Origin: Arthrobacter sp. StoSoilB5
GTDB lineage: Bacteria; Actinomycetota; Actinomycetes; Actinomycetales; Micrococcaceae
DNA length: 64,000 nt
Direction of reading: 5' to 3'
NCBI RefSeq assembly: GCF_019977235.1
Contig: NZ_AP024646.1
Coordinates: 2,480,001-2,544,000 of the forward strand
The position numbers and the translations under genes are program-made. This document shows, piece by piece, positions 1 through 64,000 of this stretch (position 1 is the stretch's first letter; each line of letters starts with the position of its first letter). A model generated the notes under the pieces. That model saw nothing but the letters and a program-made list of their open reading frames with translations. It ran no database searches and was not told the DNA's origin.

Positions 1-1182
1 CTCTTGGACGAGGTCATCCGGTATGGTCTCGATGTGCTCGATCCTGTGGGGGACCTGTGATTCGCTTTGCTCGGCTGCACCTATGGCATCTAGTACGTAA
101 CGCACGGCAGCGTCGCCGATGGCATGCGTTGCCGTTGGGATCCCCGCGGCGATGAAGTATTGTACCGCACGTCTGTATGCGCTTGGATCCTTCCAGATTG
201 CTTCTGTGTTTTCCCCATGGATGTCTGGGTCCTCGAGCCATGCTGTGCCGTTGTCAATGGTTCCATCAATCATGAACTTAATGCCCTCTACCTGCCAACG
301 CCTTCCGCCAAGGCCCTGGAGATTCAGGAGGTTCTTCCATTGGCCTTCGTCCATATCCGGCGTGCACATCGGGGACAACCTGAGCCGCACCGGGAGATCG
401 GTCGCTCTCTCGATGGCCTCGAGAATTTCCTGGCTGCCCTCCGTAAAGTCCATGACATGGCCACCGGTGAGTCCGAGTGATGCCATTGTCTTAAGTTGTG
501 TAAGAACAGCTGCCGTTGTTTCTTCGAAGGTGAAGCTGGGAAGGTATGGTTCGATCAGGGCCATGGCGCTGAGTTCGAGCAGTAGTCCACTGGGCCGGCC
601 GTCGTCGGCAAGCTCCACCAATGACTTGTCGGCAAACGTTTCCTCTCCTGTTATTCCGGCGAGCTCGAGTGCGCGGGGACTGACAATTGCGGAATGTACA
701 TCCCTGAGTCGCAGGTAGACCGGCCGGTTTTGCAGTGATTCCTTGAATGAGCGGCCACTCATCGGCCCGTTGAAGATGTTCGGATCCAGTCCCCATCCAA
801 GTATCCATTCCTCAGGGCCAATGGGGTCGCTTTCTTGCAGGCGTGCGGTGACGTCGTGCAGTGTGTCAAGACCGGTCAGGTCTATCCCTTTTGCTATACC
901 CGTGATCCCCCAGATCGGATGTACGTGGGCGTCTGTCAAGCCAGGAAGCATAGCGACATCGCCGAAATCCAACACCTCGGTGTCCGGGCCGATCCACGGC
1001 CGCACACCTGCGAAGGAACCTACAGCGACGATAGTGCCGTTTTTGACGGCAACGGCCTCAGCCTGTGCTCTGTCGGGATCGAAAGTAACCACGTGGGCCG
1101 CCCGATAGACAGTGTCAGCGCTCATTATTCCAAAGCCACGCGCTTCCGGTAGCGCGGGAGCAGAAAGCGTCGAATGGTTCAT
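1..1182 (-). CDS. Amidohydrolase family protein (YtcJ-like), C-terminus beyond the window
   Basis: An uninterrupted minus-strand frame runs from an ATG at 1182 to the left edge, about 394 residues; the usual YtcJ-like length is 520-560, so the C-terminal quarter is missing. It reads as a metal-dependent amidohydrolase (amidohydrolase_3). The DAHVHPIWG motif near residue 75 supplies metal-binding histidines, KFMIDGTIDNGTAWL lies in the middle, and TATHAIGDAA and HRIEHIE near the cut end are the downstream metal/catalytic histidine motifs. Members hydrolyse N-substituted formamides or related amides in the cytosol; the substrate is not predictable here. The start overlaps the symporter stop (ATGA), so it is translationally coupled as the third gene of the operon starting at 2944, presumably acting on what the symporter imports. 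Confidence 0.88.
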   Translation of the reverse strand, partial: MNHSTLSAPALPEARGFGIMSADTVYRAAHVVTFDPDRAQAEAVAVKNGTIVAVGSFAGVRPWIGPDTEVLDFGDVAMLPGLTDAHVHPIWGITGIAKGIDLTGLDTLHDVTARLQESDPIGPEEWILGWGLDPNIFNGPMSGRSFKESLQNRPVYLRLRDVHSAIVSPRALELAGITGEETFADKSLVELADDGRPSGLLLELSAMALIEPYLPSFTFEETTAAVLTQLKTMASLGLTGGHVMDFTEGSQEILEAIERATDLPVRLRLSPMCTPDMDEGQWKNLLNLQGLGGRRWQVEGIKFMIDGTIDNGTAWLEDPDIHGENTEAIWKDPSAYRRAVQYFIAAGIPTATHAIGDAAVRYVLDAIGAAEQSESQVPHRIEHIETIPDDLVQE

Positions 1183-2723
1183 CGTGCGTTCCTTGCTTTG
1201 CTCGGTTCTTTTTCATCAATTGGAGTTGTCGTGGTGGTGTCGGTTGCGGTCTCAGTTTCGTTCAAGTGCGCGAAGAGCTCTTCGACTCGCGCCCGTTCTT
1301 GAGGTGCCGACGGGAGCGCAAGTGCGCAGCCCACGTAGAGCAACACGTTGACGATGAGGGCCGCGACACCGGAAGTGAGTCCCCCGAGCCACGGAATTGA
1401 AGTCGGATATAGGATTTCTAAAATTGCCGCGGTGATAAAGCCGCCGATCATTCCGGCAGTGGCACCTGCGGCGTTACCGCGCTTCCAAAAAATCCCGAAG
1501 AAGAGTGTGGGTGCCAGCTGGCAAATGCCTTGATAGGAAACGAGCGCGAGGACTATCAGGCCCGTAGAAATGTTCAACGTTGCGAAGGCTCCGGCCGCCG
1601 CGAGTATGGTGAGCACAATGACAGCGATTTTCCCTGTTTTGGGGTCTGTGACGCGATGATGGCGCGCAACGCCGATGATGTCATTCGCCGTCATGGTGCC
1701 CAGTGCCTGCAAGTTGGCTCCAACGTTACCCATGGTGGCGGCAACGACACAGATTCCGGCAACGGTCACCAGGCCGACGCCCCCGATTCCAGCGGTGATG
1801 AACCAGACATTATCCGGGGCCTCGGCCACCTCTGGAACTGAGGATGCCAAGATGGAAAGGAGGGTAAGGGCCGTTCCGAAGATGAACAGGATGGGGGCTG
1901 CCTGAGCAGCCGAACGCTTGATGGTGGACGTGCTGCGTGCGGTGAAAAGGCGGACGAAGATGTCGGGCCAGCACCAGCCACCAACCGCGCCGGTCAGAAC
2001 CAGCGACATGAGATACATGGGGCCTAAGGCGCTGCCGGGACCTGGGATGGTGAAGAATCCTGGGCTGACCTGCCCGAAACCATGACCGTTGGTAAGAAGC
2101 CAGACCAGGATTCCCAGGATCACAGCCGTCCCGATAAAGTAGGCAAAAATTCCTTGAACCATATCGCTGATGACCACGCCCCGCATTCCGAAGCGAACGG
2201 TCCAGATCTGACGAACACCAATAAGCAGAATGCCGATGACGACTGCAGCAACACCGCTAATGGCACCGAATGAAAGATACGTGAATACAAGTCCCAGCGA
2301 CTGCATGCCCAGTATCACCCAGGGGAAGGAGGCGATGATGCCGATGGCCGCGGCCGTAACACGGACGACCTTGGAGTTGTAGCGCAGGCCGATCAGATCA
2401 GCCTGCGTTCGCAGATCGAAGAGTTTGCCCCACCTGTTCACCGGCTTGGCGAGCCAGAACATTAAGACAGCGGCCAGGAGCGAGTAAGGGACAAAGTAGA
2501 AACCTATGACACCTGCCGCGGCAGCCAAACCGGCGAAGGCAATGAAAATCGTCCCAGGCAACCACGTGTTTACGAAGGCCATAGTGCTATAGAAAGACCC
2601 GAACGAACGTCCAGCGGTGGCGTAGTCGCTGAAGGTCGCATCCCTTCGCTTTGTCTTCTCAAGAACGACGATGACGACGAGGAAGAACAAAGCCACGCCG
2701 CCGTATCCGATGAGGATGTCCAC
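1179..2723 (-). CDS. Sodium:solute symporter (SSS family)
   Basis: A 514-residue polytopic membrane protein with about 13 hydrophobic segments and a hydrophilic, Thr/Glu/Lys-rich C-terminal tail. The first helix leads into the SDYATAGRSFGSFYSTMAF stretch, and GTIFIAFAGLAAAAG and FDLRTQADLIGLRYNSK follow; these are typical of the SSS family (PutP/PanF/SLC5 type) of Na+-coupled importers. Its start shares one base with the stop of the upstream 73-residue membrane gene, and its stop overlaps the amidohydrolase start, giving a tight three-gene operon. The arrangement of a small membrane partner, an SSS transporter and a cytosolic hydrolase suggests uptake and cleavage of an organic amide or amino-acid derivative; the substrate is inference only. 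Regulation is probably by the divergent LacI protein. Confidence 0.9.
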   Translation of the reverse strand: MDILIGYGGVALFFLVVIVVLEKTKRRDATFSDYATAGRSFGSFYSTMAFVNTWLPGTIFIAFAGLAAAAGVIGFYFVPYSLLAAVLMFWLAKPVNRWGKLFDLRTQADLIGLRYNSKVVRVTAAAIGIIASFPWVILGMQSLGLVFTYLSFGAISGVAAVVIGILLIGVRQIWTVRFGMRGVVISDMVQGIFAYFIGTAVILGILVWLLTNGHGFGQVSPGFFTIPGPGSALGPMYLMSLVLTGAVGGWCWPDIFVRLFTARSTSTIKRSAAQAAPILFIFGTALTLLSILASSVPEVAEAPDNVWFITAGIGGVGLVTVAGICVVAATMGNVGANLQALGTMTANDIIGVARHHRVTDPKTGKIAVIVLTILAAAGAFATLNISTGLIVLALVSYQGICQLAPTLFFGIFWKRGNAAGATAGMIGGFITAAILEILYPTSIPWLGGLTSGVAALIVNVLLYVGCALALPSAPQERARVEELFAHLNETETATDTTTTTPIDEKEPSKARNAR

Positions 2724-2944
2724 TATTGCTCATCCGCCTTCTCGTCCAAGCGGACCATAAGGAAGAGCGATGCCATGACGGCCAGCCCGGCACCGACGAA
2801 GTAACCAATGGACGCCAATGGGCCATTGGATCCTGCCAGCCAGTGGAGGGGCGGAAACAGCAGGAGAGTGGCGTCGACTGCCACCAGCGCTGCTGACCAC
2901 TTGGTCCACTGGCTGGGGCCTCTGTGAGGTAAGGGAAAAGACAT
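2723..2944 (-). CDS. Small two-helix membrane protein paired with SSS symporter
   Basis: A 73-residue protein with a basic N-terminus, a hydrophobic segment at about residues 17-36, a second at about 43-64, and a charged C-terminus (RLDEKADEQ). Small proteins of this layout (DUF3311/DUF4212-like) often sit directly upstream of SSS transporters and are thought to be accessory subunits. I did not identify the exact family, so the accessory role is inferred from position: the stop overlaps the symporter start by one base. First gene of the operon; its start is 41 bp from the palindrome at 2986-3005. Confidence 0.75.
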   Translation of the reverse strand: MSFPLPHRGPSQWTKWSAALVAVDATLLLFPPLHWLAGSNGPLASIGYFVGAGLAVMASLFLMVRLDEKADEQ

Positions 2945-2985
2945 CTGCCTGTCCTTCAGGATTTGGGGCGAATAGCCCGTGAAGA

Positions 2986-3005
2986 TTGCCGGAACGTTCC
3001 GGCAA
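2986..3005. promoter_or_regulatory. Perfect 20-bp palindrome, probable LacI-family operator
   Basis: The half-site TTGCCGGAAC is followed directly by its exact reverse complement GTTCCGGCAA, with a central CG as in many LacI/GalR operators. It lies in the divergent region between the transporter operon (start 2944) and the LacI gene (start 3145), where a repressor would block the operon promoter. The sequence is seen directly; assigning it to the adjacent regulator is inference. Confidence 0.75.
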
Positions 3006-3144
3006 CTGAAATAATCATGATCCAGATCACGCTGCCAGTCAAGGTTTCGTCTTAATTCACCTGATTGAAACCTGGATGATGACGTTCTACTCCTGTGGGC
3101 GAGGCAGGCGTGATGGCGTTACCCCACGTGCCTACACTGGGCAT

Positions 3145-4134
3145 ATGGCAAAGTCTGCGGTGACCATAGTCGACATAGCCCGTGAGCTCGGGATGTCGAA
3201 GACAACGGTCTCGGATGCCCTCATAGGTTCGGGCCGCGTTTCGGAGGCAACCCGGCAGAAGACTCTCTTGGTCGCGCAGAGAATGGGATATGTCTCCAAC
3301 CGGGCAGCGCGCCTGCTGCGCCGCAGCCAAACTGGCGCTTTGGGCCTGTACATACCCGGTCATGTCCGCAATTTGTCTTTCTACATGGAGTTCGCTTTTG
3401 GGGCGGCGGACGAGTCGGCACTCCATGATCTTGACCTGACGCTGATAGGTCGAGGAGTAGGCAGCAAAAGACGCTCAGGGCCACCTCAGGTTGATGGGCT
3501 CATTGCCGTTGATCCTCTTGACGGAGATCCTGTCCTTGAGTCGTTATTGGGCTCCGATCTTCCGGTGGTAACTGTCGGGCGAATATTGGACGAGACACAG
3601 AGCCGTCCCCTGGCCGTGATCGAGATAGACCACTACAGCATGGCAACGGCCCTGCTTGAGGCACTTCGTGCCGCTGGTGGGCGCCGGCCGTTGCTCCTTG
3701 CATCAGATGAGAAGTTCAGCTCGTCCTACACCTTTGATGTATCACGTGCCTATGCTGACTGGTGCTCCGGCTCCGGTATTGAGCCTGTAGTGATTCCCCT
3801 CTCCGTGACCCCCACGGATCAGGAGCTCGCCGCGGCCATGCAAGGAATTGCGGACCAGAATGACGTCGATGCTTTGGTCTCTGTAGCGCAGGGGCTGGCG
3901 GGACGCGCCGCGCCCGTACTTCAGTCCATGGGACGTCGGCTCGGCAAGGACTTCCACCTAGGCTCCCTCGTAGGGGACCCGGCCACTGAGCTAAGGAATC
4001 CATTGATTCACGCCGTGGATCTCCGTCCTCGGGAGTTCGGCCACGAGGCCGTGAATTTTATGCGCGAGATCATTTCAGGCCAGGCATCCGAAACCGGCCG
4101 GCGAAACCATCCCGCGACGTTGACCGCCGGCTAA
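3145..4134 (+). CDS. LacI-family transcriptional regulator
   Basis: 329 residues from the ATG at 3145; an upstream ATG at 3076 would add a Gly/Arg-rich extension with no family match, so I prefer 3145. The N-terminus is a LacI helix-turn-helix: VTIVDIARELGMSKTTVSDALIGSGRVSEATRQ at residues 6-38, with the hinge-helix region SNRAARLLRRSQTGALGLYI following. The rest is a periplasmic-binding-protein-like effector domain (VDGLIAVDP near residue 115, DALVSVAQGLAG near 250). It is divergent from the membrane protein/symporter/amidohydrolase operon and presumably represses it through the palindrome at 2986-3005 until a ligand is present. The ligand is unknown. It appears intact. Confidence 0.9.
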   Translation: MAKSAVTIVDIARELGMSKTTVSDALIGSGRVSEATRQKTLLVAQRMGYVSNRAARLLRRSQTGALGLYIPGHVRNLSFYMEFAFGAADESALHDLDLTLIGRGVGSKRRSGPPQVDGLIAVDPLDGDPVLESLLGSDLPVVTVGRILDETQSRPLAVIEIDHYSMATALLEALRAAGGRRPLLLASDEKFSSSYTFDVSRAYADWCSGSGIEPVVIPLSVTPTDQELAAAMQGIADQNDVDALVSVAQGLAGRAAPVLQSMGRRLGKDFHLGSLVGDPATELRNPLIHAVDLRPREFGHEAVNFMREIISGQASETGRRNHPATLTAG

Positions 4135-4512
4135 CTCCTGGACCCGCATGGGTCGAGGACCTGCAGCTACCATTGTTCACCCGCGCGCCTTTCTGCTGGA
4201 TCCCTCCGCCGGCGCGTATGGCGACAAACGCACTCAGATCGCGAACTGGACACCGGGCCGAAGAGCCACTGGGCGCGGCCAGCTCCCACCTTACGGAAGG
4301 AGATTCGGTTGAAGGTGTTCCCTTTTCTTCGAAATGGGACGGAAAGGAAACGCGGGTGGGCGTCTTACTAATCAAAAGCTCTTCAAGACACCGCGTTCGC
4401 ATCTGGGAAGCTCAGACGGATTGGCGTTGGGGCGGGCGCCTTGCTGTCTTGGAAAGTTGTCTCGCCGTGTTTTGTCTCAGGGCAGGTGCCGAGCGGAGCT
4501 TTCTGAGGCACA
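4135..4512 (+). other. Intergenic stretch before the recombinase remnant
   Basis: About 380 bp without a credible gene. Short frames here have no family resemblance and lack ribosome-binding sites. I see no clear resolution site or transposon terminal repeat, although a res-like site would be expected near a resolvase. Confidence 0.5.
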
Positions 4513-5047
4513 ATGAGCCGGGTGAGACATCTTGGGTATACGCGGGTCAGTACATCGAGCCAGGATGCAAAGCTGCAGCTTGATGCGCTCGTTGGCGCGG
4601 GAGTCCAAAAGCGTGATGTCTTTGCAGATGTCACGTCCGGGAGCAAGACTGCGGGTGAGCGGCCTGGGATGAAGAAGCTGCTGGATTACGTGGAGCCGGG
4701 CGACACGGTCGTGGTGTGGCGGATAGACCGGCTCGGCCGGTCCCTGATAGATGTCTTGAAGCCGTGAACCTGCTTCGGGAGCGTGGTGTGCAGCTGAGGT
4801 CAGTCTCGGATGGCATCGACCCTGCCACCACATCGGGCCGCCTGATGCTCAACATGCTCGCTACCTTGGCCGAATATGAGCGGGAGTTGATTGTCGAGCG
4901 TGTCAACGCCGGGATCGCTGCTGCACGAAAGGGTGGAACAAGGTTCGGCCGCCCGCTCTCGGACCCGGTCGTGATAGCTGACAAGCTGCGGATCGTGACC
5001 GAAGCGCGGGCCAAGGGCCGCACCGCTGAGGAAGCCGCCCGGCTGGA
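4513..5047 (+). pseudogene. Serine recombinase (resolvase/invertase), frameshifted and truncated
   Basis: The first part, from the ATG at 4513, gives the resolvase N-terminus: LGYTRVSTSSQDAKLQLDAL contains the catalytic serine, and VVVWRIDRLGRSL is the conserved mid-domain motif. A one-base deletion near 4757 breaks the frame. The continuation is in the next frame (VNLLRERGVQLRSVSDGID, MLATLAEYERELIVERVNAG, GRPLSDP). The homology stops at KGRTAEEAARL near 5047, so the C-terminal DNA-binding helix-turn-helix is missing. It is a remnant of a Tn3-like or invertase-carrying element; no transposase is beside it. It abuts the LysR gene, and a GGGAGG ribosome-binding site for that gene lies just past the break. 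Non-functional as written. Confidence 0.88.
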
Positions 5048-5102
5048 AGACGGAGCGCCTTCCGTTACTTTTCCTGACGCTTGTCCCGTGGGAGGTCCCC
5101 GA

Positions 5103-6074
5103 GTGATTAATGTTCAGAGGCTTCGGCTCCTGAGGGAGCTCTCGTTCCTGGGGACGATTTCCGCAGTGGCCGACTCGATGGGGCTGACGCGACCGGTAGT
5201 CTCTCAGCAGCTTTCCCAGTTGGAAAAGGACACCGGGCTCGTCTTGGTCGAACGGGCCGGGCGCACTGTGCGCCTGACCGGAGCAGGTATCCGGCTCGTT
5301 GAACAAAGCCATGAAGTCTTTGAGTCGCTTGAGCGCATTGATGCAGAAATTGCGGTCACGAAGAACTCAATCTCAGGCGACATCAGGATCTCCGTTTTTC
5401 CGTCGTTCTCGGCCACGGTGCTGCCGACGGCCATGGCTCTGCTACGTGGGTCCCACTCACAGCTGAGGTCCACATGGTCGAACACGAGCCGGCTGAAGCC
5501 ATCATTGACCTCATGGCCAAACGTGCGGATGTTGCGATATTGGACAACCTTTCCCATCAGGATCCCCGCAACGAAGCAGTTTTTTTATCAGCCCTTGTTC
5601 GCGGGCGACTTTTACGTGGTCATGTCCGAGCAACACCCTTATCGGAAACTCGACACTGTGCCTTTGGCGCACTTGGCGAGCGAAGACTGGGCGCTCAATA
5701 GGTCCGCGCGGATCTACCACACGTCGATCGTCGACGCGTGCCTTGGGGAGGGTTTTCGGCCCAACATCACCTGCGACTGCAAAGACACCACGACAGTCCT
5801 GCAGATGATCCGCGCGGGCTTGGCCATCTCCGTCCTCCCCGGCCTGGCCCTCATTGGCCGCCACACCGGACTCATCGTCAGACCCCTGGACCTCGCACTA
5901 AGGCGCGAAGTGCTCTTCGCCACCCTCAAGGGCCGCGCCAATCACCCGGCAATACTCGAATGCTTCCGCGCCATGCGATCCTCGTACGCACGCTGCGTCC
6001 AACCCGGACTCCAAGGCTTCGCCGATTCCCAATCGACGGAACATCCATTTGATCCGGACTCAACTGCGAACTGA
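5103..6074 (+). pseudogene. LysR-type regulator with two compensating indels
   Basis: From the GTG at 5103 (ribosome-binding site GGGAGG just upstream) this reads as a LysR regulator: winged helix at residues 1-60 (INVQRLRLLRELSFLGTIS, QQLSQLEKDTGLVLVERAG), then a substrate-binding domain. It is a close paralogue of the intact gene at 27824-28768. Against that copy, one base is missing near 5464 and one T is added in the T-run at 5580-5586, so about 38 codons (5465-5580) are read out of frame and the correct frame then resumes to the normal end. The product would be 323 residues with a scrambled patch in the effector domain. It may be an early pseudogene, or the T-run could be a sequencing error, but two independent indels make real decay plausible. 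The former target may be the broken permease/SDR genes downstream. Confidence 0.8.
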
Positions 6075-6107
6075 AAGACGCCGTTCGATAGGCAATTGGC
6101 GGAGTAG

Positions 6108-6518
6108 CCTTTTGTACACCGCGCCGTCATCCTCAGCGGGCAATTCGCCGACGAGCAGTGCGGACTGATCACGCGGGTCGCCAAGAAGTGGAACGCCAGG
6201 GATGCTCCGCTTCGCGCCGTCGCACGCACGCTGGGCCAGGCGCCGACGCTACCGGTGACGCCGGATCACGCCGGCCGTTTCGAGTCGCTGTTGCTGCACG
6301 CGCTGTCGCCTGAGCTCGTGAACGTGAGCGCTCTCCCTGACGCCGCCGCCCACCCGGCCCCTGCAGGCGAAGACCCGTACGGTCAGGACCGCCACCGCCC
6401 CGATCACCCGCTGCACGCCGTGTTCGGCGCCGATCCGCGCCAGCTCGACGTCGACAGCGCTGCTCCTCTCCTCGCCTACCTGGTGGACTGGGCGGCGGGG
6501 CTCGCCGACGAGGCCTGA
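6108..6518 (+). pseudogene. Unidentified C-terminal protein fragment
   Basis: An open frame of about 136 codons begins right after a TAG at 6105 with no start codon at its 5' end and closes at 6518. The translation is compositionally protein-like (SGQFADEQCGLITRVAKKW, PDHAGRFESLLLHALSPEL, PLLAYLVDWAAGLADEA), and the GC content is higher than that of its neighbours. I do not recognise the family. The missing start suggests the 3' remainder of a gene whose 5' part was lost at the junction with the LysR gene. It could also be a chance GC-rich frame. Confidence 0.4.
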
Positions 6519-6948
6519 ACACGAATACGCCTCTGAGGAGGTGCCGCTTCGGAGCGCGTCAAAGTCGATGTCGTCGATTTTGTCCTTGTCGAAACCACGC
6601 CGAAGTCGTCACTCTCAAAGGCTCCAGCTACCGGCTCAAACACTATGAGGATTGTGGTGGCTGGTCCGGGACTGGCTGGCAGAGTAGGTACCGGCCGTTT
6701 GCCCTGTGGTCGTGACTCATCAAACACATGGCCCCCTGGGTGCCCTTCTGGTGACTTGTCCGTCCATGGAGTAGGCGGCCGGTGCCTGCCCGGCCCACCT
6801 CGGTAACTTGATCAGAAGGTTGCCCGCCTCGAATGACTGGGGGCGTGGCTCGTCACAGTGTTGTTCCGAAGTGACCTCTACCCGGACTGGTGCCGGCCGT
6901 ACGCGGCCCTGACCATATCCGTGAATAGAGGAGAGTGCCAGAACCGCT
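6519..6948 (+). other. Noncoding stretch upstream of the IS110 remnant
   Basis: About 430 bp with no supported gene. IS110 elements lack obvious terminal inverted repeats, and the sequence just before 6949 (GAGGAGAGTGCC region) may be the original upstream end of the element and carries a purine-rich ribosome-binding site. I cannot define the element boundary. Confidence 0.4.
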
Positions 6949-7508
6949 ATGTCTATCGTTGCTCATTCCCGCCCGTTTGTCGTCGGGGTCGACACCCACG
7001 CCAAAAGCCATGTCTACGCCATCATCGCCGCCGCCACCGGGGCACTGCTCCAGACCCGGGAATTTCCCACTACCAGCGCCGGGATCAACCGGGCCATCGC
7101 CTGGGCTGCGCGGCTTATCGGCGCTGACCTGGCGACCCTGTGGGTGATCGAGGGCGCTGCCTCATACGGGGCGTTGCTGACCGGCGCTGTCGGCGCTGCC
7201 GGTTACGAGGTCTCCGAAGCCGCACGGATGGATGCCCGGGCGGATCACGGGGTAGGCAAGTCCGATCCGTTGGACGCGAACCGGATCGGAGCCGCCGTCC
7301 TGCCCCTGGATGAGCAGCAGCTGCGCCGGCCCCGGCTGAACGACGGAGTCCGGGCGGCCCTGCGGATCCTGGTCACCTCCCACGGGAATCCATGACCACC
7401 GACCGCACCCGGGCGGTAAACGCGCTGACCGCGCTGGCACGGGTGAACGAGCTCGGTCTGGATGCCCGCAAAAAACTGACCGGACCCCAGATTGCCGAGG
7501 TCTCCCAA
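6949..7508 (+). mobile_element. IS110-family transposase remnant (5' part, frameshifted)
   Basis: From the ATG at 6949 the product begins MSIVAHSRPFVVGVDTHAK. The VGVDTHAKSHVYAI motif carries the first Asp (about residue 15) of the RuvC-like DEDD catalytic domain of IS110 transposases, and ARADHGVGKSDPLDANRIG is the later acidic motif. The frame breaks near 7388 (end at 7395) and continues in a second frame from 7392 (TTDRTRAVNALTALARVNELGLDARKKL, typical of the region after the catalytic domain). Homology ends near 7508, and the frame then runs directly into an amino-acid permease sequence. The C-terminal transposase_20 domain is absent. An inactive IS fragment left at the insertion/deletion junction. 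Confidence 0.85.
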
Positions 7509-8808
7509 AACCAGCTGGGGGCACCCACCGCTTACCTTGCTGCAGGCGCGTTGATTCTGGTCTTTGCCGTCGGATTCACTTCGATGGGCCGGCACCTTCC
7601 CAACCCCGGCGCCTTCTACGCCTGCATCACAGCAGGCTTGGGTAAGCCCCTGGGACTTGGGGCATCTTTCCTGGCTGTTGTGTCGTACTTTTTTATCCTG
7701 GTTGGGGGTTACGCGTTCGGTGGTATCTCACTTGAGGCGCTGGTAACTGACGTGCTTGGCGGCCCGGAAGTGCCGTGGTGGGCCTATACGTTGCAATTGA
7801 TGACAATTTTCGGAACCCTGGGGGTACTTCAAGATCACTCTTTCCGCGAAGATTCTGACGGTTTCCATGATCTTCGAAGTGATCCTGATGGTGGCCTTCG
7901 ATGTTGCTGCCTTCATCAACGGTGGTCCGGAAGGGATCACGACGGCACCTTTTGAACCGGCGAACATGTTGTCGGGAAACATCGGGCTCGCCCTCCTCCT
8001 TGGCATTGTCTGCTACGCCGGGTTCGAAGCCACCGCTGTCTTCCGCGAGGAAGCCCGTAGCCCGGAAAGGACATGCCACGGGGCAACCTACATTGCCATT
8101 CTCTCCATGGGTTCTATCTATGCCCTGACGGCCTGGGCACAAATAATTGCCATCGGTCCGGGGACCGTCGTTGAAGCTTCCGCGACAGACCCCACCGGGA
8201 CGGTCATGACCGTTGTCTCCCAGCTCCTGGGCAAGATCGTCATGGATGTGATGATCGCGCTTCTCTGCTCGAGCATCTTCGCGGCCAACCTGGCCACGCA
8301 TAACATCAGCGCCCGCTACCTCTACTCCCTCAGCGTCGACCGCGTCTTTCCGGCAGCCCTCAGCCGCGTCCACAGCCGCCACGATTCCCCCCACGTTGCG
8401 TCCCTGGCCACCAGCGTGATCGCGGTGATCTTCCTGGCAATCGTCGTGATCGCGGGAGCCCCGGGCGCAACACTCTATGCGGTCCTCGTAGGAGTCGGCG
8501 GCTATGCCCTGATCCTCCTGCTCACCCTCACCAGCGCAGCCGTCGTCCTCTACTTCCACAAACGGCCCGAACTCAAGGTCAACCGTTGGAAGAGCCAGGT
8601 TGCACCCGTCGCTGCGACGCTGGGTCTCATCGTCGCCGTCGTCCTCGCCACCCAGAACATCGCAGTGATGATCGGCGGTGACGAAGCCTTGGCGGTTTTC
8701 CTGATGGCACTGTTCTAGGGATGCCTCGTCGTCGGAATCATCCTGGCGCTGATTTTCCGGCGGACCAAGCCTGATACCTACGCCCGCATCGGACGACAGG
8801 ACATCTGA
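7509..8808 (+). pseudogene. APC-family amino acid permease, 5'-truncated, frameshifted, premature stop
   Basis: Homology to amino acid/polyamine permeases starts at NQLGAPTAYLAAGALIL near 7508, inside what would be the first or second membrane helix; roughly 45 N-terminal residues are replaced by the IS110 remnant. A one-base insertion in the G-run near 7820 shifts the frame. The second part (FKITLSAKILTVSMIFEVIL, ALLLGIVCYAGFEATAVFREEA) is the rest of a 12-helix permease. A TAG at 8716-8718 interrupts the last part, after which the same frame gives VVGIILALIFRRTKPDTY and ends at 8808. The long frame on the opposite strand here is a GC-driven shadow. It would have imported an amino acid or amine; inactive now. 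An SDR gene follows 46 bp later. Confidence 0.85.
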
Positions 8809-8854
8809 GCGCCGGTGCCTACGGCTGCGATGCACGAACCCTGAAAGGAAAGAC

Positions 8855-9642
8855 ATGAACTCCAACAGCCAACCCGTAGCACTGATTACGGGGGCAGCGG
8901 GCGGCATTGGCAGTGCTACGGCGCTCGAGCTGGCACGAACGCATGCGGTCATCATTATCGACCGAGATCAAAGAGAGCTTGAAAAGACCGCAGCCCTGAT
9001 CGTGGAGGCTGGTGGCCGCCCTGCAGCCTTCGTTGCCGACGTTACTGATCTGGAGTCAGTTCAACGTGCAGTGAAAGACGGCCAGTCGTTCTTGGGCACG
9101 ATCAGCGCGACCGTAGCCTGCGCCGGCGTGGAAGTCCAGGGAGGTGTCCTGGACCTTGGGTTGGAGTAATGGAACCGTTCCCTTGCGGTCAACCTCACGG
9201 GAACGTTCGTGACCGCAAAGGCAACCGTTGATTCGCTGATCAAGACCCGGGGGGCGTTCACCGCGATTGCCTCGGACGCAGGGACAAACGGTGCCCAGGG
9301 GTACTCGGCTTATGTAGCTGCTAAACATGGAGTAGTTGGGCTGGTTCGGTGTCTGGCGTTGGATTTTGGCCCAGTCGGTGTTCGCAGCAACGTCATTTGT
9401 CCCGGCTTCGTGGAAACACCCATGGCTAAGAGACTCTTTGCGGAAAGCTCCGAAGAGGAGCTGCAATTTTACAGGAGTTCTGTGCCGTTGGGCCGTTTCG
9501 CCAAACCGGAGGAAATCGCGGCCACAGTCGCCACTTTATGGAGTCAACCTACGCCAACGGTACGGTCTACGCCGTCGACGGCGGTGCTACCGCCGGCTAC
9601 TTCGTCGGATCCGACCAATCCCACCACGTCGCCCCCGTGTGA
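8855..9642 (+). pseudogene. Short-chain dehydrogenase/reductase with nonsense codon and frameshift
   Basis: It starts at ATG 8855 with a GAAAGG ribosome-binding site. The N-terminal nucleotide-binding motif TGAAGGIGSATAL is at residues 11-23. A TAA at 9167-9169 interrupts the frame in the sequence LGL-E-stop-WNRSLAVNLTGTFV. The same frame then gives the SDR active-site motif YSAYVAAKHG (Tyr and Lys of YxxxK) and NVICPGFVETPM. A single-base loss near 9530 shifts the end, whose correct continuation is ESTYANGTVYAVDGGATAGY with a stop at 9642. Normal SDR length would be about 260 residues. It would have oxidised or reduced an alcohol/ketone in the catabolic cluster with the broken permease. Non-functional as written. 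Confidence 0.87.
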
Positions 9643-9671
9643 TCGTCCCCCTCCACCGGATATGAAAAGCA

Positions 9672-9708
9672 ACTGCCGTGCAGCCCCGACAAGGGTCTGC
9701 ACGGCAGT
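9672..9708 (+). terminator. Hairpin, probable terminator after the SDR remnant
   Basis: The 12-base arm ACTGCCGTGCAG at 9672-9683 pairs exactly with CTGCACGGCAGT at 9697-9708 across a 13-base loop. The T-tract after it is weak, so efficiency is uncertain. It separates the decayed block from the one-carbon block. Confidence 0.65.
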
Positions 9709-9829
9709 GCCATTTCCCAGGAAAAATCCAAACACGATCAGTCTCGTCCCGACCCCGACAAACGGCCGAACCAAGTGCAGGTCGGGATCTTCACCTCACA
9801 CCACACCTCGAGGTACCAGAGTATGAAAA

Positions 9830-10005
9830 GCACCCATATTTCTTGCATTTTCAGCATGGTTTCAGGGTTTTTGGGTGCATAGGGTCGATAGTGAACGCGA
9901 TTTCCAGTTCTGGAGGCGTTCCTTCTGAAATCTCTGGAAATTTCGCCCCATCCACGGTTGGTGTCCGGTTTGAGGACACCAACGTGACGAATCCCCACCT
10001 AGGAG
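9830..10005 (+). promoter_or_regulatory. Structured 5' leader of purU
   Basis: Several hairpins precede purU. GCACCCA near 9831 can pair with TGGGTGC near 9875, TTTCCAG at 9901-9907 with CTGGAAA at 9934-9940, and a perfect 9-bp stem TTGGTGTCC (9958-9966) / GGACACCAA (9974-9982) with a 7-base loop sits 28 bp before the start codon and just before the AGGAG Shine-Dalgarno at 10001-10005. The stems are seen; a regulatory or riboswitch-like role is only a suggestion. I do not see the conserved core of the glycine riboswitch. Confidence 0.45.
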
Positions 10006-10010
10006 TTCCC

Positions 10011-10874
10011 ATGGACCACGCACATCCCCGCGAAGTGATTCTTTCCCTCAGCTGTCACGACACTCTTGGAATCGTCCACGCCGTGTCAGGTTTCCTGGTA
10101 TCGCATGGGTGCAACATCCTCGCCAGCCAGCAGTTCGACGACGCTTCCGAAGACACGTTCTTCATGAGAGTTCACGCCACCTATCCGGCGACCGTAACAA
10201 TTGGTGATCTGAAGGCGGCATTCCAGGCGACAGCGGATGCCTATGGCATGTCCTGGACCATGGCGGACACCGCCGACCGCCCCAAGGTAGCGCTGATGGT
10301 CTCCAAAGCCGAACATTGCCTCAACGACCTGTTGTTCCGCTGGCGGGCAGGCCAACTGAAAGTCGATTTCCCCTTTATTGCCTCCAACCACCAGACGCTC
10401 CAGCCTGTGGCTGACGCCCACGGGATCCCGTTCTTCCACATCCCGGTAACACCTGAGACGAAACCAGCTGCAGAAGAAAAGCTGCTCGCACTCATTGCCG
10501 AGCACCAAGTCGACCTGACAGTCCTGGCTCGCTATATGCAAGTCCTCAGCGACGACCTCTGCCGTGAACTTGCCGGAAAGGCGATCAACATCCATCACTC
10601 GTTCCTGCCCGGCTTCAAGGGCGCCAGGCCCTACCACCAAGCCTTCGAACGGGGGGTCAAGCTCGTGGGCGCCACGGCTCATTATGTGACCGGAGAGCTG
10701 GACGAAGGGCCGATCATCGAGCAGGAAGTCCTTCGCGTCGGGCACGACTACAGCCCGGCGCAACTCGCGGTGACCGGCCAGGACGCCGAGCGCCTTGCCT
10801 TGTCGAGGGCTGTTCAGTGGCACGCAGAACAGCGAGTCCTGCTTAACGGTCACCGCACCGTCGTCTTCAACTAA
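10011..10874 (+). CDS. purU: Formyltetrahydrofolate deformylase
   Basis: 287 residues from the ATG at 10011, placed by the AGGAG ribosome-binding site five bases upstream. It hydrolyses 10-formyl-THF to formate and THF. An N-terminal ACT domain (about residues 7-90: EVILSLSCHDTLGIVHAVSGFL, HGCNILASQQF) precedes a formyl-transferase domain. KVALMVSKAEHCLNDLL marks its start, and VDLTVLARYMQVLS, the catalytic-type INIHHSFLPGFKGARPYHQAF, and the Asp-bearing TAHYVTGELDEGPIIEQ follow. Length and motifs match PurU. It lies directly before a demethylating flavoprotein and folD, so its likely role is to recycle THF charged with one-carbon units released by N-demethylation of methylated glycines. Appears intact. 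Confidence 0.95.
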   Translation: MDHAHPREVILSLSCHDTLGIVHAVSGFLVSHGCNILASQQFDDASEDTFFMRVHATYPATVTIGDLKAAFQATADAYGMSWTMADTADRPKVALMVSKAEHCLNDLLFRWRAGQLKVDFPFIASNHQTLQPVADAHGIPFFHIPVTPETKPAAEEKLLALIAEHQVDLTVLARYMQVLSDDLCRELAGKAINIHHSFLPGFKGARPYHQAFERGVKLVGATAHYVTGELDEGPIIEQEVLRVGHDYSPAQLAVTGQDAERLALSRAVQWHAEQRVLLNGHRTVVFN

Positions 10875-10934
10875 CTACCACTTTCAACACCCTTGCCCCG
10901 CAGGGCACTGACCATCACAGAAGCGAGAACCCAC

Positions 10935-13409
10935 ATGGACAGGCTTGTCGACCGCAGCATCAGCGCCAAAGCATTTACGGACACCTCCCACGACCCCCTG
11001 CCCGCACGAGTGCGGACCGTCGTCGTTGGTGGCGGCATCATAGGCGCCAGCATCGCATATCATCTCGCCGCAGCGGGGGAGAGCGACATCCTCGTCCTGG
11101 AGAGCAACGTCCTTGGCAGTGGGACCTCATGGCACGCCGCCGGTCTGGTGACAGGGGCGCGCGGCTCGACAACCATGACCAAGCTCGCAAAGTACGGGCT
11201 GGAGTTCTACGGCCGACTCGAGGAAATGTCCGACGTAGACGTCTCGTTCCAACGCTCAGGGTCCCTCAGCGTGGCCCGCACTCCGGGGCGCGTCGACGAG
11301 ATCCTCTACGCCAAGGACGTCGCCGACCAGCAAGGTGTCAGAACGGAATGGCTGACCGACGAACGCTTCAAGGAAGTATGGCCGCTGGCCAGCCACGAAG
11401 GGGTCCTTGGCGCACTTCTGCTGCCGGACGACGGACACATCAACCCTGGGCACGCAACCATAGCCTTCGCCAAGCTGGCCCACGAACTGGGCGCGCAGAT
11501 CCGCGAGGACGTCCCGGTGGAAAGGATTCTGCGCGAAGGGCAGCGAATGGTCGGTGTCCTCACCAGCCAGGGGACCGTGCACTGCGAACGCGTGATTCTT
11601 GCCTGCGGGCTCTGGACCCGGGAACTTGCGGCAACGGCAGGGGTGAACGTGCCACTGTACGCCGCCGAACACGTTCACGTCCGCTCCAAGCCCATTGATG
11701 GCGCGGTGCCGTCGTTGCCCGTGTTCAGGGATCTGGACAGCAGCTACTACCTGCGCCACGAGGCTGGTCGTCTCCTGGTGGGAGCATTCGAACCAGACGG
11801 CCTGCCCCGACCGGTCGAGGACATTCCCGCCAACGGATTCGCCGAGTTTGAGCCGGACTGGAACCACTTCGCCCCAATCAGGGCGAAGGCCGAAGTTACC
11901 ATCCCAACCCTGAGGGAGGCCGGGTATGACCGATTCCTCAACGCCCCGGAGAGCTTCACCCCGGACGCCAATTTCGCCATTGGTGAGACCTCGGAAATCC
12001 CGAACCTGTACGTTGCGGCAGGCTTCAACTCACAAGGAATCATCTATGCCCCTGGTGTGGGCAAAGAACTGGCGGACTGGGTTATTTCAGGAACCCCTGG
12101 CTTCGATTCCTCCACTGTGGACGTGCAGCGCTTCTCAAAGCACCAAAACAACCGCAGCTACCTGCAAGCGCGAACCAAAGAAGGCCTGGGCAGGCTGTAT
12201 GCCATGCACTGGCCAAGTCTGCAGATGGAAACTGCACGGAACGTTCGCCGCACCCCCTTGCATTCCAGGCTGGCAGAACTTGGAGCCTGTTTCGGTGAAG
12301 TCAACGGCGGAGAACGGGCCAACTGGTACGGCGAAGCTGGAACGACTCCCAGCTATGACTACAGCTACGGCCGTCCGACCTGGTTTGATCGGGTCGCCGC
12401 CGAACACAAGGCAGCCCGTGAAGGCGTAGTTCTCTTCGACCTCAGCCCATTCGCAAAGTTTGAAGTTGCCGGTCCTGACGCCCTTGCGGTGTGCCAGAAA
12501 GCGACGACGGCGAACGTCGACGTGCAGCTCGACAAGGCCGTCTACACCTTGTTCCTCAACGATGCTGCCGGGATCGAACTTGACGGCACGGTCACTCGCC
12601 TCGGTACGAACCGGTTCCTAGTAGTAACGCCATCCTTTACCCAGCAGAAAACACGGGCCTACCTTCAGCGGCTCGCGGAAGGCAAGGCAGCGGCTGTTTT
12701 CGATTGCACTGCCGGGCTTGCCACGATCGGAGTCATGGGTCCAAAAAGCCGGGAACTGCTCTCCAGGGTTTCACCTGAGAACTGGTCCGACGAGGCCCAG
12801 GAGTACACGCACGGACGGATGGTGGAGATCGCGGACGGCTACGCCTACAGCCTCAGGGTGAGCTTCATCGGGGAACTCGGCTACGAACTGTATCCCAGCG
12901 CCGACCTGGCAGTAAACGTCTTTGATGCGCTGTGGAAAGCCGGCCAGGACCTGGGCATCAAAATGGCTGGCTACCATGCTTTGGATTCGCTACGCAGCGA
13001 AAAGGGCTTCAGGCACCTCGGTCACGACATTGGCCCCATCGACGACCCTTACTCCTCAGGTCTGCGCTTCACGGTGGCCCTCGACAAGCCAGGGGGTTTC
13101 GTTGGAAGGGACGCGCTGCTCAAGCTGGACCCCTCTGCACCAGAACACCGCACGGTTTATGTGGCGTTGGAGGACCCGGAGCCCGTGTTTGTCCACGATG
13201 AGACCGTCTACTGCAACGGTGTACCTGTCGGACGGATGACCAGCGGCAGCTACGGCCACACCCTCGGCCGCGCAGTCGGCCTCGCAGCCATCGCCCCCGA
13301 GACTGACCTCTCAGGAGACTTTGAAGTCCAATGCAAGGGCCGCAACTACGCAGCCACAGTTTCACGACGGCCGTTCTACGACCCCAAAGGCGAACGCCTC
13401 CGCGGCTAA
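10935..13409 (+). CDS. Dimethylglycine/sarcosine dehydrogenase-type flavoprotein (DAO + GcvT domains)
   Basis: 824 residues from the ATG at 10935; a TTG at 10893 in the same frame could add 14 residues but has no better ribosome-binding site. The N-terminal FAD-binding domain shows VVVGGGIIGASIAYHL near residue 35, and SGTSWHAAGLV carries His67, the position of covalent FAD attachment in the mammalian enzymes. A FAO_M linker follows (about 390-450), then a GcvT folate-binding domain (about 450-720; LFDLSPFAKFEVAGPDAL, ELGYELYPSADLAVNVFDAL, YHALDSLRSEKGFRHLGHDI) and a GCV_T_C barrel. It oxidatively removes an N-methyl group and passes it to THF as 5,10-methylene-THF. purU and folD on either side handle the methylene- and formyl-THF produced. 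Dimethylglycine and sarcosine cannot be told apart from sequence alone. Confidence 0.9.
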   Translation: MDRLVDRSISAKAFTDTSHDPLPARVRTVVVGGGIIGASIAYHLAAAGESDILVLESNVLGSGTSWHAAGLVTGARGSTTMTKLAKYGLEFYGRLEEMSDVDVSFQRSGSLSVARTPGRVDEILYAKDVADQQGVRTEWLTDERFKEVWPLASHEGVLGALLLPDDGHINPGHATIAFAKLAHELGAQIREDVPVERILREGQRMVGVLTSQGTVHCERVILACGLWTRELAATAGVNVPLYAAEHVHVRSKPIDGAVPSLPVFRDLDSSYYLRHEAGRLLVGAFEPDGLPRPVEDIPANGFAEFEPDWNHFAPIRAKAEVTIPTLREAGYDRFLNAPESFTPDANFAIGETSEIPNLYVAAGFNSQGIIYAPGVGKELADWVISGTPGFDSSTVDVQRFSKHQNNRSYLQARTKEGLGRLYAMHWPSLQMETARNVRRTPLHSRLAELGACFGEVNGGERANWYGEAGTTPSYDYSYGRPTWFDRVAAEHKAAREGVVLFDLSPFAKFEVAGPDALAVCQKATTANVDVQLDKAVYTLFLNDAAGIELDGTVTRLGTNRFLVVTPSFTQQKTRAYLQRLAEGKAAAVFDCTAGLATIGVMGPKSRELLSRVSPENWSDEAQEYTHGRMVEIADGYAYSLRVSFIGELGYELYPSADLAVNVFDALWKAGQDLGIKMAGYHALDSLRSEKGFRHLGHDIGPIDDPYSSGLRFTVALDKPGGFVGRDALLKLDPSAPEHRTVYVALEDPEPVFVHDETVYCNGVPVGRMTSGSYGHTLGRAVGLAAIAPETDLSGDFEVQCKGRNYAATVSRRPFYDPKGERLRG

Positions 13410-13496
13410 GGGGCCCATATCCCTCCAAGCCATTCAGGCGCACGCAGAGAATCTCGTTCGCGCTTGCAGCAGAAGACCATTCGAAAGGAAACTCAC

Positions 13497-14432
13497 ATGT
13501 CGGAAATCCTAGTGGAGGCGCCCAACGAAGCGGGCAGCTTGGGACGCATCCTCGACGGCAAAGCGACTGCCCGCGCCATCAAGAGCGAATTGGCCGCCCG
13601 CGTTGCCACACTCAACGAGCACGGCGGAACCGTCGGGCTCGGAACTGTCCTGGTCGGGGACGACCCTGCCAGTCACTCCTACGTGGAAGGTAAACACCGT
13701 GACTGCGCGGAAGTCGGCATCGAGTCGATCCGGAGGGACCTCCCGTCCTCCATCTCCCAAGGTGAGTTGGAAGCCGTACTGGAGGAACTGAACAACGACC
13801 CGAAAACGACAGGCTACATAGTCCAGCTGCCGTTGCCTCCGCACATCGACCAGAACGCCGTGCTGGAGAAAATTTCTCCAGACAAGGACGCCGATGGACT
13901 GCACCCGACCAACCTCGGCCGGCTCGTGTTGACGGTCAATGGTGAACTCGACTCACCGTTGCCGTGCACTCCCAATGCGATCGTGGAACTTCTTAATAGG
14001 CACGGGATCGTCCTCAAGGGCCTCGAAGTACTGGTTATCGGCCGCGGAGTGACCGTCGGCCGTCCGCTGGGACTCCTGCTGACCCGCAGAGCCATCAACG
14101 CAACCGTGACCCTGGCACACACCGGCTCAGCTGACCTCGCTGAACTGATCGGCCGGGCAGGCGTCGTCGTGGCCGCAGTAGGGGTCCCGGGCATCGTCAA
14201 GGCAAACCAGCTAAAACCCGGGGCCATTGTCCTGGACGTCGGCGTCTCGCGCACGGTCGACGAGGTCACAGGCAAGGCCACTCTCCGCGGTGACGTCGAG
14301 GCGGATGCCGGCAGCGTGGCCAGCTGGATTTCTCCCAATCCCGGAGGGGTCGGTCCGATGACCAGGGCCATGCTGCTGGCGAACGTCGTCGCTGCAGCCG
14401 AACGTCTGTCGCGCACGCCACGGGAAGGCTGA
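13497..14432 (+). CDS. folD: Methylenetetrahydrofolate dehydrogenase / methenyl-THF cyclohydrolase
   Basis: 311 residues from the ATG at 13497, chosen for the GAAAGGA ribosome-binding site 7 bp upstream rather than the in-frame ATG at 13464. It interconverts 5,10-methylene-THF, 5,10-methenyl-THF and 10-formyl-THF with NADP. Motifs: [19 protein letters not shown] near residue 55 (the Tyr and Lys of the active site), [12 protein letters not shown] near 108, [13 protein letters not shown], and [19 protein letters not shown] for NADP binding. [25 protein letters not shown] near the C-terminus is the family signature. It is the third gene of the one-carbon block and links the demethylase product to the PurU substrate. 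It is probably a specialised second copy, since the housekeeping folD usually lies elsewhere; that is inference. Confidence 0.94.
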
Positions 14433-14554
14433 GGCAGGATTTCGTCGTCGTTGACACAGACATTGACAGGCTCTCGCAACCCTTTCAAAGGCCCGTGCTG
14501 GCGGCGACGAACAGGATGTAGCCCGCACTTATGACTGCAGGCCTCATCCGAATG

Positions 14555-14593
14555 AAGTGGGACCGCTTACCTGGCTGGTAGGCGGTCCCACTT
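14555..14593 (+). terminator. Rho-independent-like terminator downstream of folD
   Basis: AAGTGGGACCGC (14555-14566) pairs perfectly with GCGGTCCCACTT (14582-14593), with a 15-base loop and a short T-run (CTTTTCG) after it. It lies about 120 bp past the folD stop and fits the end of the purU-dehydrogenase-folD transcript. Confidence 0.75.
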
Positions 14594-14784
14594 TTCGTTG
14601 CACAGTGACGGCAGATGACGAGCCTGGGGTCGATGGGTGCCGGATCCCAAGCCCACCCAAGAGACGTACAAGGCGGCGGCCACAACAGGCAAGACGCTTC
14701 GGAGCTGGCGATGGGAGGCGTGGAGGGTCTCTGGAACCCACGAGTCATTCCCGTAGTCCCGCCCAAAGCCGCTTGCGCCTGACA

Positions 14785-14824
14785 CAGCAGCAGCTCCGAC
14801 CCGAAGGGGTCGGAGCTGCTGCTG
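14785..14824. terminator. Very strong 18-bp hairpin, likely bidirectional terminator
   Basis: An 18-bp perfect stem (outer CAGCAGCAGCTCCGACCC pairing with its complement) closes a 4-base GAAG loop. It sits between the plus-strand folD block and the minus-strand hypothetical/aldehyde dehydrogenase genes, so it can stop transcripts from both sides. It lacks a clear T-tract on either side. Confidence 0.7.
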
Positions 14825-14840
14825 CCCGGTATCAGTGGTC

Positions 14841-15026
14841 TTACCGCCGATACAACAAGACCGGGTCAGTTTTGAGATGCAGGGAACGGTGGCCGATTGG
14901 TTCGTTCCTAAGCCAAATAATGCTTCCATCGTCGCTGATAGTATCGACGACCGCGCGGTTGATAGTGCCGGATTCAGTAAGAATCTGCACCAGGTCTCCA
15001 GGAATCAGATCGTCCCAGTCCTGCAC
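14841..15026 (-). CDS. Small hypothetical protein (SH3-like/beta-strand composition)
   Basis: A 61-residue product from a GTG at 15026: VQDWDDLIPGDLVQILTES, then GTINRAVVDTISDDGSIIWL and a basic end. The alternating hydrophobic pattern suggests a small beta-barrel. In the same frame, coding-like sequence continues upstream for about 29 codons (VEAIEEALPWHIKSPGP, then DVAPANE) to a stop near the aldehyde dehydrogenase end, without an ATG, GTG or TTG. A one-base shift would connect it to the ATG of an AATGGAGG sequence near 15.11 kb. The true start is therefore uncertain and a frameshift is possible. Function unknown; it lies immediately downstream of the broken aldehyde dehydrogenase on the same strand. 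Confidence 0.6.
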   Translation of the reverse strand: MQDWDDLIPGDLVQILTESGTINRAVVDTISDDGSIIWLRNEPIGHRSLHLKTDPVLLYRR

Positions 15027-15113
15027 TTCGTTTGCCGGGGCAACATCGGGGCCTGGAGACTTGATGTGCCAGGGAAGTGCCTCTTCGATCGCTTCAACGG
15101 AACCTCCATTCCC

Positions 15114-16490
15114 TTACCCCTCCTCCAAACTGGGGCCAATCCAGACCGTTTTAGTGTTCGTGAACTCGCGGATGCCTTGAGGACCCAGTTCGCGACCGTA
15201 GCCCGACTTCTTGATGCCTCCGAAGGGCAAACGGGGATCGGAGACAACCATGCCGTTGACGAATACAGCGCCAGCGTCAATTCGGGGCAACAACTCACGT
15301 GCCTTGGCAATGTCCTGAGTCCACAGCGCGGCTGCCAAGCCGAATTCCGTTTGGTTGGCCAAGGCGATTGCTTCCTCGGTGGACGAGACGCGGGTAATCG
15401 CTGCGACAGGGCCGAAGGTCTCCTCGTCAAAAGCCGCCTGACCTGGTTTGACGCGGTCGATGATGGTCGGGGGTAGTAGAACCCGGGCCCATCAACAACT
15501 TCACCCCCCAGCAGAAGGCGTCCGCCTGCTTCTAGGGTGCGTTGGACCTGATCATGGAGCGTAGCGCGAAGGTTTTCGCGGGCCATCGGCCCAATATCCG
15601 TGGCTGGATTTGAGGGATCTCCGAGCACAAGCTCCCGTGCCCGGATCACGAACTCGGCAACAAACTCATGCGCAATTTCTTCGTCGACGATGCGCTTGGC
15701 GTTCACGCAGGCTTGCCCGGCGTTCGTGAACCGGGCTTTGACCGCAACCCGGTCTGCCTCCTTGATATTCGCATCGGCCAATACGATAAACGGATCCGAA
15801 CCGCCAAGTTCCAGTACTTGCTTTTTCAAGGCAGCGCCGGCGCGAGCGGCCACGGTGCTGCCTACTTGAGTGGAACCCGTGAGCGTCACGGCCGCTATCC
15901 GGTCATCTGCGATTATGGCACCCACCCGTTCGGGTTCGACGAGGATGGTAGCGCAAAGGCCTGGGGCCAAGCCCGCCTTGTCGAGAACATCTTGGACGGC
16001 CGGCGCCGACCGGGGAACATTGTTGGCGTGCTTGAGAATTGCCCCATTGCCGGCGGCGAGTGCCGGGAGGACGAAGCGGAAGAACTGCCACAACGGATAG
16101 TTCCAGGGCATAATCGCTAGCACCACACCCAACGGTTCGAAAACGACTCCGCTGTCATGGGCGCCGGTCTCAATGCTTTCGAAGCTCAGGAAGCGCGGGG
16201 CATTCTCAGCATAGTAATCCGCGGTTAGGGTGCACTTCTCAATTTCCGCGCGTGCCTCGGTTATCGGCTTTCCCATTTCGACGGTGATGAGTTTGTGCAT
16301 AGTCCGCAAGGTTTTCACGGAGGACCTTGGCGGTGTTGCGCAGTATTTGCACCCGGTCTTCCACTGGCACAAGCCTCCACGCTTTTTGGGCCTCGACTGC
16401 TGTGGTCAGGATGGAATGAACCTGGCGGTTCTAGTGTGCATCGAAGGACTGAAGTTGTTCGCCCGTGGCCGGGTTGATCGTGGAGATCAT
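15114..16490 (-). pseudogene. Aldehyde dehydrogenase (succinate-semialdehyde type), amber codon plus two frameshifts
   Basis: The original start is the ATG at 16490 (AAAGGA ribosome-binding site upstream), reading MISTINPATGEQLQSFDAH, then a TAG at 16431-16433. The same frame continues (SILTTAVEAQKAWRLVPVED) until a frameshift near 16300. The main body gives ITVEMGKPITEAR, LAIMPWNYPLWQFFR, LTGSTQVGST, the catalytic Glu in KQVLELGGSDPF and the catalytic Cys in FTNAGQACVNAKRI. A second frameshift near 15478 shifts the end, which resumes as [31 protein letters not shown] and [11 protein letters not shown], ending at 15114. An intact version would be about 458 residues, the normal size for the SSADH (GabD/YneI) family of NAD(P)-dependent semialdehyde oxidation. 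Three lesions make it a clear pseudogene. Its neighbour on the left edge of the gap is a second broken aldehyde dehydrogenase. Confidence 0.88.
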
Positions 16491-16713
16491 GATGGGTTCC
16501 TTTAGAAATGAGTGTGGTGGCCGGGATGTGATTGGTCACAGACTCAGGGGCTCGGGACCCCAGCTGCAGCCCCGCTGGAAAGGCGGGCAAGACCCCAGCA
16601 AGTTATTTGCGCGCGTGCTGCTTCGACTGAAATCAGACACGTCCTGGGGGAGGAGGGAACCCGGCCTGGCAGCAGCCGGGTTCCATTCAATGCATGATGC
16701 GCTGGGTTGGCGG

Positions 16714-18358
16714 TCAGGACGCGGCAGGTGCGAAGTGGTGGACGGGCAGTTCCTCTTCGGTCTCGGCCGTCTCGTTGTTTGCCCCCTTCCAGGCTTCATC
16801 GTCCTGATACGGGAACCACCAGAAGTCATGGCTGGTTGCGGCCGGGTCTATCATGACAAGTTTGGTGTGGCGGAACGTGTCCAGGCCCTCGGCACCCAGC
16901 TGGCGTCCGATGCCGGACATCTTGCGTCCGCCGAAGGGTCCTGCGTCGTTGTCGAGGATCGGGGCGTTGATCCAGACTATGCCCGCGACGATTTCGTTGG
17001 TTGCCCGGGTGATTTCCTCCGCGTCCTTGGAGTACAGTGTCGAGCCGAGGCCGAAGGGGGAGTCGTTGGTGATCTTCTCTTCAGGGCTTCTTCGAAGCTT
17101 GAAACCTTGTAAACAGGTGCAACGGGCCCCAACACCTCGGTGGTGAAGATGTCCATGTCCGGGCGCAGACCCTCGAGGATAGTCGGTTCAAAGAAGAAGC
17201 CGATTTCCAATTTCCCGCCAAGATTCAGACGCTTCCCGCCGAGGGTGATTGTCGCGCCCTGTTCCACCGCGCGGGCGAGGATGGCCTCAACGCGGTCGAG
17301 CTCACGGGCGGTTTCCAGAGGACCAAGGTCAACCTTGTCGAGGCCGTGTCCTATGCGAAGCCTCTTCACGTTGGCGATGAAGGCTTCCATGAACTCGTCA
17401 TAGACGTCCTCGGGGACAAGGAACTTTTCACCCGAGGTGCATACCTGACCTGCATTAAAGAAGGCGGCAAAGGTGGCCGCCAGTGCCGCCACATCGATCG
17501 GTGCCGAGGGCATGACCAGGAAGACGTCACTCCCAGAGGCTTCAATGAGGTTCGGTTTGAAGTGCTCGGCGCAGGCGCGGGAGACAGCCTGGCCAGTGGA
17601 GACGCTGCCGGTGAATGCAATCATGTGTGTGTTTTTGTGGGAGACAAGCTGCTTGGCAACATCTGGCCCGCCGGTTAGACACTGCACCAGGCCGGCCGGA
17701 AGAGCGTCGAAGACGCGCATGAACGAGAGTGTCGTCAAGGACGCGGTCTCCGAGGGCTTGACGATGACCGAGTTACCGGCGGCCAGCGCTGCCGCCGCAG
17801 ACCACATGAGCAGCAGAATCGGAAAGTTCGCGGGCAGAATGCTCACGACAGTACCCATAGGTTCCTTGAGCGTGTAATGGGTTTGCCCAGGGATCGTCGA
17901 GCCAAGCACGGAACCGATTGAATGCCTGCCCAGCTCGGCATAGTAGTCAACGGCCGAGACGGACCAGCTCATCTCATCTGCGCTTTCCTTATAGGGCTTG
18001 CCGGTTTCAAGGGTCAGCAATTCAGCGATTTCCGGGCTGACCTTCTTGATCTCTGCTGCGACCTCGTGAAGGATTTTGGCCCGTTCGAGGACGGTCTTCG
18101 CGTACCAGAGCTTCTGCGCGGAGTTAGCGTTGGCGATGACTGTCTCGATGTCGTCGTGGGGGACTTCGGCCATGCTTCCCAACACGGTGTTGTTGGAGGG
18201 ACCGGCAAGACCGGCGCCGAGCACGGCAACGCTGCCGCCTTCGCGCAGTAGCCTCATTGCCCAGCCTCCATGGCGCGCCACGACGGTGACCTCTTCGCGG
18301 CAATTACCGGCTGTACACCGATCCACAAATCATCAGCAAGCACGTTGCTTGGGGCCAT
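16714..18358 (-). pseudogene. Second aldehyde dehydrogenase, frameshifted at both ends
   Basis: A natural start is the ATG at 18358 (AAGGAG ribosome-binding site), giving MAPSNVLADDLWIGVQPVIA. That frame stops after about 34 codons, and the body is in another frame (SMAEVPHDDIETVIANANSA onward). It contains the aldehyde dehydrogenase motifs: LPANFPILLLMWSAAAALAAGNSVIVKPSE, MIAFTGSVSTGQAV, the catalytic Glu in NLIEASGSDVFLV and the catalytic Cys in FFNAGQVCTSGEKF. Note that LELGG is replaced by IEASG, as in some betaine/gamma-aminobutyraldehyde-like subfamilies. Near 17080 another frameshift occurs, and the end (GRKMSGIGRQLGAEGLDTFR, to the stop at 16714) is in a third frame. It was about 530 residues. 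The divergent PucR gene probably regulated it; now it is likely inactive. Confidence 0.85.
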
Positions 18359-18479
18359 GGGGTGTCATCTCCTTTGACGGTTGGTCATATGTCGTGCAAT
18401 TCACAGTAATGACCAGAAAATTCAACCTTTATCGTACGAATGCAAGAATTCCGCCATCATTTAGTTTGGTAGTAACATT

Positions 18480-19898
18480 TTGGCTGTGGACCAGTCTGTG
18501 TTGACCGTGAATGACCTCGTAAGCACCCAGAGTTTAGGAACCCGACTCCTGGCCGGGGCGAACGGCCTTGAGCGGCAGGTGCTTTGGGCCCACAGTTGCG
18601 AACTGAGCGATCCGGATCGTTGGCTGGGACCTCACGAACTACTCATGACCGTCGGCCTGTGCGTGCCGCGGGAGGCGGAGGAGCAACGGGACTTCGTCAG
18701 GAAATTGGACGAAGCAGGGTTGGCCGGCGTGGCCTTGGGGGATCACCCGAGCTTGCCGCCCTTGTCCCAGGAACTTTTGGATGAGGCCGATCTAAGAGGA
18801 TTCCCCGTTCTGCTTGCCAATGAGGAGACGCCATTTGCCGCCATAGGCCGCACGGTTGCTGCAGCGACAGCCTCCACGCAGACACTGCAGGTGCTCAAAT
18901 TGAGCAAGCTTTACCAGCTTTCTACATATGCCCACGCCGATCCGAAGCGTTTGATGGATGAACTTCAGGCACTATTGAGGGCGAGGCTCAGCGTGCTTGA
19001 CACCCAGACTGGCCTGACAATCATTGAGGGGCCGCTCCTTGCCACGATGTTGGTGAAGGCTCGCGAGCGTTCTTACTCTCTTCCCGGGGATGCCAATGTA
19101 AAGCTGAGAATCACCGAGTTTCCCGGGGAGGAAATCAGTAGCTTCCTGCTGATCCACGTCCTGCAGGTTGTCGACGTCGCAGTGAGCCAGCTTCTGAGTT
19201 CGATTAGAGGACGAGCTGAACGCTCCGCGCACACGCTCGAAGCGCTTCTGGAAGGCCGCATACCCGCTAATCTCGATGCTGTTCTAAAGCCAGGTGCCAT
19301 TGCGGCCGGATATCAGATGGTCGCGATCGCGATAGACCAAGGGCCCAAAGCCGCCAGGGCGGTCTCGATCGGAGGCCTGCCAGTGCTGGCCGGCCCTGGA
19401 CGCAATTCCTTCTTTCTTCTTATGCCCGAAAAAATACGCAAGGACGTCCGGCAGCTCCTGGAAGGGCTGGGAATTCGAGCCGCTGCGTCCTCGACACATA
19501 TTGATCTCCGGGACGCAATGTTCGCTGCAGAGGAAGCCCACAAAGTCTTGTCTTCCGGTGGAGCAAATCACCAGTGGCTCGACTTCGCTGGCGTACCAAT
19601 TTCTCTACTGACGAGATCGAGGAAAGAGGCGTCAGCAATTGTGCAGCAAGTGCTTGGTGACCTTGCTGCACCGGACGCCAAAACCTCAGCCTTGCGTGAG
19701 ACACTCTTCGCATTCCTTGCAAACGACCGCAGGTGGAACGAAACAGCCACGCAACTCGGTATCCATCGCCAGACCCTGTCCTACAGGTTAGCCAAAATCA
19801 AGGACATCACCGGCAGAGATATCTCATCATCAGGGGACCTCTCTGCCTTCTGGTTGGCATACCAGGCATGGGCCTCCTATTCACCAACTTCCGATTGA
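18480..19898 (+). CDS. PucR-family transcriptional regulator
   Basis: About 472 residues, from TTG 18480 or GTG 18486; neither has a strong ribosome-binding site, so the start is uncertain by two codons. The N-terminal PucR domain (about residues 8-130: VLTVNDLVSTQSLGTRLLAG, then LWAHSCELSDPDRWL and ELLMTVGL) senses an effector, a CdaR/GGDEF-like region occupies the middle, and the C-terminal helix-turn-helix (HTH_30) reads RRWNETATQLGIHRQTLSYRLAKIKDITGRD. Members control purine, amine or aldehyde catabolism. It is divergent from the broken aldehyde dehydrogenase at 16714-18358, whose promoter shares the AT-rich 18360-18479 region, so that gene was probably its target. It appears intact. Confidence 0.9.
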   Translation: MAVDQSVLTVNDLVSTQSLGTRLLAGANGLERQVLWAHSCELSDPDRWLGPHELLMTVGLCVPREAEEQRDFVRKLDEAGLAGVALGDHPSLPPLSQELLDEADLRGFPVLLANEETPFAAIGRTVAAATASTQTLQVLKLSKLYQLSTYAHADPKRLMDELQALLRARLSVLDTQTGLTIIEGPLLATMLVKARERSYSLPGDANVKLRITEFPGEEISSFLLIHVLQVVDVAVSQLLSSIRGRAERSAHTLEALLEGRIPANLDAVLKPGAIAAGYQMVAIAIDQGPKAARAVSIGGLPVLAGPGRNSFFLLMPEKIRKDVRQLLEGLGIRAAASSTHIDLRDAMFAAEEAHKVLSSGGANHQWLDFAGVPISLLTRSRKEASAIVQQVLGDLAAPDAKTSALRETLFAFLANDRRWNETATQLGIHRQTLSYRLAKIKDITGRDISSSGDLSAFWLAYQAWASYSPTSD

Positions 19899-20162
19899 TC
19901 TGGCATCCGCTGTAGGAACAGGGGCAGCGCATCGCGCTGGATACGCCGCAGACGTTGCTGTGATGCAGCCTTCAGCTGGGGAGTACGTAAGTGGGCCAAC
20001 TCCCTGCCCCTGTGGCAGGTTTTCCGGACTCCACAAGTCCGGCTACATGCGTGGCCTTATTCGATCTCGACTTCGCAGTCGTCGGAGGGGAACGGGAGGT
20101 GGGCGTCAGGTCCGCCATGTCTCCTCGGTTAGGATCCCCATCGAACCTGGCGCTTGCCGTCG

Positions 20163-20510
20163 TCAACGTTCAGCCGATAGAAAGCGCGCCTTTCGCGATG
20201 AACTATTTTGCGCTCTTTTCTTTGGCTGCGAGCCGAGCCACCGGACCATGGCGCCGATTCCGGTGTTGCAGTGCGCTGTCGCGGGCCGGTTCAGGAATCC
20301 ATGGGTGGCTTCAGCGACTATCTCATAATCGACCGGGACACCGGCACGAGCAAGTTCCTGCGCAAATGCGCCACCGGAGGCGCGGAGGGAGTCGCGATCC
20401 GCGTCAACGAGCAGCGTCGGCGGCAATCCAGTCAGGTTGTGGCCGCCAGGGAATGCATACGGATTGCTCATCTGCTCCAGGGAGCCTGCGTAGTTGCGAT
20501 TCATTTTCTC
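20163..20510 (-). pseudogene. Alpha/beta hydrolase C-terminal fragment (HSL/esterase type)
   Basis: About 113 residues ending at 20163. LPPTLLVDADRDSLRASGGAFAQEL holds the conserved Asp and VDYEIVAEATHGFLNR the catalytic His of alpha/beta-hydrolase fold-3 enzymes. The N-terminal half with the nucleophile elbow (GDSAGG) and HGGG oxyanion motif is missing. The fragment begins at the truncated end of the epimerase fragment, overlapping by about 4 bp, so a deletion joined the two genes near 20505. Not functional. Confidence 0.8.
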
Positions 20511-20911
20511 GACCGTGTCCCGATGGTGACCAGCCTGATGGCGTCCGGTTCCGGCTGGCTTTTGATGGCTCTGATGATGTTCCTGGCTCCGCCGACGTTG
20601 ACCGCGTGCGTCAGTTCGGGGTGGTCATCGGCAAACGGGGAGACTACCGCGCCAGTGTGCAAGACAAAGTCTGTCTCGGTCACGTAGGAGAGCACGGTGG
20701 GGGTAGTCCGTGACATCGCCAAAGACGACGCTGAGATTTTCCATGTCCTCGAACTGGCGGATAGCGGGGTGTCTCTTGGTGTTGGCAGGACCAGGGCGAG
20801 GACGTCGAACCGGTCAGCACGCCGTGCGAACTCGCGCAGGATGTACTGTCCCCAGTTTCCGGTGGCTCCCGTGAGGAAGACCCTTTTCTTCAGTTTCTGT
20901 GATTGCTTCAC
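20501..20911 (-). pseudogene. NAD(P)-dependent epimerase N-terminal fragment with two compensating frameshifts
   Basis: It starts with GTG 20911, which overlaps the GH3 stop (GTGA coupling). KKRVFLTGATGNWGQYILREF is the Rossmann glycine-rich motif of extended SDR epimerases, and TDFVLHTGAVVSP and NVGGARNIIRAI follow. Between about 20755 and 20690 the reading is out of frame: another frame there gives AIRQFEDMENLSVVFGDVTD, the expected family sequence, so two indels cancel. The catalytic YxxxK part and the rest of the protein (about 180 residues) are lost where it joins the hydrolase fragment. It was probably part of a sugar-catabolic operon with the GH3 and GH78 genes upstream. Confidence 0.78.
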
Positions 20912-23153
20912 TGGAACGTGGGCTCCTTGCTGGCTTCGATCAGCTGTTCAAGGGAGTGCAGGGGGATGTTGACGCCAGGGAACTTCGCGAACTGGTTCAT
21001 GGGCTTGGAATAGGCCATCTTCAGCCCGTCCTGCATCCCTGCGGCGCGCTGTTCCTCAGCCATGGACGCGGAGATACCCACGATGAGCATGGCGCCGATG
21101 ACGGGGTGGGTGAATCATTCTTCGATCGTGGAGGCGAGGGTCAGCGGGGACGGGCGGCCCAGGTCCCCGTCAAGGTGGATTGTGCTTCGTGCGGCGATGT
21201 CGTGGGAGGAACGGCTCAATTCAAGGCGATATTGGCCGGGGGTGACTGCCCAGCGGCTGTCGGTGATGTCGTAGTAGGCGAATGCACGTCGGACCAATTC
21301 GAAGTTAGGGTGCGGGATTCGCCCGGTTCGAGGGCAACTTTTTGGAAGGCCCGCAGTTCGCGCACTGGCCTCCGGACGGGTCCTTCGGGCGCGGCGACGT
21401 AGATTTAGACGACGTCGGCCCCGGACCGGTTCCCGGTGTTGGTGACGGTGACCTGGACGCTTGCGGTGTCCACTCCGGTCGGCATAGCGGTCAGGTCGGA
21501 GTATGTGAAGGTGGTGTAGCTCAGGCCATGCCCGAACGGGTACCGGGCGGGCACATCGACGGTCTCGTGGTAGCGGTATCCGACGAGGATGCCTTCGCCG
21601 TAGCGGACGTGTCCTGCCTCGCCGGGAAAGTTGACGAAGGGCGCGGTGTCGTTGAGCCTGAAGGGGATGCTTTCGGCGAGCTGGCCTGAGGGGTTGATCC
21701 GTCCGGTCAGGACACCGGCGAGGGCTCCGCCTCCCGCCTGGCCCAAGGCCTAGCCCTCAACAATGCCATCGACATCGTCATGTCACGGTTCAAGAGTCAC
21801 CACACCGCCGTTGGAGAGTACGACGACGGTACGCGGGCTGGCTGCGGCGACCACGCGGATGAGTGCGACGTGGTCAGCCGGAAGGTGAAGGTGGGTGCGG
21901 TCGAAGCCTTCGGATTCTTCTTTCTCTTCCAAACCGACGAATACGACACTGATATCGGCCCGTCGTGCCAGGTCCGCTGCCTCTTCCCGCACCAGGGCGG
22001 CCGTAGAGTCCGCACCGGCCGCACCATAACCTGGCGCGTAGTGCACGCGCCCTTCGCCCAGGGCAAGGCGGAGTTTGTCGAGGGGGACGTCGACGCGGGT
22101 GGCGTTGACGTGGGAGCTGCCGCCGCCCTGGTAGCGAGGCTTTTGAGCGAATTCGCCCTGGACCGCGACGTCGCTATCTGAGTCAAGGGGGAGGACGTTG
22201 TTTTCATTGCGGAGCAGGACGATGGATGCTCCGGCCGCCCGTCGTGCGAGGGCATGGTGCGTGTCGGCGTCGAACGCGGTCGAGGCGTCGTGGATGGCAG
22301 TGCGGCGCTGCAGCGCGGCGATCCTCGCGGCGCTGGCATCAACATGCTCGCCCGCCAGTGCGCCGCCTTCGACGGCGGCGATGATTTCGGCGACAGTGGC
22401 GCCGTCGGTTCCGGGCATTTGAAGGTCAAGTCCGGCCTTGAGGGCAGCGGTGCGGTTGGTGACGGCGCCCCGGAAGCCCCATTCTGTGCGCAGGACGTCG
22501 GTGAGGAGCCACTGGTTTTCTGAGGCGTAGGTTCCGTTGATGCGGTTGTAGGGGCACATCACGGTGGCCGGGTCGCTGTCGCGGACTACCCGTTCGAAAG
22601 CCGGGAAGTAGATTTCGCGCAGCGTCCGCTCATCGACGTCGGAGCTGACCCGCATTCGGTCCGTTTCCTGGTTGTTGGCTGCGAAGTGTTTCACTGACGT
22701 GCCGATGCCATGGCTCTGGACGCCCTTGACATAGGCGGCGCCCAGGACTCCGGTGACGAGGGGATCTTCGGAGAGGTACTCGAAGTTCCTCCCGCACAGG
22801 GGGGAACGCTTGATGTTGATGGCCGGACCCAGGAGAACATTGACCGCGAGGGAGCGGGCTTCTCTGCCCAGGGCTTTGCCGACTTCCTCTACGAGGTCGG
22901 GGTCCCAGCTTGAGCCCAAAGCTGTTCCGGGTGGGAAGCAGGTGGCGGGAAGGCTGTCGTTGAAGCCTAGGTTGTCAGCCGTTACTTCGTGGCGTCGGAC
23001 GCCGTGGGGTCCGTCCACCATGACGAAGGAAGGGACTCCTGGAGCGGGTGCGGTGGACCAGAAGTCACGGCCGGAGAGGAGCGATGCCTTTTCCTCAAGG
23101 CTCAGGGTGTTGGTGGATGGCTCGGTTGTCGTGTTGGCGCTTTGGCGGGTCAT
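20908..23153 (-). pseudogene. GH3 beta-glucosidase with internal deletion of the nucleophile and several stops
   Basis: It starts at ATG 23153, overlapping the GH78 stop. The GH3 N-terminal domain is clear: SLEEKASLLSGRDFWST, VMVDGPHGVRR, LGPAINIKRSPLCGRNFEYL (substrate-binding Arg/Glu), GTSVKHFAANNQE (Lys-His). The nucleophile motif SDW should follow WGFRGAV, but the sequence goes straight to TNRTAALKAGLDLQMPG, so about 8-10 residues including the catalytic Asp are deleted. In-frame stops occur at 21783-21785 (TGA), 21750-21752 (TAG) and 21405-21407 (TAA). A frameshift lies near 21310, and a further TGA is at 21115-21117. The remaining C-terminal parts (QLAESIPFRLNDTAPFVNFPG; YPFGHGLSYTTFTYSDL; Fn3-like VTVTNTGNRSGADVV) are recognisable down to 20908. 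Clearly inactive. Confidence 0.92.
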
Positions 23154-23800
23154 GCGGTTACCTCGTTTGCGTCTTGCAGGACTTTTTCGATGGCTTCAGA
23201 GAAGCCGGCGGGGCTCATCGGGATCATGCCGAGCATGGCCCGGATGGTCAGGTTCTTCGCATCGGGGTTGTTGGCGTCCAGCGGTACCCCCGGGAAATAG
23301 GAAGCGAATGTTCCGTAGAGGCTCTCCCAGACGTCCGGGTCCTGGGCGAGGACTCCGAAGGTGGTGTCCAGGCTGTAGTCAGGGCGGTCGTTGTATCCCT
23401 GGGGAAGTTGGTAGTTCCAGCTGTGCGTACCGGGTTCGACCTCTACTGCCAGGTTTTCCGGATGCAGCGGAAGGATGACTTCCGCGGTGGTTCCGTCAGG
23501 AACTGTGACGTCGAGGGTGACGGCGCCGTCCGCGTCGAGCCGCCAGGATATGGCAGCCAGGCCGTAGGGGGTGAGGTGGCGTGCGGAGGCGCTCGTGAGG
23601 TCGCCGCCAGGTTTCGGGGCGAAGCGGATCCGTTTGTATCCGGGCTCGGCGGGTGCGAGGCCGGCGACGGTGCGGTGCATCCAGTCGGCGACAGCTCCGA
23701 GGGCATAGTGGTTGAAGGAGGTCATGCCGCCGGGGTTGATGGTGCCGTCGGGGCGGCTCGTAAACAAGGTCTGCACCGAGGCGGGAATCCCCCTGCCCAT
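23150..23800 (-). pseudogene. GH78 alpha-L-rhamnosidase C-terminal fragment
   Basis: The frame begins near 23800 without a proper gene start and ends at 23150, overlapping the GH3 start. PGGMTSFNHYALGAVADWMHRTVAGL, KRIRFAPKPGG and SWRLDADGAVTLDVTVPDGT are the end of the (alpha/alpha)6 barrel and the C-terminal beta-domain of bacterial rhamnosidases (Bac_rhamnosid6H/C). Full enzymes are about 900 residues, so about 75 percent of the N-terminal side is missing. About 80 residues at the extreme C-terminus (YNDRPDYSLDTTFGVLAQD, onward) look like a small extra helical module. The 5' break lies next to the LacI fragment on the other strand. Confidence 0.82.
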
Positions 23801-23802
23801 GG

Positions 23803-24155
23803 TCAGGCAAATCGACTATCAGGACGATTCGGGGCGTTCGGCCGCAGCCGCGTAGAAGGAGGCAGGCGTAACCGCCGTGATCGCCTACAACGACGACACA
23901 GCTGCAGACGTCATTGCCGGGGCGGTCCGAAACCGAATGCGGGTTCCGGAAGACCTTTCCGTAGTGGGCCACGATGACTCCCCGCTGGCCGTTCGCTTCA
24001 TGCCATCCATCTCAAGCATCTCAATCGACATGGAACGGCTCGGCCTCTACACAGCCGCTATCGCCCTGCACTATGCCGAAGGACACCCACTGCCCGATGC
24101 CCCCACGGAGGCGGCGCTGATCGTCCCCAGAGAGTCAGCCGCCCCTCGAGGGTGA
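23803..24155 (+). pseudogene. LacI-family regulator C-terminal fragment with in-frame TAG
   Basis: RQIDYQDDSGRSAAAA is followed by a TAG at 23853-23855, then in the same frame KEAGVTAVIAYNDDTAADVI, LSVVGHDDSPLAVRFMPSIS and SSISIDMERLGLYTAAIALH. This is the C-terminal third of a LacI/GalR effector domain. The DNA-binding part and most of the sensor domain are missing. It points away from the rhamnosidase/glucosidase genes and was probably their repressor. The two broken genes share one deletion junction near 23800. Confidence 0.82.
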
Positions 24156-24650
24156 GGATCGGTTGGAGAGGGGCCATCCGTTTCCGCAGGTCTGCTGTGA
24201 GAAGTGGATCGGGTGCGCGGCGTCCGGCATCAGGGCCGCCGCGGCCGACTTGGTGGTGCAGCAGCGCGCTGGGTCGATGAGCCAGCCAGATGAATGGGGA
24301 GGGGACAGGAAGTCTGCTTTGCGGTTTTTTGGCCTGGTCCCGCCCGAAAATCAAGGACTCCGTGAAGGGCGCTCGTCAAGAAGTACCAAACGGAGGTCGT
24401 CACTGAAATCGTCCTCGACGACGTCTCCAACGCCGAGCCCGCCATCATGCCGTGGTTCCACTTCGGTGGTCTCCCTACCTAACCCCGCGCCTATTCCCGT
24501 CAGGAACCTGACGCCTCGGTCTGGTTCCACGGAGATCCTGACTCTGGCAGGCGCGAGGGATCAGGAGTAGCGTCGATCCGAGAGTAGGGGAGATGTGTGG
24601 CCCGATCTTGGGGTTTAGGAAGCTGGCGCTTGCGTGTAGAAGGGGCTGGC
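24156..24650 (+). other. Gap before the debranching-type glucosidase
   Basis: About 495 bp without a supported gene. A short plus-strand frame ending at 24483 reads YQTEVVTEIVLDDVSNAEPA and PWFHFGGLPT before TAA; it looks protein-like and could be a gene tail, but about 36 codons are too few to name a family. Nothing else is recognised. Confidence 0.4.
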
Positions 24651-26810
24651 ATGGCTGGATGGAATGCTGACACAGCGGCCGGTCCCTTGGGAGCCGGGAC
24701 GATTACGTTGGTCGAGGGATCATCTTTCTGTATCTCCTCGCCGAACGGGGACATATATCCCGAACATCCCCACGGTCTTTTCGTCCTCGACACCCGCATC
24801 CTTTCTCGCTGGACTGTGGCGGTAAACGGCCAGCCACTTGAGCCCTTGGCGGCTGAGACTAAAGAACCGTACAGAACATTAATTATCTGCAGGGTTCCCC
24901 GGGCGGACGGATACGCGGACAGCCCGCTGGTCGTTGAGCGGCTGCGCGAAGTGGGGGCAGGCATCCAGGAGCAGATCACCATACGCAACTACTCGATGAA
25001 GCAGGCCGAATGTCTCATCTCAATGCAGGTTGACGCTGACTTCGCGGATCTTTTCGAAGTGAAGGAGGCACGTATTCAGCGCCAGTGGGAAGAAACCCGG
25101 CGCGTGGAGGGTGATTCCTTGGCCATCCGGGCTGCCTGGCAAGACACACGGAAGGGCATTCTTGTCCATGCTCCGGGAGCAGATGTCACCCAGAGCACCT
25201 TGACCTACTCGGTGGCCATCAATGCCCACGGCCAGTGGAGTACCATCCTCACGGTGGTGCCGAGTACCGACGCAACAAGTCCGCCCCCGCCGTCGTTCAT
25301 TCGCGCTGACGGGGACGGATTGTCCCCGAGCGACCGGCGCCGACGGGAGTGGGTGGCCAGAATTCCGGTGCTGCATATGGGAAACCGCTCCATCGAACGG
25401 ACGTTGCTCCGTAGTTACGACGACCTAGGAGCCCTCCGAATCGAGGATCCGAACCATAGCGACCGTGTAATGGTTGCCGCCGGAGCGCCCTGGTTCATGA
25501 CGCTGTTTGGCCGCGACTCGCTCTGGGCTTCACTGATGGCGCTCCCTGTTGATCCCTCTTTGGCTCTGGGTACGCTTCAGACGCTGGCTGACCGCCAGGG
25601 CAGCGTGGTGGATGTTATGAGTGAGGAAGAACCGGGCAAAATCCTGCACGAGGTTAGGCTCGATGTCTCCAGCGGGTTGTCACTGGGCGGAAAATCGGTC
25701 TACTACGGCAGCGTCGATGCGACGCCGCTGTTTGTAGTTGTGCTCGGTGCCGTAAGCCGTTGGGGATTCGCCCGGGAAACTATTACGGCCCTTTTGCCCC
25801 ACGCCGACCGCGCACTGGCTTGGATCCGTGACTACGGGGACAAGGATGGCGACGGCTTCGTCGAGTACGAGCGCCTCAACCCCCAGGGGCTCCAGAACCA
25901 AGGCTGGAAGGACTCCTGGGACGGGATCAGCTTCGCCGACGGTACGTTGGCCGAGGGGCCCCTCGCGCTATGCGAGGTGCAGGGCTATGTCTACGACGCC
26001 TATATGGCGCGCTCATGGATGGCGTATGACGCAGGTGATGCGACCCTGGCGGCAGAGCTCGCTGAACGGGCGGCGCAATTGAAGAAGCAATTCAACGAGC
26101 AATTCTGGATGGCTGAGCGCGGGTACTACGCCATCGCCCTCGATGGTAAGAAGCGACAGGTCGACGCGTGTGCTTCCAACATGGGTCACTGTCTGTGGGT
26201 GGGCATCGTGGATGAGGACAAGGCGCCGCTGATGGTTGAACGGCTGATGTCACCGGAGATGTTCAGCGGCTGGGGAGTACGGACTCTGGCAAGTGACATG
26301 GGTGCCTATAACCCCGCCAGCTACCACAATGGCTCCGTTTGGCCGCATGACAATGCAATTATCCAGGCTGGTTTGATGCGCTGTGGATTTGTGACGGAGG
26401 CTCAGCGGATCTCCACGGCTCTGCTGGAAGCGGCGGAGTATTCAGACGGCAGGCTGCCTGAGCTGTTCTGCGGCTTCAGCCGCAACGTGATGTCCGAGCC
26501 CGTGCCGTATCCGACGGCGTGCTCACCCCAGGCATGGGCTGCAACGTCGCCGATACTGCTGGTGACCAGCCTGATGGGATATGACACACATGTGTCCCGA
26601 GGTGGTCTATGGATGGATCCTGCACTGCCGGATTCCTATGGCGATCTGCACATTACCAACGCACCCTTGGCAGGCGGCAGGATCACCATTGACATTGCCA
26701 GCTCGGTCCCGTCCGTTAAAGGACTACCCGAAGGTATCGTGTTCCACCGCGGCCACCGGCCGTGGATGACTGAACTAGTGGACCAATCCATCAAACACAG
26801 GAAGCCCTAA
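24651..26810 (+). CDS. Glycogen debranching-type glucosidase (GDE N-terminal + six-hairpin domain)
   Basis: 719 residues from the ATG at 24651 (AAGGGG upstream); a GTG at 24597 would add 18 residues. The N-terminal domain (about 15-210; TLVEGSSFCISSPNGDIY, GLFVLDTRILSRWTVAVNG) matches the bacterial glycogen-debranching N-terminal domain. The C-terminal part is an (alpha/alpha)6 barrel (PWFMTLFGRDSLWASLMAL, RGYYAIALDGKK, NGSVWPHDNAIIQAGLMRCG) of the amylo-alpha-1,6-glucosidase/GH63-GH15-like type. GWKDSWDGISFADG likely supplies an acidic residue. Such stand-alone proteins act on trehalose-like or other alpha-glucosides, and their exact substrate is often unknown. It has no tight neighbours; intact, unlike the sugar genes to its left. 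Confidence 0.85.
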   Translation: MAGWNADTAAGPLGAGTITLVEGSSFCISSPNGDIYPEHPHGLFVLDTRILSRWTVAVNGQPLEPLAAETKEPYRTLIICRVPRADGYADSPLVVERLREVGAGIQEQITIRNYSMKQAECLISMQVDADFADLFEVKEARIQRQWEETRRVEGDSLAIRAAWQDTRKGILVHAPGADVTQSTLTYSVAINAHGQWSTILTVVPSTDATSPPPPSFIRADGDGLSPSDRRRREWVARIPVLHMGNRSIERTLLRSYDDLGALRIEDPNHSDRVMVAAGAPWFMTLFGRDSLWASLMALPVDPSLALGTLQTLADRQGSVVDVMSEEEPGKILHEVRLDVSSGLSLGGKSVYYGSVDATPLFVVVLGAVSRWGFARETITALLPHADRALAWIRDYGDKDGDGFVEYERLNPQGLQNQGWKDSWDGISFADGTLAEGPLALCEVQGYVYDAYMARSWMAYDAGDATLAAELAERAAQLKKQFNEQFWMAERGYYAIALDGKKRQVDACASNMGHCLWVGIVDEDKAPLMVERLMSPEMFSGWGVRTLASDMGAYNPASYHNGSVWPHDNAIIQAGLMRCGFVTEAQRISTALLEAAEYSDGRLPELFCGFSRNVMSEPVPYPTACSPQAWAATSPILLVTSLMGYDTHVSRGGLWMDPALPDSYGDLHITNAPLAGGRITIDIASSVPSVKGLPEGIVFHRGHRPWMTELVDQSIKHRKP

Positions 26811-27410
26811 CCCCGCGCCAGCGGTGTCAGACCAGGCAAAGTTTCGGCGGCGAGGGAGCCCCGCCATGAAAATACTAGCTGGCACCATCCACTGAGCAGA
26901 ATTCCGAAAGAGCCGAAAGGGCCACGCGCGGGAGTTCTCGCAGCCACTTCTACTCCCGTGGTTTCCGCGCCGATAACCGGCGTTTCTTCCGGTCAATGAG
27001 TGGGCTGGGGCCGCCTGGGACCGAGCATCCGCCAAGCGTGTTGGCACGCTGTCGGTGGTCCAACACGTCGAACCAGAAGGGCGCATCCGCACGTGGGATT
27101 TTGTGGCTGCCTCCAGCACGCCGCCGCTGCCGTTGACACCGGCCAAGCGGATGGCCGGGTAGCCGTTTTCGACCCGGTCATGCGGGTGTAGGTCCAAAAG
27201 CTCATGAGATGGGGAAGGAGCTGTAGCACATGGAGTCTTTCACTGTTGGATGGGTTCTCCCGGTCATTGGGTGCTCCGTTCCCCGCGTGAGGCATACCCA
27301 GAACGTGGGATCGCGAACCCGTCCGCCGTCCCTTATTGCCAGCGTAAAGACAAACCGCGTTCCCTCGGCGGGGGAGCGCGGTTGGCGTTGCGAGCTGCCC
27401 GGAACGGGAG
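26811..27410 (+). other. Noncoding stretch left of the tRNA-derived repeat
   Basis: About 600 bp with no supported gene. Overlapping frames on the minus strand have no family match. The stretch ends in the tRNA 3'-end repeat at 27411, so it may be the chromosomal side of an old integration site, but I see no tRNA 5' half: the bases before the T-loop do not pair with the T-stem. Confidence 0.45.
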
Positions 27411-27471
27411 TCCCGTTCGAGTCCCACCTCGGGCACGGCATACCCCCTCGTCAGAGGGGGTTTTTGCTTTA
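27411..27471 (+). repeat. tRNA 3'-end direct repeat, copy A (att-like) with terminator hairpin
   Basis: TCCCGTTCGAGTCCCACC is followed by TCGGGCACGGCATA. The part TTCGAGT is a tRNA T-loop, CCCAC the 3' T-stem strand, CTCGGGC a 3' acceptor strand and A the discriminator base. It is followed by CCCCCTCGTCAGAGGGGG and a T-rich tail, a rho-independent terminator. The preceding bases cannot form the 5' T-stem strand (GTGGG expected), so this is a 3' fragment and not a tRNA gene. A 32-base identical copy is at 57713. Weaker similarity between the two sites continues about 250 bp beyond the hairpin (to about 27720 and 58020). Probably one boundary of the 30-kb segment between. Confidence 0.78.
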
Positions 27472-27823
27472 AGGTGTATACATTCTGTTTGGTCAGGTCC
27501 CTCTGATGCTGGCCGCGGGGTGTGCCTGGCGCCGCGGGTCGCCTATTGGTTGTGGGGGAGCGGGTTCAGGGTCGTGGCTGGTCGGCCCTCCGCGTGCTGT
27601 GAGCTGGGGTCATGTGTTCCTCTCTTGGTTCGTCCGGTAGGTCGTGGTTGGCCTACACCGCTTCATGGGGAGGGGGACTGAGCGCAACATGACTTCGGGA
27701 TCCTGCGTCAAAGTTCTTGGTTTCGGCTCGTTGGTGGAGTTAGGAGCCTTGTATTGCGATGACCCTCCAGAACGAGCCTTATGCCTCAGGGGTGCAGCCG
27801 CATCTTCATGGCCAAACCGTTGC

Positions 27824-28768
27824 CTATAAATCGTCTTCTTGATCCAGGGCGAACCCGCGGAAGCTGGACTGGACTCGCCGGGCGTATGCCGATCTCATGG
27901 CTCGGAAACACTCTTGGATCGCAGGGTGGCTCGAGCGACCTTTCAGGGTGGCGAATAGGACTTCGCGTTTCAGAAGTGGTGTTAGTGGTCGGACGGAGAG
28001 TCCTTGCTGGTGGCCAGTGAGTGCCAGGCCGGGAAGGACTGAAATCGCCAGGCCCGCGCGAACCATCTGCAGCACTGTTGTGGTGTCTCGGCAGTCACAG
28101 GTGATGTTGGGGCTGAAGCCCTCGGCCAGGCACGCATCCACGATTGAGGAGTGGTAGATCCTGGCTGATCTGTTTAGCGCCCATTCCTCTTCGGCTAGAT
28201 GGGCCAACGGAACGGTATCGAGTTTGCGGAAGGGGTGCTTCTCGGACATGACAACATAAAAGTCATCACCGAACAGTGGTTGGTAGCTCACTGCTTCGTT
28301 GCGTGGATCTTGTCTGGACAGATTGTCCAGGACTGCAACGTCAGCCCTTTTGGTCATGAGGTCGACCATGCCTTCAGCTGGTTCGTGCTCGAACATGAAG
28401 ACTTTCAGCTGAGGGTGCGAGGAGCGCAGCAGTGAGATGGTCGTGGGCAGAACCGTCGAGGCGAAAGATGGAAAAGCTGAGATGCGCAGGTCTCCGGAGA
28501 TGGAGTTCCGTGAGACGGCGATTTCGGCGTCTATGCGCTCGAGTGATTCAAAGACTTCGTGGCTTTGTTCGACGAGGCGGAGTCCTGCGCCCGTGAGTTG
28601 GACGCTGCGTCCGGCTCGTTCAACGAGTACCAGCCCAGTATCTTTTTCGAGTTGGGAAAGTTGCTGGGAAACGGCAGGTCTGGTCAAGCCCAACGAGTCA
28701 GCGACCGCAGAGATGGTCCCCAGAAATGACAGTTCCCGCAGTAGGCGTAGACGTTGGACGTTGATCAT
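27824..28768 (-). CDS. LysR-type regulator divergent from the DUF4392/GDH operon
   Basis: 314 residues, ATG at 28768. Residues 1-60 form the LysR winged helix (INVQRLRLLRELSFLGTIS, then LTRPAVSQQLSQLEKDTGLV), and the substrate-binding domain includes ISAFPSFASTVLPTTISLL, NITCDCRDTTTVLQMVRAGL and SVLPGLALTG. It is a strong paralogue of the damaged gene at 5103-6074, colinear over the whole length. It is transcribed away from the hydroxyacid dehydrogenase operon across a 389-bp AT-rich region, the classic layout of a LysR activator and its target. The effector is probably the substrate of that pathway. Intact. Confidence 0.92.
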   Translation of the reverse strand: MINVQRLRLLRELSFLGTISAVADSLGLTRPAVSQQLSQLEKDTGLVLVERAGRSVQLTGAGLRLVEQSHEVFESLERIDAEIAVSRNSISGDLRISAFPSFASTVLPTTISLLRSSHPQLKVFMFEHEPAEGMVDLMTKRADVAVLDNLSRQDPRNEAVSYQPLFGDDFYVVMSEKHPFRKLDTVPLAHLAEEEWALNRSARIYHSSIVDACLAEGFSPNITCDCRDTTTVLQMVRAGLAISVLPGLALTGHQQGLSVRPLTPLLKREVLFATLKGRSSHPAIQECFRAMRSAYARRVQSSFRGFALDQEDDL

Positions 28769-29157
28769 GTGCGGGTCGGTCCTCGACGTAGGGGGTAGGG
28801 GAACCTTGGCTATCGCACGCAGCCTCCCATGTTCCGCCTTATCTTACGCGTTGAGAGCCCGGCAGGCGCGACTTCAGCCTTGGATAGGCAGTATGACTGA
28901 AAATAAAAGGAAAGTTCTTCTAACTATTACTGCAATAAAAAGAAGCTTGTGCCTCCTATTGAGGATGCGTACTCTTTTTTCAGGCGGCAAAGATGTGATC
29001 TGCATCAACTCATTGAATGTCGCGAAAAGTAAGCATCACTTTCCTCTATCGCTTGAAAACGGCGTGGCTTTGGCGCGCTTCGAAGGCGAAGTCGAAACAT
29101 AAGCATCTGTTGTCTCCAGCCATCGGCTGAGGGTACGGACGAGAAAAGAGACACAAA
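28769..29157. promoter_or_regulatory. Divergent promoter region, LysR / catabolic operon
   Basis: 389 bp without a gene, markedly more AT-rich than the flanks (28,890-29,040 especially). It must hold both promoters and the LysR binding sites. Several T-N11-A type candidates are possible, and I cannot single one out. No gene-like frame is convincing. Confidence 0.6.
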
Positions 29158-30057
29158 ATGGCCACACTTTCATTCATCGGCGTCGGCCGCATGGGATCTG
29201 GCATGGCAGCACGGCTTCTCGAAGCAGGACACACCGTTCAAATCTTCGACCCAAATACCGCGGCCGTTGAGGCCCTTGTCCATCAGGGCGCCATCGCGAC
29301 CTCGTCGCCTGCCAAGGCAGCCCAAGGCGCGGAGGCCGTCTTCACCAGTCTCCCCAACCCGGCAATCCTGCGTGATGCCATCGAGGGCCCGGACGGTGTC
29401 CTAGCATCCGAGGTCTCCGGCGTCACGATCGTCGACGTCAGTACTGTTGATCCCGAAACCGCACGTTCCCTTGCCGCGACCGTTGAAGCTCACGGGGGCC
29501 GCTTCGTCGATTCACCCGTCAGCGGCGGTGTAGCCGGGGCAGCTGCAGGGACGCTCTTGCTCATGGTCGGCGCGGAATCTCAGGACTTGGAGAACGTCCG
29601 TCCTTACCTCGAGCAGCTGGCAGCGCGGATCGTGCACTGCGGCCCCGTCGGAGCCGGCCAGTTGACCAAGCTCAGCCACAACATGCTCGTTGCCATCAAC
29701 ACGGTGGCCGCTGGTGAAGTCCTGGCAGCAGCGGTGAAAGCCGGCGGCAACCTCGAAACACTGACCGAGGTGTACACAGCAGGTTTGGCAGGCAGCAAGA
29801 TGCTGGACCACTTCGGCAAGACGCTCTTCACCGAGGAACGACCGCCGCTGTTCGCCCTTGACCTGATGCACAAGGACATCAGCCTCTGTCTGAAGGAATT
29901 CGGGCAGTTCCCAATGCCTGTGAGCCAGCTCGTCATGCAGACCTACAACGCTGCCCGAGCAAAGGGGCTCGGCGGACAGGACTCCACGGAGGTCAACGAA
30001 ATCTATGAAGAACTGTTCGGCCTGCAGCTGCGCAAGAACACCAAGGAGAGCAACTAA
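29158..30057 (+). CDS. NAD(P)-dependent beta-hydroxyacid dehydrogenase (HIBADH family)
   Basis: 299 residues. The N-terminal Rossmann motif is FIGVGRMGSGMAARLL (residues 5-20). RFVDSPVSGGVAGAAAGTL near 120 is the substrate-binding DSPVSGG signature, and GAGQLTKLSHNML near 170 carries the catalytic Lys. The family oxidises 3-hydroxyisobutyrate, tartronate semialdehyde-type, 4-hydroxybutyrate or 2-(hydroxymethyl)glutarate substrates to semialdehydes. Its stop overlaps the aldehyde dehydrogenase start (TAATG), so the semialdehyde it makes is probably oxidised by that partner. First gene of the LysR-linked operon. The specific substrate cannot be read from the sequence. Confidence 0.9.
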   Translation: MATLSFIGVGRMGSGMAARLLEAGHTVQIFDPNTAAVEALVHQGAIATSSPAKAAQGAEAVFTSLPNPAILRDAIEGPDGVLASEVSGVTIVDVSTVDPETARSLAATVEAHGGRFVDSPVSGGVAGAAAGTLLLMVGAESQDLENVRPYLEQLAARIVHCGPVGAGQLTKLSHNMLVAINTVAAGEVLAAAVKAGGNLETLTEVYTAGLAGSKMLDHFGKTLFTEERPPLFALDLMHKDISLCLKEFGQFPMPVSQLVMQTYNAARAKGLGGQDSTEVNEIYEELFGLQLRKNTKESN

Positions 30058-31529
30058 TGAATGCCCAGGCCAGCCTCGTCCTTCCCAGCAAGGGCACCAC
30101 AGGACTCCTGATCGACGGACATTGGATCGACCCGAAGGACGGCGGCACCCTTGAGGTGCAGAACCCGAGCAACCGGTCCACCGTCGCCGTGATCGGACGC
30201 AGCACCGCAGCGGATGTCGACCGCGCCGTCTCCTCTGCCCAAGAAGCCTTTCGCACCTGGCGCCAGCGCCCCGCCCGTGAACGTGGCGCCTTCCTGACCC
30301 GTCTCGGTGACGCAGTTGCTGAAAACGCCGAAGCGATCGCCCGCCTGCTGGCAGCCGAAACCGGCAACGCCATCCGCACCCAGTCCCGCGGCGAAGTGGC
30401 CTCCACCGTTGAGGTTCTCCGCTACTACGGCGGCACCGCCTCGGAACAAAAGGGCGAAACCTTGCCCCTGGGACAGGGCCTGTTCAGTTACTCCACCCGC
30501 GACCCGCTCGGTGTCGTCGCTGCGATCATCCCGTGGAACTCACCACTGGTTCTGGGCGCCGTGAAGATCGGCATGGCTTTGGCCACCGGCAACACGTTGA
30601 TCCTCAAGCCGGCAGAAGACGCTCCCCTCGCGGTGATCCGAATCTGCGAACTGGCCGCCGAAATCCTTCCGCCGGGTGTGCTCAACGTTGTCACCGGCCG
30701 CGGCTCGGATGCCGGGGCCGCACTGTCCAAGCACCCGGACGTCGCCAAGGTCTCCTTTACTGGATCCAGCGAAGTCGGGCGCGGTGTCCTCCACGCCGTC
30801 GCCGACCGTATCGGCCACGCAACCCTGGAACTGGGCGGCAAGAGCCCGGCCGTTGTCTTCCCTGACAGCAACAACGAGGAAACGGCCAAGAACGTCGTCG
30901 CGGCCATGCGCTTCGCACGCCAGGGCCAATCCTGCACCGCAGGATCCCGGCTCTTCGTCCACGCCGACATTTGGGATGACTTCATGCCCAAGGTCATCGC
31001 CGCCGTCGAAGACCTCGTTATCGGGGATGCGCTCGTTGAAGCCACGGACATGGGTGCGGTCATCAACACCACCCGCTACGAAGAAATCTCCGACTTCGTT
31101 CAGCAGGCAGCGGACCAGGGAGCTCAGTTCCTCACCGGTGGCCCTTCGACCAAGCTTGACGGTGACACTCCGTTGAGGCTGACCCCGACGGTCATCGCCG
31201 GCGTAGACAACAACTGGAGGATCGCCCGCGAGGAAGTCTTCGGTCCCGTCTTGGTTGCCATCCCCTGGCAGACCGAAGAAGAGGTCGTGACCTGGGCCAA
31301 TGATACCCACTACGGCCTCGCCGCGTATGTCTTCACCCAGGACCTCAACACCGCCCTGCGGATGGCAGAGAACATCGACGCCGGATGGGTCCAGATCAAC
31401 CGCGCTGGCGGACAGCTCCCGGGCATGTCCTACGGCGGCCGCAAACAAAGCGGTATCGGCGCTGAGTACTCCATCGAGGGAGCCCTCGAAAGCTACACCC
31501 AGCGCAAGAGCGTCACTATCGCTCTCTGA
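30057..31529 (+). CDS. Aldehyde dehydrogenase
   Basis: 490 residues, coupled to the upstream dehydrogenase by a one-base overlap. The NAD-binding motif PWNSPLVLGAVKIGMALATGNTLILKPAED is present. VSFTGSSEVGRGVL, the catalytic base Glu258 in LELGGKSP and the nucleophile Cys293 in GQSCTAGSRLFV are all there, and EEVFGPVLVAIPW and MSYGGRKQSGIGAEY complete the fold. A standard-length, intact member of the NAD(P)+ aldehyde dehydrogenase superfamily. With the HIBADH partner it would convert an alcohol to an acid through a semialdehyde. Unlike the two aldehyde dehydrogenases at 15-18 kb it has no frame damage. Confidence 0.93.
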   Translation: MNAQASLVLPSKGTTGLLIDGHWIDPKDGGTLEVQNPSNRSTVAVIGRSTAADVDRAVSSAQEAFRTWRQRPARERGAFLTRLGDAVAENAEAIARLLAAETGNAIRTQSRGEVASTVEVLRYYGGTASEQKGETLPLGQGLFSYSTRDPLGVVAAIIPWNSPLVLGAVKIGMALATGNTLILKPAEDAPLAVIRICELAAEILPPGVLNVVTGRGSDAGAALSKHPDVAKVSFTGSSEVGRGVLHAVADRIGHATLELGGKSPAVVFPDSNNEETAKNVVAAMRFARQGQSCTAGSRLFVHADIWDDFMPKVIAAVEDLVIGDALVEATDMGAVINTTRYEEISDFVQQAADQGAQFLTGGPSTKLDGDTPLRLTPTVIAGVDNNWRIAREEVFGPVLVAIPWQTEEEVVTWANDTHYGLAAYVFTQDLNTALRMAENIDAGWVQINRAGGQLPGMSYGGRKQSGIGAEYSIEGALESYTQRKSVTIAL

Positions 31530-31666
31530 AAGACCGGCGGGAGAAGGACCCAGAACTCGGCAACAACCTTCTCCCGCCGCACCACCCCCCCATCTGGCCG
31601 GCAATGACGCCGGACAGGCATAACCCCAGCATCCGGCCAACCGGGCTGGACTCGAAAGGACCCACC

Positions 31667-32980
31667 ATGAGCAGTCAAGGTGTCATTGAACCGGTTCCGG
31701 TCAATACCAAGGGGAAAGTTTCGGTCAGGGCAGCAGCCAGTTCCTTCATCGGAACCACCATCGAATGGTACGACTACTTTCTTTACGGCACTGCCGCTTC
31801 CCTGATCTTCCCGAGGGTGTTCTTCTCGGACATGGAGCCAGCCATTGCAACACTGAGCTCCCTGGCAACCTTCGCTGTTGCCTTCCTCCTGCGCCCCGTC
31901 GGTGGCGTGGTCATCGGACACTTCGGTGACAAACTCGGCCGCAAAAAGATGCTGATCCTGACCCTGCTCGTCATGGGACTGTGTACAGGACTGATCGGTT
32001 TGATCCCCGAGGAACGGACCATCGGCATTTGGGCCCCGATCCTGCTGATTGTCCTGCGCGTCTTCCAGGGCTTCGCCCTCGGAGGTGAATGGGGTGGTGC
32101 TGCACTGATGTCGGTCGAGCACGCACCGGCCGGACGCCGCGGCCTCTTTGGAGCCACCATGCAGATGGGCGTTCCCGCAGGCTTGCTGCTTTCCACCGGC
32201 GCGTTCGCCGCCGTATCCACCCTGCCCGACGATGCGTTCTTCAGCTGGGGCTGGCGTATCCCGTTCCTGGCGAGCTTCCTGTTGCTGGTCGTGGGCATGT
32301 ACATCCGCCTTGCCGTTACTGAACCGGATGCCTTCAAGAAGGTCCAGGAAGAAGGCAAGGTCGCCAAACTCCCGATCCGCGAAGTCCTCGCCAACGATAA
32401 GCGCCGTACCCTGAACCTTGTCTTCCTGCAGAGCGCAGCGAACGTCGGCTACTTCCTCATCACCGTCTACTCCCTGGTCTACGTCACCGAAACCCTGAAA
32501 CTGCCCCGCACCTGGGCCGTGACCGGTCTACTGCTCGGTGCTGCCGTGGACCTCTGCCTCCAGCCCGTCTTTGGCTGGCTCTCGGACCGCTTCGGCCGCA
32601 AGAAGGTCTACGGCGCCGGGTCGCTGTTCCTGGGCCTCTACGCCTTCCCGTTCTTCTGGCTTCTTGAATCCGCCACCGAACCGCTGGTTTGGCTGGCGCT
32701 GATCCTGGGCCTGGGCATCGGCCACGCATCCACGGGTTCCCTGCACGCGGTCATCTACGCCGAACAGTACCCGGCACGTTATCGCTACACCGGATCCTCA
32801 CTGGCCTACCAGCTCTCAGGCATCATCTCCAGCGCCCCCACACCGCTGGTCGCGGCCTGGCTCGTCAGCACCACCGGCCAGTCGAAGTTCGTCGCCGTCT
32901 ACGTCATCATCGCTGCGGCAGTCAGCGTCACCTGCACGTTCATGCTGAAAGAAACCTACAAGAGCCGGATCGACGTCTAA
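31667..32980 (+). CDS. MFS transporter, metabolite:H+ symporter (MHS) family
   Basis: 437 residues from the ATG at 31667 (GAAAGGA ribosome-binding site); in-frame codons upstream look noncoding. FIGTTIEWYDYFLYGTAASLIF is the first helix typical of MHS members (KgtP, ShiA, ProP). RPVGGVVIGHFGDKLGRKKMLI and RVFQGFALGGEWGGAALM are the signature loops, and 12 hydrophobic segments are visible, with the second-half motif GWLSDRFGRKKVY. MHS proteins import 2-oxoglutarate, citrate, shikimate, proline/betaine or related compounds with protons. It is the probable importer for this operon. 137 bp separate it from the aldehyde dehydrogenase; 2 bp separate it from the first DUF4392 gene. Confidence 0.9.
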   Translation: MSSQGVIEPVPVNTKGKVSVRAAASSFIGTTIEWYDYFLYGTAASLIFPRVFFSDMEPAIATLSSLATFAVAFLLRPVGGVVIGHFGDKLGRKKMLILTLLVMGLCTGLIGLIPEERTIGIWAPILLIVLRVFQGFALGGEWGGAALMSVEHAPAGRRGLFGATMQMGVPAGLLLSTGAFAAVSTLPDDAFFSWGWRIPFLASFLLLVVGMYIRLAVTEPDAFKKVQEEGKVAKLPIREVLANDKRRTLNLVFLQSAANVGYFLITVYSLVYVTETLKLPRTWAVTGLLLGAAVDLCLQPVFGWLSDRFGRKKVYGAGSLFLGLYAFPFFWLLESATEPLVWLALILGLGIGHASTGSLHAVIYAEQYPARYRYTGSSLAYQLSGIISSAPTPLVAAWLVSTTGQSKFVAVYVIIAAAVSVTCTFMLKETYKSRIDV

Positions 32981-32982
32981 CC

Positions 32983-34110
32983 ATGAGTAACTCCCCGAAA
33001 GCATCCCACCAACACACAGAAGCACCCACAGCCGCCCCTGTGGCCGACGAACGGCACCTGGCCGCAGTCATGGAAAGCCTGGACCGGATCATGACTATTG
33101 AGATCCGACCAGCGGATGGCAAGCTACCAGCTGGGATTGTCTCAGGACTCTACGGCGCCTGCCGGGATGCTTTCGGGGAGGCCCTGACCGGACTTGCCGA
33201 ACGGAAACTACGCGAATCCGTAGCGACGAACTCAACAGTCCTGATCGCCACGGGAGCAGGCATCGGCCCGTGGTTGCCCCAAGGCGAAACGGACGGACCG
33301 ATGGGCGCAGCCGCACTCGCCCGGGCGATCACCCGGACCCTCCGCGCCAAGGTCGTCATGGTCACAGAGGCCCGCCACGCACCCGCCGTCCGGGCCGCGA
33401 TCAAGGCACTGAACTATCCACCAGGTTTTGAACCGGAAGTTGAACTTGTCGAACCAGGGGAGCGCGAAGGCCGGCAGGCAGCCCAGCGCCTGATCACCCT
33501 CTACCACCCCACTGCCGCGATCTTCATCGAACGCGACGGCCCCGGCACCCAGGGACGGTTCCACGGAGTACGGGGTGACTGCCGCTCCGCAGATGACGTC
33601 GCTCAGCTCCACCACCTGGCCAACCTTGCCGCCCGCTCGTCCATCCTGACCATCGGCATCGGCGATGGCGGCAACGAAATCGGCTTCGGCGCCCACCGTC
33701 GCCGCATCACCCAACGGCTCCCCGGGGACGGGACCTGCCGCGCCGGATGCGACTCGGGCATCTACACCGTCACCAAAACCCAAGTAACCATCAGTGCATC
33801 GGTCTCCAACTGGGGCGCCTACGCCCTGGCCGCAGCGCTGGGAGCAAGTTTCCGGCTCCCCGAGGCCTGCCACAGCGCAGCAGCCGAGGAAGTTCTCCTG
33901 AAAGCCTGCCTGGAAGCAGGTGCCCGGGACGGCGCCACAGGAACATCGGCATTGCAGACCGACGGAATCCCCTTGGCCACCCACCAGCACGTCATTGCCC
34001 TGATGGAGACCGTCGCGGCAACCACCGCGACCCGTTCCTTGACCGTCGAACCCCAACCCAGCCACATCTTCACACCAGCAGCAACGAAAGGCCCCCGTTT
34101 TGTTAGCTAG
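32983..34110 (+). CDS. DUF4392 protein, D-glutamate cyclase-like (copy A)
   Basis: 375 residues, starting two bases after the transporter stop. The family (GLUCM-like C-terminal, DUF4392) includes vertebrate D-glutamate cyclase, which interconverts D-glutamate and 5-oxo-D-proline. Motifs: LDRIMTIEIRPAD near residue 28, TNSTVLIATGAGIGPWLPQGETDGPMGAAALARAI near 80-115, ERDGPGTQGRFHGVRGDCRS near 180, LTIGIGDGGNEIGFG with Gly227-Gly234, and VSNWGAYALAAAL. Compared with copy B it has a longer, Ala/His-rich N-terminus and a longer C-terminal tail. The stop overlaps the TTG start of the PLP enzyme. The role in lactam or D-amino-acid conversion is inferred from the family. Confidence 0.82.
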   Translation: MSNSPKASHQHTEAPTAAPVADERHLAAVMESLDRIMTIEIRPADGKLPAGIVSGLYGACRDAFGEALTGLAERKLRESVATNSTVLIATGAGIGPWLPQGETDGPMGAAALARAITRTLRAKVVMVTEARHAPAVRAAIKALNYPPGFEPEVELVEPGEREGRQAAQRLITLYHPTAAIFIERDGPGTQGRFHGVRGDCRSADDVAQLHHLANLAARSSILTIGIGDGGNEIGFGAHRRRITQRLPGDGTCRAGCDSGIYTVTKTQVTISASVSNWGAYALAAALGASFRLPEACHSAAAEEVLLKACLEAGARDGATGTSALQTDGIPLATHQHVIALMETVAATTATRSLTVEPQPSHIFTPAATKGPRFVS

Positions 34111-35386
34111 CCAGTCCACGGCACCCACGGCCAAGTCCGACCGGTTCGGTAACCCCATCGACCCGGTAGTCGGCTACGCCCGCGGCGCCATCATCGATTC
34201 CAGCATCGCCGAAGGCCGCCGCCTCCGCCACGGACAGGCCATCGCCGCCGAACGTGTCCGGGCTGCCGGGGCCGACGCCGTAGCTGTCTACACCGGCAAC
34301 CAAAGGGACCTGCCTCTGCGGGTCGAAGACCTGGCAACCTACGCCGAAGAATGGGTCGGTCCTGGCCTGTTCGCCGAAGAACTCCGCCAGGCAGCGATCG
34401 GCCACCTCGGCGGACGGCCCGAAGACGCCGCCGCCGTATTCAACCGCACCACCGCCGGCATCATCGCCGTGATCGGCGCACTCTCGGCCGGGAAGCCCGT
34501 GGTTTCGATCGTTCCCGTCAACGCCCGTTCCCACGCCTCCCTGCCCCGGGGATCCCGGCTCGCCGGGGTCCAGTGCCTCGAATCCGGCATCGACGGTGAC
34601 TGGCGGAACCTTATCGAAATGCACCAGCCAGCCCTTGTGGTTGTCACCACTGTCACCTCAAGCCTTGAACGCCTCAAGGATGAGGACACCATCGCAGCTG
34701 CGAAATTCGCCCAAGCCAACGGTGCCGTCGTCCTGCTCGACGAAGCCTACGGTGCACGCCTTCGGACCGTCCTGCACGGCGGCGCACCGTCGCTGCAACT
34801 CGGAGCTGACCTCAGCATCACCAACTGCGACAAAGCCGGCCTCGCAGGACCCCGCGCCGGCATCCTGGTCGGTCGACCTCCGCTGGTTGCCGCAGCCTCG
34901 GCAAAGGCCTCAGAAGTCGGCGCCGAAGCACGTGCACCGATCGCCGCCGGAGCCCTGCGATCCCTGCAAAGCTTTGACCCGCAGGACCTACTGACCGAAT
35001 CCCAGTCCGGGCAGCAGATCTCCGACGCCCTCGAAGCCCGCCTCGGCGCGGTCGTCGAACGCAGCGACCTGGGCCCCATGGTCCACGAAGACGATATCCA
35101 CGCCATCGCCCTGCAACGGGCCGGTCAGGACAGAACTACCCTGGTGCCTTCCGAAACGGCATCCGCGCTCGGCGCACTCCTGCTCCGGGACCACGGCATC
35201 CTGACCGTCAACACCCACGGCCAGCCCGGCGCCCGGGTCTCCCTTCGCCTCAAACCCACCCTTGACGCGTTGCGCCGTACAGGCGGACCGCTGAAAGTCG
35301 CTGCCGCCGTCGACGAATCCCTGGACGCCCTTGCCGCCCAATTCCACGACACCGACGCCATTTCCACTCTGATCCTTGGGAGCTGA
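34100..35386 (+). CDS. PLP-dependent SelA/DgaE-like enzyme (lyase or racemase)
   Basis: 428 residues from a TTG at 34100, inside the end of the DUF4392-A gene, with GAAAGG about nine bases upstream; no later ATG fits the N-terminal homology. Fold-type I PLP enzyme related to SelA and D-glucosaminate-6-phosphate ammonia-lyase: NRTTAGIIAVIGALSAGKPV near residue 115 (cofactor phosphate-binding loop), VVLLDEAYGARLRTVLHGG (Asp for the pyridine nitrogen), and SITNCDKAGLAGPRAGILVG with Lys245 as the likely Schiff-base lysine. It could racemise, deaminate by elimination, or cleave an amino acid. Lying between two DUF4392 genes, it is likely to share their substrate. The exact reaction is not inferable. 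Confidence 0.78.
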   Translation: MLASQSTAPTAKSDRFGNPIDPVVGYARGAIIDSSIAEGRRLRHGQAIAAERVRAAGADAVAVYTGNQRDLPLRVEDLATYAEEWVGPGLFAEELRQAAIGHLGGRPEDAAAVFNRTTAGIIAVIGALSAGKPVVSIVPVNARSHASLPRGSRLAGVQCLESGIDGDWRNLIEMHQPALVVVTTVTSSLERLKDEDTIAAAKFAQANGAVVLLDEAYGARLRTVLHGGAPSLQLGADLSITNCDKAGLAGPRAGILVGRPPLVAAASAKASEVGAEARAPIAAGALRSLQSFDPQDLLTESQSGQQISDALEARLGAVVERSDLGPMVHEDDIHAIALQRAGQDRTTLVPSETASALGALLLRDHGILTVNTHGQPGARVSLRLKPTLDALRRTGGPLKVAAAVDESLDALAAQFHDTDAISTLILGS

Positions 35387-35390
35387 CACC

Positions 35391-36443
35391 ATGACCGAAC
35401 TGACCACCTACGAACCCAGCGCACTGAGCCGCTCCCTTGCCGCCAAAGACAACCGACTCGACCGCATCGTCAACATCGACTTCGGCGGCCGTGGAGTCGA
35501 GCACCTCTACGAGGCAGCCCTGACACGGCAGGAAGGCTGGTCCCTGGTCGGCCGCGCCGCGGAACTGCTCGCCGCTGTCCCCGAGAAATCCACCGTCCTG
35601 ATGACCACCGGTTCAGTTTCCCGAGCATGGATCTCACCGACCATCGGCGAAAACGACGGACCCGCCGGCGCGGCCGTCATCGCCCGCGCCCTGGCCCTGG
35701 GCAAGCGCGCCACCCCCATCGTGTTGGCCGAAGAAACCCTCATCCCATCACTGGGCCCGATTTTCGAAACCGCCGGGCTGACTGTCCTGCCACCGGAAAA
35801 GGCCATCGAGGCCAACACCGGAGGAACGCTGCTGGCCGTCGCGCTCGTACCGTTCACCACCAGCGACGACGAAGCACCGTCAGCCGCGCAGCAGGTTCTC
35901 GAACAATATAAGCCCTCCTTGCTGTTCTCCACCGAACGCGTCGGACGGAACAAGAACGGTTTCTACTACAACATGCGAGGGATCAACTTCGGCCAGGACC
36001 GCGCCCGCGTGGACCACGTCTTCGACCTCGCCTTCGAACGCGGCATCCCCACCGTCGCAGTAGGCGACGGGGGCAACGAAATCGGCATGGGCAACGTCGC
36101 CGAAGCCGTCGCAGCCCACATCCCGCACGGCGCCGACGGATCCACCGCTTGCGGCGGAGGACTGGGAGCAACCACCCAGGTCCAAGCTCTCGTAACGGCC
36201 GCCTGCTCCAACTGGGGCTGCTACGCGATCACCGCCGCCCTCGCAGCCCGTTTGGCCGATCCGAAAATTCTCCACACCCCCGAACTGGAAGCAGCCCTGT
36301 TGCGCCGGGGCGTGGACGTTGGACTCATCAACTCCGTCGTCGGCATCGTCGACCCCAAGGTCGACAACATCGACGTTTCCACGCACCTTGCCGTCGTGGA
36401 ACTTCTCTCCGCCATCATCCGCCCGGGCTTGTCCCTGAATTAG
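35391..36443 (+). CDS. DUF4392 protein, D-glutamate cyclase-like (copy B)
   Basis: 350 residues from the ATG at 35391, four bases after the PLP gene stop. Same family as copy A: LDRIVNIDFGGRG near residue 24, KSTVLMTTGSVSRAWISPTIGENDGPAGAAVIARAL, STERVGRNKNGFYYNMRGINFG, VAVGDGGNEIGMG with Gly225-Gly232, and ACSNWGCYAITAAL. A CysGlyGlyGly-rich loop (ADGSTACGGGLGATTQ) resembles the DGTCRAGCD loop of copy A and may mark a metal or substrate site. The two copies are clearly diverged but keep the same motif order, which suggests either a heteromer or two activities rather than a recent duplication. Confidence 0.82.
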   Translation: MTELTTYEPSALSRSLAAKDNRLDRIVNIDFGGRGVEHLYEAALTRQEGWSLVGRAAELLAAVPEKSTVLMTTGSVSRAWISPTIGENDGPAGAAVIARALALGKRATPIVLAEETLIPSLGPIFETAGLTVLPPEKAIEANTGGTLLAVALVPFTTSDDEAPSAAQQVLEQYKPSLLFSTERVGRNKNGFYYNMRGINFGQDRARVDHVFDLAFERGIPTVAVGDGGNEIGMGNVAEAVAAHIPHGADGSTACGGGLGATTQVQALVTAACSNWGCYAITAALAARLADPKILHTPELEAALLRRGVDVGLINSVVGIVDPKVDNIDVSTHLAVVELLSAIIRPGLSLN

Positions 36444-36487
36444 AAACCCAACCGCGCAGGCCCACTCAAGGATCGAAGAAGCTCCCC

Positions 36488-39400
36488 ATGCCGCACCTGA
36501 CCGAAGACCAGTCCCGGAAGCACAGCCGCGGAACCCGTGACACCACGTCCCACCTCTCCGCTGTTCCGCACGGCACCGCCACAAACTTCGCCGACTGGAT
36601 CACAGAGTGGGACACGACGTTTGCGAACGAAGCACGACGCTCACTCGGAACTGGTCAAGCTGACGCCCTGATCCGCCGCTGGATCAGCGCTCTGCCGCTG
36701 TCCTATCGTGAGTCGTTCACGGCCAAGGATGCCCTCGCGGATTTCCTGGACATCGAGGCCGGCACAGGTGCGGCATGGGAACACACTCTGCGGTTCTACT
36801 TGTCGGAAACGGCCGGGCAGCAGCGCCTGAAAATCATTAGTCCCGCTGAGCTGTCCCTTGGAGATCTGGTCCCTCCGTTCCGGGACATGGGCATCACGAT
36901 CCGGGACGAACGCCCTTACCGTATCGCCCCCGACGAGCATCCTGTCGCGTGGATCTACGACCTTGGCATTGACGGAACCAGCCAGATACCAGTTGACGAT
37001 TCAACCCGTGACCGAATCGAAGAATCGATCCGGGCAGTCTGGACAGGGGCGACTGAAACAGATGCCTTCCACGGGCTCATCACCACCGCTGGGCTCTCAC
37101 ACCGTGACGCGCTCTTGCTACGCGCCTACTTCCGCTACCTGCGCCAAAGCGGGCTGGGCTTCTCGCTGGAAAGAGTCGCCCATGTACTGTCCGGACACGG
37201 GCACATTGCAGCCCAGCTGATCGGCTACTTTCACGGCCGGTTCGCTCCCGACGCTGGGTCGACCGATGATCGCGGCCACGGAATCCTCGAGGATCTTCTC
37301 GAAACCTTGGATGACATCTCCGCCAGGGACGATGACAAGATCATCCGCGCGTACCTGGACGCAATGAAAGCCACCGTCAGGACCAATTTCTTCCAAACAG
37401 GCCCCGACGGGGAACTGCATGCCTACATCTCCTTGAAGATCGCTGCAGCCGAACTTGGGCTGCTCCCCGAACCACGACCGGAACACGAAATCTGGGTTTA
37501 CGCGCCCACCGTTGAAGGTATCCACCTCCGGTTCGGATCCATCGCCCGCGGCGGTCTTCGCTGGAGTGACCGCCGCGAAGATTTCCGCACGGAAGCTCTC
37601 GACCTCGTCAAAGCTCAAGTCGTCAAAAACGCCGTCATCGTCCCCACCGGAGCCAAAGGCTGCTTCTACGTCAAAAACACCGGAACGGGGGATCCCGGCA
37701 CGGCAGGCCGTGAGGCTTACAGGACCTTCATCAACGGACTCCTTGACCTGACCGACAACGTTATTCCAGGCGTGAACGGGACAATCATCGAAGCCCCGGC
37801 CAACGTCGTCCGCCACGACGCCGATGACCCCTACCTGGTGGTCGCCGCCGACAAGGGAACGGCCCGATTCTCGGATCTTGCCAACGAGGTAGCGGCAACC
37901 CGTGGCTACTGGCTCCGCGATGCCTTCGCCTCCGGCGGCACTGTGGGATACGACCACAAGGCCATGGGCATCACAGCCCGTGGCGCTTGGGAATCGGTCA
38001 AGCGGCACCTCATGGAGGCGGATTTCCCTTGGAACTCCGGGACCATCGACACCGTCGGGATCGGTGACATGAGCGGTGACGTGTTCGGCAACGGCATGCT
38101 TTACACCGACAAAATCGCACTCAAAGCCGCCTTCGATCACCGCCACATCTTCCTCGACCCCACCCCGGACCCGGCCGTGTCGTACGAGGAACGTTCCCGT
38201 CTGTTCGGACTGGAACGCTCCTCCTGGGACGACTACGACCGGGGCAAGCTATCCGGCGGTGGAGGGGTTTTCTCCCGACAAGCCAAGCTCATCCGAATCT
38301 CGGCCGAGGCCGCTCATGCCCTGCGCTACGAAGGCCCCGTAACGCTCACGCCTGAAGATCTCATCCGGGTCATCCTCAAAGCCCCGGCAACTCTGCTGTT
38401 CAACGGGGGCGTCGGCACGTACATCAAGCACAGCCTCGAATCCCATGCCGATGTCATGGACAAGGCAAACGACGCCGTACGGATCGACGCGGACCAAATC
38501 AGAGCCCAGATCATCGGTGAAGGCGGAAACCTCGGCGTCACGGCCCGAGGCCGTGTCCAGGCATCACTGTCCGGTGTCCGGATCAACGCCGACGCCGTCG
38601 ATAATTCCGCCGGTGTCGACTGTTCCGACCACGAGGTCAATATCAAGATCCTCCTTGACGCCGCTGTAGCTGCAGGAGACATCCCTGCGGCCGACAGGGC
38701 AGAGATCCTGCGGGCCATGACCAACGACGTCGCACAAGCCGTGCTGGCCAACAATTACGAACAGAACTTCGCGCTCGGAACGACTGCCGCCCACACCTCG
38801 TCAATGACCCGGGTCTACCTGCGGGCGATGAAATTCATGGAGGACAAAGGCCGGCTCCACCGCGGCCTGGACTCGATGCCCAGCGACGAGGAAATCCTGC
38901 GCCGCCTTGATGAAGGGCAGAGTCTTGCCCGCCCGGAAATCTGCATTCTTCTTGCCCACATGAAGTCCTCCCTGAGCCAGGAAATCCTTGCCAGTGACAT
39001 CCCCGACGAAGCCTGGGCTCAGCAGGAACTGGACGACTACTTCCCTGACCAGCTCCTGGAGATGGCGCGGCACCACGTTCAAGCACATCCCCTGAAACGG
39101 GAAATCATCGCCACGTCCCTGGCCAACCGTATCCTGAACCACTCAGGCGTCACTTTCGTGTTTCGCCTCTGCGAAGAGACCCGCGCCACCGAAATCGACG
39201 CTATCAAGGCCTACTTCATTTCCGCCAGGATCTGGGACCAGCCCGAATTCTTCCGCTATATGCGCAGCCTGGACGGCAAAGTCCCTGCCTCCGCGCAGGA
39301 AAGAATGGACCGGATCATGCGCCGCTTGCTGGACAGGTCCAGCCGGTGGTTCCTCAAGCACCAGACAGGAACCCTGGATGTCACAGCAGAAGTAGCCAAG

Positions 39401-39955
39401 TACAAACGGCCCGTCGAAAAACTGTCCGCACAATTGCAGACGCTGCTGCGTCCGGGCCAGCTCCAAGGAATCAATGACAAAGCCGCGGAGCTGACAAACC
39501 TTGGAGTCCCACGCAACTTCGCAGAGAAGTCCGCCGCCCTGCTGTATCAGTACCCCCTGCTGGACGTCGCCGAAGCCGCGGCCAACACAGGCATCCCAGC
39601 CGCGCAGCTGGCCACCACTTACTTCGACCTATTCGAACAAATCGAAGGCAGCCGACTGCTCGGGCGTATCGATTCCCTGCCCCGAAACGATCCATGGGAA
39701 ACCATGGCCCGGGCGGCACTGCGCGAAGACTTCTACGACGTACTCTCCAGCGCCTCCACCGCCCTAGCCGCCCCACAATACGGACGCTCCGCGCAGGCAC
39801 CGAACCCCGTCGTCGAAAGTCGGCTCGGGCTCATCACGGATGCCATCGCTGAACTTACAGGTCGGGAACCCTCGACGAACCCGGACTTTGAAATCCTCAC
39901 CATCGTGCTGCGTACCCTCAGAAGCATGCGTGCGGCAGCCTTTGCGCCCCGCTAA
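36488..39955 (+). CDS. Large NAD-specific glutamate dehydrogenase (Bac_GDH family)
   Basis: 1155 residues from the ATG at 36488; the open frame upstream overlaps copy B out of frame and is not coding. It converts glutamate to 2-oxoglutarate and ammonium with NAD. The C-terminal catalytic region reads EIWVYAPTVEGIHLRFGSIARGGLRWSDRREDFRTEALDLVKAQ, then VVKNAVIVPTGAKGCFYVKN with Lys390, GTIIEAPANVVRHDADDPYLVVAADKGTA, and GDMSGDVFGNGMLYTDKI. The usual 180-kDa members (GdhB type) have about 1600 residues; this one lacks roughly 450 at the N-terminus, the ACT-like regulatory portion, while the catalytic part is complete. It therefore may be regulated differently, perhaps by the GNAT-AAA+ protein 30 bp downstream. 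It would feed the pathway end product into the TCA cycle. Confidence 0.9.
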   Translation: MPHLTEDQSRKHSRGTRDTTSHLSAVPHGTATNFADWITEWDTTFANEARRSLGTGQADALIRRWISALPLSYRESFTAKDALADFLDIEAGTGAAWEHTLRFYLSETAGQQRLKIISPAELSLGDLVPPFRDMGITIRDERPYRIAPDEHPVAWIYDLGIDGTSQIPVDDSTRDRIEESIRAVWTGATETDAFHGLITTAGLSHRDALLLRAYFRYLRQSGLGFSLERVAHVLSGHGHIAAQLIGYFHGRFAPDAGSTDDRGHGILEDLLETLDDISARDDDKIIRAYLDAMKATVRTNFFQTGPDGELHAYISLKIAAAELGLLPEPRPEHEIWVYAPTVEGIHLRFGSIARGGLRWSDRREDFRTEALDLVKAQVVKNAVIVPTGAKGCFYVKNTGTGDPGTAGREAYRTFINGLLDLTDNVIPGVNGTIIEAPANVVRHDADDPYLVVAADKGTARFSDLANEVAATRGYWLRDAFASGGTVGYDHKAMGITARGAWESVKRHLMEADFPWNSGTIDTVGIGDMSGDVFGNGMLYTDKIALKAAFDHRHIFLDPTPDPAVSYEERSRLFGLERSSWDDYDRGKLSGGGGVFSRQAKLIRISAEAAHALRYEGPVTLTPEDLIRVILKAPATLLFNGGVGTYIKHSLESHADVMDKANDAVRIDADQIRAQIIGEGGNLGVTARGRVQASLSGVRINADAVDNSAGVDCSDHEVNIKILLDAAVAAGDIPAADRAEILRAMTNDVAQAVLANNYEQNFALGTTAAHTSSMTRVYLRAMKFMEDKGRLHRGLDSMPSDEEILRRLDEGQSLARPEICILLAHMKSSLSQEILASDIPDEAWAQQELDDYFPDQLLEMARHHVQAHPLKREIIATSLANRILNHSGVTFVFRLCEETRATEIDAIKAYFISARIWDQPEFFRYMRSLDGKVPASAQERMDRIMRRLLDRSSRWFLKHQTGTLDVTAEVAKYKRPVEKLSAQLQTLLRPGQLQGINDKAAELTNLGVPRNFAEKSAALLYQYPLLDVAEAAANTGIPAAQLATTYFDLFEQIEGSRLLGRIDSLPRNDPWETMARAALREDFYDVLSSASTALAAPQYGRSAQAPNPVVESRLGLITDAIAELTGREPSTNPDFEILTIVLRTLRSMRAAAFAPR

Positions 39956-39985
39956 CCACCAGACCATCTCCGAAGGACACACCAC

Positions 39986-41272
39986 ATGCACTCCTGGCGC
40001 ATCCGAGAATTGCAACGCGAAGACCTTGACCAATTAATCACGCTCTGGCACTCCTCCCGGGACGGGCACCTTCACTCGGTCTACAGCATCTCGGACATCC
40101 TCGCCGCAGCCGCAGACGGTAAAAGCGTTGGGGCATTCATCGGCGCTGACCTCGTCGGAGCCGTAGTATTCCGCATTCAGGCAGACCGGGCATGGATCCT
40201 CATGCTCGGCCAAGCCCCCGAGTGGCGCAATCAAGGTCTGGGCAGCTCGCTGATCTCGGCGCTGGAGGAAAGCCTCGCCGAGACCCAAGTCGTCAAGATC
40301 TCCGCGCTCCTGCCCGCAAAGGAAACCCGGGTCCAGGCCTTCCATAACAGCGGATTCGGACCCCAGGAAGAACTCGTCTACTTCGAACGCGGCGTCCCCG
40401 TCCAGCCCAAGGAAATCCAAACCCTGGAACGCCTTGGCGGAACACCATCCCCCCGAGGGCTGTGGGAAGACATGGGAGGGATGCAACACGAGAAGGAACT
40501 GATCGAACGCAGGCTCATCCTGCCCCTGGCCAAGGAAGAACTCGCCCGCTCCCTCGGTGTCGTGCCGCCCCGCTCCGTTGTGCTGTTCGGCCCACCCGGC
40601 ACCGGAAAGACGACGTTCGCAAAAGCCGTAGCCTCACGGCTCGGATGGCCTTTTGTTGAAGTCTTCCCCTCGCGCCTGGCCTCGGACCCCAACGGACTCG
40701 CTGCTGCTCTCCGCCAGACCTTCCAAGACATCTCGCACCTGGAACACGCTGTGGTGTTCATCGATGAAGTCGAGGAAATTGCCGCCCAACGAAGTGAAGG
40801 TCAACCATCGCCTTTACAAGGGGTCACCAACGAACTCCTCAAAACGATTCCGGCCTTCCGCGCCAAAGAAGGCCGGCTGCTGATCTGTGCAACAAACTTC
40901 ATCCGCTCCCTGGACCAAGCCTTCCTTCGCCACGGCCGGTTTGACTACGTCATTCCCATCGGCCTGCCTGACTTCGATGCCCGCAGGGCCATCTGGGAAC
41001 GGTACATACCCGACCGCGCCAGCGAGCACGTCGACATCGAAGTCCTCGCCAAAAGCACCGAGCGGTTCTCCCCAGCTGACATCGAATTCGCAGCCCGCAA
41101 AGCCTCCCAGCACGCCCTGGAAGAAGAGGTGTACGGCACCCCCGGAGAAGACGCGGACACCGCACTACAAACCCGGATTTACCTCGAAGCCATTGCCCAG
41201 ACCCGGGCAACCGCTAGTGAGAAAACAGTCACCGACTTCCTCGAGGACATCCGCCGGCTGGGACGTACTTAA
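39986..41272 (+). CDS. GNAT acetyltransferase-AAA+ ATPase fusion
   Basis: 428 residues from the ATG at 39986, 30 bp after the GDH stop. Residues 1-140 are a GNAT acetyltransferase: WRIRELQREDLDQLITLWHSS, then LGQAPEWRNQGLGSSLISALEES with the acetyl-CoA binding R-x-x-G-x-G/A loop. Residues 150-400 are an AAA+ ATPase: Walker A GPPGTGKTT (202-210), Walker B VVFIDEVEE (Asp260/Glu261), and a sensor/arginine-finger LRHGRFDYVIP. The linker has EDMGGMQHEKELIERRLILPL, the start typical of FtsH/CDC48-like AAA modules. Combining acetyltransferase and ATPase in one chain is unusual. Its place after the GDH suggests it remodels or acetylates enzymes of the operon; that is inference. Confidence 0.88.
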   Translation: MHSWRIRELQREDLDQLITLWHSSRDGHLHSVYSISDILAAAADGKSVGAFIGADLVGAVVFRIQADRAWILMLGQAPEWRNQGLGSSLISALEESLAETQVVKISALLPAKETRVQAFHNSGFGPQEELVYFERGVPVQPKEIQTLERLGGTPSPRGLWEDMGGMQHEKELIERRLILPLAKEELARSLGVVPPRSVVLFGPPGTGKTTFAKAVASRLGWPFVEVFPSRLASDPNGLAAALRQTFQDISHLEHAVVFIDEVEEIAAQRSEGQPSPLQGVTNELLKTIPAFRAKEGRLLICATNFIRSLDQAFLRHGRFDYVIPIGLPDFDARRAIWERYIPDRASEHVDIEVLAKSTERFSPADIEFAARKASQHALEEEVYGTPGEDADTALQTRIYLEAIAQTRATASEKTVTDFLEDIRRLGRT

Positions 41273-41285
41273 CCCTTAACCGGCC

Positions 41286-41411
41286 CTAAACCCAAAGAAC
41301 CAGCCACAACCACGAAAATAAGATCAGCGTGATCAGGACTGCGCTTCCCGCGTCCTGTGCCGCCTGGCACCATGGATTGTCCTCCGGCTGCAGTCGGCGA
41401 AGGTCTCTCAT
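41286..41411 (-). CDS. Possible 41-residue single-helix membrane peptide
   Basis: A minus-strand frame from the ATG at 41411: MRDLRRLQPEDNPWCQAAQD followed by a hydrophobic helix (SAVLITLILFSWLWLVLWV) and a stop. It has the basic-then-hydrophobic pattern of a small membrane protein but a weak ribosome-binding site, and it lies directly after a truncated permease gene. It could be a real small protein or a recombined tail. Convergent with the GNAT-AAA+ gene, 13 bp apart. Confidence 0.35.
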   Translation of the reverse strand: MRDLRRLQPEDNPWCQAAQDAGSAVLITLILFSWLWLVLWV

Positions 41412-41427
41412 CGCCACAGATATCCGG

Positions 41428-41547
41428 TTAGGGGAAGGTGTCGTCGCTGGCGGCCGCGCTCTGCCGATCTTCGCGGATGGCCAGGAAGAGAAGTAGGCCG
41501 GAAACCAATCCCGCGTTCCATTGAGTGCGTCTGCTACGTGTTTGCAT
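41428..41547 (-). pseudogene. Start of a second ABC permease gene (DppC-like), truncated after ~20 residues
   Basis: The ATG at 41547 has a GGAGG ribosome-binding site and overlaps the end of the upstream permease by 14 bp, exactly as dppC follows dppB. The sequence starts MQTRSRRTQWNAGLVSGLLL with the first membrane helix of a DppC-type permease, then departs from the family and hits a stop after 39 residues. The rest of the gene and the two ATPase genes that normally follow are absent, so the transporter operon was cut here. The junction lies within about 41430-41490. Confidence 0.7.
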
Positions 41548-42601
41548 GGCTACCTCCAAGATTCCGGGAGTCGATGAGGCCAAGCACGACGTCCACCAGC
41601 AGATTGATCGTGGCGGCGATCATGCCAATGACAATGACCATGCCTTGAATGACCGGGTAGTCGCGGTCAAGAATTGCTTTGATGATTCCTGTCCCGAGTC
41701 CCGGGAGTGCGAAAACGGACTCGATAACAATGGCTCCGCCAATCATTCCGCTGAAGATCAGGCCGCTCAGTGTGAGGGTTGTGGTCAGCAGGTTAGGAAG
41801 CGCCCACTTCACGTACTGCTTGGATGCCGGAATCCGCCATCCGCGGGCAGTCCGCATGTAGTCGTTTTCCAGTACCACCGCAGTTTCGCGCCGGACAACT
41901 CTGGACACCGTACAAATGGGACCGATGACGAGAGCTGCCACGGGGAGCACGAAGGATTCAGCCACCATCCTGGTGGAGTAAGCGGGTGGAAGCATCGGGA
42001 AGAACCCAATGCCCAAAGCGAAGAAAATCACGAGCAACGTCGCCACTACGTAACCCGGGATGGAATCGAGGAAGCCTGTGATGACACCGAATGCGGTATC
42101 CAACCAGCCTCGCCGTCCAGCTCTGGTGAGGAGTCCTACAACCATGCCCAGTGGGATGGAAATCAATAAAACAGTGATGATGCCCGCAACGGCGATGGTT
42201 GCTGTGAATGGCAAACGGCTCATGATGACGGTGGCCACTGGCTGACGGTAGATGAATGATGTGCCGAGATCACCCGACAGGACTTGGCCTACGTACGTCA
42301 GGAACTGCTGGCCGAGGGGAAGGTCGAGGCCCAATTCCCGCCGAACCCGTTCAACATCGGCAAGGTCGGCGTTGGCTCCGGCGATGGCAAATGCCGGATC
42401 GCCAGGAATGAGTTGGACGATCATGAAGGACACCACCACTAATGCGAGGAAGGTGACGATGAGGCTCGCTCCGCGCCGGATGGCGAAGGACAGCCAAGGA
42501 GACATTGCCCTGGGTGGTTGGAGCGCAGCGTTGGGCGTTGGAGATGATTCGCGGACGGTGATCTCGGGGACATGCACCGCCCGGGTTGGGAATTCAGTCA
42601 T
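41534..42601 (-). CDS. ABC transporter permease (DppB-like)
   Basis: 355 residues. After an unusual hydrophilic, Pro-rich N-terminal extension of about 30 residues comes FAIRRGASLIVTFLALVVVSFMIVQLIPGDPA, a DppB-type first helix, then the BPD_transp_1 domain with about six helices (DLGTSFIYRQPVA; SIPGYVVATLLVIFFALGIGFFPMLPP; the EAA-like loop YMRTARGWRIPASKQYVKWALPNLL). It forms the inner-membrane channel of a peptide/nickel/opine-type importer. It lies 32 bp after the substrate-binding protein gene. The second permease is only a stub and no ATPase gene follows, so this importer is probably non-functional unless other subunits are supplied elsewhere. Confidence 0.88.
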   Translation of the reverse strand: MTEFPTRAVHVPEITVRESSPTPNAALQPPRAMSPWLSFAIRRGASLIVTFLALVVVSFMIVQLIPGDPAFAIAGANADLADVERVRRELGLDLPLGQQFLTYVGQVLSGDLGTSFIYRQPVATVIMSRLPFTATIAVAGIITVLLISIPLGMVVGLLTRAGRRGWLDTAFGVITGFLDSIPGYVVATLLVIFFALGIGFFPMLPPAYSTRMVAESFVLPVAALVIGPICTVSRVVRRETAVVLENDYMRTARGWRIPASKQYVKWALPNLLTTTLTLSGLIFSGMIGGAIVIESVFALPGLGTGIIKAILDRDYPVIQGMVIVIGMIAATINLLVDVVLGLIDSRNLGGSHANT

Positions 42602-42633
42602 CGGAAAGCTGCTTTCAAACTGGGATGGAACTG

Positions 42634-44190
42634 CTATTTGTTGATCCGGATCGTGGCCGGATCCATGTACTCGCCGAACTTACGGATGCTGAAACCTTTA
42701 GCAGCGACTGTGACATACGGAAGCGTGGCCAACGGGACCGCGTCAACACGCTCCAGGAAGGAAGCCTGTGCTCCTTTGAACGCGGCGCATTGTTCGGTTG
42801 CGTCAATGGCATTCATACCTGCAACAAGGGCAGAGTATCCTTCGTCGTTGATGGCCCCGGTCTTGTTGCGGCCGCCGGACTCAGCAGGAGGGCCCATTAC
42901 CCGGAGCAGTGAAGAAGCGAGGGTGCCCATGAGGTTGTTGTCGCCTTGGACGTTGATATCCCACTCAGTGCCACCCTTGCCTGTCAGAGCGGACCACGCA
43001 GCATTGTCCAGCGACTTCACGTCCACATCTGCGCCCGCTTTGCGAAGGGCTTCGGCAACGTACTCGTTTCCTTCTGTGAGGAAGGTGGTGCCCACAATAC
43101 GGATCTTGACGCCGGCCAAGACCTTGGCTGCCGCGCCAGGGTCAAGGGGCGTGATCAGAGAAGTGTCGGTGTTCACGCACTTGATGTTTTCCGATCCGAC
43201 GGAGAGGGTCGGCTTTCCCCTTGAGTCGCTGATGATGTCGCTGAAGGCCTTCGGATCGATTGCCTGGGCGACTGCCTTTCGGAGGTCGGGCCTGTCCGCG
43301 AAGACTGTGCCAGGGCGTTCGTTGAAAAGTATGTACGTAGTGTTGTTGGAGGCGCTTTGCTGGGTAAATCCATCGTTGTCTTTGAAGCGGGCTACGTTTT
43401 CATCGGCCACACCTCCGATGTCCAAGCTTCCAGCGAGCAATTGGGTGGCGATCGTGGAGTATTCGCTGATCGGCGTGAAGACCACTTTGTTAGCCGCGGA
43501 CCCTTCCAGGGGTTTGCTGAACTTGGGCCACGCACTGTAGTCGCCCCGCAGTGCCAGCTTGTATGTCACGGCCGGTTGGGCAGATTCCAAAGTGTAGGGC
43601 CCTGAGAAGGCGCCCTGCACCGTACCAGCTGACAAGCCCTTGAGATCAGCGAGACCGGCGGGACAAACGATGCCTGATTGAGGCAGAGCCAGTCCTGTGA
43701 GGAAATCAGACCAGCCGGCCGACAATGATGCCGTAACGGTACCGGAGGCATCGTCCGCGGCGAAGATGGCTTTGGCGGCTCCAAATGCGAGGGACCGGCC
43801 GGAAGAGCCGGTTTCGGGCGCTGCGAATCGGCTGAGGGAAGCCGCGACCACAGTCGGGGTGATGGGTGTTCCATCGGCACACTTAGCATCGTCCCGGATC
43901 TGGAGTGTGTAGTTGGATGCATCGATTGCGTCCCACTTGCTTGCCAGGCCTCCGACCAAGGCTCCATCATCGTCCTTGCGAAGGAGAGTATCGAAAAGAA
44001 GTGGCGCAACTGTGTAGTCGTCCTGGCTGCGGGCCAGCGCGGGGTCAAAGGACGAAGGGTCCGTCGCGAGCGAAACATTCACGGTGTCCGTCAAGGGTGC
44101 GGTGCCGTCATTGGCGCCGCCGCTGCAGCCGGAAACCACGAAGGCCGCCGCTGTTACGGCGGCGACTGAAATATACGCGCGGTGGTGCAT
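42634..44190 (-). CDS. ABC transporter substrate-binding lipoprotein (peptide/opine type)
   Basis: 518 residues, ATG at 44190 with AGGAGA upstream. The N-terminus MHHRAYISVAAVTAAAFVVSGCSGGAND is a lipoprotein signal with the lipobox VSGC, so it is anchored outside the membrane. The body is SBP_bac_5 (family 5): VNVSLATDPSSFDPALARSQDD, then APLLFDTLLRKDDDGALVGGLASKWDA. Substrate not predictable. First gene of a transporter operon that is truncated after dppB. The next gene upstream is a divergent AsnC regulator that probably controlled it. Confidence 0.9.
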   Translation of the reverse strand: MHHRAYISVAAVTAAAFVVSGCSGGANDGTAPLTDTVNVSLATDPSSFDPALARSQDDYTVAPLLFDTLLRKDDDGALVGGLASKWDAIDASNYTLQIRDDAKCADGTPITPTVVAASLSRFAAPETGSSGRSLAFGAAKAIFAADDASGTVTASLSAGWSDFLTGLALPQSGIVCPAGLADLKGLSAGTVQGAFSGPYTLESAQPAVTYKLALRGDYSAWPKFSKPLEGSAANKVVFTPISEYSTIATQLLAGSLDIGGVADENVARFKDNDGFTQQSASNNTTYILFNERPGTVFADRPDLRKAVAQAIDPKAFSDIISDSRGKPTLSVGSENIKCVNTDTSLITPLDPGAAAKVLAGVKIRIVGTTFLTEGNEYVAEALRKAGADVDVKSLDNAAWSALTGKGGTEWDINVQGDNNLMGTLASSLLRVMGPPAESGGRNKTGAINDEGYSALVAGMNAIDATEQCAAFKGAQASFLERVDAVPLATLPYVTVAAKGFSIRKFGEYMDPATIRINK

Positions 44191-44197
44191 TCGATCT

Positions 44198-44251
44198 CCT
44201 AGGTGGGGGTCTTAAGCCGAGGCCCAAGGAATGTGCTTTCACGCCTAGGTG
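44198..44251. promoter_or_regulatory. Divergent region with two CCTAGGTG repeats
   Basis: CCTAGGTG occurs at 44198-44205 (overlapping the Shine-Dalgarno of the binding-protein gene) and again at 44244-44251. The core CCTAGG is palindromic, and spacing is about four helical turns. Two identical octamers in a short divergent promoter beside an AsnC gene may be operator sites. Only the repeats are seen; binding is inference. Confidence 0.4.
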
Positions 44252-44332
44252 AGATGCCGAGTATGGGGTGTTTTCTGTCACATAGGTGCACGGTATTGCC
44301 GATTATGACGTTTATGGCGCATGATCCTGTTC

Positions 44333-45346
44333 ATGGCAGATGCTCTGGATTTCCAAATTATCAACGCCCTGCAGATCCACCCCCGAGTCTCGTGGGCCCA
44401 GCTCAGCAAGGTCTTGGCGGTAGATGCTTCCACGATCTCCCGGCGATGGAGCGCCCTGATTTCCGAGAGGAGAGCATGGATGACGTGCTACGACAGCGGA
44501 GCGCCCAAGACGAGGAATGGTGGGGTGTCCGCGCTCGTTGAAGTTCGCTGCGTGTCCGGCCGTCGCAGCGAGGTCATTGAGGAGCTGGCCAGCAAACCCC
44601 CGATCTTCAGCGTCAATTGCACCTCTGGTTCAAGGGATCTCTTCGTGCTGATATCGACTCTCAGTCTTGTTGAAACTGATCGCTACGTTGATGAGCACAT
44701 AGCGTCGATCCCTGGAATCATCGCGACGCAGACCCACTATCTGCGCAAAGTGTTCTTTGAGGGTTCGAGCTGGCGTCTCCAGGCACTTAGCCAGGCGCAG
44801 GTGAAATCGCTTGAGAATCTGAGGCCTTCGGCGAAGAATGTGGAGCGGAAAGCGGCCTACGAGGAGATCATCAGGGCACTCCAGACAGATGCCCGCCGAA
44901 CAGCGGCCGACGTCCAAGCCGAAACTGGCCGGTCAATTGCTGTGGTGGCGAGGGACATTGATGCGGTACTTTCTGCCGACTGGGTGCGTTGGCAGGTCGA
45001 CTTCGCTCAGCAGCTCATGGGATGGTCCGCTGCGGCTGTACTGTGGCTCAATGTGAACCGGACGGACCAGGATCGTGTGGTGGATTCCCTGACGAGGCTG
45101 AATCAAGCCAGATTCTGCGCTTTGGTGACAGGCAAGGCGAACTTGGCCGTCCTCCTGTGGCTGCACGACTTGGAAGAGTTGGACAACATTGAGCACAGGA
45201 TCACGGCCGCCTACCCGCATATCGAAATCCACGACCGCTGGATCGTTCCGCGGATTGCCAAGAGGCTGGGTCATATTCTCGACGTCGACAGCAGTCACTT
45301 GAGGTTTGTGCCGTTGGATGGAGGCGACAACGTTCTTGAGGATTGA
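44333..45346 (+). CDS. Lrp/AsnC-family regulator with tandem domains
   Basis: 337 residues from ATG 44333 (ATG 44321 would add four). Two AsnC units in series: the first helix-turn-helix ALDFQIINALQIHPRVSWAQLSKVLAVDASTISRRWSAL at 3-40 with a ligand-binding RAM-like domain (NCTSGSRDLFVLISTLSLVET), then a second degenerate helix-turn-helix (YEEIIRALQTDARRTAADVQAETGRSIAVVARDIDAV near 180-215) and a second RAM domain ending in HIEIHDRWIVPRIAKRLG. Such double AsnC proteins occur in actinobacteria. It is divergent from the truncated peptide-transporter operon, and feast/famine-type amino-acid sensing is likely. Confidence 0.85.
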   Translation: MADALDFQIINALQIHPRVSWAQLSKVLAVDASTISRRWSALISERRAWMTCYDSGAPKTRNGGVSALVEVRCVSGRRSEVIEELASKPPIFSVNCTSGSRDLFVLISTLSLVETDRYVDEHIASIPGIIATQTHYLRKVFFEGSSWRLQALSQAQVKSLENLRPSAKNVERKAAYEEIIRALQTDARRTAADVQAETGRSIAVVARDIDAVLSADWVRWQVDFAQQLMGWSAAAVLWLNVNRTDQDRVVDSLTRLNQARFCALVTGKANLAVLLWLHDLEELDNIEHRITAAYPHIEIHDRWIVPRIAKRLGHILDVDSSHLRFVPLDGGDNVLED

Positions 45347-45441
45347 TCTGCCAGGATGCCACGCATGAACCCAAGCAATACTTGGCGAAAACTCCCGGGT
45401 TGTGCTGGCGCCGCCGTCCAGCAGGAGACCGGCGCCGAACT

Positions 45442-45540
45442 TTAAGGGACAAAAGCCTGCGCCACAATCCCGGTGCCATGGACGGTGATGTTCCCGTCGG
45501 AGGTCGGGACGAAGAGCGATTTTCCCCTGGTGATGGTCTG
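45442..45540 (-). pseudogene. Cupin / mannose-6-phosphate isomerase-like C-terminal remnant
   Basis: A short minus-strand frame reads TITRGKSLFVPTSDGNITVH and GTGIVAQAFVP before TAA at 45442-45444. This resembles the last strands of class I ManA or a related cupin. A stop lies just upstream in frame, so only about 32 codons remain. Identification is tentative; the rest of the 45347-45632 interval shows no gene. Confidence 0.4.
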
Positions 45541-45632
45541 CTCTCATTGCAAGCCGCTAGAGCGCCGAGGCCGGTACTTCCCGAATGACGGGTCAAACCA
45601 GCCGGGCTGGCGTCGGCGGCGCGCCCACCGAC

Positions 45633-46295
45633 TTATAGAGTCTGTCTTCTTCGATCAACGGCGTCCGCGATTGTTAGTGCTGCGCTAATTACTTGGTCGC
45701 CGTAGTCTTGGCCGGGTGATTTGACCACACGGGCAAGGGGCATGGCCAAGCAGACGGCTGCGATGATTCCTTCCTCGGTTTGCACCGGGGCACTGATCGA
45801 CCCCAGACCCGGGGTTCGGATACCGACCGACTCGATCCAACCGACTTCGGCAAGTTCGGTGAGAGTTTCCTCGTCGGCCGCTAAAAGCCTGCCGCTGGAG
45901 CCTTGGGGGAGTGGAAGCCGTGCTCCTATTGGCAGGATTGCGCGGAGTTCGTGCTGGCTGTCGGCACTGAGCAGGCATACGCGTTCGTCTCCTCGCTTCA
46001 CCCATAGTTGTGCGGTTTCGCCGGTTTGGTCGCGTAGCTCGCGGAGGACTGGCAACCCGGCGTTTTCCAGTGCGGATCTCACGAACCGGTCTCCCAGCCG
46101 AAATGCGCCGCCGTCGGTGCGGCGCAGGAAACCATAGTCCACCATCTGCAGGGCCAGCCGGTGTGTAGTGGACGCCGATAGGCCGGTCTGTCGTGCCAGT
46201 TCACTGGCTGACACGGCGGACCGGCCGACGGCATCGAGGATGGCGGCGGCGCGCTCCAAGGTGCGGTTGCTTCCGTTGGTTTCAGGTGTGGGCAT
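45633..46295 (-). CDS. IclR-family transcriptional regulator
   Basis: 220 residues, ATG at 46295. The winged helix-turn-helix TLERAAAILDAVGRSAVSASELARQTGLSASTTHRLALQMVDYG lies at residues 12-55. The effector domain follows (FRLGDRFVRSA, RVCLLSADSQHELRAILPIGARLPLPQGSSGRLLLA-type region, ISAPVQTEEGIIAAVCLAMPLARV). It is somewhat shorter than the usual 250 residues but keeps all parts. It lies 21 bp downstream of the TPP-enzyme gene in the same direction, so it is the last gene of that operon. It probably regulates the cluster via the paired palindromes at 51753 and 51930. Confidence 0.9.
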   Translation of the reverse strand: MPTPETNGSNRTLERAAAILDAVGRSAVSASELARQTGLSASTTHRLALQMVDYGFLRRTDGGAFRLGDRFVRSALENAGLPVLRELRDQTGETAQLWVKRGDERVCLLSADSQHELRAILPIGARLPLPQGSSGRLLAADEETLTELAEVGWIESVGIRTPGLGSISAPVQTEEGIIAAVCLAMPLARVVKSPGQDYGDQVISAALTIADAVDRRRQTL

Positions 46296-46316
46296 GTGAG
46301 TAGCCTATGTTGCTTG

Positions 46317-48002
46317 CTATCCCTTGGCGGCCACTGACTCTGCCATGTATTCGGCCACCACTTTCTGCGAGATGGCTATGTCCAGGACGAACACGCCTTC
46401 CTCATGGTCCGCGAGCCAATCTTGGAGCTGTTGCAGGTCGGCGAGGGTGCGGACCTTGGTGCCATGGGCCCCGAGGGCACGCCCGACGGCGGCGAAGTCA
46501 ACCTCGTCGATCAGCATGGCCTGCTCGTGCAGGCCCTTAACGGCGTACTGGTGGAGTTCTGCGCCGTACGCAGAGTCATTGAGCACCACGACCACACCTC
46601 TACGGGTTGCCCGTAGGAAGGTCTCAAAGTCGGCCAGTCCCATCAGTCCGCCGCCGTCGCCACTGACCAGCACCGTGGTCCGCTCCGGGCGCGCGATGGA
46701 GACGCCTGCTGCCGAGCCGAAGCCCATGCCGATGGCCTGGAAGGCGGTGCCCACCAGGATCATGGCGTGCGGGTCGGGAACGGAGAGGTACATCGGCGCC
46801 CAGCCGATAAAGTGTCCGCCGTCCATCACTACCGAACGCTCGGCAGGCAGGATCCGGTCCAGGGCAGATACGACGGCCCGTGGATTGAGTCGACCATCAG
46901 GTCCGAACTCGGTGGGGTCTTCGCTGGGGCGGGACGAGCGGAATTCGGCGCTTGCTACTTCGGGAACTTGGTCCCGCCAGGTCGGTGTTGAGGCAGCGGC
47001 AGTGCGTCCGAGGAGACCCTCAACAAATGGATGGATGTCTGAGCGGATGTACTCGGCTGAGGGCAGGTTGCCTGGGTCCGGCTCGTTGTCGACGCGGATG
47101 ATGGTGGTTGTTGGGGGAAACAGGGTTCCGTAGCGGGTTTGGAAGAGGTTCTGGCTGGCTCCGACAACAAAGACAACATCCGCCCGTCGGGCGACCTCAA
47201 GGCGGTGTCGTCGGGTGAAACCGCCAGCGACGCCCAGGTCCCAGGGACTGGCGAAGGCGTTGGTTGCCATGACTGAGGTCATGAACAGCGCGCCTATCCG
47301 GTCACCCAGCTCTTGTAGGGGAGCGACGGCGTCGGCGAGGATCATGCCGCGGCCGCCAAGGATCAGCGGTCGTTTCGCTGCAGCCAGCAACCCAGCCACG
47401 CGGTCCAGATGGGCGGGGTCAGCAGGCCACGTGGCCTTCACCGGCAAAGGCTCCAAGGTCTTGGTTTTCGACGGCGGCGCTGTCGCCACATCGTATGGAA
47501 GGGCGAGGACTACAGGCTGGACGGTTTGAAGGGCCAGGTCGAAGGCGCGGTGTGTGGCGGCTTCGGCATTGTCTGGAGTGGCTACGAGCGTCACTACTCC
47601 GGCTGCGTCGGCTGCTCTGGCTTGGTCGATGTCGAAGGGCCGTGGCCCGGTGGAGGGTGCGTCGCCGACCACGAGGACCAGGGGGATGCGGGCGATCCGC
47701 GCCTCGGCAAGGGTGGTGTAGGCGTTGGTGAAGCCGGCCCCGTAGGTGGTAGTCGCGGCAGCGATGTGCCCGGTTGCCCGATAGTAACCGTCGGCCATTG
47801 CGACAGTCCCCGATTCATGGCGGGCGGAGGTGAAGGGGAAACCGGGACGTGTAAGCCGGCTGATCAGGTGGACGTTCCCGTTTCCCATCAGGCCGAACAA
47901 GTGCCCGGCGCGCTCCGCCACTACGTCGGCGACGACCGCGGCTACGTTGCCTTCATCCGGAAGCTGCGCCGTCTCGACAGGCAGTGCGTCTGTACTGGTC
48001 AT
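46317..48002 (-). CDS. Thiamine-pyrophosphate-dependent enzyme (acetolactate synthase-like)
   Basis: 561 residues, ATG at 48002. Three TPP-enzyme domains: the N-terminal pyrimidine domain has GLMGNGNVHLISRLTRPGFPFTSARHESGTVAMADGYYRATG with the catalytic Glu of the HESGT stretch, the middle domain is at about 190-330 (RPLILGGRGMILADAVAPLQELGDRIGALF), and the C-terminal domain carries the TPP/Mg motif VSGDGGGLMGLADFETFLRATRRGVVVVLNDSAYGAE (GDG...N). The family includes acetolactate synthase, benzoylformate decarboxylase and oxalyl-CoA decarboxylase. Genuine acetolactate synthase would have a regulatory subunit, which is absent here, so a catabolic decarboxylase or carboligase role is more likely. 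Between the IclR gene and the transporter. Confidence 0.88.
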   Translation of the reverse strand: MTSTDALPVETAQLPDEGNVAAVVADVVAERAGHLFGLMGNGNVHLISRLTRPGFPFTSARHESGTVAMADGYYRATGHIAAATTTYGAGFTNAYTTLAEARIARIPLVLVVGDAPSTGPRPFDIDQARAADAAGVVTLVATPDNAEAATHRAFDLALQTVQPVVLALPYDVATAPPSKTKTLEPLPVKATWPADPAHLDRVAGLLAAAKRPLILGGRGMILADAVAPLQELGDRIGALFMTSVMATNAFASPWDLGVAGGFTRRHRLEVARRADVVFVVGASQNLFQTRYGTLFPPTTTIIRVDNEPDPGNLPSAEYIRSDIHPFVEGLLGRTAAASTPTWRDQVPEVASAEFRSSRPSEDPTEFGPDGRLNPRAVVSALDRILPAERSVVMDGGHFIGWAPMYLSVPDPHAMILVGTAFQAIGMGFGSAAGVSIARPERTTVLVSGDGGGLMGLADFETFLRATRRGVVVVLNDSAYGAELHQYAVKGLHEQAMLIDEVDFAAVGRALGAHGTKVRTLADLQQLQDWLADHEEGVFVLDIAISQKVVAEYMAESVAAKG

Positions 48003-48085
48003 TCTCTCTCCAAGTTAGTGGGGGTTGAGCGGTGCCCCGCAAAGGAGGCACCGCCGTCGTTATTGCTGCTGTGGTTGAACGCCTG

Positions 48086-49519
48086 TCAGGTGAGCAACGG
48101 GACGATCAGTGATGTCACGAACAGGACAAGCGCGCCGCCGAGCCGGTTGGTGAGTGCTGCGAACGGCATCAGGTGCATGCGGTTGGCCGCGCTGAGCACG
48201 GACACATCGCCGCTTCCACCCGTGTCTGCCATGACCAGTCCAGGGGTGATGGAGGCTTCGACGAAGTTGAATTTCACCAGCCAGCCCAGGATGCCGGAGG
48301 TCACGGTGGCGATGACCACTGTGCAGACTGTGAGCAGGATGAACAGCGGGTTGCTCAGTGAGGCGATGACGTCCTTGATGTCGATGTAGGTCAGGCTGAC
48401 ACCGACGAGGAGGGCCGGCACCAGGACTGCGCCGATCAAGTCGCCCCAGTCGGCTGTGGATTCCTCGATGTCCTTGGGAAGCAGGCCGAAGATCTTCACG
48501 GCGGCCGCCGCGATGATGGCCCAGGCGTAGGGGTGCAGGCCCGGGGCGAAAGCTGCCATCAAGTTGCCAAAAACGAAGAGGCTGCCAGCGATGAGCAGAC
48601 CCTTGCCCAAGGCGATGAAAGAGGATGCGTCGCGCTTGGGAGGCAGGGTGAGTTCGTCAGAGCGGCCCTTGATCCGCATCAGCTGTCCGTGGCCGTTGAA
48701 GCCAACGAAGAGCTGCTTTTTACGCTTGCCCAGGCCGTTGTAGATACCTGCGATGAGGATGCAGACCACGTTCGCCATCACGACGGCAGACATCAGGTCG
48801 CCCATAAACGCGGCGGAGTCGCTTCCGGTCGCCGAGGCGTACATCTTGGACATCGGCAAGGCCCCCACTCCCAGGCCGCCGGCCATGATCGGGGCGGCGA
48901 TGAAGAGGATGCCTTCGATGAAACCGAAGCCCGTCATTAAGCCGAGCAATCCAACGAGGACGAAAGTTGCAATGAGGCAGCCCACCACCGGCACCGCGAA
49001 GCGCGGACCTGCTTTGAGGAGTAATGCTCTGGGCATGCCGAGAATGGATCCCGCGATGATGCCGATGACAAAGAAGTCCAGGAAGCCATGGCCTTCGATG
49101 AAGTTTTGGACCACCGTCACCAGATTCCCGGGCATGACGCCGAAGAAGGCCAAGGTGGCGGGGGCGAACGTGCACAGGATGGTAGGAAGGCCGAAGTCAC
49201 GGACTACCGGGAAGAGGTTCCCGATCCAGATGAAAAGACCGCCAAGAAGGATAGTGGTTGCGAAACCGACCACCATGGTGTCGGGGAGGTTGCCCGTGAG
49301 CGACGCGGTGACAACCAACGCCGCCAGGACTAGGTACAAGGGAGCAGGAATGCTGGCAATGCTGGATCCGAGCCGACCGGGGTAGTGCGTTCCGGGGCGA
49401 GCCCCCGCCGTTTTTGTGACGGGGTGCTTGATGCCGCCGGCAGGGCCGGGACTGTTCTCGCTCATAACCGTGTCCGTTGGTTCGCTGGTGGGTTCTGTTG
49501 TGCGTGGGCTTGTAGACAT
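48086..49519 (-). CDS. 2-hydroxycarboxylate transporter (CCS/2HCT family)
   Basis: 477 residues from the ATG at 49519, which has GGAG six bases upstream; TTG 49531 would add four codons. A long hydrophilic N-terminus (about 55 residues, Ser/Thr/Pro rich) is followed by about 11 membrane helices. Family markers: WIGNLFPVVRDFGLPTILCTFAPA, GFGFIEGILFIAAPIMAGGLGVGALPMSKMYASATG (reentrant loop with GGxGxG-type motif), VEASITPGLVMADTGGSGDVSVLSAANRMHLMPFA. 2HCT proteins (CitS, MleP, CimH) import citrate, malate, citramalate or lactate with Na+ or H+. The substrate here is probably a C4-C6 hydroxy acid handled by the adjacent CoA transferase and lyase. Confidence 0.9.
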   Translation of the reverse strand: MSTSPRTTEPTSEPTDTVMSENSPGPAGGIKHPVTKTAGARPGTHYPGRLGSSIASIPAPLYLVLAALVVTASLTGNLPDTMVVGFATTILLGGLFIWIGNLFPVVRDFGLPTILCTFAPATLAFFGVMPGNLVTVVQNFIEGHGFLDFFVIGIIAGSILGMPRALLLKAGPRFAVPVVGCLIATFVLVGLLGLMTGFGFIEGILFIAAPIMAGGLGVGALPMSKMYASATGSDSAAFMGDLMSAVVMANVVCILIAGIYNGLGKRKKQLFVGFNGHGQLMRIKGRSDELTLPPKRDASSFIALGKGLLIAGSLFVFGNLMAAFAPGLHPYAWAIIAAAAVKIFGLLPKDIEESTADWGDLIGAVLVPALLVGVSLTYIDIKDVIASLSNPLFILLTVCTVVIATVTSGILGWLVKFNFVEASITPGLVMADTGGSGDVSVLSAANRMHLMPFAALTNRLGGALVLFVTSLIVPLLT

Positions 49520-49600
49520 CATCGTCTCCAAAACTGTGAGTAGGAATCGTTATCAGTGCTTGGTCTCTGGTGGTGAGGCTTCTTGCTGTCAGTGGGGTGG

Positions 49601-50473
49601 TTAGCGGGCGGGATCGAGGATCGCTGCGGGAGAGTGCGTGACGATATCCCGCGCGAGCCGGACGGCTTCCGCGAGGCGCTCCTCGTCGACTCCGGTTTCG
49701 TGGCCGATACCGTGCAGATATTTGACGAGCTCTTCAGTGGCGATGTTGCCATGAGCGCCCGGAGCGAAGGGGCAGCCGCCAAAGCCGCCCAGCGCAGCGT
49801 CGAAACGCACGACGCCGGCAGTCACCGCTGCACCCACAGTCGCCAGTGCTTGACTGTGTGCATTGTGCAGGTGGAGATAGTAGGTCAGGTTCGGCTCCGA
49901 ATCACGCACGTGGGCCAGGCTGGCGATCACCTGCTCCGTGGAGGTGGTGCCTAACGTATCGGCCAGGCCGATATTGTTGATGCCCATACTCTTGAAAGCG
50001 CGGATGACTCGAAGCAGATGGTCGATGTTGACGGGGCCTTCGAAAGGGCACGTGAAGGCAGTGGAGATGCCGGCGAAGAAGCGGATCTGCGGAAAACGCG
50101 CCACCGTGTCGGCGATTCCTGCCAGGGCATCCTCGATGCTTTTCCCTGCGTTGGCGTTACTGTGCGCCTGGCTGGCAGAGGCGACGACTTGGATATCCCT
50201 GGCTCCTGCATCCACGGCTCTTTCGATGCCTTTTCCGTTGAGGGCCAAGCTGGTGTAGCTAACGGTGTCGATGGTGGGCAAAGAGGCAATGACCTCCGCC
50301 GCGTCGGCCATTTGCGGTACCCGCCGGGGATTGACGAAGGAAACCGCCTCAATGCGTTTGATTCCGGCTTCGACCAGGGCTTCGGCTATCTCGAGTTTGT
50401 GCGCTGTTGCGACGATGACCTCTTCATCCTGTAGTCCGTCGCGCAGGAAGACGTCCGTAATTTCGACCTGCAT
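49601..50473 (-). CDS. HMG-CoA lyase-like enzyme
   Basis: 290 residues. TIM-barrel of the HMGL/DRE metallolyase superfamily: EITDVFLRDGLQDEEVIVATAHK at the N-terminus holds the metal-binding RDGLQ motif. EAVSFVNPRRVPQMADA, YTSLALNGKGIERAVDAGA, STAFTCPFEGPVNIDHLLRV (family GxxCPFEG-like) and YLHLHNAHSQALATV (metal His-x-His) follow, and ALGGFGGCPFAPGAHGNIATEELV carries the catalytic-loop Cys. It cleaves a 3-hydroxy-3-methylglutaryl-CoA or citramalyl-like CoA to acetyl-CoA plus a keto acid. Start and CoA-transferase stop share one base (TGATG), so the two enzymes act in sequence: activation to a CoA ester, then lysis. Confidence 0.92.
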   Translation of the reverse strand: MQVEITDVFLRDGLQDEEVIVATAHKLEIAEALVEAGIKRIEAVSFVNPRRVPQMADAAEVIASLPTIDTVSYTSLALNGKGIERAVDAGARDIQVVASASQAHSNANAGKSIEDALAGIADTVARFPQIRFFAGISTAFTCPFEGPVNIDHLLRVIRAFKSMGINNIGLADTLGTTSTEQVIASLAHVRDSEPNLTYYLHLHNAHSQALATVGAAVTAGVVRFDAALGGFGGCPFAPGAHGNIATEELVKYLHGIGHETGVDEERLAEAVRLARDIVTHSPAAILDPAR

Positions 50474-51708
50474 CAGCGCACCTCCTGTGGTCCCAGTGCC
50501 GCGATCTCGTCATTATCCATACCGGCGAGCTCACGCAGGACCTCTTCGGTGTGCTGGCCAAGATCGGGACCGATCCAGTTGACCTGTCCCTGGTGGCCGG
50601 GCAACTTCGGGACGACCCCCGGGAATCGGATGAACTCGGGTTCGTCGTCGACCACTACCTCGTGGGTTTGAATCATGTCGCGGGCCAGATAGTGCTTGTC
50701 CACGGCGATGCTGGGTGCGTCGTAGACCGGTCCGGCGGGGACGCCGGCGTCGTCCAGTTTGTCGAGCACGTCTGTGAGGGGCATGCTGCCGGTCCAGGCT
50801 GCGATGGCGCCGTTGAGTTCTTCCTCGCGCGCCCCGCGGGCGTCGGTGGTGAGAAGGGTTTCATCCTCCGCAAGGTCGTCTCGGCCGATGGCCTTCATGA
50901 GGCGGATGAAGACGGAGTTCGAGTTGCCCCCGATGACCACCTCCAGATCGTCCTGGCACAGGTATGAGCCGGTAGGAACGACGCCGGGAAGCGCGCCACC
51001 GGTGCGTTTACGGATCATGCCGTAGGCGTCGTAGTCGGGGACGAGGGACTCCAAAAGGCTGAAGATACCTTCGTAGAGTGCAACATCCACGATCCTTGAT
51101 GCCCCGGTGTTCACGCCGCGGGCCTTCTGCAGCATGAGCATCAACGCTCCGATCACACCATAGAGGCCGGCCACGGTATCGCCCATGCTGGCAGCGGCGC
51201 GGCCTGCAGGTCGGTCCGGCTCGCCGGTGACATACCTAAGACCCGCAAAGGACTCCGCAGAACTGCCAAAACCGGCACGGTTCTTGTAGGGCCCTGTCTG
51301 TCCGTAGCCGGAAATGCGCACCAGCACCATGTCAGAGTTGAGTTCCTGGAGGACGTCTGGGCCCAGTCCCCATTTTTCGAGAGTGCCGGGTCGGAAGTTC
51401 TCGATCACCACATCGCACTGGGCAGCAATCTTCTTAACTGCTTCGCGTCCGAGTGCCGAACGCAGATCGAGGACCACGGATTTCTTGTTTCGGCCGATAG
51501 TACGGAACAGCATGGACGTGGCACCACGGGTCTTCCGCCAATCACGCAGTTCGTCCCCGCCGTCGGGCTTTTCAATCTTGATGACCTCGGCGCCAAAGTC
51601 CCCGAAAAGGCGTCCCGCAAATGGCCCGGCGATGAAGCTGCCAAGCTCCAACACGCGGATGCCTTGTAGGGGGAGGGCGTTCTCTTCCAAATGAGGTTGC
51701 TTCATCAT
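50473..51708 (-). CDS. CoA transferase family III (CaiB/BaiF)
   Basis: 411 residues from the ATG at 51708 (AGGAAGA ribosome-binding site); the longer frame upstream is not family-like. LPLQGIRVLELGSFIAGPFAGRLFGDFGAEVIKIEKPDGGDELRDW is the classic N-terminus. RNKKSVVLDLRSALGREAVKKI, CDVVIENFRPGTLEKWGLG, VRISGYGQTGPYKNRAGFG and RAAASMGDTVAGLYGVIGALM follow. The catalytic Asp typical of the family lies in the SMGDTVAG stretch. It moves CoA from a donor such as succinyl-CoA onto a hydroxy or dicarboxylic acid. Coupled to the HMG-CoA-lyase-like gene. First gene of the minus-strand cluster. Confidence 0.93.
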   Translation of the reverse strand: MMKQPHLEENALPLQGIRVLELGSFIAGPFAGRLFGDFGAEVIKIEKPDGGDELRDWRKTRGATSMLFRTIGRNKKSVVLDLRSALGREAVKKIAAQCDVVIENFRPGTLEKWGLGPDVLQELNSDMVLVRISGYGQTGPYKNRAGFGSSAESFAGLRYVTGEPDRPAGRAAASMGDTVAGLYGVIGALMLMLQKARGVNTGASRIVDVALYEGIFSLLESLVPDYDAYGMIRKRTGGALPGVVPTGSYLCQDDLEVVIGGNSNSVFIRLMKAIGRDDLAEDETLLTTDARGAREEELNGAIAAWTGSMPLTDVLDKLDDAGVPAGPVYDAPSIAVDKHYLARDMIQTHEVVVDDEPEFIRFPGVVPKLPGHQGQVNWIGPDLGQHTEEVLRELAGMDNDEIAALGPQEVR

Positions 51709-52034
51709 TTCTTCCTGCTTGCGTCTTTGAATGCCGGACCTGATATCGAGTTTCCCATCCAGTGGGAATACCTTGTCATCAAGCGGATAGACGATAGCAG
51801 CCTCATGTGACGCACGCAACAGTCTCAAATGATGGTGCCCAGCGGTGACTCGCTTGCCCGCCGGTGCGGGCGGCATCTTGCGTCCCGCGTCTTACCCTGC
51901 TAGCGTCTTCCCACCAAACAAGCATCTCATCCCACCCAGTGGGATTTGGGCCAATCCGGTCGTGGCCAACGACGGCTGCGGCTTGGAAGGCCTGACGGTG
52001 CGACGACCCCCCACGACCAGTAAGGCAGTAAACC
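51709..52034. promoter_or_regulatory. Divergent promoter with two copies of a 15-bp IclR-like palindrome
   Basis: 326 bp between the CoA transferase and the dehydrogenase. TCCCA-N5-TGGGA occurs twice: 51753-51767 (spacer TCCAG) and 51930-51944 (spacer CCCAG), 14 of 15 bases identical, each an inverted repeat. One copy lies near each divergent gene, so a single regulator could control both operons. The IclR protein of the same cluster is the likely binder. The repeats are seen; the assignment is inference. Confidence 0.7.
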
Positions 52035-53105
52035 ATGGCTCACTATGACATCGCCGTCATGCCGGGAGACGGCATCGGGCCGGAAGTCGTTGACGCGGCT
52101 TTGTCCGTCCTGAAGGAATGCCAAGCCCGATACGGGCTCACGATCAACTACGCGTTCTACGACTTCAGTGCTGACCTGTACCGCCGCACCGGAAGAAAAA
52201 TTACCGCCGCTGACATGGATGAAATCGGCGAAGCGGACGCAGTGCTGTTCGGCGCAATGGGGCTCCCGGACGTCCGTGGACCCGAAGGCCTCGAACTTGG
52301 CGCCCAGGTAGAGATGCGTGCACACTACGGACTGTTCTCAAGTCTCCGCCCGGTCCGGCTCTTTCCGGGTGTCGAGAGCCCCGTGAAAGCGAAGGACATC
52401 GACATGCTCGTCATCCGGGAGACCTCTGAAGGGATGTTCGCCGGATTGTCGGATTATCATGAGCCCAGTGACGAGAGTGCGAGCGATCGCATGACGATCA
52501 CCCGGGCCACCTGCGAGAAGCTGTTCGATGTCGCGTTCTCCCAGGCACGGGCACGTCGCACGCGGGGTACCCCAGGTCATGTCACTCTGCTGCACAAGTC
52601 CAATGCCCTCCGCAGCAACGTCCTGATGGAAAAGGTGTTCGACGAGGTTGCAGCAAGAAACACTGATGTTGGAAGCGCGAAGTACTACATTGACGCCGGC
52701 TCCATGTACATGGTGACCGACCCTGAACGCTACGACGTAGTGGTCTCAGAGAACATCTTCGGAGACATCATTTCCGAGATCGCAGCTGGCCTCGTCGGCG
52801 GCCTGGGCGTGGCACCTTCCGCCGATGTTAGCCTTACACACGGCGTGTTCCAGCCATCCCACGGCAGCGCGCCGGATATCGCAGGCAAGGGAATCGCAAA
52901 CCCGATCGCAATGATCCTGTCGGCCGCGATGATGCTCGAATGGCTTGGCGGGCAACACGACGATGATCTCTGCATCCGCGTAGCACAGAACATACAGGGT
53001 GCCGTCGAAGCAGCGCTGGCATCAGGACCTCTGGCACGCGACCTCGGCGGAACAGCAGGAACACAGCAAGTACTCGAGACGATCATCAAAGCCCTGCCAG
53101 CGTAG
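52035..53105 (+). CDS. Tartrate/isopropylmalate dehydrogenase-type oxidoreductase
   Basis: 356 residues, ATG at 52035. Beta-decarboxylating dehydrogenase family (IPMDH, isocitrate, tartrate/D-malate): IAVMPGDGIGPEVVDAAL at the N-terminus, GAMGLPDVRGPEGLELGAQVEMRAHYGLFSSLRPVRLFPG around residue 75-115 (substrate Arg residues), VIRETSEGMFAGLS, KSNALRSNVLMEKVFDEVA (active-site Lys region), IDAGSMYMV (Asp for Mg), SENIFGDIISEIAAGLVGGLG (metal Asp residues), and THGVFQPSHGSAPDIAGKGIANP. It oxidises and decarboxylates a 2-hydroxy dicarboxylate with NAD. Location beside a 2HCT transporter and CoA-dependent enzymes fits hydroxy-dicarboxylate catabolism; it is unlikely to be the leucine LeuB. Confidence 0.92.
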   Translation: MAHYDIAVMPGDGIGPEVVDAALSVLKECQARYGLTINYAFYDFSADLYRRTGRKITAADMDEIGEADAVLFGAMGLPDVRGPEGLELGAQVEMRAHYGLFSSLRPVRLFPGVESPVKAKDIDMLVIRETSEGMFAGLSDYHEPSDESASDRMTITRATCEKLFDVAFSQARARRTRGTPGHVTLLHKSNALRSNVLMEKVFDEVAARNTDVGSAKYYIDAGSMYMVTDPERYDVVVSENIFGDIISEIAAGLVGGLGVAPSADVSLTHGVFQPSHGSAPDIAGKGIANPIAMILSAAMMLEWLGGQHDDDLCIRVAQNIQGAVEAALASGPLARDLGGTAGTQQVLETIIKALPA

Positions 53106-53222
53106 GTCGGCGCGGAGCCGGGCAACCGGCCCATAGTCCGTACCCGCCAGCAACCCTTCGCAAACCCGTAGACATTGCCACGTCACCGTCGACAGGGCAG
53201 TCCTCAAGAAAGATACGCACCC

Positions 53223-54212
53223 ATGACCTACAAAGTCCTGTTCGTTAACCCACTCAAGGATTACATCGATCGCCTTCTGGAGTCGGCACCCGAGGGGTTC
53301 GAGGTGAAATTGATGCCGCTGACAGGGGATGTTTCTGAGATTTGCCGTGAAGCCGAGGATGCCGACTTCCTCATCTCCGGGGTTGATGTGCCCGAAGAAG
53401 TCTTCCGCTCCGCAAAGAACGTGCATTTCATCCAATACATGAGTTCCGGCTACGGTCAGCTTCCCATCGATACCCTGAACGAACTCGGGGTCCCGGTCGC
53501 ACAGATGAAAACCCACTCCATCTCAGTCGCGGAGCACGCGCTCACCCTCCTGCTGACCGTGATGCGGCGGATCCCGGCTTCCGCTCAGCTATTGCGTGCG
53601 GGAAAGTGGCGCGAAGACCTGGACGAGACGTCCTATTCGGAGCTCTACAACAAAACAGTCGGGATCGTCGGGCTGGGAAACATCGGACGGTGGATCGGGA
53701 AAATAGTGCACCATGGTTTTGGCGCCAACGTAGTCTTTTACGACAACGGGGAAATTCCACTCACCGTTTCGGAACTCATTCCCGCGCGCCCCGTCGCCTT
53801 GGAAGAACTGATGGAAGTGTCCGACGTCGTCTGCTTGGCACTGCCTCTGAATGCGGAATCAAACAAGCTGATCGGCCGGAACAAACTTGCCCTGATGAAG
53901 CAGAACGCCGTTCTGGTGAACGTCGGCCGCGGCGAAGTCGTAGACCAGAACGCCCTTATTGACGCGCTTCGCGAGGGACGCATCGCAGGAGCCGGGCTTG
54001 ATGTCTACGACAGGGAGCCGCTCGACACAGTCAGTGAACTACTGAGTATGGAACAGGTTGTCTGCACGCCCCACATGGCAGGTGTCGGCTGGGAAAATGT
54101 CCAGCGCAGAATCGAAACCGTGTGGCAGAACTTCGATGCGGTCCTGCACGGCGACACGCCTCTAGGCGTTGTTACGACGGTGAAGAAGGGGGCCGCCTGT
54201 ACCGCCGTGTAG
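53223..54212 (+). CDS. D-2-hydroxyacid dehydrogenase
   Basis: 329 residues from the ATG at 53223. The NAD-binding motif GIVGLGNIGRWIGKIVHHGFGANVVFYD is near residue 145. The catalytic Arg is in VNVGRGEVVDQNALIDAL, the Glu in GLDVYDREPLD and the His in CTPHMAGVGWENVQRR. HSISVAEHALTLLLTVMRR is the helix before the NAD domain. It interconverts a 2-oxo acid and a D-2-hydroxy acid (phosphoglycerate, glyoxylate, hydroxypyruvate or D-lactate type). It lies 117 bp after the tartrate/IPM-type dehydrogenase and probably belongs to that operon. Confidence 0.9.
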   Translation: MTYKVLFVNPLKDYIDRLLESAPEGFEVKLMPLTGDVSEICREAEDADFLISGVDVPEEVFRSAKNVHFIQYMSSGYGQLPIDTLNELGVPVAQMKTHSISVAEHALTLLLTVMRRIPASAQLLRAGKWREDLDETSYSELYNKTVGIVGLGNIGRWIGKIVHHGFGANVVFYDNGEIPLTVSELIPARPVALEELMEVSDVVCLALPLNAESNKLIGRNKLALMKQNAVLVNVGRGEVVDQNALIDALREGRIAGAGLDVYDREPLDTVSELLSMEQVVCTPHMAGVGWENVQRRIETVWQNFDAVLHGDTPLGVVTTVKKGAACTAV

Positions 54213-54299
54213 GGGTGTCCAAGGGCCCGAGTAGGTAGTCTCAACCAGCTCGAAGGCTGTTTGGCGTTTGTAGACGCTCGCCGGGCTATTACTGGCCAC

Positions 54300-54422
54300 C
54301 GCCTCCTTTTCTGTGCGCCGGAGGTCGTGGTGTAGGTGTCGCCTCTACTTGTGTTCCAGCCGGCCACGATGAGGACGCCGTCTATTGGTACGAAGCAGCG
54401 CACAAAATTGTCTGCCCCTCTT
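54300..54422 (-). pseudogene. Second copy of the DUF4192 C-terminal tail
   Basis: Downstream of the DUF4192 stop the minus strand reads VPIDGVLIVAGWNTSRGDTY, which resembles the end of the DUF4192 protein (GAGIIAGWNTNKNTAYKTQL) and then diverges. It looks like a duplicated or recombined gene tail of about 25 codons. Nothing else is seen in 54213-54422. Confidence 0.45.
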
Positions 54423-55454
54423 TCAGGGCATGTCGAGTTGGGTTTTGTAGGCGGTGTTTTTGTTGGTGTTCCAGCCGGCGATGATTCCGGCTCCGAGCAT
54501 TTGGTCGGTGAGTCGTGCGAAGCGGTATCCGGGGTCGGTGTCGAGGGCGAGTTGCATGTATTGGTGTGCTTTGGATCCTCTGCCTTCCCACCAGCTGATA
54601 TAGCCGGTGGTGGTGAGGATGGGTGCTGCGTGTTGTGGGCTGGTCCTCGTATAGGCGTGGAGGAGGAGTTGTTGTGCCCATTCGACGCGGGACCACTTCG
54701 GTGCTGTCTCGGTTTGGGCGAAGGGGATGTGTTGGGGTGGTTCGTCGATGCCCGGGATGTCTGCCAAGAGCCGGTCGCGGAGGTGGGGGAATTGGAAGTT
54801 CGCGATGAGCATGGTGCAGGCTTCGTCGGTCGGGAAGTCGTTTGTATCCAGCATGCCCGTCCAGAGTTGGCTGGCTTGAAGCGCGGCTTGATGGGGTGCC
54901 TGGACTCGGATGGTGTTCATGCGGTTTTCGACGGCGATGGCGTGGTCTGCTTCTTGGGTCGGCGTCGGGAGGATGATCCGGTTGGTGGGTTCTATGGTGC
55001 TGCCGCGGTAAATGAATTCGGCGTTGACTCGGCTGTATTCAGTGGTGCTGAGGGGCAGGCTGATGTCTTGTCCGGGTTCGCTGTCGTAGGGGGAGTAGGT
55101 TTCGCCGCTGACGAACATTCCGTCGCGAATGGTGATGTCGTTTTCGGCGAGGACTCCGGTGAGCGCTGGGATCGTGGCCGCGTGTGGTTTGGGCTGTCCT
55201 GGTTCGCAGTGGGCTGAGGTGTAGAGGGCGAAGACAATGCTCGTCCTGCTGGTGTCACTGGTGAGGTAGCTGCTGACGGTGCGGGCGTAAGGAAGTTCTG
55301 TTCCCGGATGGCGGGGGAGGTCGATGCGGAGGGTTGCGCCGACTCTACCCTTGTCCAAAGTTATGCAGACCAGGCTCTCTTGGGGCCAGAACCCTAGGGT
55401 GTGCCCGATGAAGCTCAGCAAGTCTGCCGGGTCTTTGATGGTGAGCGCATTCAT
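54423..55454 (-). CDS. DUF4192 domain protein
   Basis: 343 residues, ATG at 55454 preceded by GAACAGGACA (weak AGGA). LTIKDPADLLSFIGHTLGFWPQESLVCITLD is the typical DUF4192 N-terminus, followed by LRIDLPRHPGTELPYARTVSSYLTSD and SIVFALYTS. The C-terminal half has a TPR-like stretch (EWAQQLLLHAYTRTSPQHAAPILTTTGYISWWEGRGSKAHQYMQLALDTDPGYRFARLTDQML) suggesting protein contacts. DUF4192 proteins are found across Actinobacteria, often on plasmids or islands, with no known function. Codon use is Thr/His/Pro-rich and less GC-rich in third positions than the catabolic genes near it, which fits a mobile origin. Confidence 0.82.
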   Translation of the reverse strand: MNALTIKDPADLLSFIGHTLGFWPQESLVCITLDKGRVGATLRIDLPRHPGTELPYARTVSSYLTSDTSRTSIVFALYTSAHCEPGQPKPHAATIPALTGVLAENDITIRDGMFVSGETYSPYDSEPGQDISLPLSTTEYSRVNAEFIYRGSTIEPTNRIILPTPTQEADHAIAVENRMNTIRVQAPHQAALQASQLWTGMLDTNDFPTDEACTMLIANFQFPHLRDRLLADIPGIDEPPQHIPFAQTETAPKWSRVEWAQQLLLHAYTRTSPQHAAPILTTTGYISWWEGRGSKAHQYMQLALDTDPGYRFARLTDQMLGAGIIAGWNTNKNTAYKTQLDMP

Positions 55455-55755
55455 TGTCCTGTTCCTTTGTGCGTGCGTGGCGTCTTTGGGTCTTGTGGGT
55501 CGTTCGGATAGGGCCGAAGTGCAACGCAGGGGACCGGGTCCGCCGCGTCAGCGCCCTGGTTAGGCGGAGTACCGTCCAGCCATTGATCGGGACATCAGAA
55601 TGACAAACAGCGTTGTTGCTTCTGGGTATTCATGGGCAGGCGGGGGTGGGGCGTTATGACGTGAGTGGACTTAGTCTCCGGTGGGTGCCATCACTTGGTG
55701 GGAATCGCTGCGCAGGGTCGGCCGGAGGCTGCTTCCAGCCCCGACATATGCGCCG
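55455..55755 (+). other. Noncoding gap between DUF4192 and DUF5677 genes
   Basis: About 300 bp. No supported gene, repeat or terminator recognised; it must contain the DUF4192 promoter. Confidence 0.4.
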
Positions 55756-56640
55756 TTATCGGCATGACTTACTTTTCGCCTTTGGGAACATGGAAAGGAA
55801 CTCAGAGTCTGGGCACCTCAAAGGTCGAAGGCCATGATGAATGGTTTGCCGTCGGCTTTTGCCTGCCTCCGCGAGGACGTTCATGCGAAGTGTCTGTTCC
55901 TGCGAAGCAGCAGGTCTTTGCGGAGGCATTCCGGGGAGCAAAGTCCATAGTTCGCGAAAGAGGACCAAGGCCATCAGAATCACTCGCATTTCCGATTCAA
56001 ATTCGTCGCGGTTAGGGTCGATCCTCTCGGGATAGATGCTATCCATGACTCGCGGGAGCAACGCCCCAGGGGACCCGTGGGTCTGTTCGGACCATGCCGA
56101 GTAGAGGAGTTTGTAGTTCACATGGTGAAGCCGATTCGTCGATTCCCGGGCCAGCTCTGCGATGTTCTTGCCACACCAAGACTGCCGCCATTGAGGCGAA
56201 CCGTCCCGTCGAGGCTTGGCACGAAATTCGGTGTAAGCCTCCCCTTGGAGGGTTTGCCTGATCTCGAGGACTCGTTTTACCTGGATTCGTTCGCCTCGTT
56301 CATGCTCGTACTCGAGGTTTGCAAGCGTTGCCAAGGCTTCCTGCAGGCTCCCGAGCCGGATGAACCTGATCGCGGCGAGTTCTCTATCGGGATAGGTGTT
56401 GAGATGTTCCATGTTGAGGACGATCTCGTAAAGCTGACGAACAGGAGACGTGGCTGTTTCCCAGTGGCCGGCTTTTACGAGGACACGGGCTGCATGGATG
56501 ACGCTGATACAGCGTTCGAAGGCGCCACGATCGAATCGCCCGAGCTCGGTGTCGGGGTTGGTCGAGAGCGCTGTTTCTCTCGCGTCACGAATGAGGTCGT
56601 CCAAGACTTCCAAGAGCTTGGTGACAATCTCCGCTGACAT
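55756..56640 (-). CDS. DUF5677-like hypothetical protein
   Basis: 294 residues from the ATG at 56640, with an AAGGAG ribosome-binding site; the open frame extends further upstream but without family likeness. Largely helical: EIVTKLLEVLDDLIRDARETALS, then FERCISVIHAARVLVKAGHWETATSPVRQLYEIVLNMEHLNTYPDRELAAIRFIR, and NRLHHVNYKLLYSAWSEQTHGS. This pattern is that of the DUF5677 family, found in defence islands and mobile regions, function unknown. It sits 132 bp from the divergent toxin-antitoxin pair in the accessory right end of the segment. The assignment is from pattern memory, not a search. Confidence 0.68.
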   Translation of the reverse strand: MSAEIVTKLLEVLDDLIRDARETALSTNPDTELGRFDRGAFERCISVIHAARVLVKAGHWETATSPVRQLYEIVLNMEHLNTYPDRELAAIRFIRLGSLQEALATLANLEYEHERGERIQVKRVLEIRQTLQGEAYTEFRAKPRRDGSPQWRQSWCGKNIAELARESTNRLHHVNYKLLYSAWSEQTHGSPGALLPRVMDSIYPERIDPNRDEFESEMRVILMALVLFRELWTLLPGMPPQRPAASQEQTLRMNVLAEAGKSRRQTIHHGLRPLRCPDSEFLSMFPKAKSKSCR

Positions 56641-56754
56641 AGTGCTCCTTCGTATGCGTTGGCCATCGTGATCTGGCACCAGCGTGACAGGCCCGGTGCA
56701 CTCGGGGTGCATTCGCGAGATGGTCTGTGGATTTTCAGCCCCAATCCCGGACTT

Positions 56755-56769
56755 GTACCGTTTTGGTAC
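56755..56769. promoter_or_regulatory. Inverted repeat upstream of the toxin-antitoxin operon
   Basis: GTACC (56755-56759), a 5-base spacer GTTTT, then GGTAC (56765-56769), ending just before the antitoxin start codons. Toxin-antitoxin operons are normally autoregulated by the antitoxin binding a palindrome at this place. Confidence 0.6.
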
Positions 56770-56772
56770 CAT

Positions 56773-56985
56773 ATGAGTATGGCAATGAATCTCCGCGTCC
56801 CGGAAGACCTCGATCGCAGGCTGGAGAAGCTCGCGGCCGAGGAGCACACGTCCAAGTCCGCACTTCTCCTGCAGGGGGCTGAGTTGGTTTTGCAGCGGCA
56901 TGCCCGGCGCCGGGAGATCAGTGAAGGGTTGGACTTTGTGATGAGTCACGACGCTGAGCTGTTGACCCGTCTTGAGGACGCGTGA
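56773..56985 (+). CDS. Ribbon-helix-helix antitoxin
   Basis: About 68-70 residues; start codons at 56773, 56779 and 56785 are all in frame, and 56779 is the middle choice. MNLRVPEDLDRRLEKLAAEEHTSKSALLLQGAELVLQRHARRR is an RHH (CopG/MetJ-like) DNA-binding domain: beta strand, then two helices. The acidic C-terminus (DFVMSHDAELLTRLEDA) probably wraps and neutralises the toxin. The stop overlaps the toxin start (GTGA). Such RHH antitoxins paired with Doc toxins occur in actinobacteria; they replace the Phd antitoxin of phage P1. Confidence 0.85.
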   Translation: MSMAMNLRVPEDLDRRLEKLAAEEHTSKSALLLQGAELVLQRHARRREISEGLDFVMSHDAELLTRLEDA

Positions 56986-57392
56986 CCGCGTACCTCGACA
57001 TTAAGGACGCGCTGCAGGTAAGCGACCGGTACGGATTCCACATCCGTGATGTTGGCTTGCTCGCCTCGGCCCTGGCCCGGCCCGCGACAACAGTCATGGG
57101 CACTGACGCCTATCCTGAATTGACGATGAAGGCGGCTGCGTTGCTGGAGTCGGTGGCCCGATTCCACCCGCTCATTGACGGCAACAAGCGCACCGCCTGG
57201 ACGCTCATGGTCCTGCTCTTGTGGATCAACGGCTACCGCCACGACTTCACCACTGATGAGGGTTTCGGGCTGGTTGTGGGAGTCGCTGCCGGCAACATCG
57301 AGTTGCGGGACTCTGCCGCGCAAATATCGGAGCATCTGGTGGCTCGAAAGCCCTGGTTGTCGGAAGTGCCGCGTGGCGCGGACGTGCCCTGA
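56982..57392 (+). CDS. Fic/Doc-family toxin
   Basis: 136 residues from the GTG at 56982, which overlaps the antitoxin stop by four bases. The Fic/Doc active-site motif is HPLIDGNKRTAWTLMVLLLWING near residue 61 (H-x-F/L-x-D-G-N-K-R with catalytic His and the Doc-specific Lys), and FHIRDVGLLASALARPATTVMG upstream is the Doc-type N-terminus. Doc phosphorylates elongation factor EF-Tu and stops translation. Together with the antitoxin it is a type II addiction module; such modules stabilise mobile or island DNA, which suits its location 320 bp from the tRNA-derived repeat. Confidence 0.92.
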   Translation: MTAYLDIKDALQVSDRYGFHIRDVGLLASALARPATTVMGTDAYPELTMKAAALLESVARFHPLIDGNKRTAWTLMVLLLWINGYRHDFTTDEGFGLVVGVAAGNIELRDSAAQISEHLVARKPWLSEVPRGADVP

Positions 57393-57712
57393 GAGGTTTA
57401 GGCCCAGTTCGAGCCCGAAGAACAGTAATGACTATTCCTTTGGCCGTCCCGGACCCTGGCCACGAGGCCCTTAGCTGCCGAGGAAGTCCGCGGATAGGGG
57501 TCTGAAGATTTCGGTGTTGTCATGTCGGTCGTTTGTTGGGGCGCCATAAACCTGTGTAAGAAGGGAATCTGATGATGGGTTATCGCCGATAGGGGTAAAA
57601 AGGAAGTGTGGACAATATCCACACTCTCCACCTCGGACTGGCCCGTACGGCCGCCGGACTGCCCCGGATTCGGCATGTTTCCGCAGGATCCCAGCAATGA
57701 CAAGGCCCGGAA
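57393..57712 (+). other. Noncoding stretch between the Doc toxin and repeat B
   Basis: 320 bp without a gene. It contains the first 19-bp near-palindrome (57606-57624). No integrase gene or fragment is recognised here. Confidence 0.5.
57606..57624. repeat. Near-palindrome GTGTGGA-N5-TCCACAC, copy 1
   Basis: GTGTGGACAATATCCACAC, with 7-base inverted arms. A second copy (one base different and slightly more symmetric) is at 58088-58106. The two sites flank the tRNA-derived repeat B. Possibly binding sites of a dimeric DNA-binding protein or recombinase; function unknown. Confidence 0.65.
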
Positions 57713-57773
57713 TCCCGTTCGAGTCCCACCTCGGGCACGGCATAACCCCTCGTCAGAGGGGTTTTTGCTTTTA
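57713..57773 (+). repeat. tRNA 3'-end direct repeat, copy B (att-like) with terminator hairpin
   Basis: Same orientation as copy A at 27411. The first 32 bases (T-loop TTCGAGT, T-stem, acceptor strand CTCGGGC, discriminator A, then CGGCATA) are identical, and the following ACCCCTCGTCAGAGGGG hairpin with T-rich tail is nearly so. As in copy A, the 5' T-stem strand is missing. Diverged similarity continues to about 58020. The two copies enclose 30.3 kb. Confidence 0.78.
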
Positions 57774-58947
57774 AGTCTGGACAAAGCTTGACAAGTGCCT
57801 CTGCCTCATCGTCCCAGATGGTGCCTGGCCGCCGGGTACGGCCTGTTCAGTTTGGGGGGCGGGTTCAGCGTCCTGGCGTGTGGGCGCTCCGCTTGCTGGG
57901 ATGTGTGGTCATTCGGCGTCCTTTCCTGTGGTGTTTCGTCGGCCATTATTGGCCGCTCACTTCTTCATGGGCAGTGGTTGTGGTGTCGACATGACTTTTC
58001 GGGGATCCTGCGGAACTTTTCCTCCGAAAAGACCGTGCCTCGTCGCATGCCGTCGAGGTGGCGTCCCTGTTTGTCCTGCCAAAGGGGGTGTGGACAATGT
58101 CCACACTTAAAGCAGATAACATTCGGGGTCCTCCTGGCTTGGTTTCGGAGTATTCACCTCTTCATTGGGTCTCTCAGTTCGTGGCAACATGACTTCGTTC
58201 CCAACCGGGGGCATGGCCACATGTGGGTCCAGACCCTGCAAGGCCAGGCCTCTACCTTGACCGGGGATTGAAGGCTCGGCCATGCCACGGCCGGGTCGTG
58301 GATGTCACATGCCGGCTAGAGCCGCTGAAGTACGGCTGCTTGCGTGCAGAACTGTTTCTGCGGTGTGGGCAGCTGCCGGGTGGTTGCTAACTAATCGACG
58401 TAACTGGCTTTGCACAGATTGCTGCAGGGTTCCCTCGCCCACAGGCGTCGACAGGATCGGCGTCGTAATAAAATGGCCGATAAGCACCCATATGTCTTGT
58501 AGGAGACTGCGCATACATCATCGCGTAAGTACTCCCATAGCCACTTACACACCCCTAAAAGCTCACCATAGCCGACCACCTGGCACTACAAAGTACACCT
58601 CGTCGCAGCCCTCGACCCTACTCTGGGAGCACCGCGCCGATAGACGCCGCCGAATGGAGGACCGAGCAGCAAGCTGCTCTTGATAGAAGGTTTCTTCCCG
58701 CTGCGCCGCGCTGGTGGAAATCGATCGTGATATTTGGGCGACGCGTCAGTTCAGCGGCCACTCCAAAAAGCTGGCTCCGCCCTCTTTCTGTTCATCGAGA
58801 GCGGAGCCCGTGCGCTATAGAACCGGTAGCAGCAAACGCGCCTACTCCACCACAAGCAACCCCATTTCGTTCTCTCCATCTACGCGGCGGCAGACAAGCC
58901 CAGCATGAGTTGCCCCCTTCGGGTACAGAAACGCTGGCAGCCAGAAG
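57774..58947 (+). other. Long noncoding, repeat-like stretch
   Basis: About 1.17 kb with no supported gene on either strand. The first ~250 bp is a diverged copy of the sequence after 27471 (shared blocks such as GTGCCTGGC and GCGGGTTCAG). The second near-palindrome is at 58088-58106. A block near 58160-58200 (CTTCATTGGG, then GGCAACATGACTTCG) again resembles CTTCATGGGG plus GCAACATGACTTCG at 27661-27700, so there may be a third, partial copy. The remainder is unassigned. Confidence 0.5.
58088..58106. repeat. Near-palindrome GTGTGGAC-N3-GTCCACAC, copy 2
   Basis: GTGTGGACAATGTCCACAC, with 8-base perfect inverted arms and a 3-base centre. It matches copy 1 at 57606-57624 at 18 of 19 positions, 482 bp away. 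Both are in noncoding sequence. Confidence 0.65.
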
Positions 58948-59436
58948 CTATCTCGAGGGACGATCTAGATCACGCTGGATTTTTTCCAGCAGGGGAACGA
59001 TTCGCGGTTCTATTCGCCGGCTGAGGACCAGTTCGGTCCGCGTGCGTCGGACTCCCTCGGTTCCTATGACTTGCTGCAGTACCCGCTCGAAGTCAGTGTT
59101 ATCTCGGCCCACAACACGGCAAATCAAATCTCCGTCGCCGACCACACTGTTCACTTCGAGGACTTCCGGTATTTTCGCAAGCCCAGCTACGGTCGCATCG
59201 AGCATCGCCTGAGCAACGTGAATGTGGACAAATGCCAATATGACGAAGCCCAGAGCTTCGGGGGAAATCTGTGGGCGGTAACTGGTGATCACTTCTGATC
59301 GACTAAACCCGTCAAGCCTACTTTGTGCCGTACCGCGTGCAATGTTTAGGCGACGAGCATATTCCCTGACTCCCGCTTTGGGGGACTGTACAAGCAGTTT
59401 CAGAAGGTCAATATCTAGCTTGTCTGTCCGATGCAT
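58948..59436 (-). CDS. Lrp/AsnC-family regulator
   Basis: 162 residues from the ATG at 59436, with an AAAGGAGT ribosome-binding site. The helix-turn-helix LDIDLLKLLVQSPKAGVREYARRLNIARGTAQSRLDGF is at about residues 6-45, followed by a RAM ligand-binding domain (LGFVILAFVHIHVAQAMLDATVAGLAKIPEVLEVNSVVGDGDLICRVVGRDNTDFERVLQQVIG). Such regulators in actinobacteria often lie beside branched-chain keto-acid dehydrogenase (bkd) genes and control them. Here it lies about 1.5 kb from the E2-E1 operon, which is its likely target (the BkdR role is inferred). Confidence 0.9.
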   Translation of the reverse strand: MHRTDKLDIDLLKLLVQSPKAGVREYARRLNIARGTAQSRLDGFSRSEVITSYRPQISPEALGFVILAFVHIHVAQAMLDATVAGLAKIPEVLEVNSVVGDGDLICRVVGRDNTDFERVLQQVIGTEGVRRTRTELVLSRRIEPRIVPLLEKIQRDLDRPSR

Positions 59437-59944
59437 GCTGACTCCTTTTCGCGTGTGCAAGTTTGAGCAACGCCGTGGCAAGCGGACCAAGTACCCCTCA
59501 CAGCGTCGCCTTTCTGTGACTGCCGCCGCTAGGCTAATCGTTCATAGCGGCTTTGAGGACAGCACTGAATGCTGAACCGCCGGAACCCAATAACTCGGCG
59601 ACATCCACTGGCGACATCAACACGGAACGAAGTTGCATGTGCTGATGATAAGGCCGCCATGAAAGCGGGGCGGTAACCATTCGCCTGCGTTCATGCCGCC
59701 TAGTTATGTTCGCCGCCGCGCAGCCCTTGGCAAACAAGTCCCAGCCTAGAGGCGACCAATCGCGTCGTCATCGGCGACCGGACAGATTCTTGAACAAATA
59801 GACGGGAGTAATTCATTAGCAGTACTCAGAACGTGAGGGCCGTCTCAACCAGGTTTGACATCGTAGGAAGCTGGCTCGGCACGACAGTGGAGGAAGTGGG
59901 CCCTGCCCTGATACGCATCCGCCTATTTCTGCGAACTCCCAGGA
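59437..59944 (+). other. Gap between the AsnC gene and the truncated carboxylase
   Basis: About 500 bp with no confident gene. A short minus-strand frame (59534-59737) contains SPVDVAELLGSGGSAFSAVLKAAMND, which is protein-like but unrecognised. Confidence 0.35.
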
Positions 59945-60044
59945 GTCATTCGCGTCAGAGGGCATTAGGAGGTCTCCCGTCGGGACAGAATGCGTTCGGC
60001 GTGGAGGAGCACAGGGGAGTCCACCATTTGGCCTTCAAATTGGA
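59945..60044 (+). pseudogene. Possible VOC/methylmalonyl-CoA epimerase fragment
   Basis: On the plus strand a frame reads [20 protein letters not shown] followed by ENMSAAG. The [12 protein letters not shown] motif is like the metal-His region of VOC proteins such as methylmalonyl-CoA epimerase. It has no start and runs into the carboxylase in antisense. It may be the other side of the rearrangement that truncated the carboxylase. Tentative. Confidence 0.4.
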
Positions 60045-60908
60045 GAATATGTCGGCGGCGGGTTCTTCGACTACTGTGTCCACGTCCCACACCGGCTTCG
60101 CCGGTGCAGGCAAGGTGGACACGATGTCCCTAACAATTTGGAGTGCATGCTCGTCATTCTCGGCCAGGTGGTCAGCCACACCTGAAATCCGGGAGTGGAC
60201 TTCTCCGCCGCCGAGCTCCTCGGCGGCGACAATCTCGCCGATGGCAGCTTTAACCAGCGGAGGCCCACCCAGGAAAATGGTGCCCTGGTTCCGAACTATT
60301 ACTGTCTCATCGCTCATCGCCGGCATATAGGCGCCGCCGGCAGTGCAGGAGCCCATAACGGAAGCGATCTGCGCAATCTTGGCCGCGGACATCTTGGCTT
60401 GGTTGTAGAAGATCCTCCCAAAGTGTTCCTTGTCCGGGAAGACTTCGTCCTGCTTCGGGAGGAAGGCTCCTCCGGAGTCCACCAAGTAGATGCAGGGCAA
60501 CCGGTTTTCGAGAGCATTTTCCTGTGCCCGAAGGTGCTTCTTGATGGTCATTGGATAGTACGTTCCACCCTTAACCGTGGCGTCGTTGGAGATCACTAAA
60601 ACCTGCCGACCGTGGATCACGCCAATGCCGGCAATGAGGCCCGCGCCGGGACAGTCGCCACCGTACATTCCATGAGCCGCAAGGGGAGCTATTTCAAGGA
60701 AGGGGCTTCCGTCGTCGAGCAGGGCTTCGACATGTTCCCTCGGCAGCAATTTTCCACGGCTGAGGTGACGCTGCCGGGCGTGGGACGGACCACCGAGGGC
60801 GGCGGCTGCCAGATGCTTTTCAAGTGCAGCGGCCAGCTCCCTTTGCATGGCGTCGTTGGCTGCGAACTCGCCTGTGGAGGGAACCACGTGGCTTTCGATG
60901 GCTTGCAT
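60045..60908 (-). pseudogene. Acyl-CoA carboxylase beta subunit (methylcrotonyl/propionyl type), truncated
   Basis: From the ATG at 60908 the first ~285 residues are a carboxyltransferase N-terminal domain: [53 protein letters not shown], then [58 protein letters not shown] and [19 protein letters not shown]. This matches the MCC-beta type (biotin-dependent 3-methylcrotonyl-CoA carboxylase) of leucine degradation. Normal length is about 530 residues. After [20 protein letters not shown] and [12 protein letters not shown] the homology ends near 60045, and the frame runs on with unrelated residues to 59955. The second carboxyltransferase half is missing. It lies directly after the bkd genes, as expected for a leucine pathway. 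Confidence 0.82.
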
Positions 60909-60981
60909 GGGCGTATTCCGTTCTGAGTCTGTACTCGCGTCTTCCAGTGGCAGAGGACGGGACTGTGGCGGGAATGGTTCC

Positions 60982-62322
60982 CTAGAGCAGCGCGAGGGTC
61001 ACGCCTGGTTGGGACAGAATGGCACCGATGTCTGCAAGGAAGCGTGATCCTTGTTCGCCGTCCACAAGCCGGTGATCAAATGACAAGCTGAGTGTCATGA
61101 CATCACGCAGTGTGACCTCTCCGTTGTGCTCCCATGGTCGTCTGCGTACGGCTCCCATCGCCAGAATTGCAGCTTCTCCCGGGTTGAGGATCGGTGTTCC
61201 GGCATCGATGCCGAAGACACCAATGTTGGTGATGCTGATGGTTCCCGCCGAGAGTTCGTTCGGGCCGGTCTTTCCGCCGCGGGCGCGTTCTGTCAGTTCG
61301 GTGATTGCCGAGGACAGTTGCAACAGGTTCAAGGTTTGCGCGTTCTTAATGTTGGGGACCATTAACCCACGTGGCGTGGCAGCAGCAATACCAAGATTGA
61401 CGTAGTTCATGGTGACAATCTCGGCGTTTTCCTCGTCCCAGCGGGAGTTTAGTGAGGGTTGCAGTGCAACGGCAATGCATAAAGCTTTAGCGACCATGGT
61501 GAGAGGCGTGAGTTTGTACCCATTGAATTCATGCCTTTTCTTCAGCTGTGCAAGCAGTTCCGTCATCGCTGTCACGTCTATGGTCAGGAACTCCGTTACG
61601 TGCGGTGCGGTGAAGGCGCTTGCCACCATGGCGGCGGCGGTGTGCTTGCGTACCCCCTTGATCGGCGTTCGGGTCTCGGAAGCTGCCTCCCCTGCAAGGG
61701 ACACGTCGGGTGAGGCGATGTTGGGCTTTTTTGCAGCGGCTAGGACGTCTAATCTGGTGACCACCCCCTGTGCGCCTGTCCCGGTCAGAGTGCCCAGGTC
61801 TACCCCCAGATCCCGGGCAAGCTTACGGACCGGCGGGGTGGAACGAACGCGGGTCTTTTCGAGTCCCGCCTTCGGCGCGGCTAAAGGAACGGCTGAGGCG
61901 GTAAGCGGCTGTGCGGCACTGACCCGGGCCACGCTTCTCGGCCTGCGCTGTGGCCTTCCCGACTTTTCGACTTCCGTTCCATATCCCACAAGTGTGGGAA
62001 TGCGCTTCGGTGGTTCACCGTCAACTTTCAGGGATGTTTCGGCCGCCCGCTGGTCCGGCGTGGTGTTCTTCTCGGCTGGCAACTCAAAGGAAATGATGCG
62101 GGTTCCGACAGCGACGACTGTTCCCGGCTCTTCGTGCAATTCAGAAATGACACCGGCATAGGGCGACGGGAGTTCGACCACAGCTTTGGCAGTCTCAACC
62201 TCGGCGATGATCTGGTTCAATTCGACAGTGTCACCGACGGAGACTTTCCAGTCGAGAATTTCCGACTCTGTTAGTCCCTCGCCCAGGTCGGGAAGGAGAA
62301 ATTCCTTGATGACGGTGCTCAT
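60982..62322 (-). CDS. Branched-chain 2-oxoacid dehydrogenase E2 (dihydrolipoyl acyltransferase)
   Basis: 446 residues, start overlapping the E1-beta stop by four bases. Lipoyl domain at 1-78: [26 protein letters not shown] and [17 protein letters not shown], with the lipoylated Lys in the ETAKA motif. A Pro/Ala-rich linker precedes the E3/E1-binding domain near 165-200 ([36 protein letters not shown]). The catalytic acyltransferase domain ends with [22 protein letters not shown], carrying the active-site His and Asp of HRxxDG. It transfers the branched acyl group to CoA. Third gene of the E1-alpha/E1-beta/E2 operon. No E3 gene is in view; a shared lipoamide dehydrogenase elsewhere is likely. 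Confidence 0.94.
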
Positions 62323-63332
62323 GCCGTAGCCCCGCTCGGTGTGTTAGGGCGCCCGAGGGCGCGGTCGACGCCGTCTAGGATTCTGTCCAGGTCAGGCAGA
62401 TGGTGTGATTCGAGTTTGGAAGCCGGGTAGGGGATGTCGAAGCCGGTCACGCGGACCGGGGGCGCCTCCAGGTAGTTGAAGCAGCGTTCTGTGATGCTTG
62501 CAGCTATCTCCGCACCCAGTCCTCCCGACTGGGCGGCTTCGTGTGTGATGACGAGGCGGCCCGTCTTGCACACTGAGGCCTCGACCCGCTCATAATCGAT
62601 GGGTGCCAGTGAGCAGAGATCAATGACTTCCACGGAAGTCCCTTCATCGCCGGCTGCAATCGCCGCCTGCAAGGCAGTAGTGACCAGCGGCCCGTACGTA
62701 ACGAGCGTTACGTCGGACCCCTGAGTGAGTACACGGGCCCGCTCCATGGGGGTGGCCTGTTGAAGATTCATGGATTGATCCACCTCACCCTTGGTGTGGT
62801 AGCGGCGCTTGGGTTCGAAGAAGAGAACCGGGTCATCGGAGGCAATCGCTTGGCGGATAACCGTGTGCGCATCCTGCGGGTTGGATACGGTAACGACCCG
62901 CAGACCGGAAGTATGGGTGAAATAAGCCTCAGGGGACTCAGAGTGGTGTTCCGGGGAGCCAATGCCTCCGCCAAACGGTACGCGGATGGTTATCGGCATC
63001 TTGACCTTACCCTGCGTCCGGTAGTGCAGCTTGGCGACCTGGCAGACGATCTGGTCAAAGGCCGGGTAAATGAAGCCATCGAACTGGATCTCTACAACCG
63101 GACGGTACCCGCGGTAGGCCAGACCCACGGCCGTGCCCATAATGGCCGCCTCAGCAAGCGGTGTGTCGATGACGCGCGAGGGGCCGAAGTCCTTCTGGAG
63201 GCCGTCGGTGATCCGGAAAACGCCGCCAAGCTTGCCTATGTCCTCACCCATGAGGAGGACTTTGGGGTCTTCCTCCATTGCTTTGCGTAGGCCGGTGTTG
63301 ATTGCGCGCCCAAACGTCATTGTCTCGATCAT
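62319..63332 (-). CDS. 2-oxoisovalerate dehydrogenase E1 component, beta subunit
   Basis: 337 residues. MTFGRAINTGLRKAMEEDPKVLLMGEDIGKLGGVFRIT is the usual N-terminus. DTPLAEAAIMGTAVGLAYRGYRPVVEIQFDGFIYPAFDQIVCQVAK, GGGIGSPEHHSESPEAYFTHTSGLRVV and GPLVTTALQAA are the TPP-binding and subunit-contact regions, and the C-terminal transketolase_C domain follows (EVIDLCSLAPIDYERVEASVCKTGRLVITHEA). With E1-alpha it decarboxylates the 2-oxo acids of Val, Leu and Ile. Overlaps E2 and E1-alpha by four bases on each side. Confidence 0.95.
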   Translation of the reverse strand: MIETMTFGRAINTGLRKAMEEDPKVLLMGEDIGKLGGVFRITDGLQKDFGPSRVIDTPLAEAAIMGTAVGLAYRGYRPVVEIQFDGFIYPAFDQIVCQVAKLHYRTQGKVKMPITIRVPFGGGIGSPEHHSESPEAYFTHTSGLRVVTVSNPQDAHTVIRQAIASDDPVLFFEPKRRYHTKGEVDQSMNLQQATPMERARVLTQGSDVTLVTYGPLVTTALQAAIAAGDEGTSVEVIDLCSLAPIDYERVEASVCKTGRLVITHEAAQSGGLGAEIAASITERCFNYLEAPPVRVTGFDIPYPASKLESHHLPDLDRILDGVDRALGRPNTPSGATA

Positions 63333-64000
63333 TGCGCAACTTCCTCGGCGGCCTCAAAGGAGGCAAGATAACTGGCGTACTGGTCCCTTTGCCGGTCCAG
63401 CATGGAGTTTGGCGAACTGTAGACGTTGGAGAAGACATCCATAGGCTCCGGTTCGACCATGGAGATGCAGCCTGAGCGCATCTCTGCAGCCACTCTGTCC
63501 GCTGTTGCCTGTACTTTCGCCTGGAAGTTGTCAGTGAACTTGCCCTGGCGCGTCAGCAGGGCCTCCACACGCGAAATGGGATCCTTTTCCACCCAGTCCT
63601 GCAGTTCATTGTCATCACGGTATTTCTTGGGGTCGTCAGCGGTGGTGTGCGGCCCCATCCGGTAGGTGACAGCTTCGATGAAGGTAGGACCTCCGCCGGT
63701 GCGTGCCCGGTCCAGAGCCACCCGGGTTGCTGCAAGAACAGCGAGAACATCGTTGCCGTCAACGCGGATGCCGGGAATGCCGAAGCCCGGGGCGCGGTCC
63801 GCGATTGGGACGGACGACTGAAGGCCGACGGGTTCGGAAATGGCCCAGTGATTGTTCTGGCAGAAGAAGATGACGGGGACCTGGAAGCTGGCGGCGAACA
63901 CAAGAGACTCATTGACATCGCCCTGGCTGGTGGCGCCGTCACCAAAATAGGTGACGGCAACCGAACTCGCGCCGTCATACTTGATTCCCATCGCATAGCC
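63329..64000 (-). CDS. 2-oxoisovalerate dehydrogenase E1 component, alpha subunit (N-terminus beyond the window)
   Basis: The frame is open to the right edge (about 223 residues visible of the usual ~380). FGDGATSQGDVNESLVFAASFQVPVIFFCQNNHWAISEP is the TPP motif GDG...N. GIPGIRVDGNDVLAVLAATRVALDRARTGGGPTFIEAVTYRMGPHTTADDPKKYR carries the phosphorylation-loop region and the His that stabilises the intermediate. The gene heads the E1-alpha/E1-beta/E2 operon. An internal ATG at 63991 is not the true start. Confidence 0.93.
   Translation of the reverse strand, partial: GYAMGIKYDGASSVAVTYFGDGATSQGDVNESLVFAASFQVPVIFFCQNNHWAISEPVGLQSSVPIADRAPGFGIPGIRVDGNDVLAVLAATRVALDRARTGGGPTFIEAVTYRMGPHTTADDPKKYRDDNELQDWVEKDPISRVEALLTRQGKFTDNFQAKVQATADRVAAEMRSGCISMVEPEPMDVFSNVYSSPNSMLDRQRDQYASYLASFEAAEEVAQ

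What the first reader, a model, noticed from the sequence alone, without database searches (positions are those of the whole stretch)
32983..41272. Candidate undescribed system: two DUF4392 (D-glutamate cyclase-like) proteins around a SelA-like PLP enzyme, with GDH and a GNAT-AAA+ protein
Five tightly packed genes (gaps or overlaps of 4 to 44 bp) join two diverged DUF4392 copies, a PLP enzyme between them, a large NAD-glutamate dehydrogenase lacking its regulatory N-terminus, and an acetyltransferase-ATPase fusion. An MHS importer, an aldehyde dehydrogenase and a hydroxyacid dehydrogenase precede them under a divergent LysR gene. The family link to D-glutamate/5-oxo-D-proline suggests import and conversion of a D-amino acid, lactam or related compound to glutamate and 2-oxoglutarate. 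I do not know this gene combination as a described pathway.
Basis: partly seen in the sequence, partly recalled or inferred. Interest (0 to 1): 0.9.

Follow-up and report, generated by a model that had tools for sequence, protein, structure and literature searches.

The report
Conserved, undescribed amino-acid breakdown operon
A soil bacterium carries a rare gene set, shared with distantly related land and sea bacteria, that probably breaks down an unidentified glutamate-like nutrient using an enzyme pair whose job has not been worked out.

Summary
In 69 loci encoding the PLP enzyme, an aldehyde dehydrogenase lies within 3 kb upstream in 67 and a DUF4392/GLUCM gene directly downstream in 66; GLUCM1 is directly upstream in 23. 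The GDH recurs in 1 of 69, the GNAT-AAA+ gene in 0 of 69; the latter is genus-wide (149 of 150 genomes). The LysR, hydroxyacid dehydrogenase, aldehyde dehydrogenase and importer belong to the conserved set. Two layouts exist: one like the window's, and a mostly marine one with MttB-like and DAO-GcvT demethylases and a class III aminotransferase. Both GLUCM copies keep all six metal ligands of TON_0340 (as do 104 of 104 homologues). Elsewhere GLUCM sits with PF07286 and 5-oxoprolinase genes, so the glutamate/5-oxoproline link gains support; yet the window genome lacks PF07286. Best reading: a LysR-controlled catabolic operon oxidising an alcohol to an aldehyde to an acid, with PLP and GLUCM enzymes releasing ammonium and a glutamate-family product. 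Substrate unknown. I found no published description in open PMC papers.

The parts
27824..28768 (-). LysR-family regulator, divergent from the operon
   Evidence: PF03466+PF00126; cluster LysR-I holds 26 genes in 24 of the 69 loci
29158..30057 (+). beta-hydroxyacid dehydrogenase (HIBADH-like); K171 and N175 at the positions recalled as catalytic for this family; best solved relative 3cky, 2-hydroxymethyl glutarate dehydrogenase
30057..31529 (+). aldehyde dehydrogenase, nearest NCBIfam models betaine-aldehyde dehydrogenase and similar (below cut-off); C293 and E258 present; core gene
   Evidence: within 3 kb upstream of PLP in 67 of 69 loci
31604..32980 (+). MHS-type metabolite/H+ symporter; replaced or joined by polar amino-acid ABC transporters in other type I loci
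   Evidence: TIGR00883 412.6 bits, cut-off 443.45; MHS in 10 and amino-acid ABC permeases in 14 of 23 type I loci
32983..34110 (+). GLUCM1, PF14336 (DUF4392); metal ligands E102 D104 E183 D228 E232 D327
   Evidence: clade G1 in tree
34100..35386 (+). PLP enzyme related to TIGR03576/MJ0158 (SelA-like); Schiff-base lysine K245 by motif; core gene
35391..36443 (+). GLUCM2, PF14336; metal ligands E92 D94 E187 D231 E235 D330 (numbered from TTG 35376); core gene
   Evidence: directly after PLP in 66 of 69 loci
36488..39955 (+). short large-type NAD-glutamate dehydrogenase (1155 aa), no ACT1/HM1/ACT2 model matched; local addition, a large GDH also follows GLUCM2 in Mycobacterium sp. 236 (L026)
39986..41272 (+). 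GNAT-AAA+ fusion; paralogue of a genus-wide gene, not part of the conserved system

Best explanation
A LysR-controlled catabolic operon for a small amino-acid-like nutrient. The MHS symporter imports it. The HIBADH-like enzyme oxidises a primary alcohol next to a carboxylate to an aldehyde and the ALDH oxidises that to a carboxylate, so the intermediate becomes an amino-dicarboxylate of the glutamate family. GLUCM1 and GLUCM2, two anciently separate metal enzymes, open, close or otherwise rework a lactam or amide of that compound, and the MJ0158-type PLP enzyme removes the amino group by beta-elimination, giving a 2-oxo acid and ammonium. The added GDH ties the products to the glutamate pool. 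In most marine relatives the same aldehyde would be reached from a methylated amine: MttB and DAO-GcvT strip methyl groups and a class III aminotransferase makes the aldehyde. Shown here: gene content, order, correlated divergence, conserved residues. Inferred: every reaction. Not known: the substrate.
For: Core ALDH-PLP-GLUCM2 order in proteobacteria, actinobacteria and acidimicrobiia; correlated divergence of PLP, GLUCM2 and ALDH (r 0.91-0.93 over 63-65 loci, window included); catalytic-type residues present; all six metal ligands in 104 of 104 GLUCM proteins. Alcohol or amine feeding the ALDH: HIBADH in 41, class III aminotransferase in 27, one or the other in 62 of 69 loci. Amino-acid import: polar amino-acid ABC permease genes in 14 of 23 type I loci; the two binding proteins examined, both of L006, resemble those for basic amino acids and cystine. 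Glutamate link: GLUCM with PF07286 and 5-oxoprolinase genes; PF07286 in 5 of 69 cluster loci; large GDH after GLUCM2 in the window and L026; a glutamate-synthase-domain gene after GLUCM2 in L028. Beta-elimination: the TIGR03576/SelA relation, and a GLUCM gene in Saccharopolyspora between a PALP-type PLP enzyme and a RidA-like gene (L155).
Confidence: 0.35

Rival explanations
1. One reading: the operon imports and degrades D-glutamate or 5-oxo-D-proline itself (or a plain lactam), GLUCM1/GLUCM2 interconverting D-glutamate and lactam and GDH finishing.
For: GLUCM genes elsewhere lie with PF07286, PxpABC, class IV aminotransferase and GH3 genes; mouse D-glutamate cyclase contains this domain (PMC5339696, passages).
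Against: No PF07286 in the window genome; no 5-oxoprolinase homologue in the window, though three PF02626 genes lie elsewhere in the genome; HIBADH, ALDH and the marine demethylases are not needed for these compounds. What I read does not show which part of the mammalian enzyme is catalytic.
Confidence: 0.15
2. Glycine-forming route: the PLP enzyme is a retro-aldolase (beta-hydroxy-amino acid to glycine plus aldehyde, oxidised by the ALDH), or an aminomalonate decarboxylase after HIBADH and ALDH have oxidised a serine- or diaminopropionate-like side chain.
For: ALDH lies upstream of PLP in 67 of 69 loci. Threonine aldolases are the nearest folds after MJ0158 by VIA-align and among the first by Foldseek. 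In G482 a 41% PLP homologue lies with two HIBADH, a close relative of this ALDH, a permease nearest to D-Ser/D-Ala/Gly transporters, an SHMT-like gene and L-serine ammonia-lyase.
Against: Does not explain GLUCM1/GLUCM2 or the PF07286 and GDH neighbours; by sequence the only PDB relative of the PLP enzyme is MJ0158, and the fold is shared by many reactions.
Confidence: 0.17
3. Betaine-lipid or N-methylated-amine headgroup catabolism: the marine form degrades a trimethylated hydroxymethyl amino acid such as a betaine-lipid headgroup, and the land form an unmethylated analogue.
For: MttB in 31 and DAO-GcvT in 35 of 46 loci without directly upstream GLUCM1, in 0 of 23 with it; the cluster's MttB is a distinct paralogue (57-85% identical to the L057 copy in five other genomes, all other MttB hits in the six genomes at most 49%); HIBADH resembles 2-hydroxymethyl glutarate dehydrogenase.
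Against: Type I loci have no demethylases; no lipase or ether-cleaving gene turned up among the recurring families I annotated; the substrate idea is recalled chemistry, not a tool result.
Confidence: 0.12
4. GLUCM proteins are Mn-dependent phosphatases acting on a phosphorylated intermediate.
Against: That activity was described as very low and no physiological substrate was known; no kinase turned up among the recurring families I annotated.
Confidence: 0.05

Closest known systems
D-glutamate cyclase DGLUCY (9030617O03Rik / C14orf159)
   Same: shares the DUF4392/PF14336 domain
   Different: that its N-terminal part is PF07286-like is recalled; the window and its genome have no PF07286
TON_0340 (PDB 4fc5, 5gl2), Mn-binding protein of Thermococcus
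   Same: fold and all six acidic metal ligands
   Different: homodimer there, two ancient paralogues in an operon here; true substrate unknown in both
MJ0158 (PDB 2aeu), TIGR03576 PLP family
   Different: 183 bits against a cut-off of 304 for TIGR03576; bacterial operon context; I found no paper naming MJ0158
5-oxoprolinase operon pxpABC
   Same: glutamate/lactam theme; Pxp-like genes accompany GLUCM in 3 of 11 outside loci
   Different: no PxpA, PxpB or PxpC homologue in the window or the 69 loci
Roseobacter glycine betaine demethylation (MtgB; that it is MttB-type is recalled) and DAO-GcvT demethylases
   Same: marine form carries an MttB-family gene plus one or two DAO-GcvT genes
   Different: separate MttB paralogue, joined to ALDH-PLP-GLUCM2; absent from the window

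Membership tests
GLUCM-like_C (PF14336, DUF4392) | score above the curated cut-off | tested here: met
   191 and 224 bits against 27.9
GLUCM-like_C (PF14336, DUF4392) | six acidic metal ligands of TON_0340 | tested here: met
   all six in both copies and in 104 of 104 sequences aligned
D-glutamate cyclase (enzyme) | PF07286 partner domain or gene | tested here: not met
   none in the window or in its genome
D-glutamate cyclase (enzyme) | conversion of D-glutamate to 5-oxo-D-proline | not testable with these tools
   needs an assay
TIGR03576 / MJ0158 PLP enzymes | match to the family model over its curated cut-off | tested here: not met
   182.9 bits against 304.45: a relative, not a member by that rule; MJ0158 is still the only PDB sequence relative
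TIGR03576 / MJ0158 PLP enzymes | Schiff-base lysine | tested here: met
   K245 invariant in the 18 aligned sequences
SelA selenocysteine synthase | match to a SelA model or selenium genes nearby | tested here: inconclusive
   no SelA family among Pfam and NCBIfam matches at 0.001; names such as 'selenocysteine synthase' come from the records
beta-hydroxyacid dehydrogenases (HIBADH type) | PF03446+PF14833 and the lysine/asparagine pair | tested here: met
   no equivalog cut-off reached, so substrate open
5-oxoprolinase pathway (pxpABC) | PxpA, PxpB and PxpC genes in the operon | tested here: not met
   no homologue in the window or the 69 loci by tblastn with L150/L152 proteins; PF02626 only elsewhere in the genome

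The most novel reading that the evidence does not exclude
ALDH-PLP-GLUCM2 is the core of an undescribed nitrogen-scavenging pathway: on land it degrades a hydroxymethyl amino acid and in the sea the methylated-amine counterpart of the same compound, through a new chemistry in which an MJ0158-family PLP enzyme and one or two di-metal GLUCM enzymes act as one unit. It would assign functions to both orphan families at once, including the DUF4392 part of mammalian D-glutamate cyclase.
Probability: 0.2. Interest if true: 0.75.

Novelty: new variant of a known kind. Interest (0 to 1): 0.55.

Why it matters
DUF4392/GLUCM proteins occur from archaea to mammalian mitochondria, and the MJ0158 PLP enzyme has had a structure since 2005, yet I found no settled reaction for either. 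The cluster ties both to named neighbours (alcohol/aldehyde oxidation, amine demethylation, amino-acid transport, PF07286, glutamate enzymes) in bacteria many of which are in culture, including soybean nodule isolates and roseobacters, so the question can be tested by gene removal and growth. The marine form may consume an unrecognised methylated nitrogen compound.

Tried and rejected
Rejected: the five-gene unit with GDH and GNAT-AAA+. GNAT-AAA+ paralogues in the genus stand near PutA, peptidase/P5C-reductase, prephenate-dehydratase and other genes, so they give no specific clue. My first thought that the D-glutamate link rests on the name only was given up after finding PF07286 and PxpABC beside other GLUCM genes. 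A selenium role (class V desulfurase-like gene and an 'Nterm_to_SelD'-type oxidoreductase in some type I loci) was dropped: both are sub-cut-off matches.

Led nowhere: ten literature searches. Searches (DUF4392; homarine; D-glutamate cyclase; betaine lipid; MJ0158: 0 papers; 2-hydroxymethyl-glutarate dehydrogenase: 0 papers; homoserine betaine; TIGR03576 and others; MttB), 93 (5-oxoprolinase/DUF1445). I judged by the listings (at most 25 papers each, abstracts cut) and saw none that shows this cluster. The library holds open-licence PMC only. Read: PMC5132392 abstract and outline, the first part of its results section and its phosphatase section; PMC5339696, PMC12478193, PMC6131576, PMC11580864 and PMC13274462 passages only. 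No promoter or terminator stood out (1 promoter-like site against 1.9 expected, 7 terminator-like against 12). A near-identity plasmid search gave only two GDH fragments. Structure matches of the PLP model beyond MJ0158 are shared by a whole fold type and decide nothing.

Limits: loci were fetched by PLP similarity, so counts are of GLUCM given PLP. In the reverse direction, 0 of 9 GLUCM loci of randomly drawn genomes (the centre genome left out) had a PLP homologue within the stretch fetched. Gene calls are my own simple caller, which can miss or clip genes. Some loci are near-copies (L005/L012; L009/L020/L021). The group of 46 loci without directly upstream GLUCM1 also holds type I-like or cut loci (L037, L067), a mixed one (L028) and the distant L004. 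L045's PF07286 copy is partial (146 aa) and its called frame gave no Pfam match. Of the neighbour families only one to three examples each were put through the family libraries (one FADox435; class V from L005, L008, L057), and some recurring families (such as c19, c23) were not annotated at all. The tree used 97 of 104 GLUCM sequences (seven near-copies or pieces dropped).
Full report
What is there. The window is bases 2480001-2544000 of a 5.3 Mb single-contig genome; the closest named PLP relative is from Pseudarthrobacter (91%). The divergent LysR gene and eight + strand genes were confirmed: HIBADH-like, ALDH, MHS importer, GLUCM1, PLP, GLUCM2, a short large-type GDH and a GNAT-AAA+ fusion. 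HIBADH K171/N175, ALDH C293/E258, PLP K245, a GDH lysine motif and AAA+ Walker motifs are present (the roles of these residues are recalled).

What is conserved. From 18 aligned PLP sequences, 63 loci were fetched from one-genome-per-species contigs; with five plasmid loci (18 plasmid records matched) and one distant actinobacterial locus (L004, 34%) this gives 69 loci. ALDH lies within 3 kb upstream of PLP in 67 of 69 and GLUCM2 directly downstream in 66 of 69. The three without GLUCM2 are L004, L064, and L070 where the contig ends; the two without ALDH are L004 and L067, where the contig begins just before PLP. GLUCM1 is directly upstream in 23 of 69; in L037 it is divergent and in L028 it lies further along. 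Identities of PLP, GLUCM2 and ALDH rise and fall together (r 0.91-0.93), without a control for species history.

Two layouts. Type I (GLUCM1 directly upstream; 23 loci: Burkholderiales, rhizobia including plasmids of soybean-nodule isolates, other alphaproteobacteria, Pantoea, Mycobacterium sp. 236) has HIBADH in 22 of 23, MHS in 10, amino-acid ABC permeases in 14, and no MttB, DAO-GcvT or class III aminotransferase of these clusters. The other 46 loci (mainly Rhodobacterales, Geminicoccaceae and Acidimicrobiia, marine by their names) have MttB in 31, DAO-GcvT in 35, class III aminotransferase in 27, HIBADH in 19 and a class V aminotransferase-like gene in 31 (families). HIBADH or the class III aminotransferase is present in 62 of 69 loci; MttB occurs with HIBADH in 13 and with the aminotransferase in 21. 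In the six genomes examined the cluster's MttB is a paralogue apart from the others.

What is local. GDH recurs once in 69 loci (L026) and GNAT-AAA+ never. GNAT-AAA+ relatives exist in 149 of 150 genomes of the genus, beside varied genes. The window's PLP gene has no close relative in the genus: 2 of 206 genomes match, its own and one at 41% identity. The operon is therefore probably a horizontal acquisition to which further genes were attached (inference).

The glutamate link. Of 11 GLUCM loci outside the cluster, 6 carry PF07286 (D-Glu_cyclase) within the stretch and 3 carry PxpB- and PxpC-like genes (L147, L150, L152). L150 has a class IV aminotransferase, GLUCM, PxpC, PxpB, PxpA and PF07286 in a row; L152 has the same row without PxpA, next to a GH3 gene. 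PF07286 also lies in 5 of the 69 cluster loci (L033, L045 partial, L046, L049, L052), in L052 overlapping GLUCM2 by 4 bp. In L028 a glutamate-synthase-domain gene follows GLUCM2. But the window genome has no PF07286, and 3 more of the 13 genomes searched lack it too; and no Pxp homologue lies in the window or the 69 loci.

Mechanism. HIBADH and, in most marine loci, a class III aminotransferase would both deliver aldehydes, and the ALDH is the shared next step. I therefore read the pathway as alcohol or amine to aldehyde to acid, followed by PLP and GLUCM steps that free ammonium and give a glutamate-family product. Gene order, correlated divergence and residues are shown; reactions and substrate are inferred.

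Novelty. In ten searches of the open PMC library (listed under Tried and rejected) I saw no description of this cluster; subscription papers and preprints are mostly not covered. It is best called a new variant of a known kind, a catabolic operon, with two core enzymes of unknown reaction.

Noticed in passing
   Followed up: no
   Followed up: partly
L019:1857-5188: A second, minimal LysR/PLP/GLUCM2 set, followed by a TctC-type receptor gene, lies beside the full cluster in Pseudorhodoferax soli.
   Followed up: partly
window 39986-41272 and genus-wide: A GNAT-AAA+ fusion occurs in nearly every genome of the genus examined (149 of 150), with extra paralogues near PutA and peptidase genes; its role is unknown.
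   Followed up: partly
L009 (Sinorhizobium fredii plasmid pSF25509a): The operon lies on a rhizobial plasmid a few kb from the T3SS effector gene nopM, suggesting a host-linked nutrient.
   Followed up: no
L152, L154: GLUCM with PF07286 beside GH3 genes and, in L154, an RpiR/SIS regulator: possibly peptidoglycan D-glutamate recycling.
   Followed up: no
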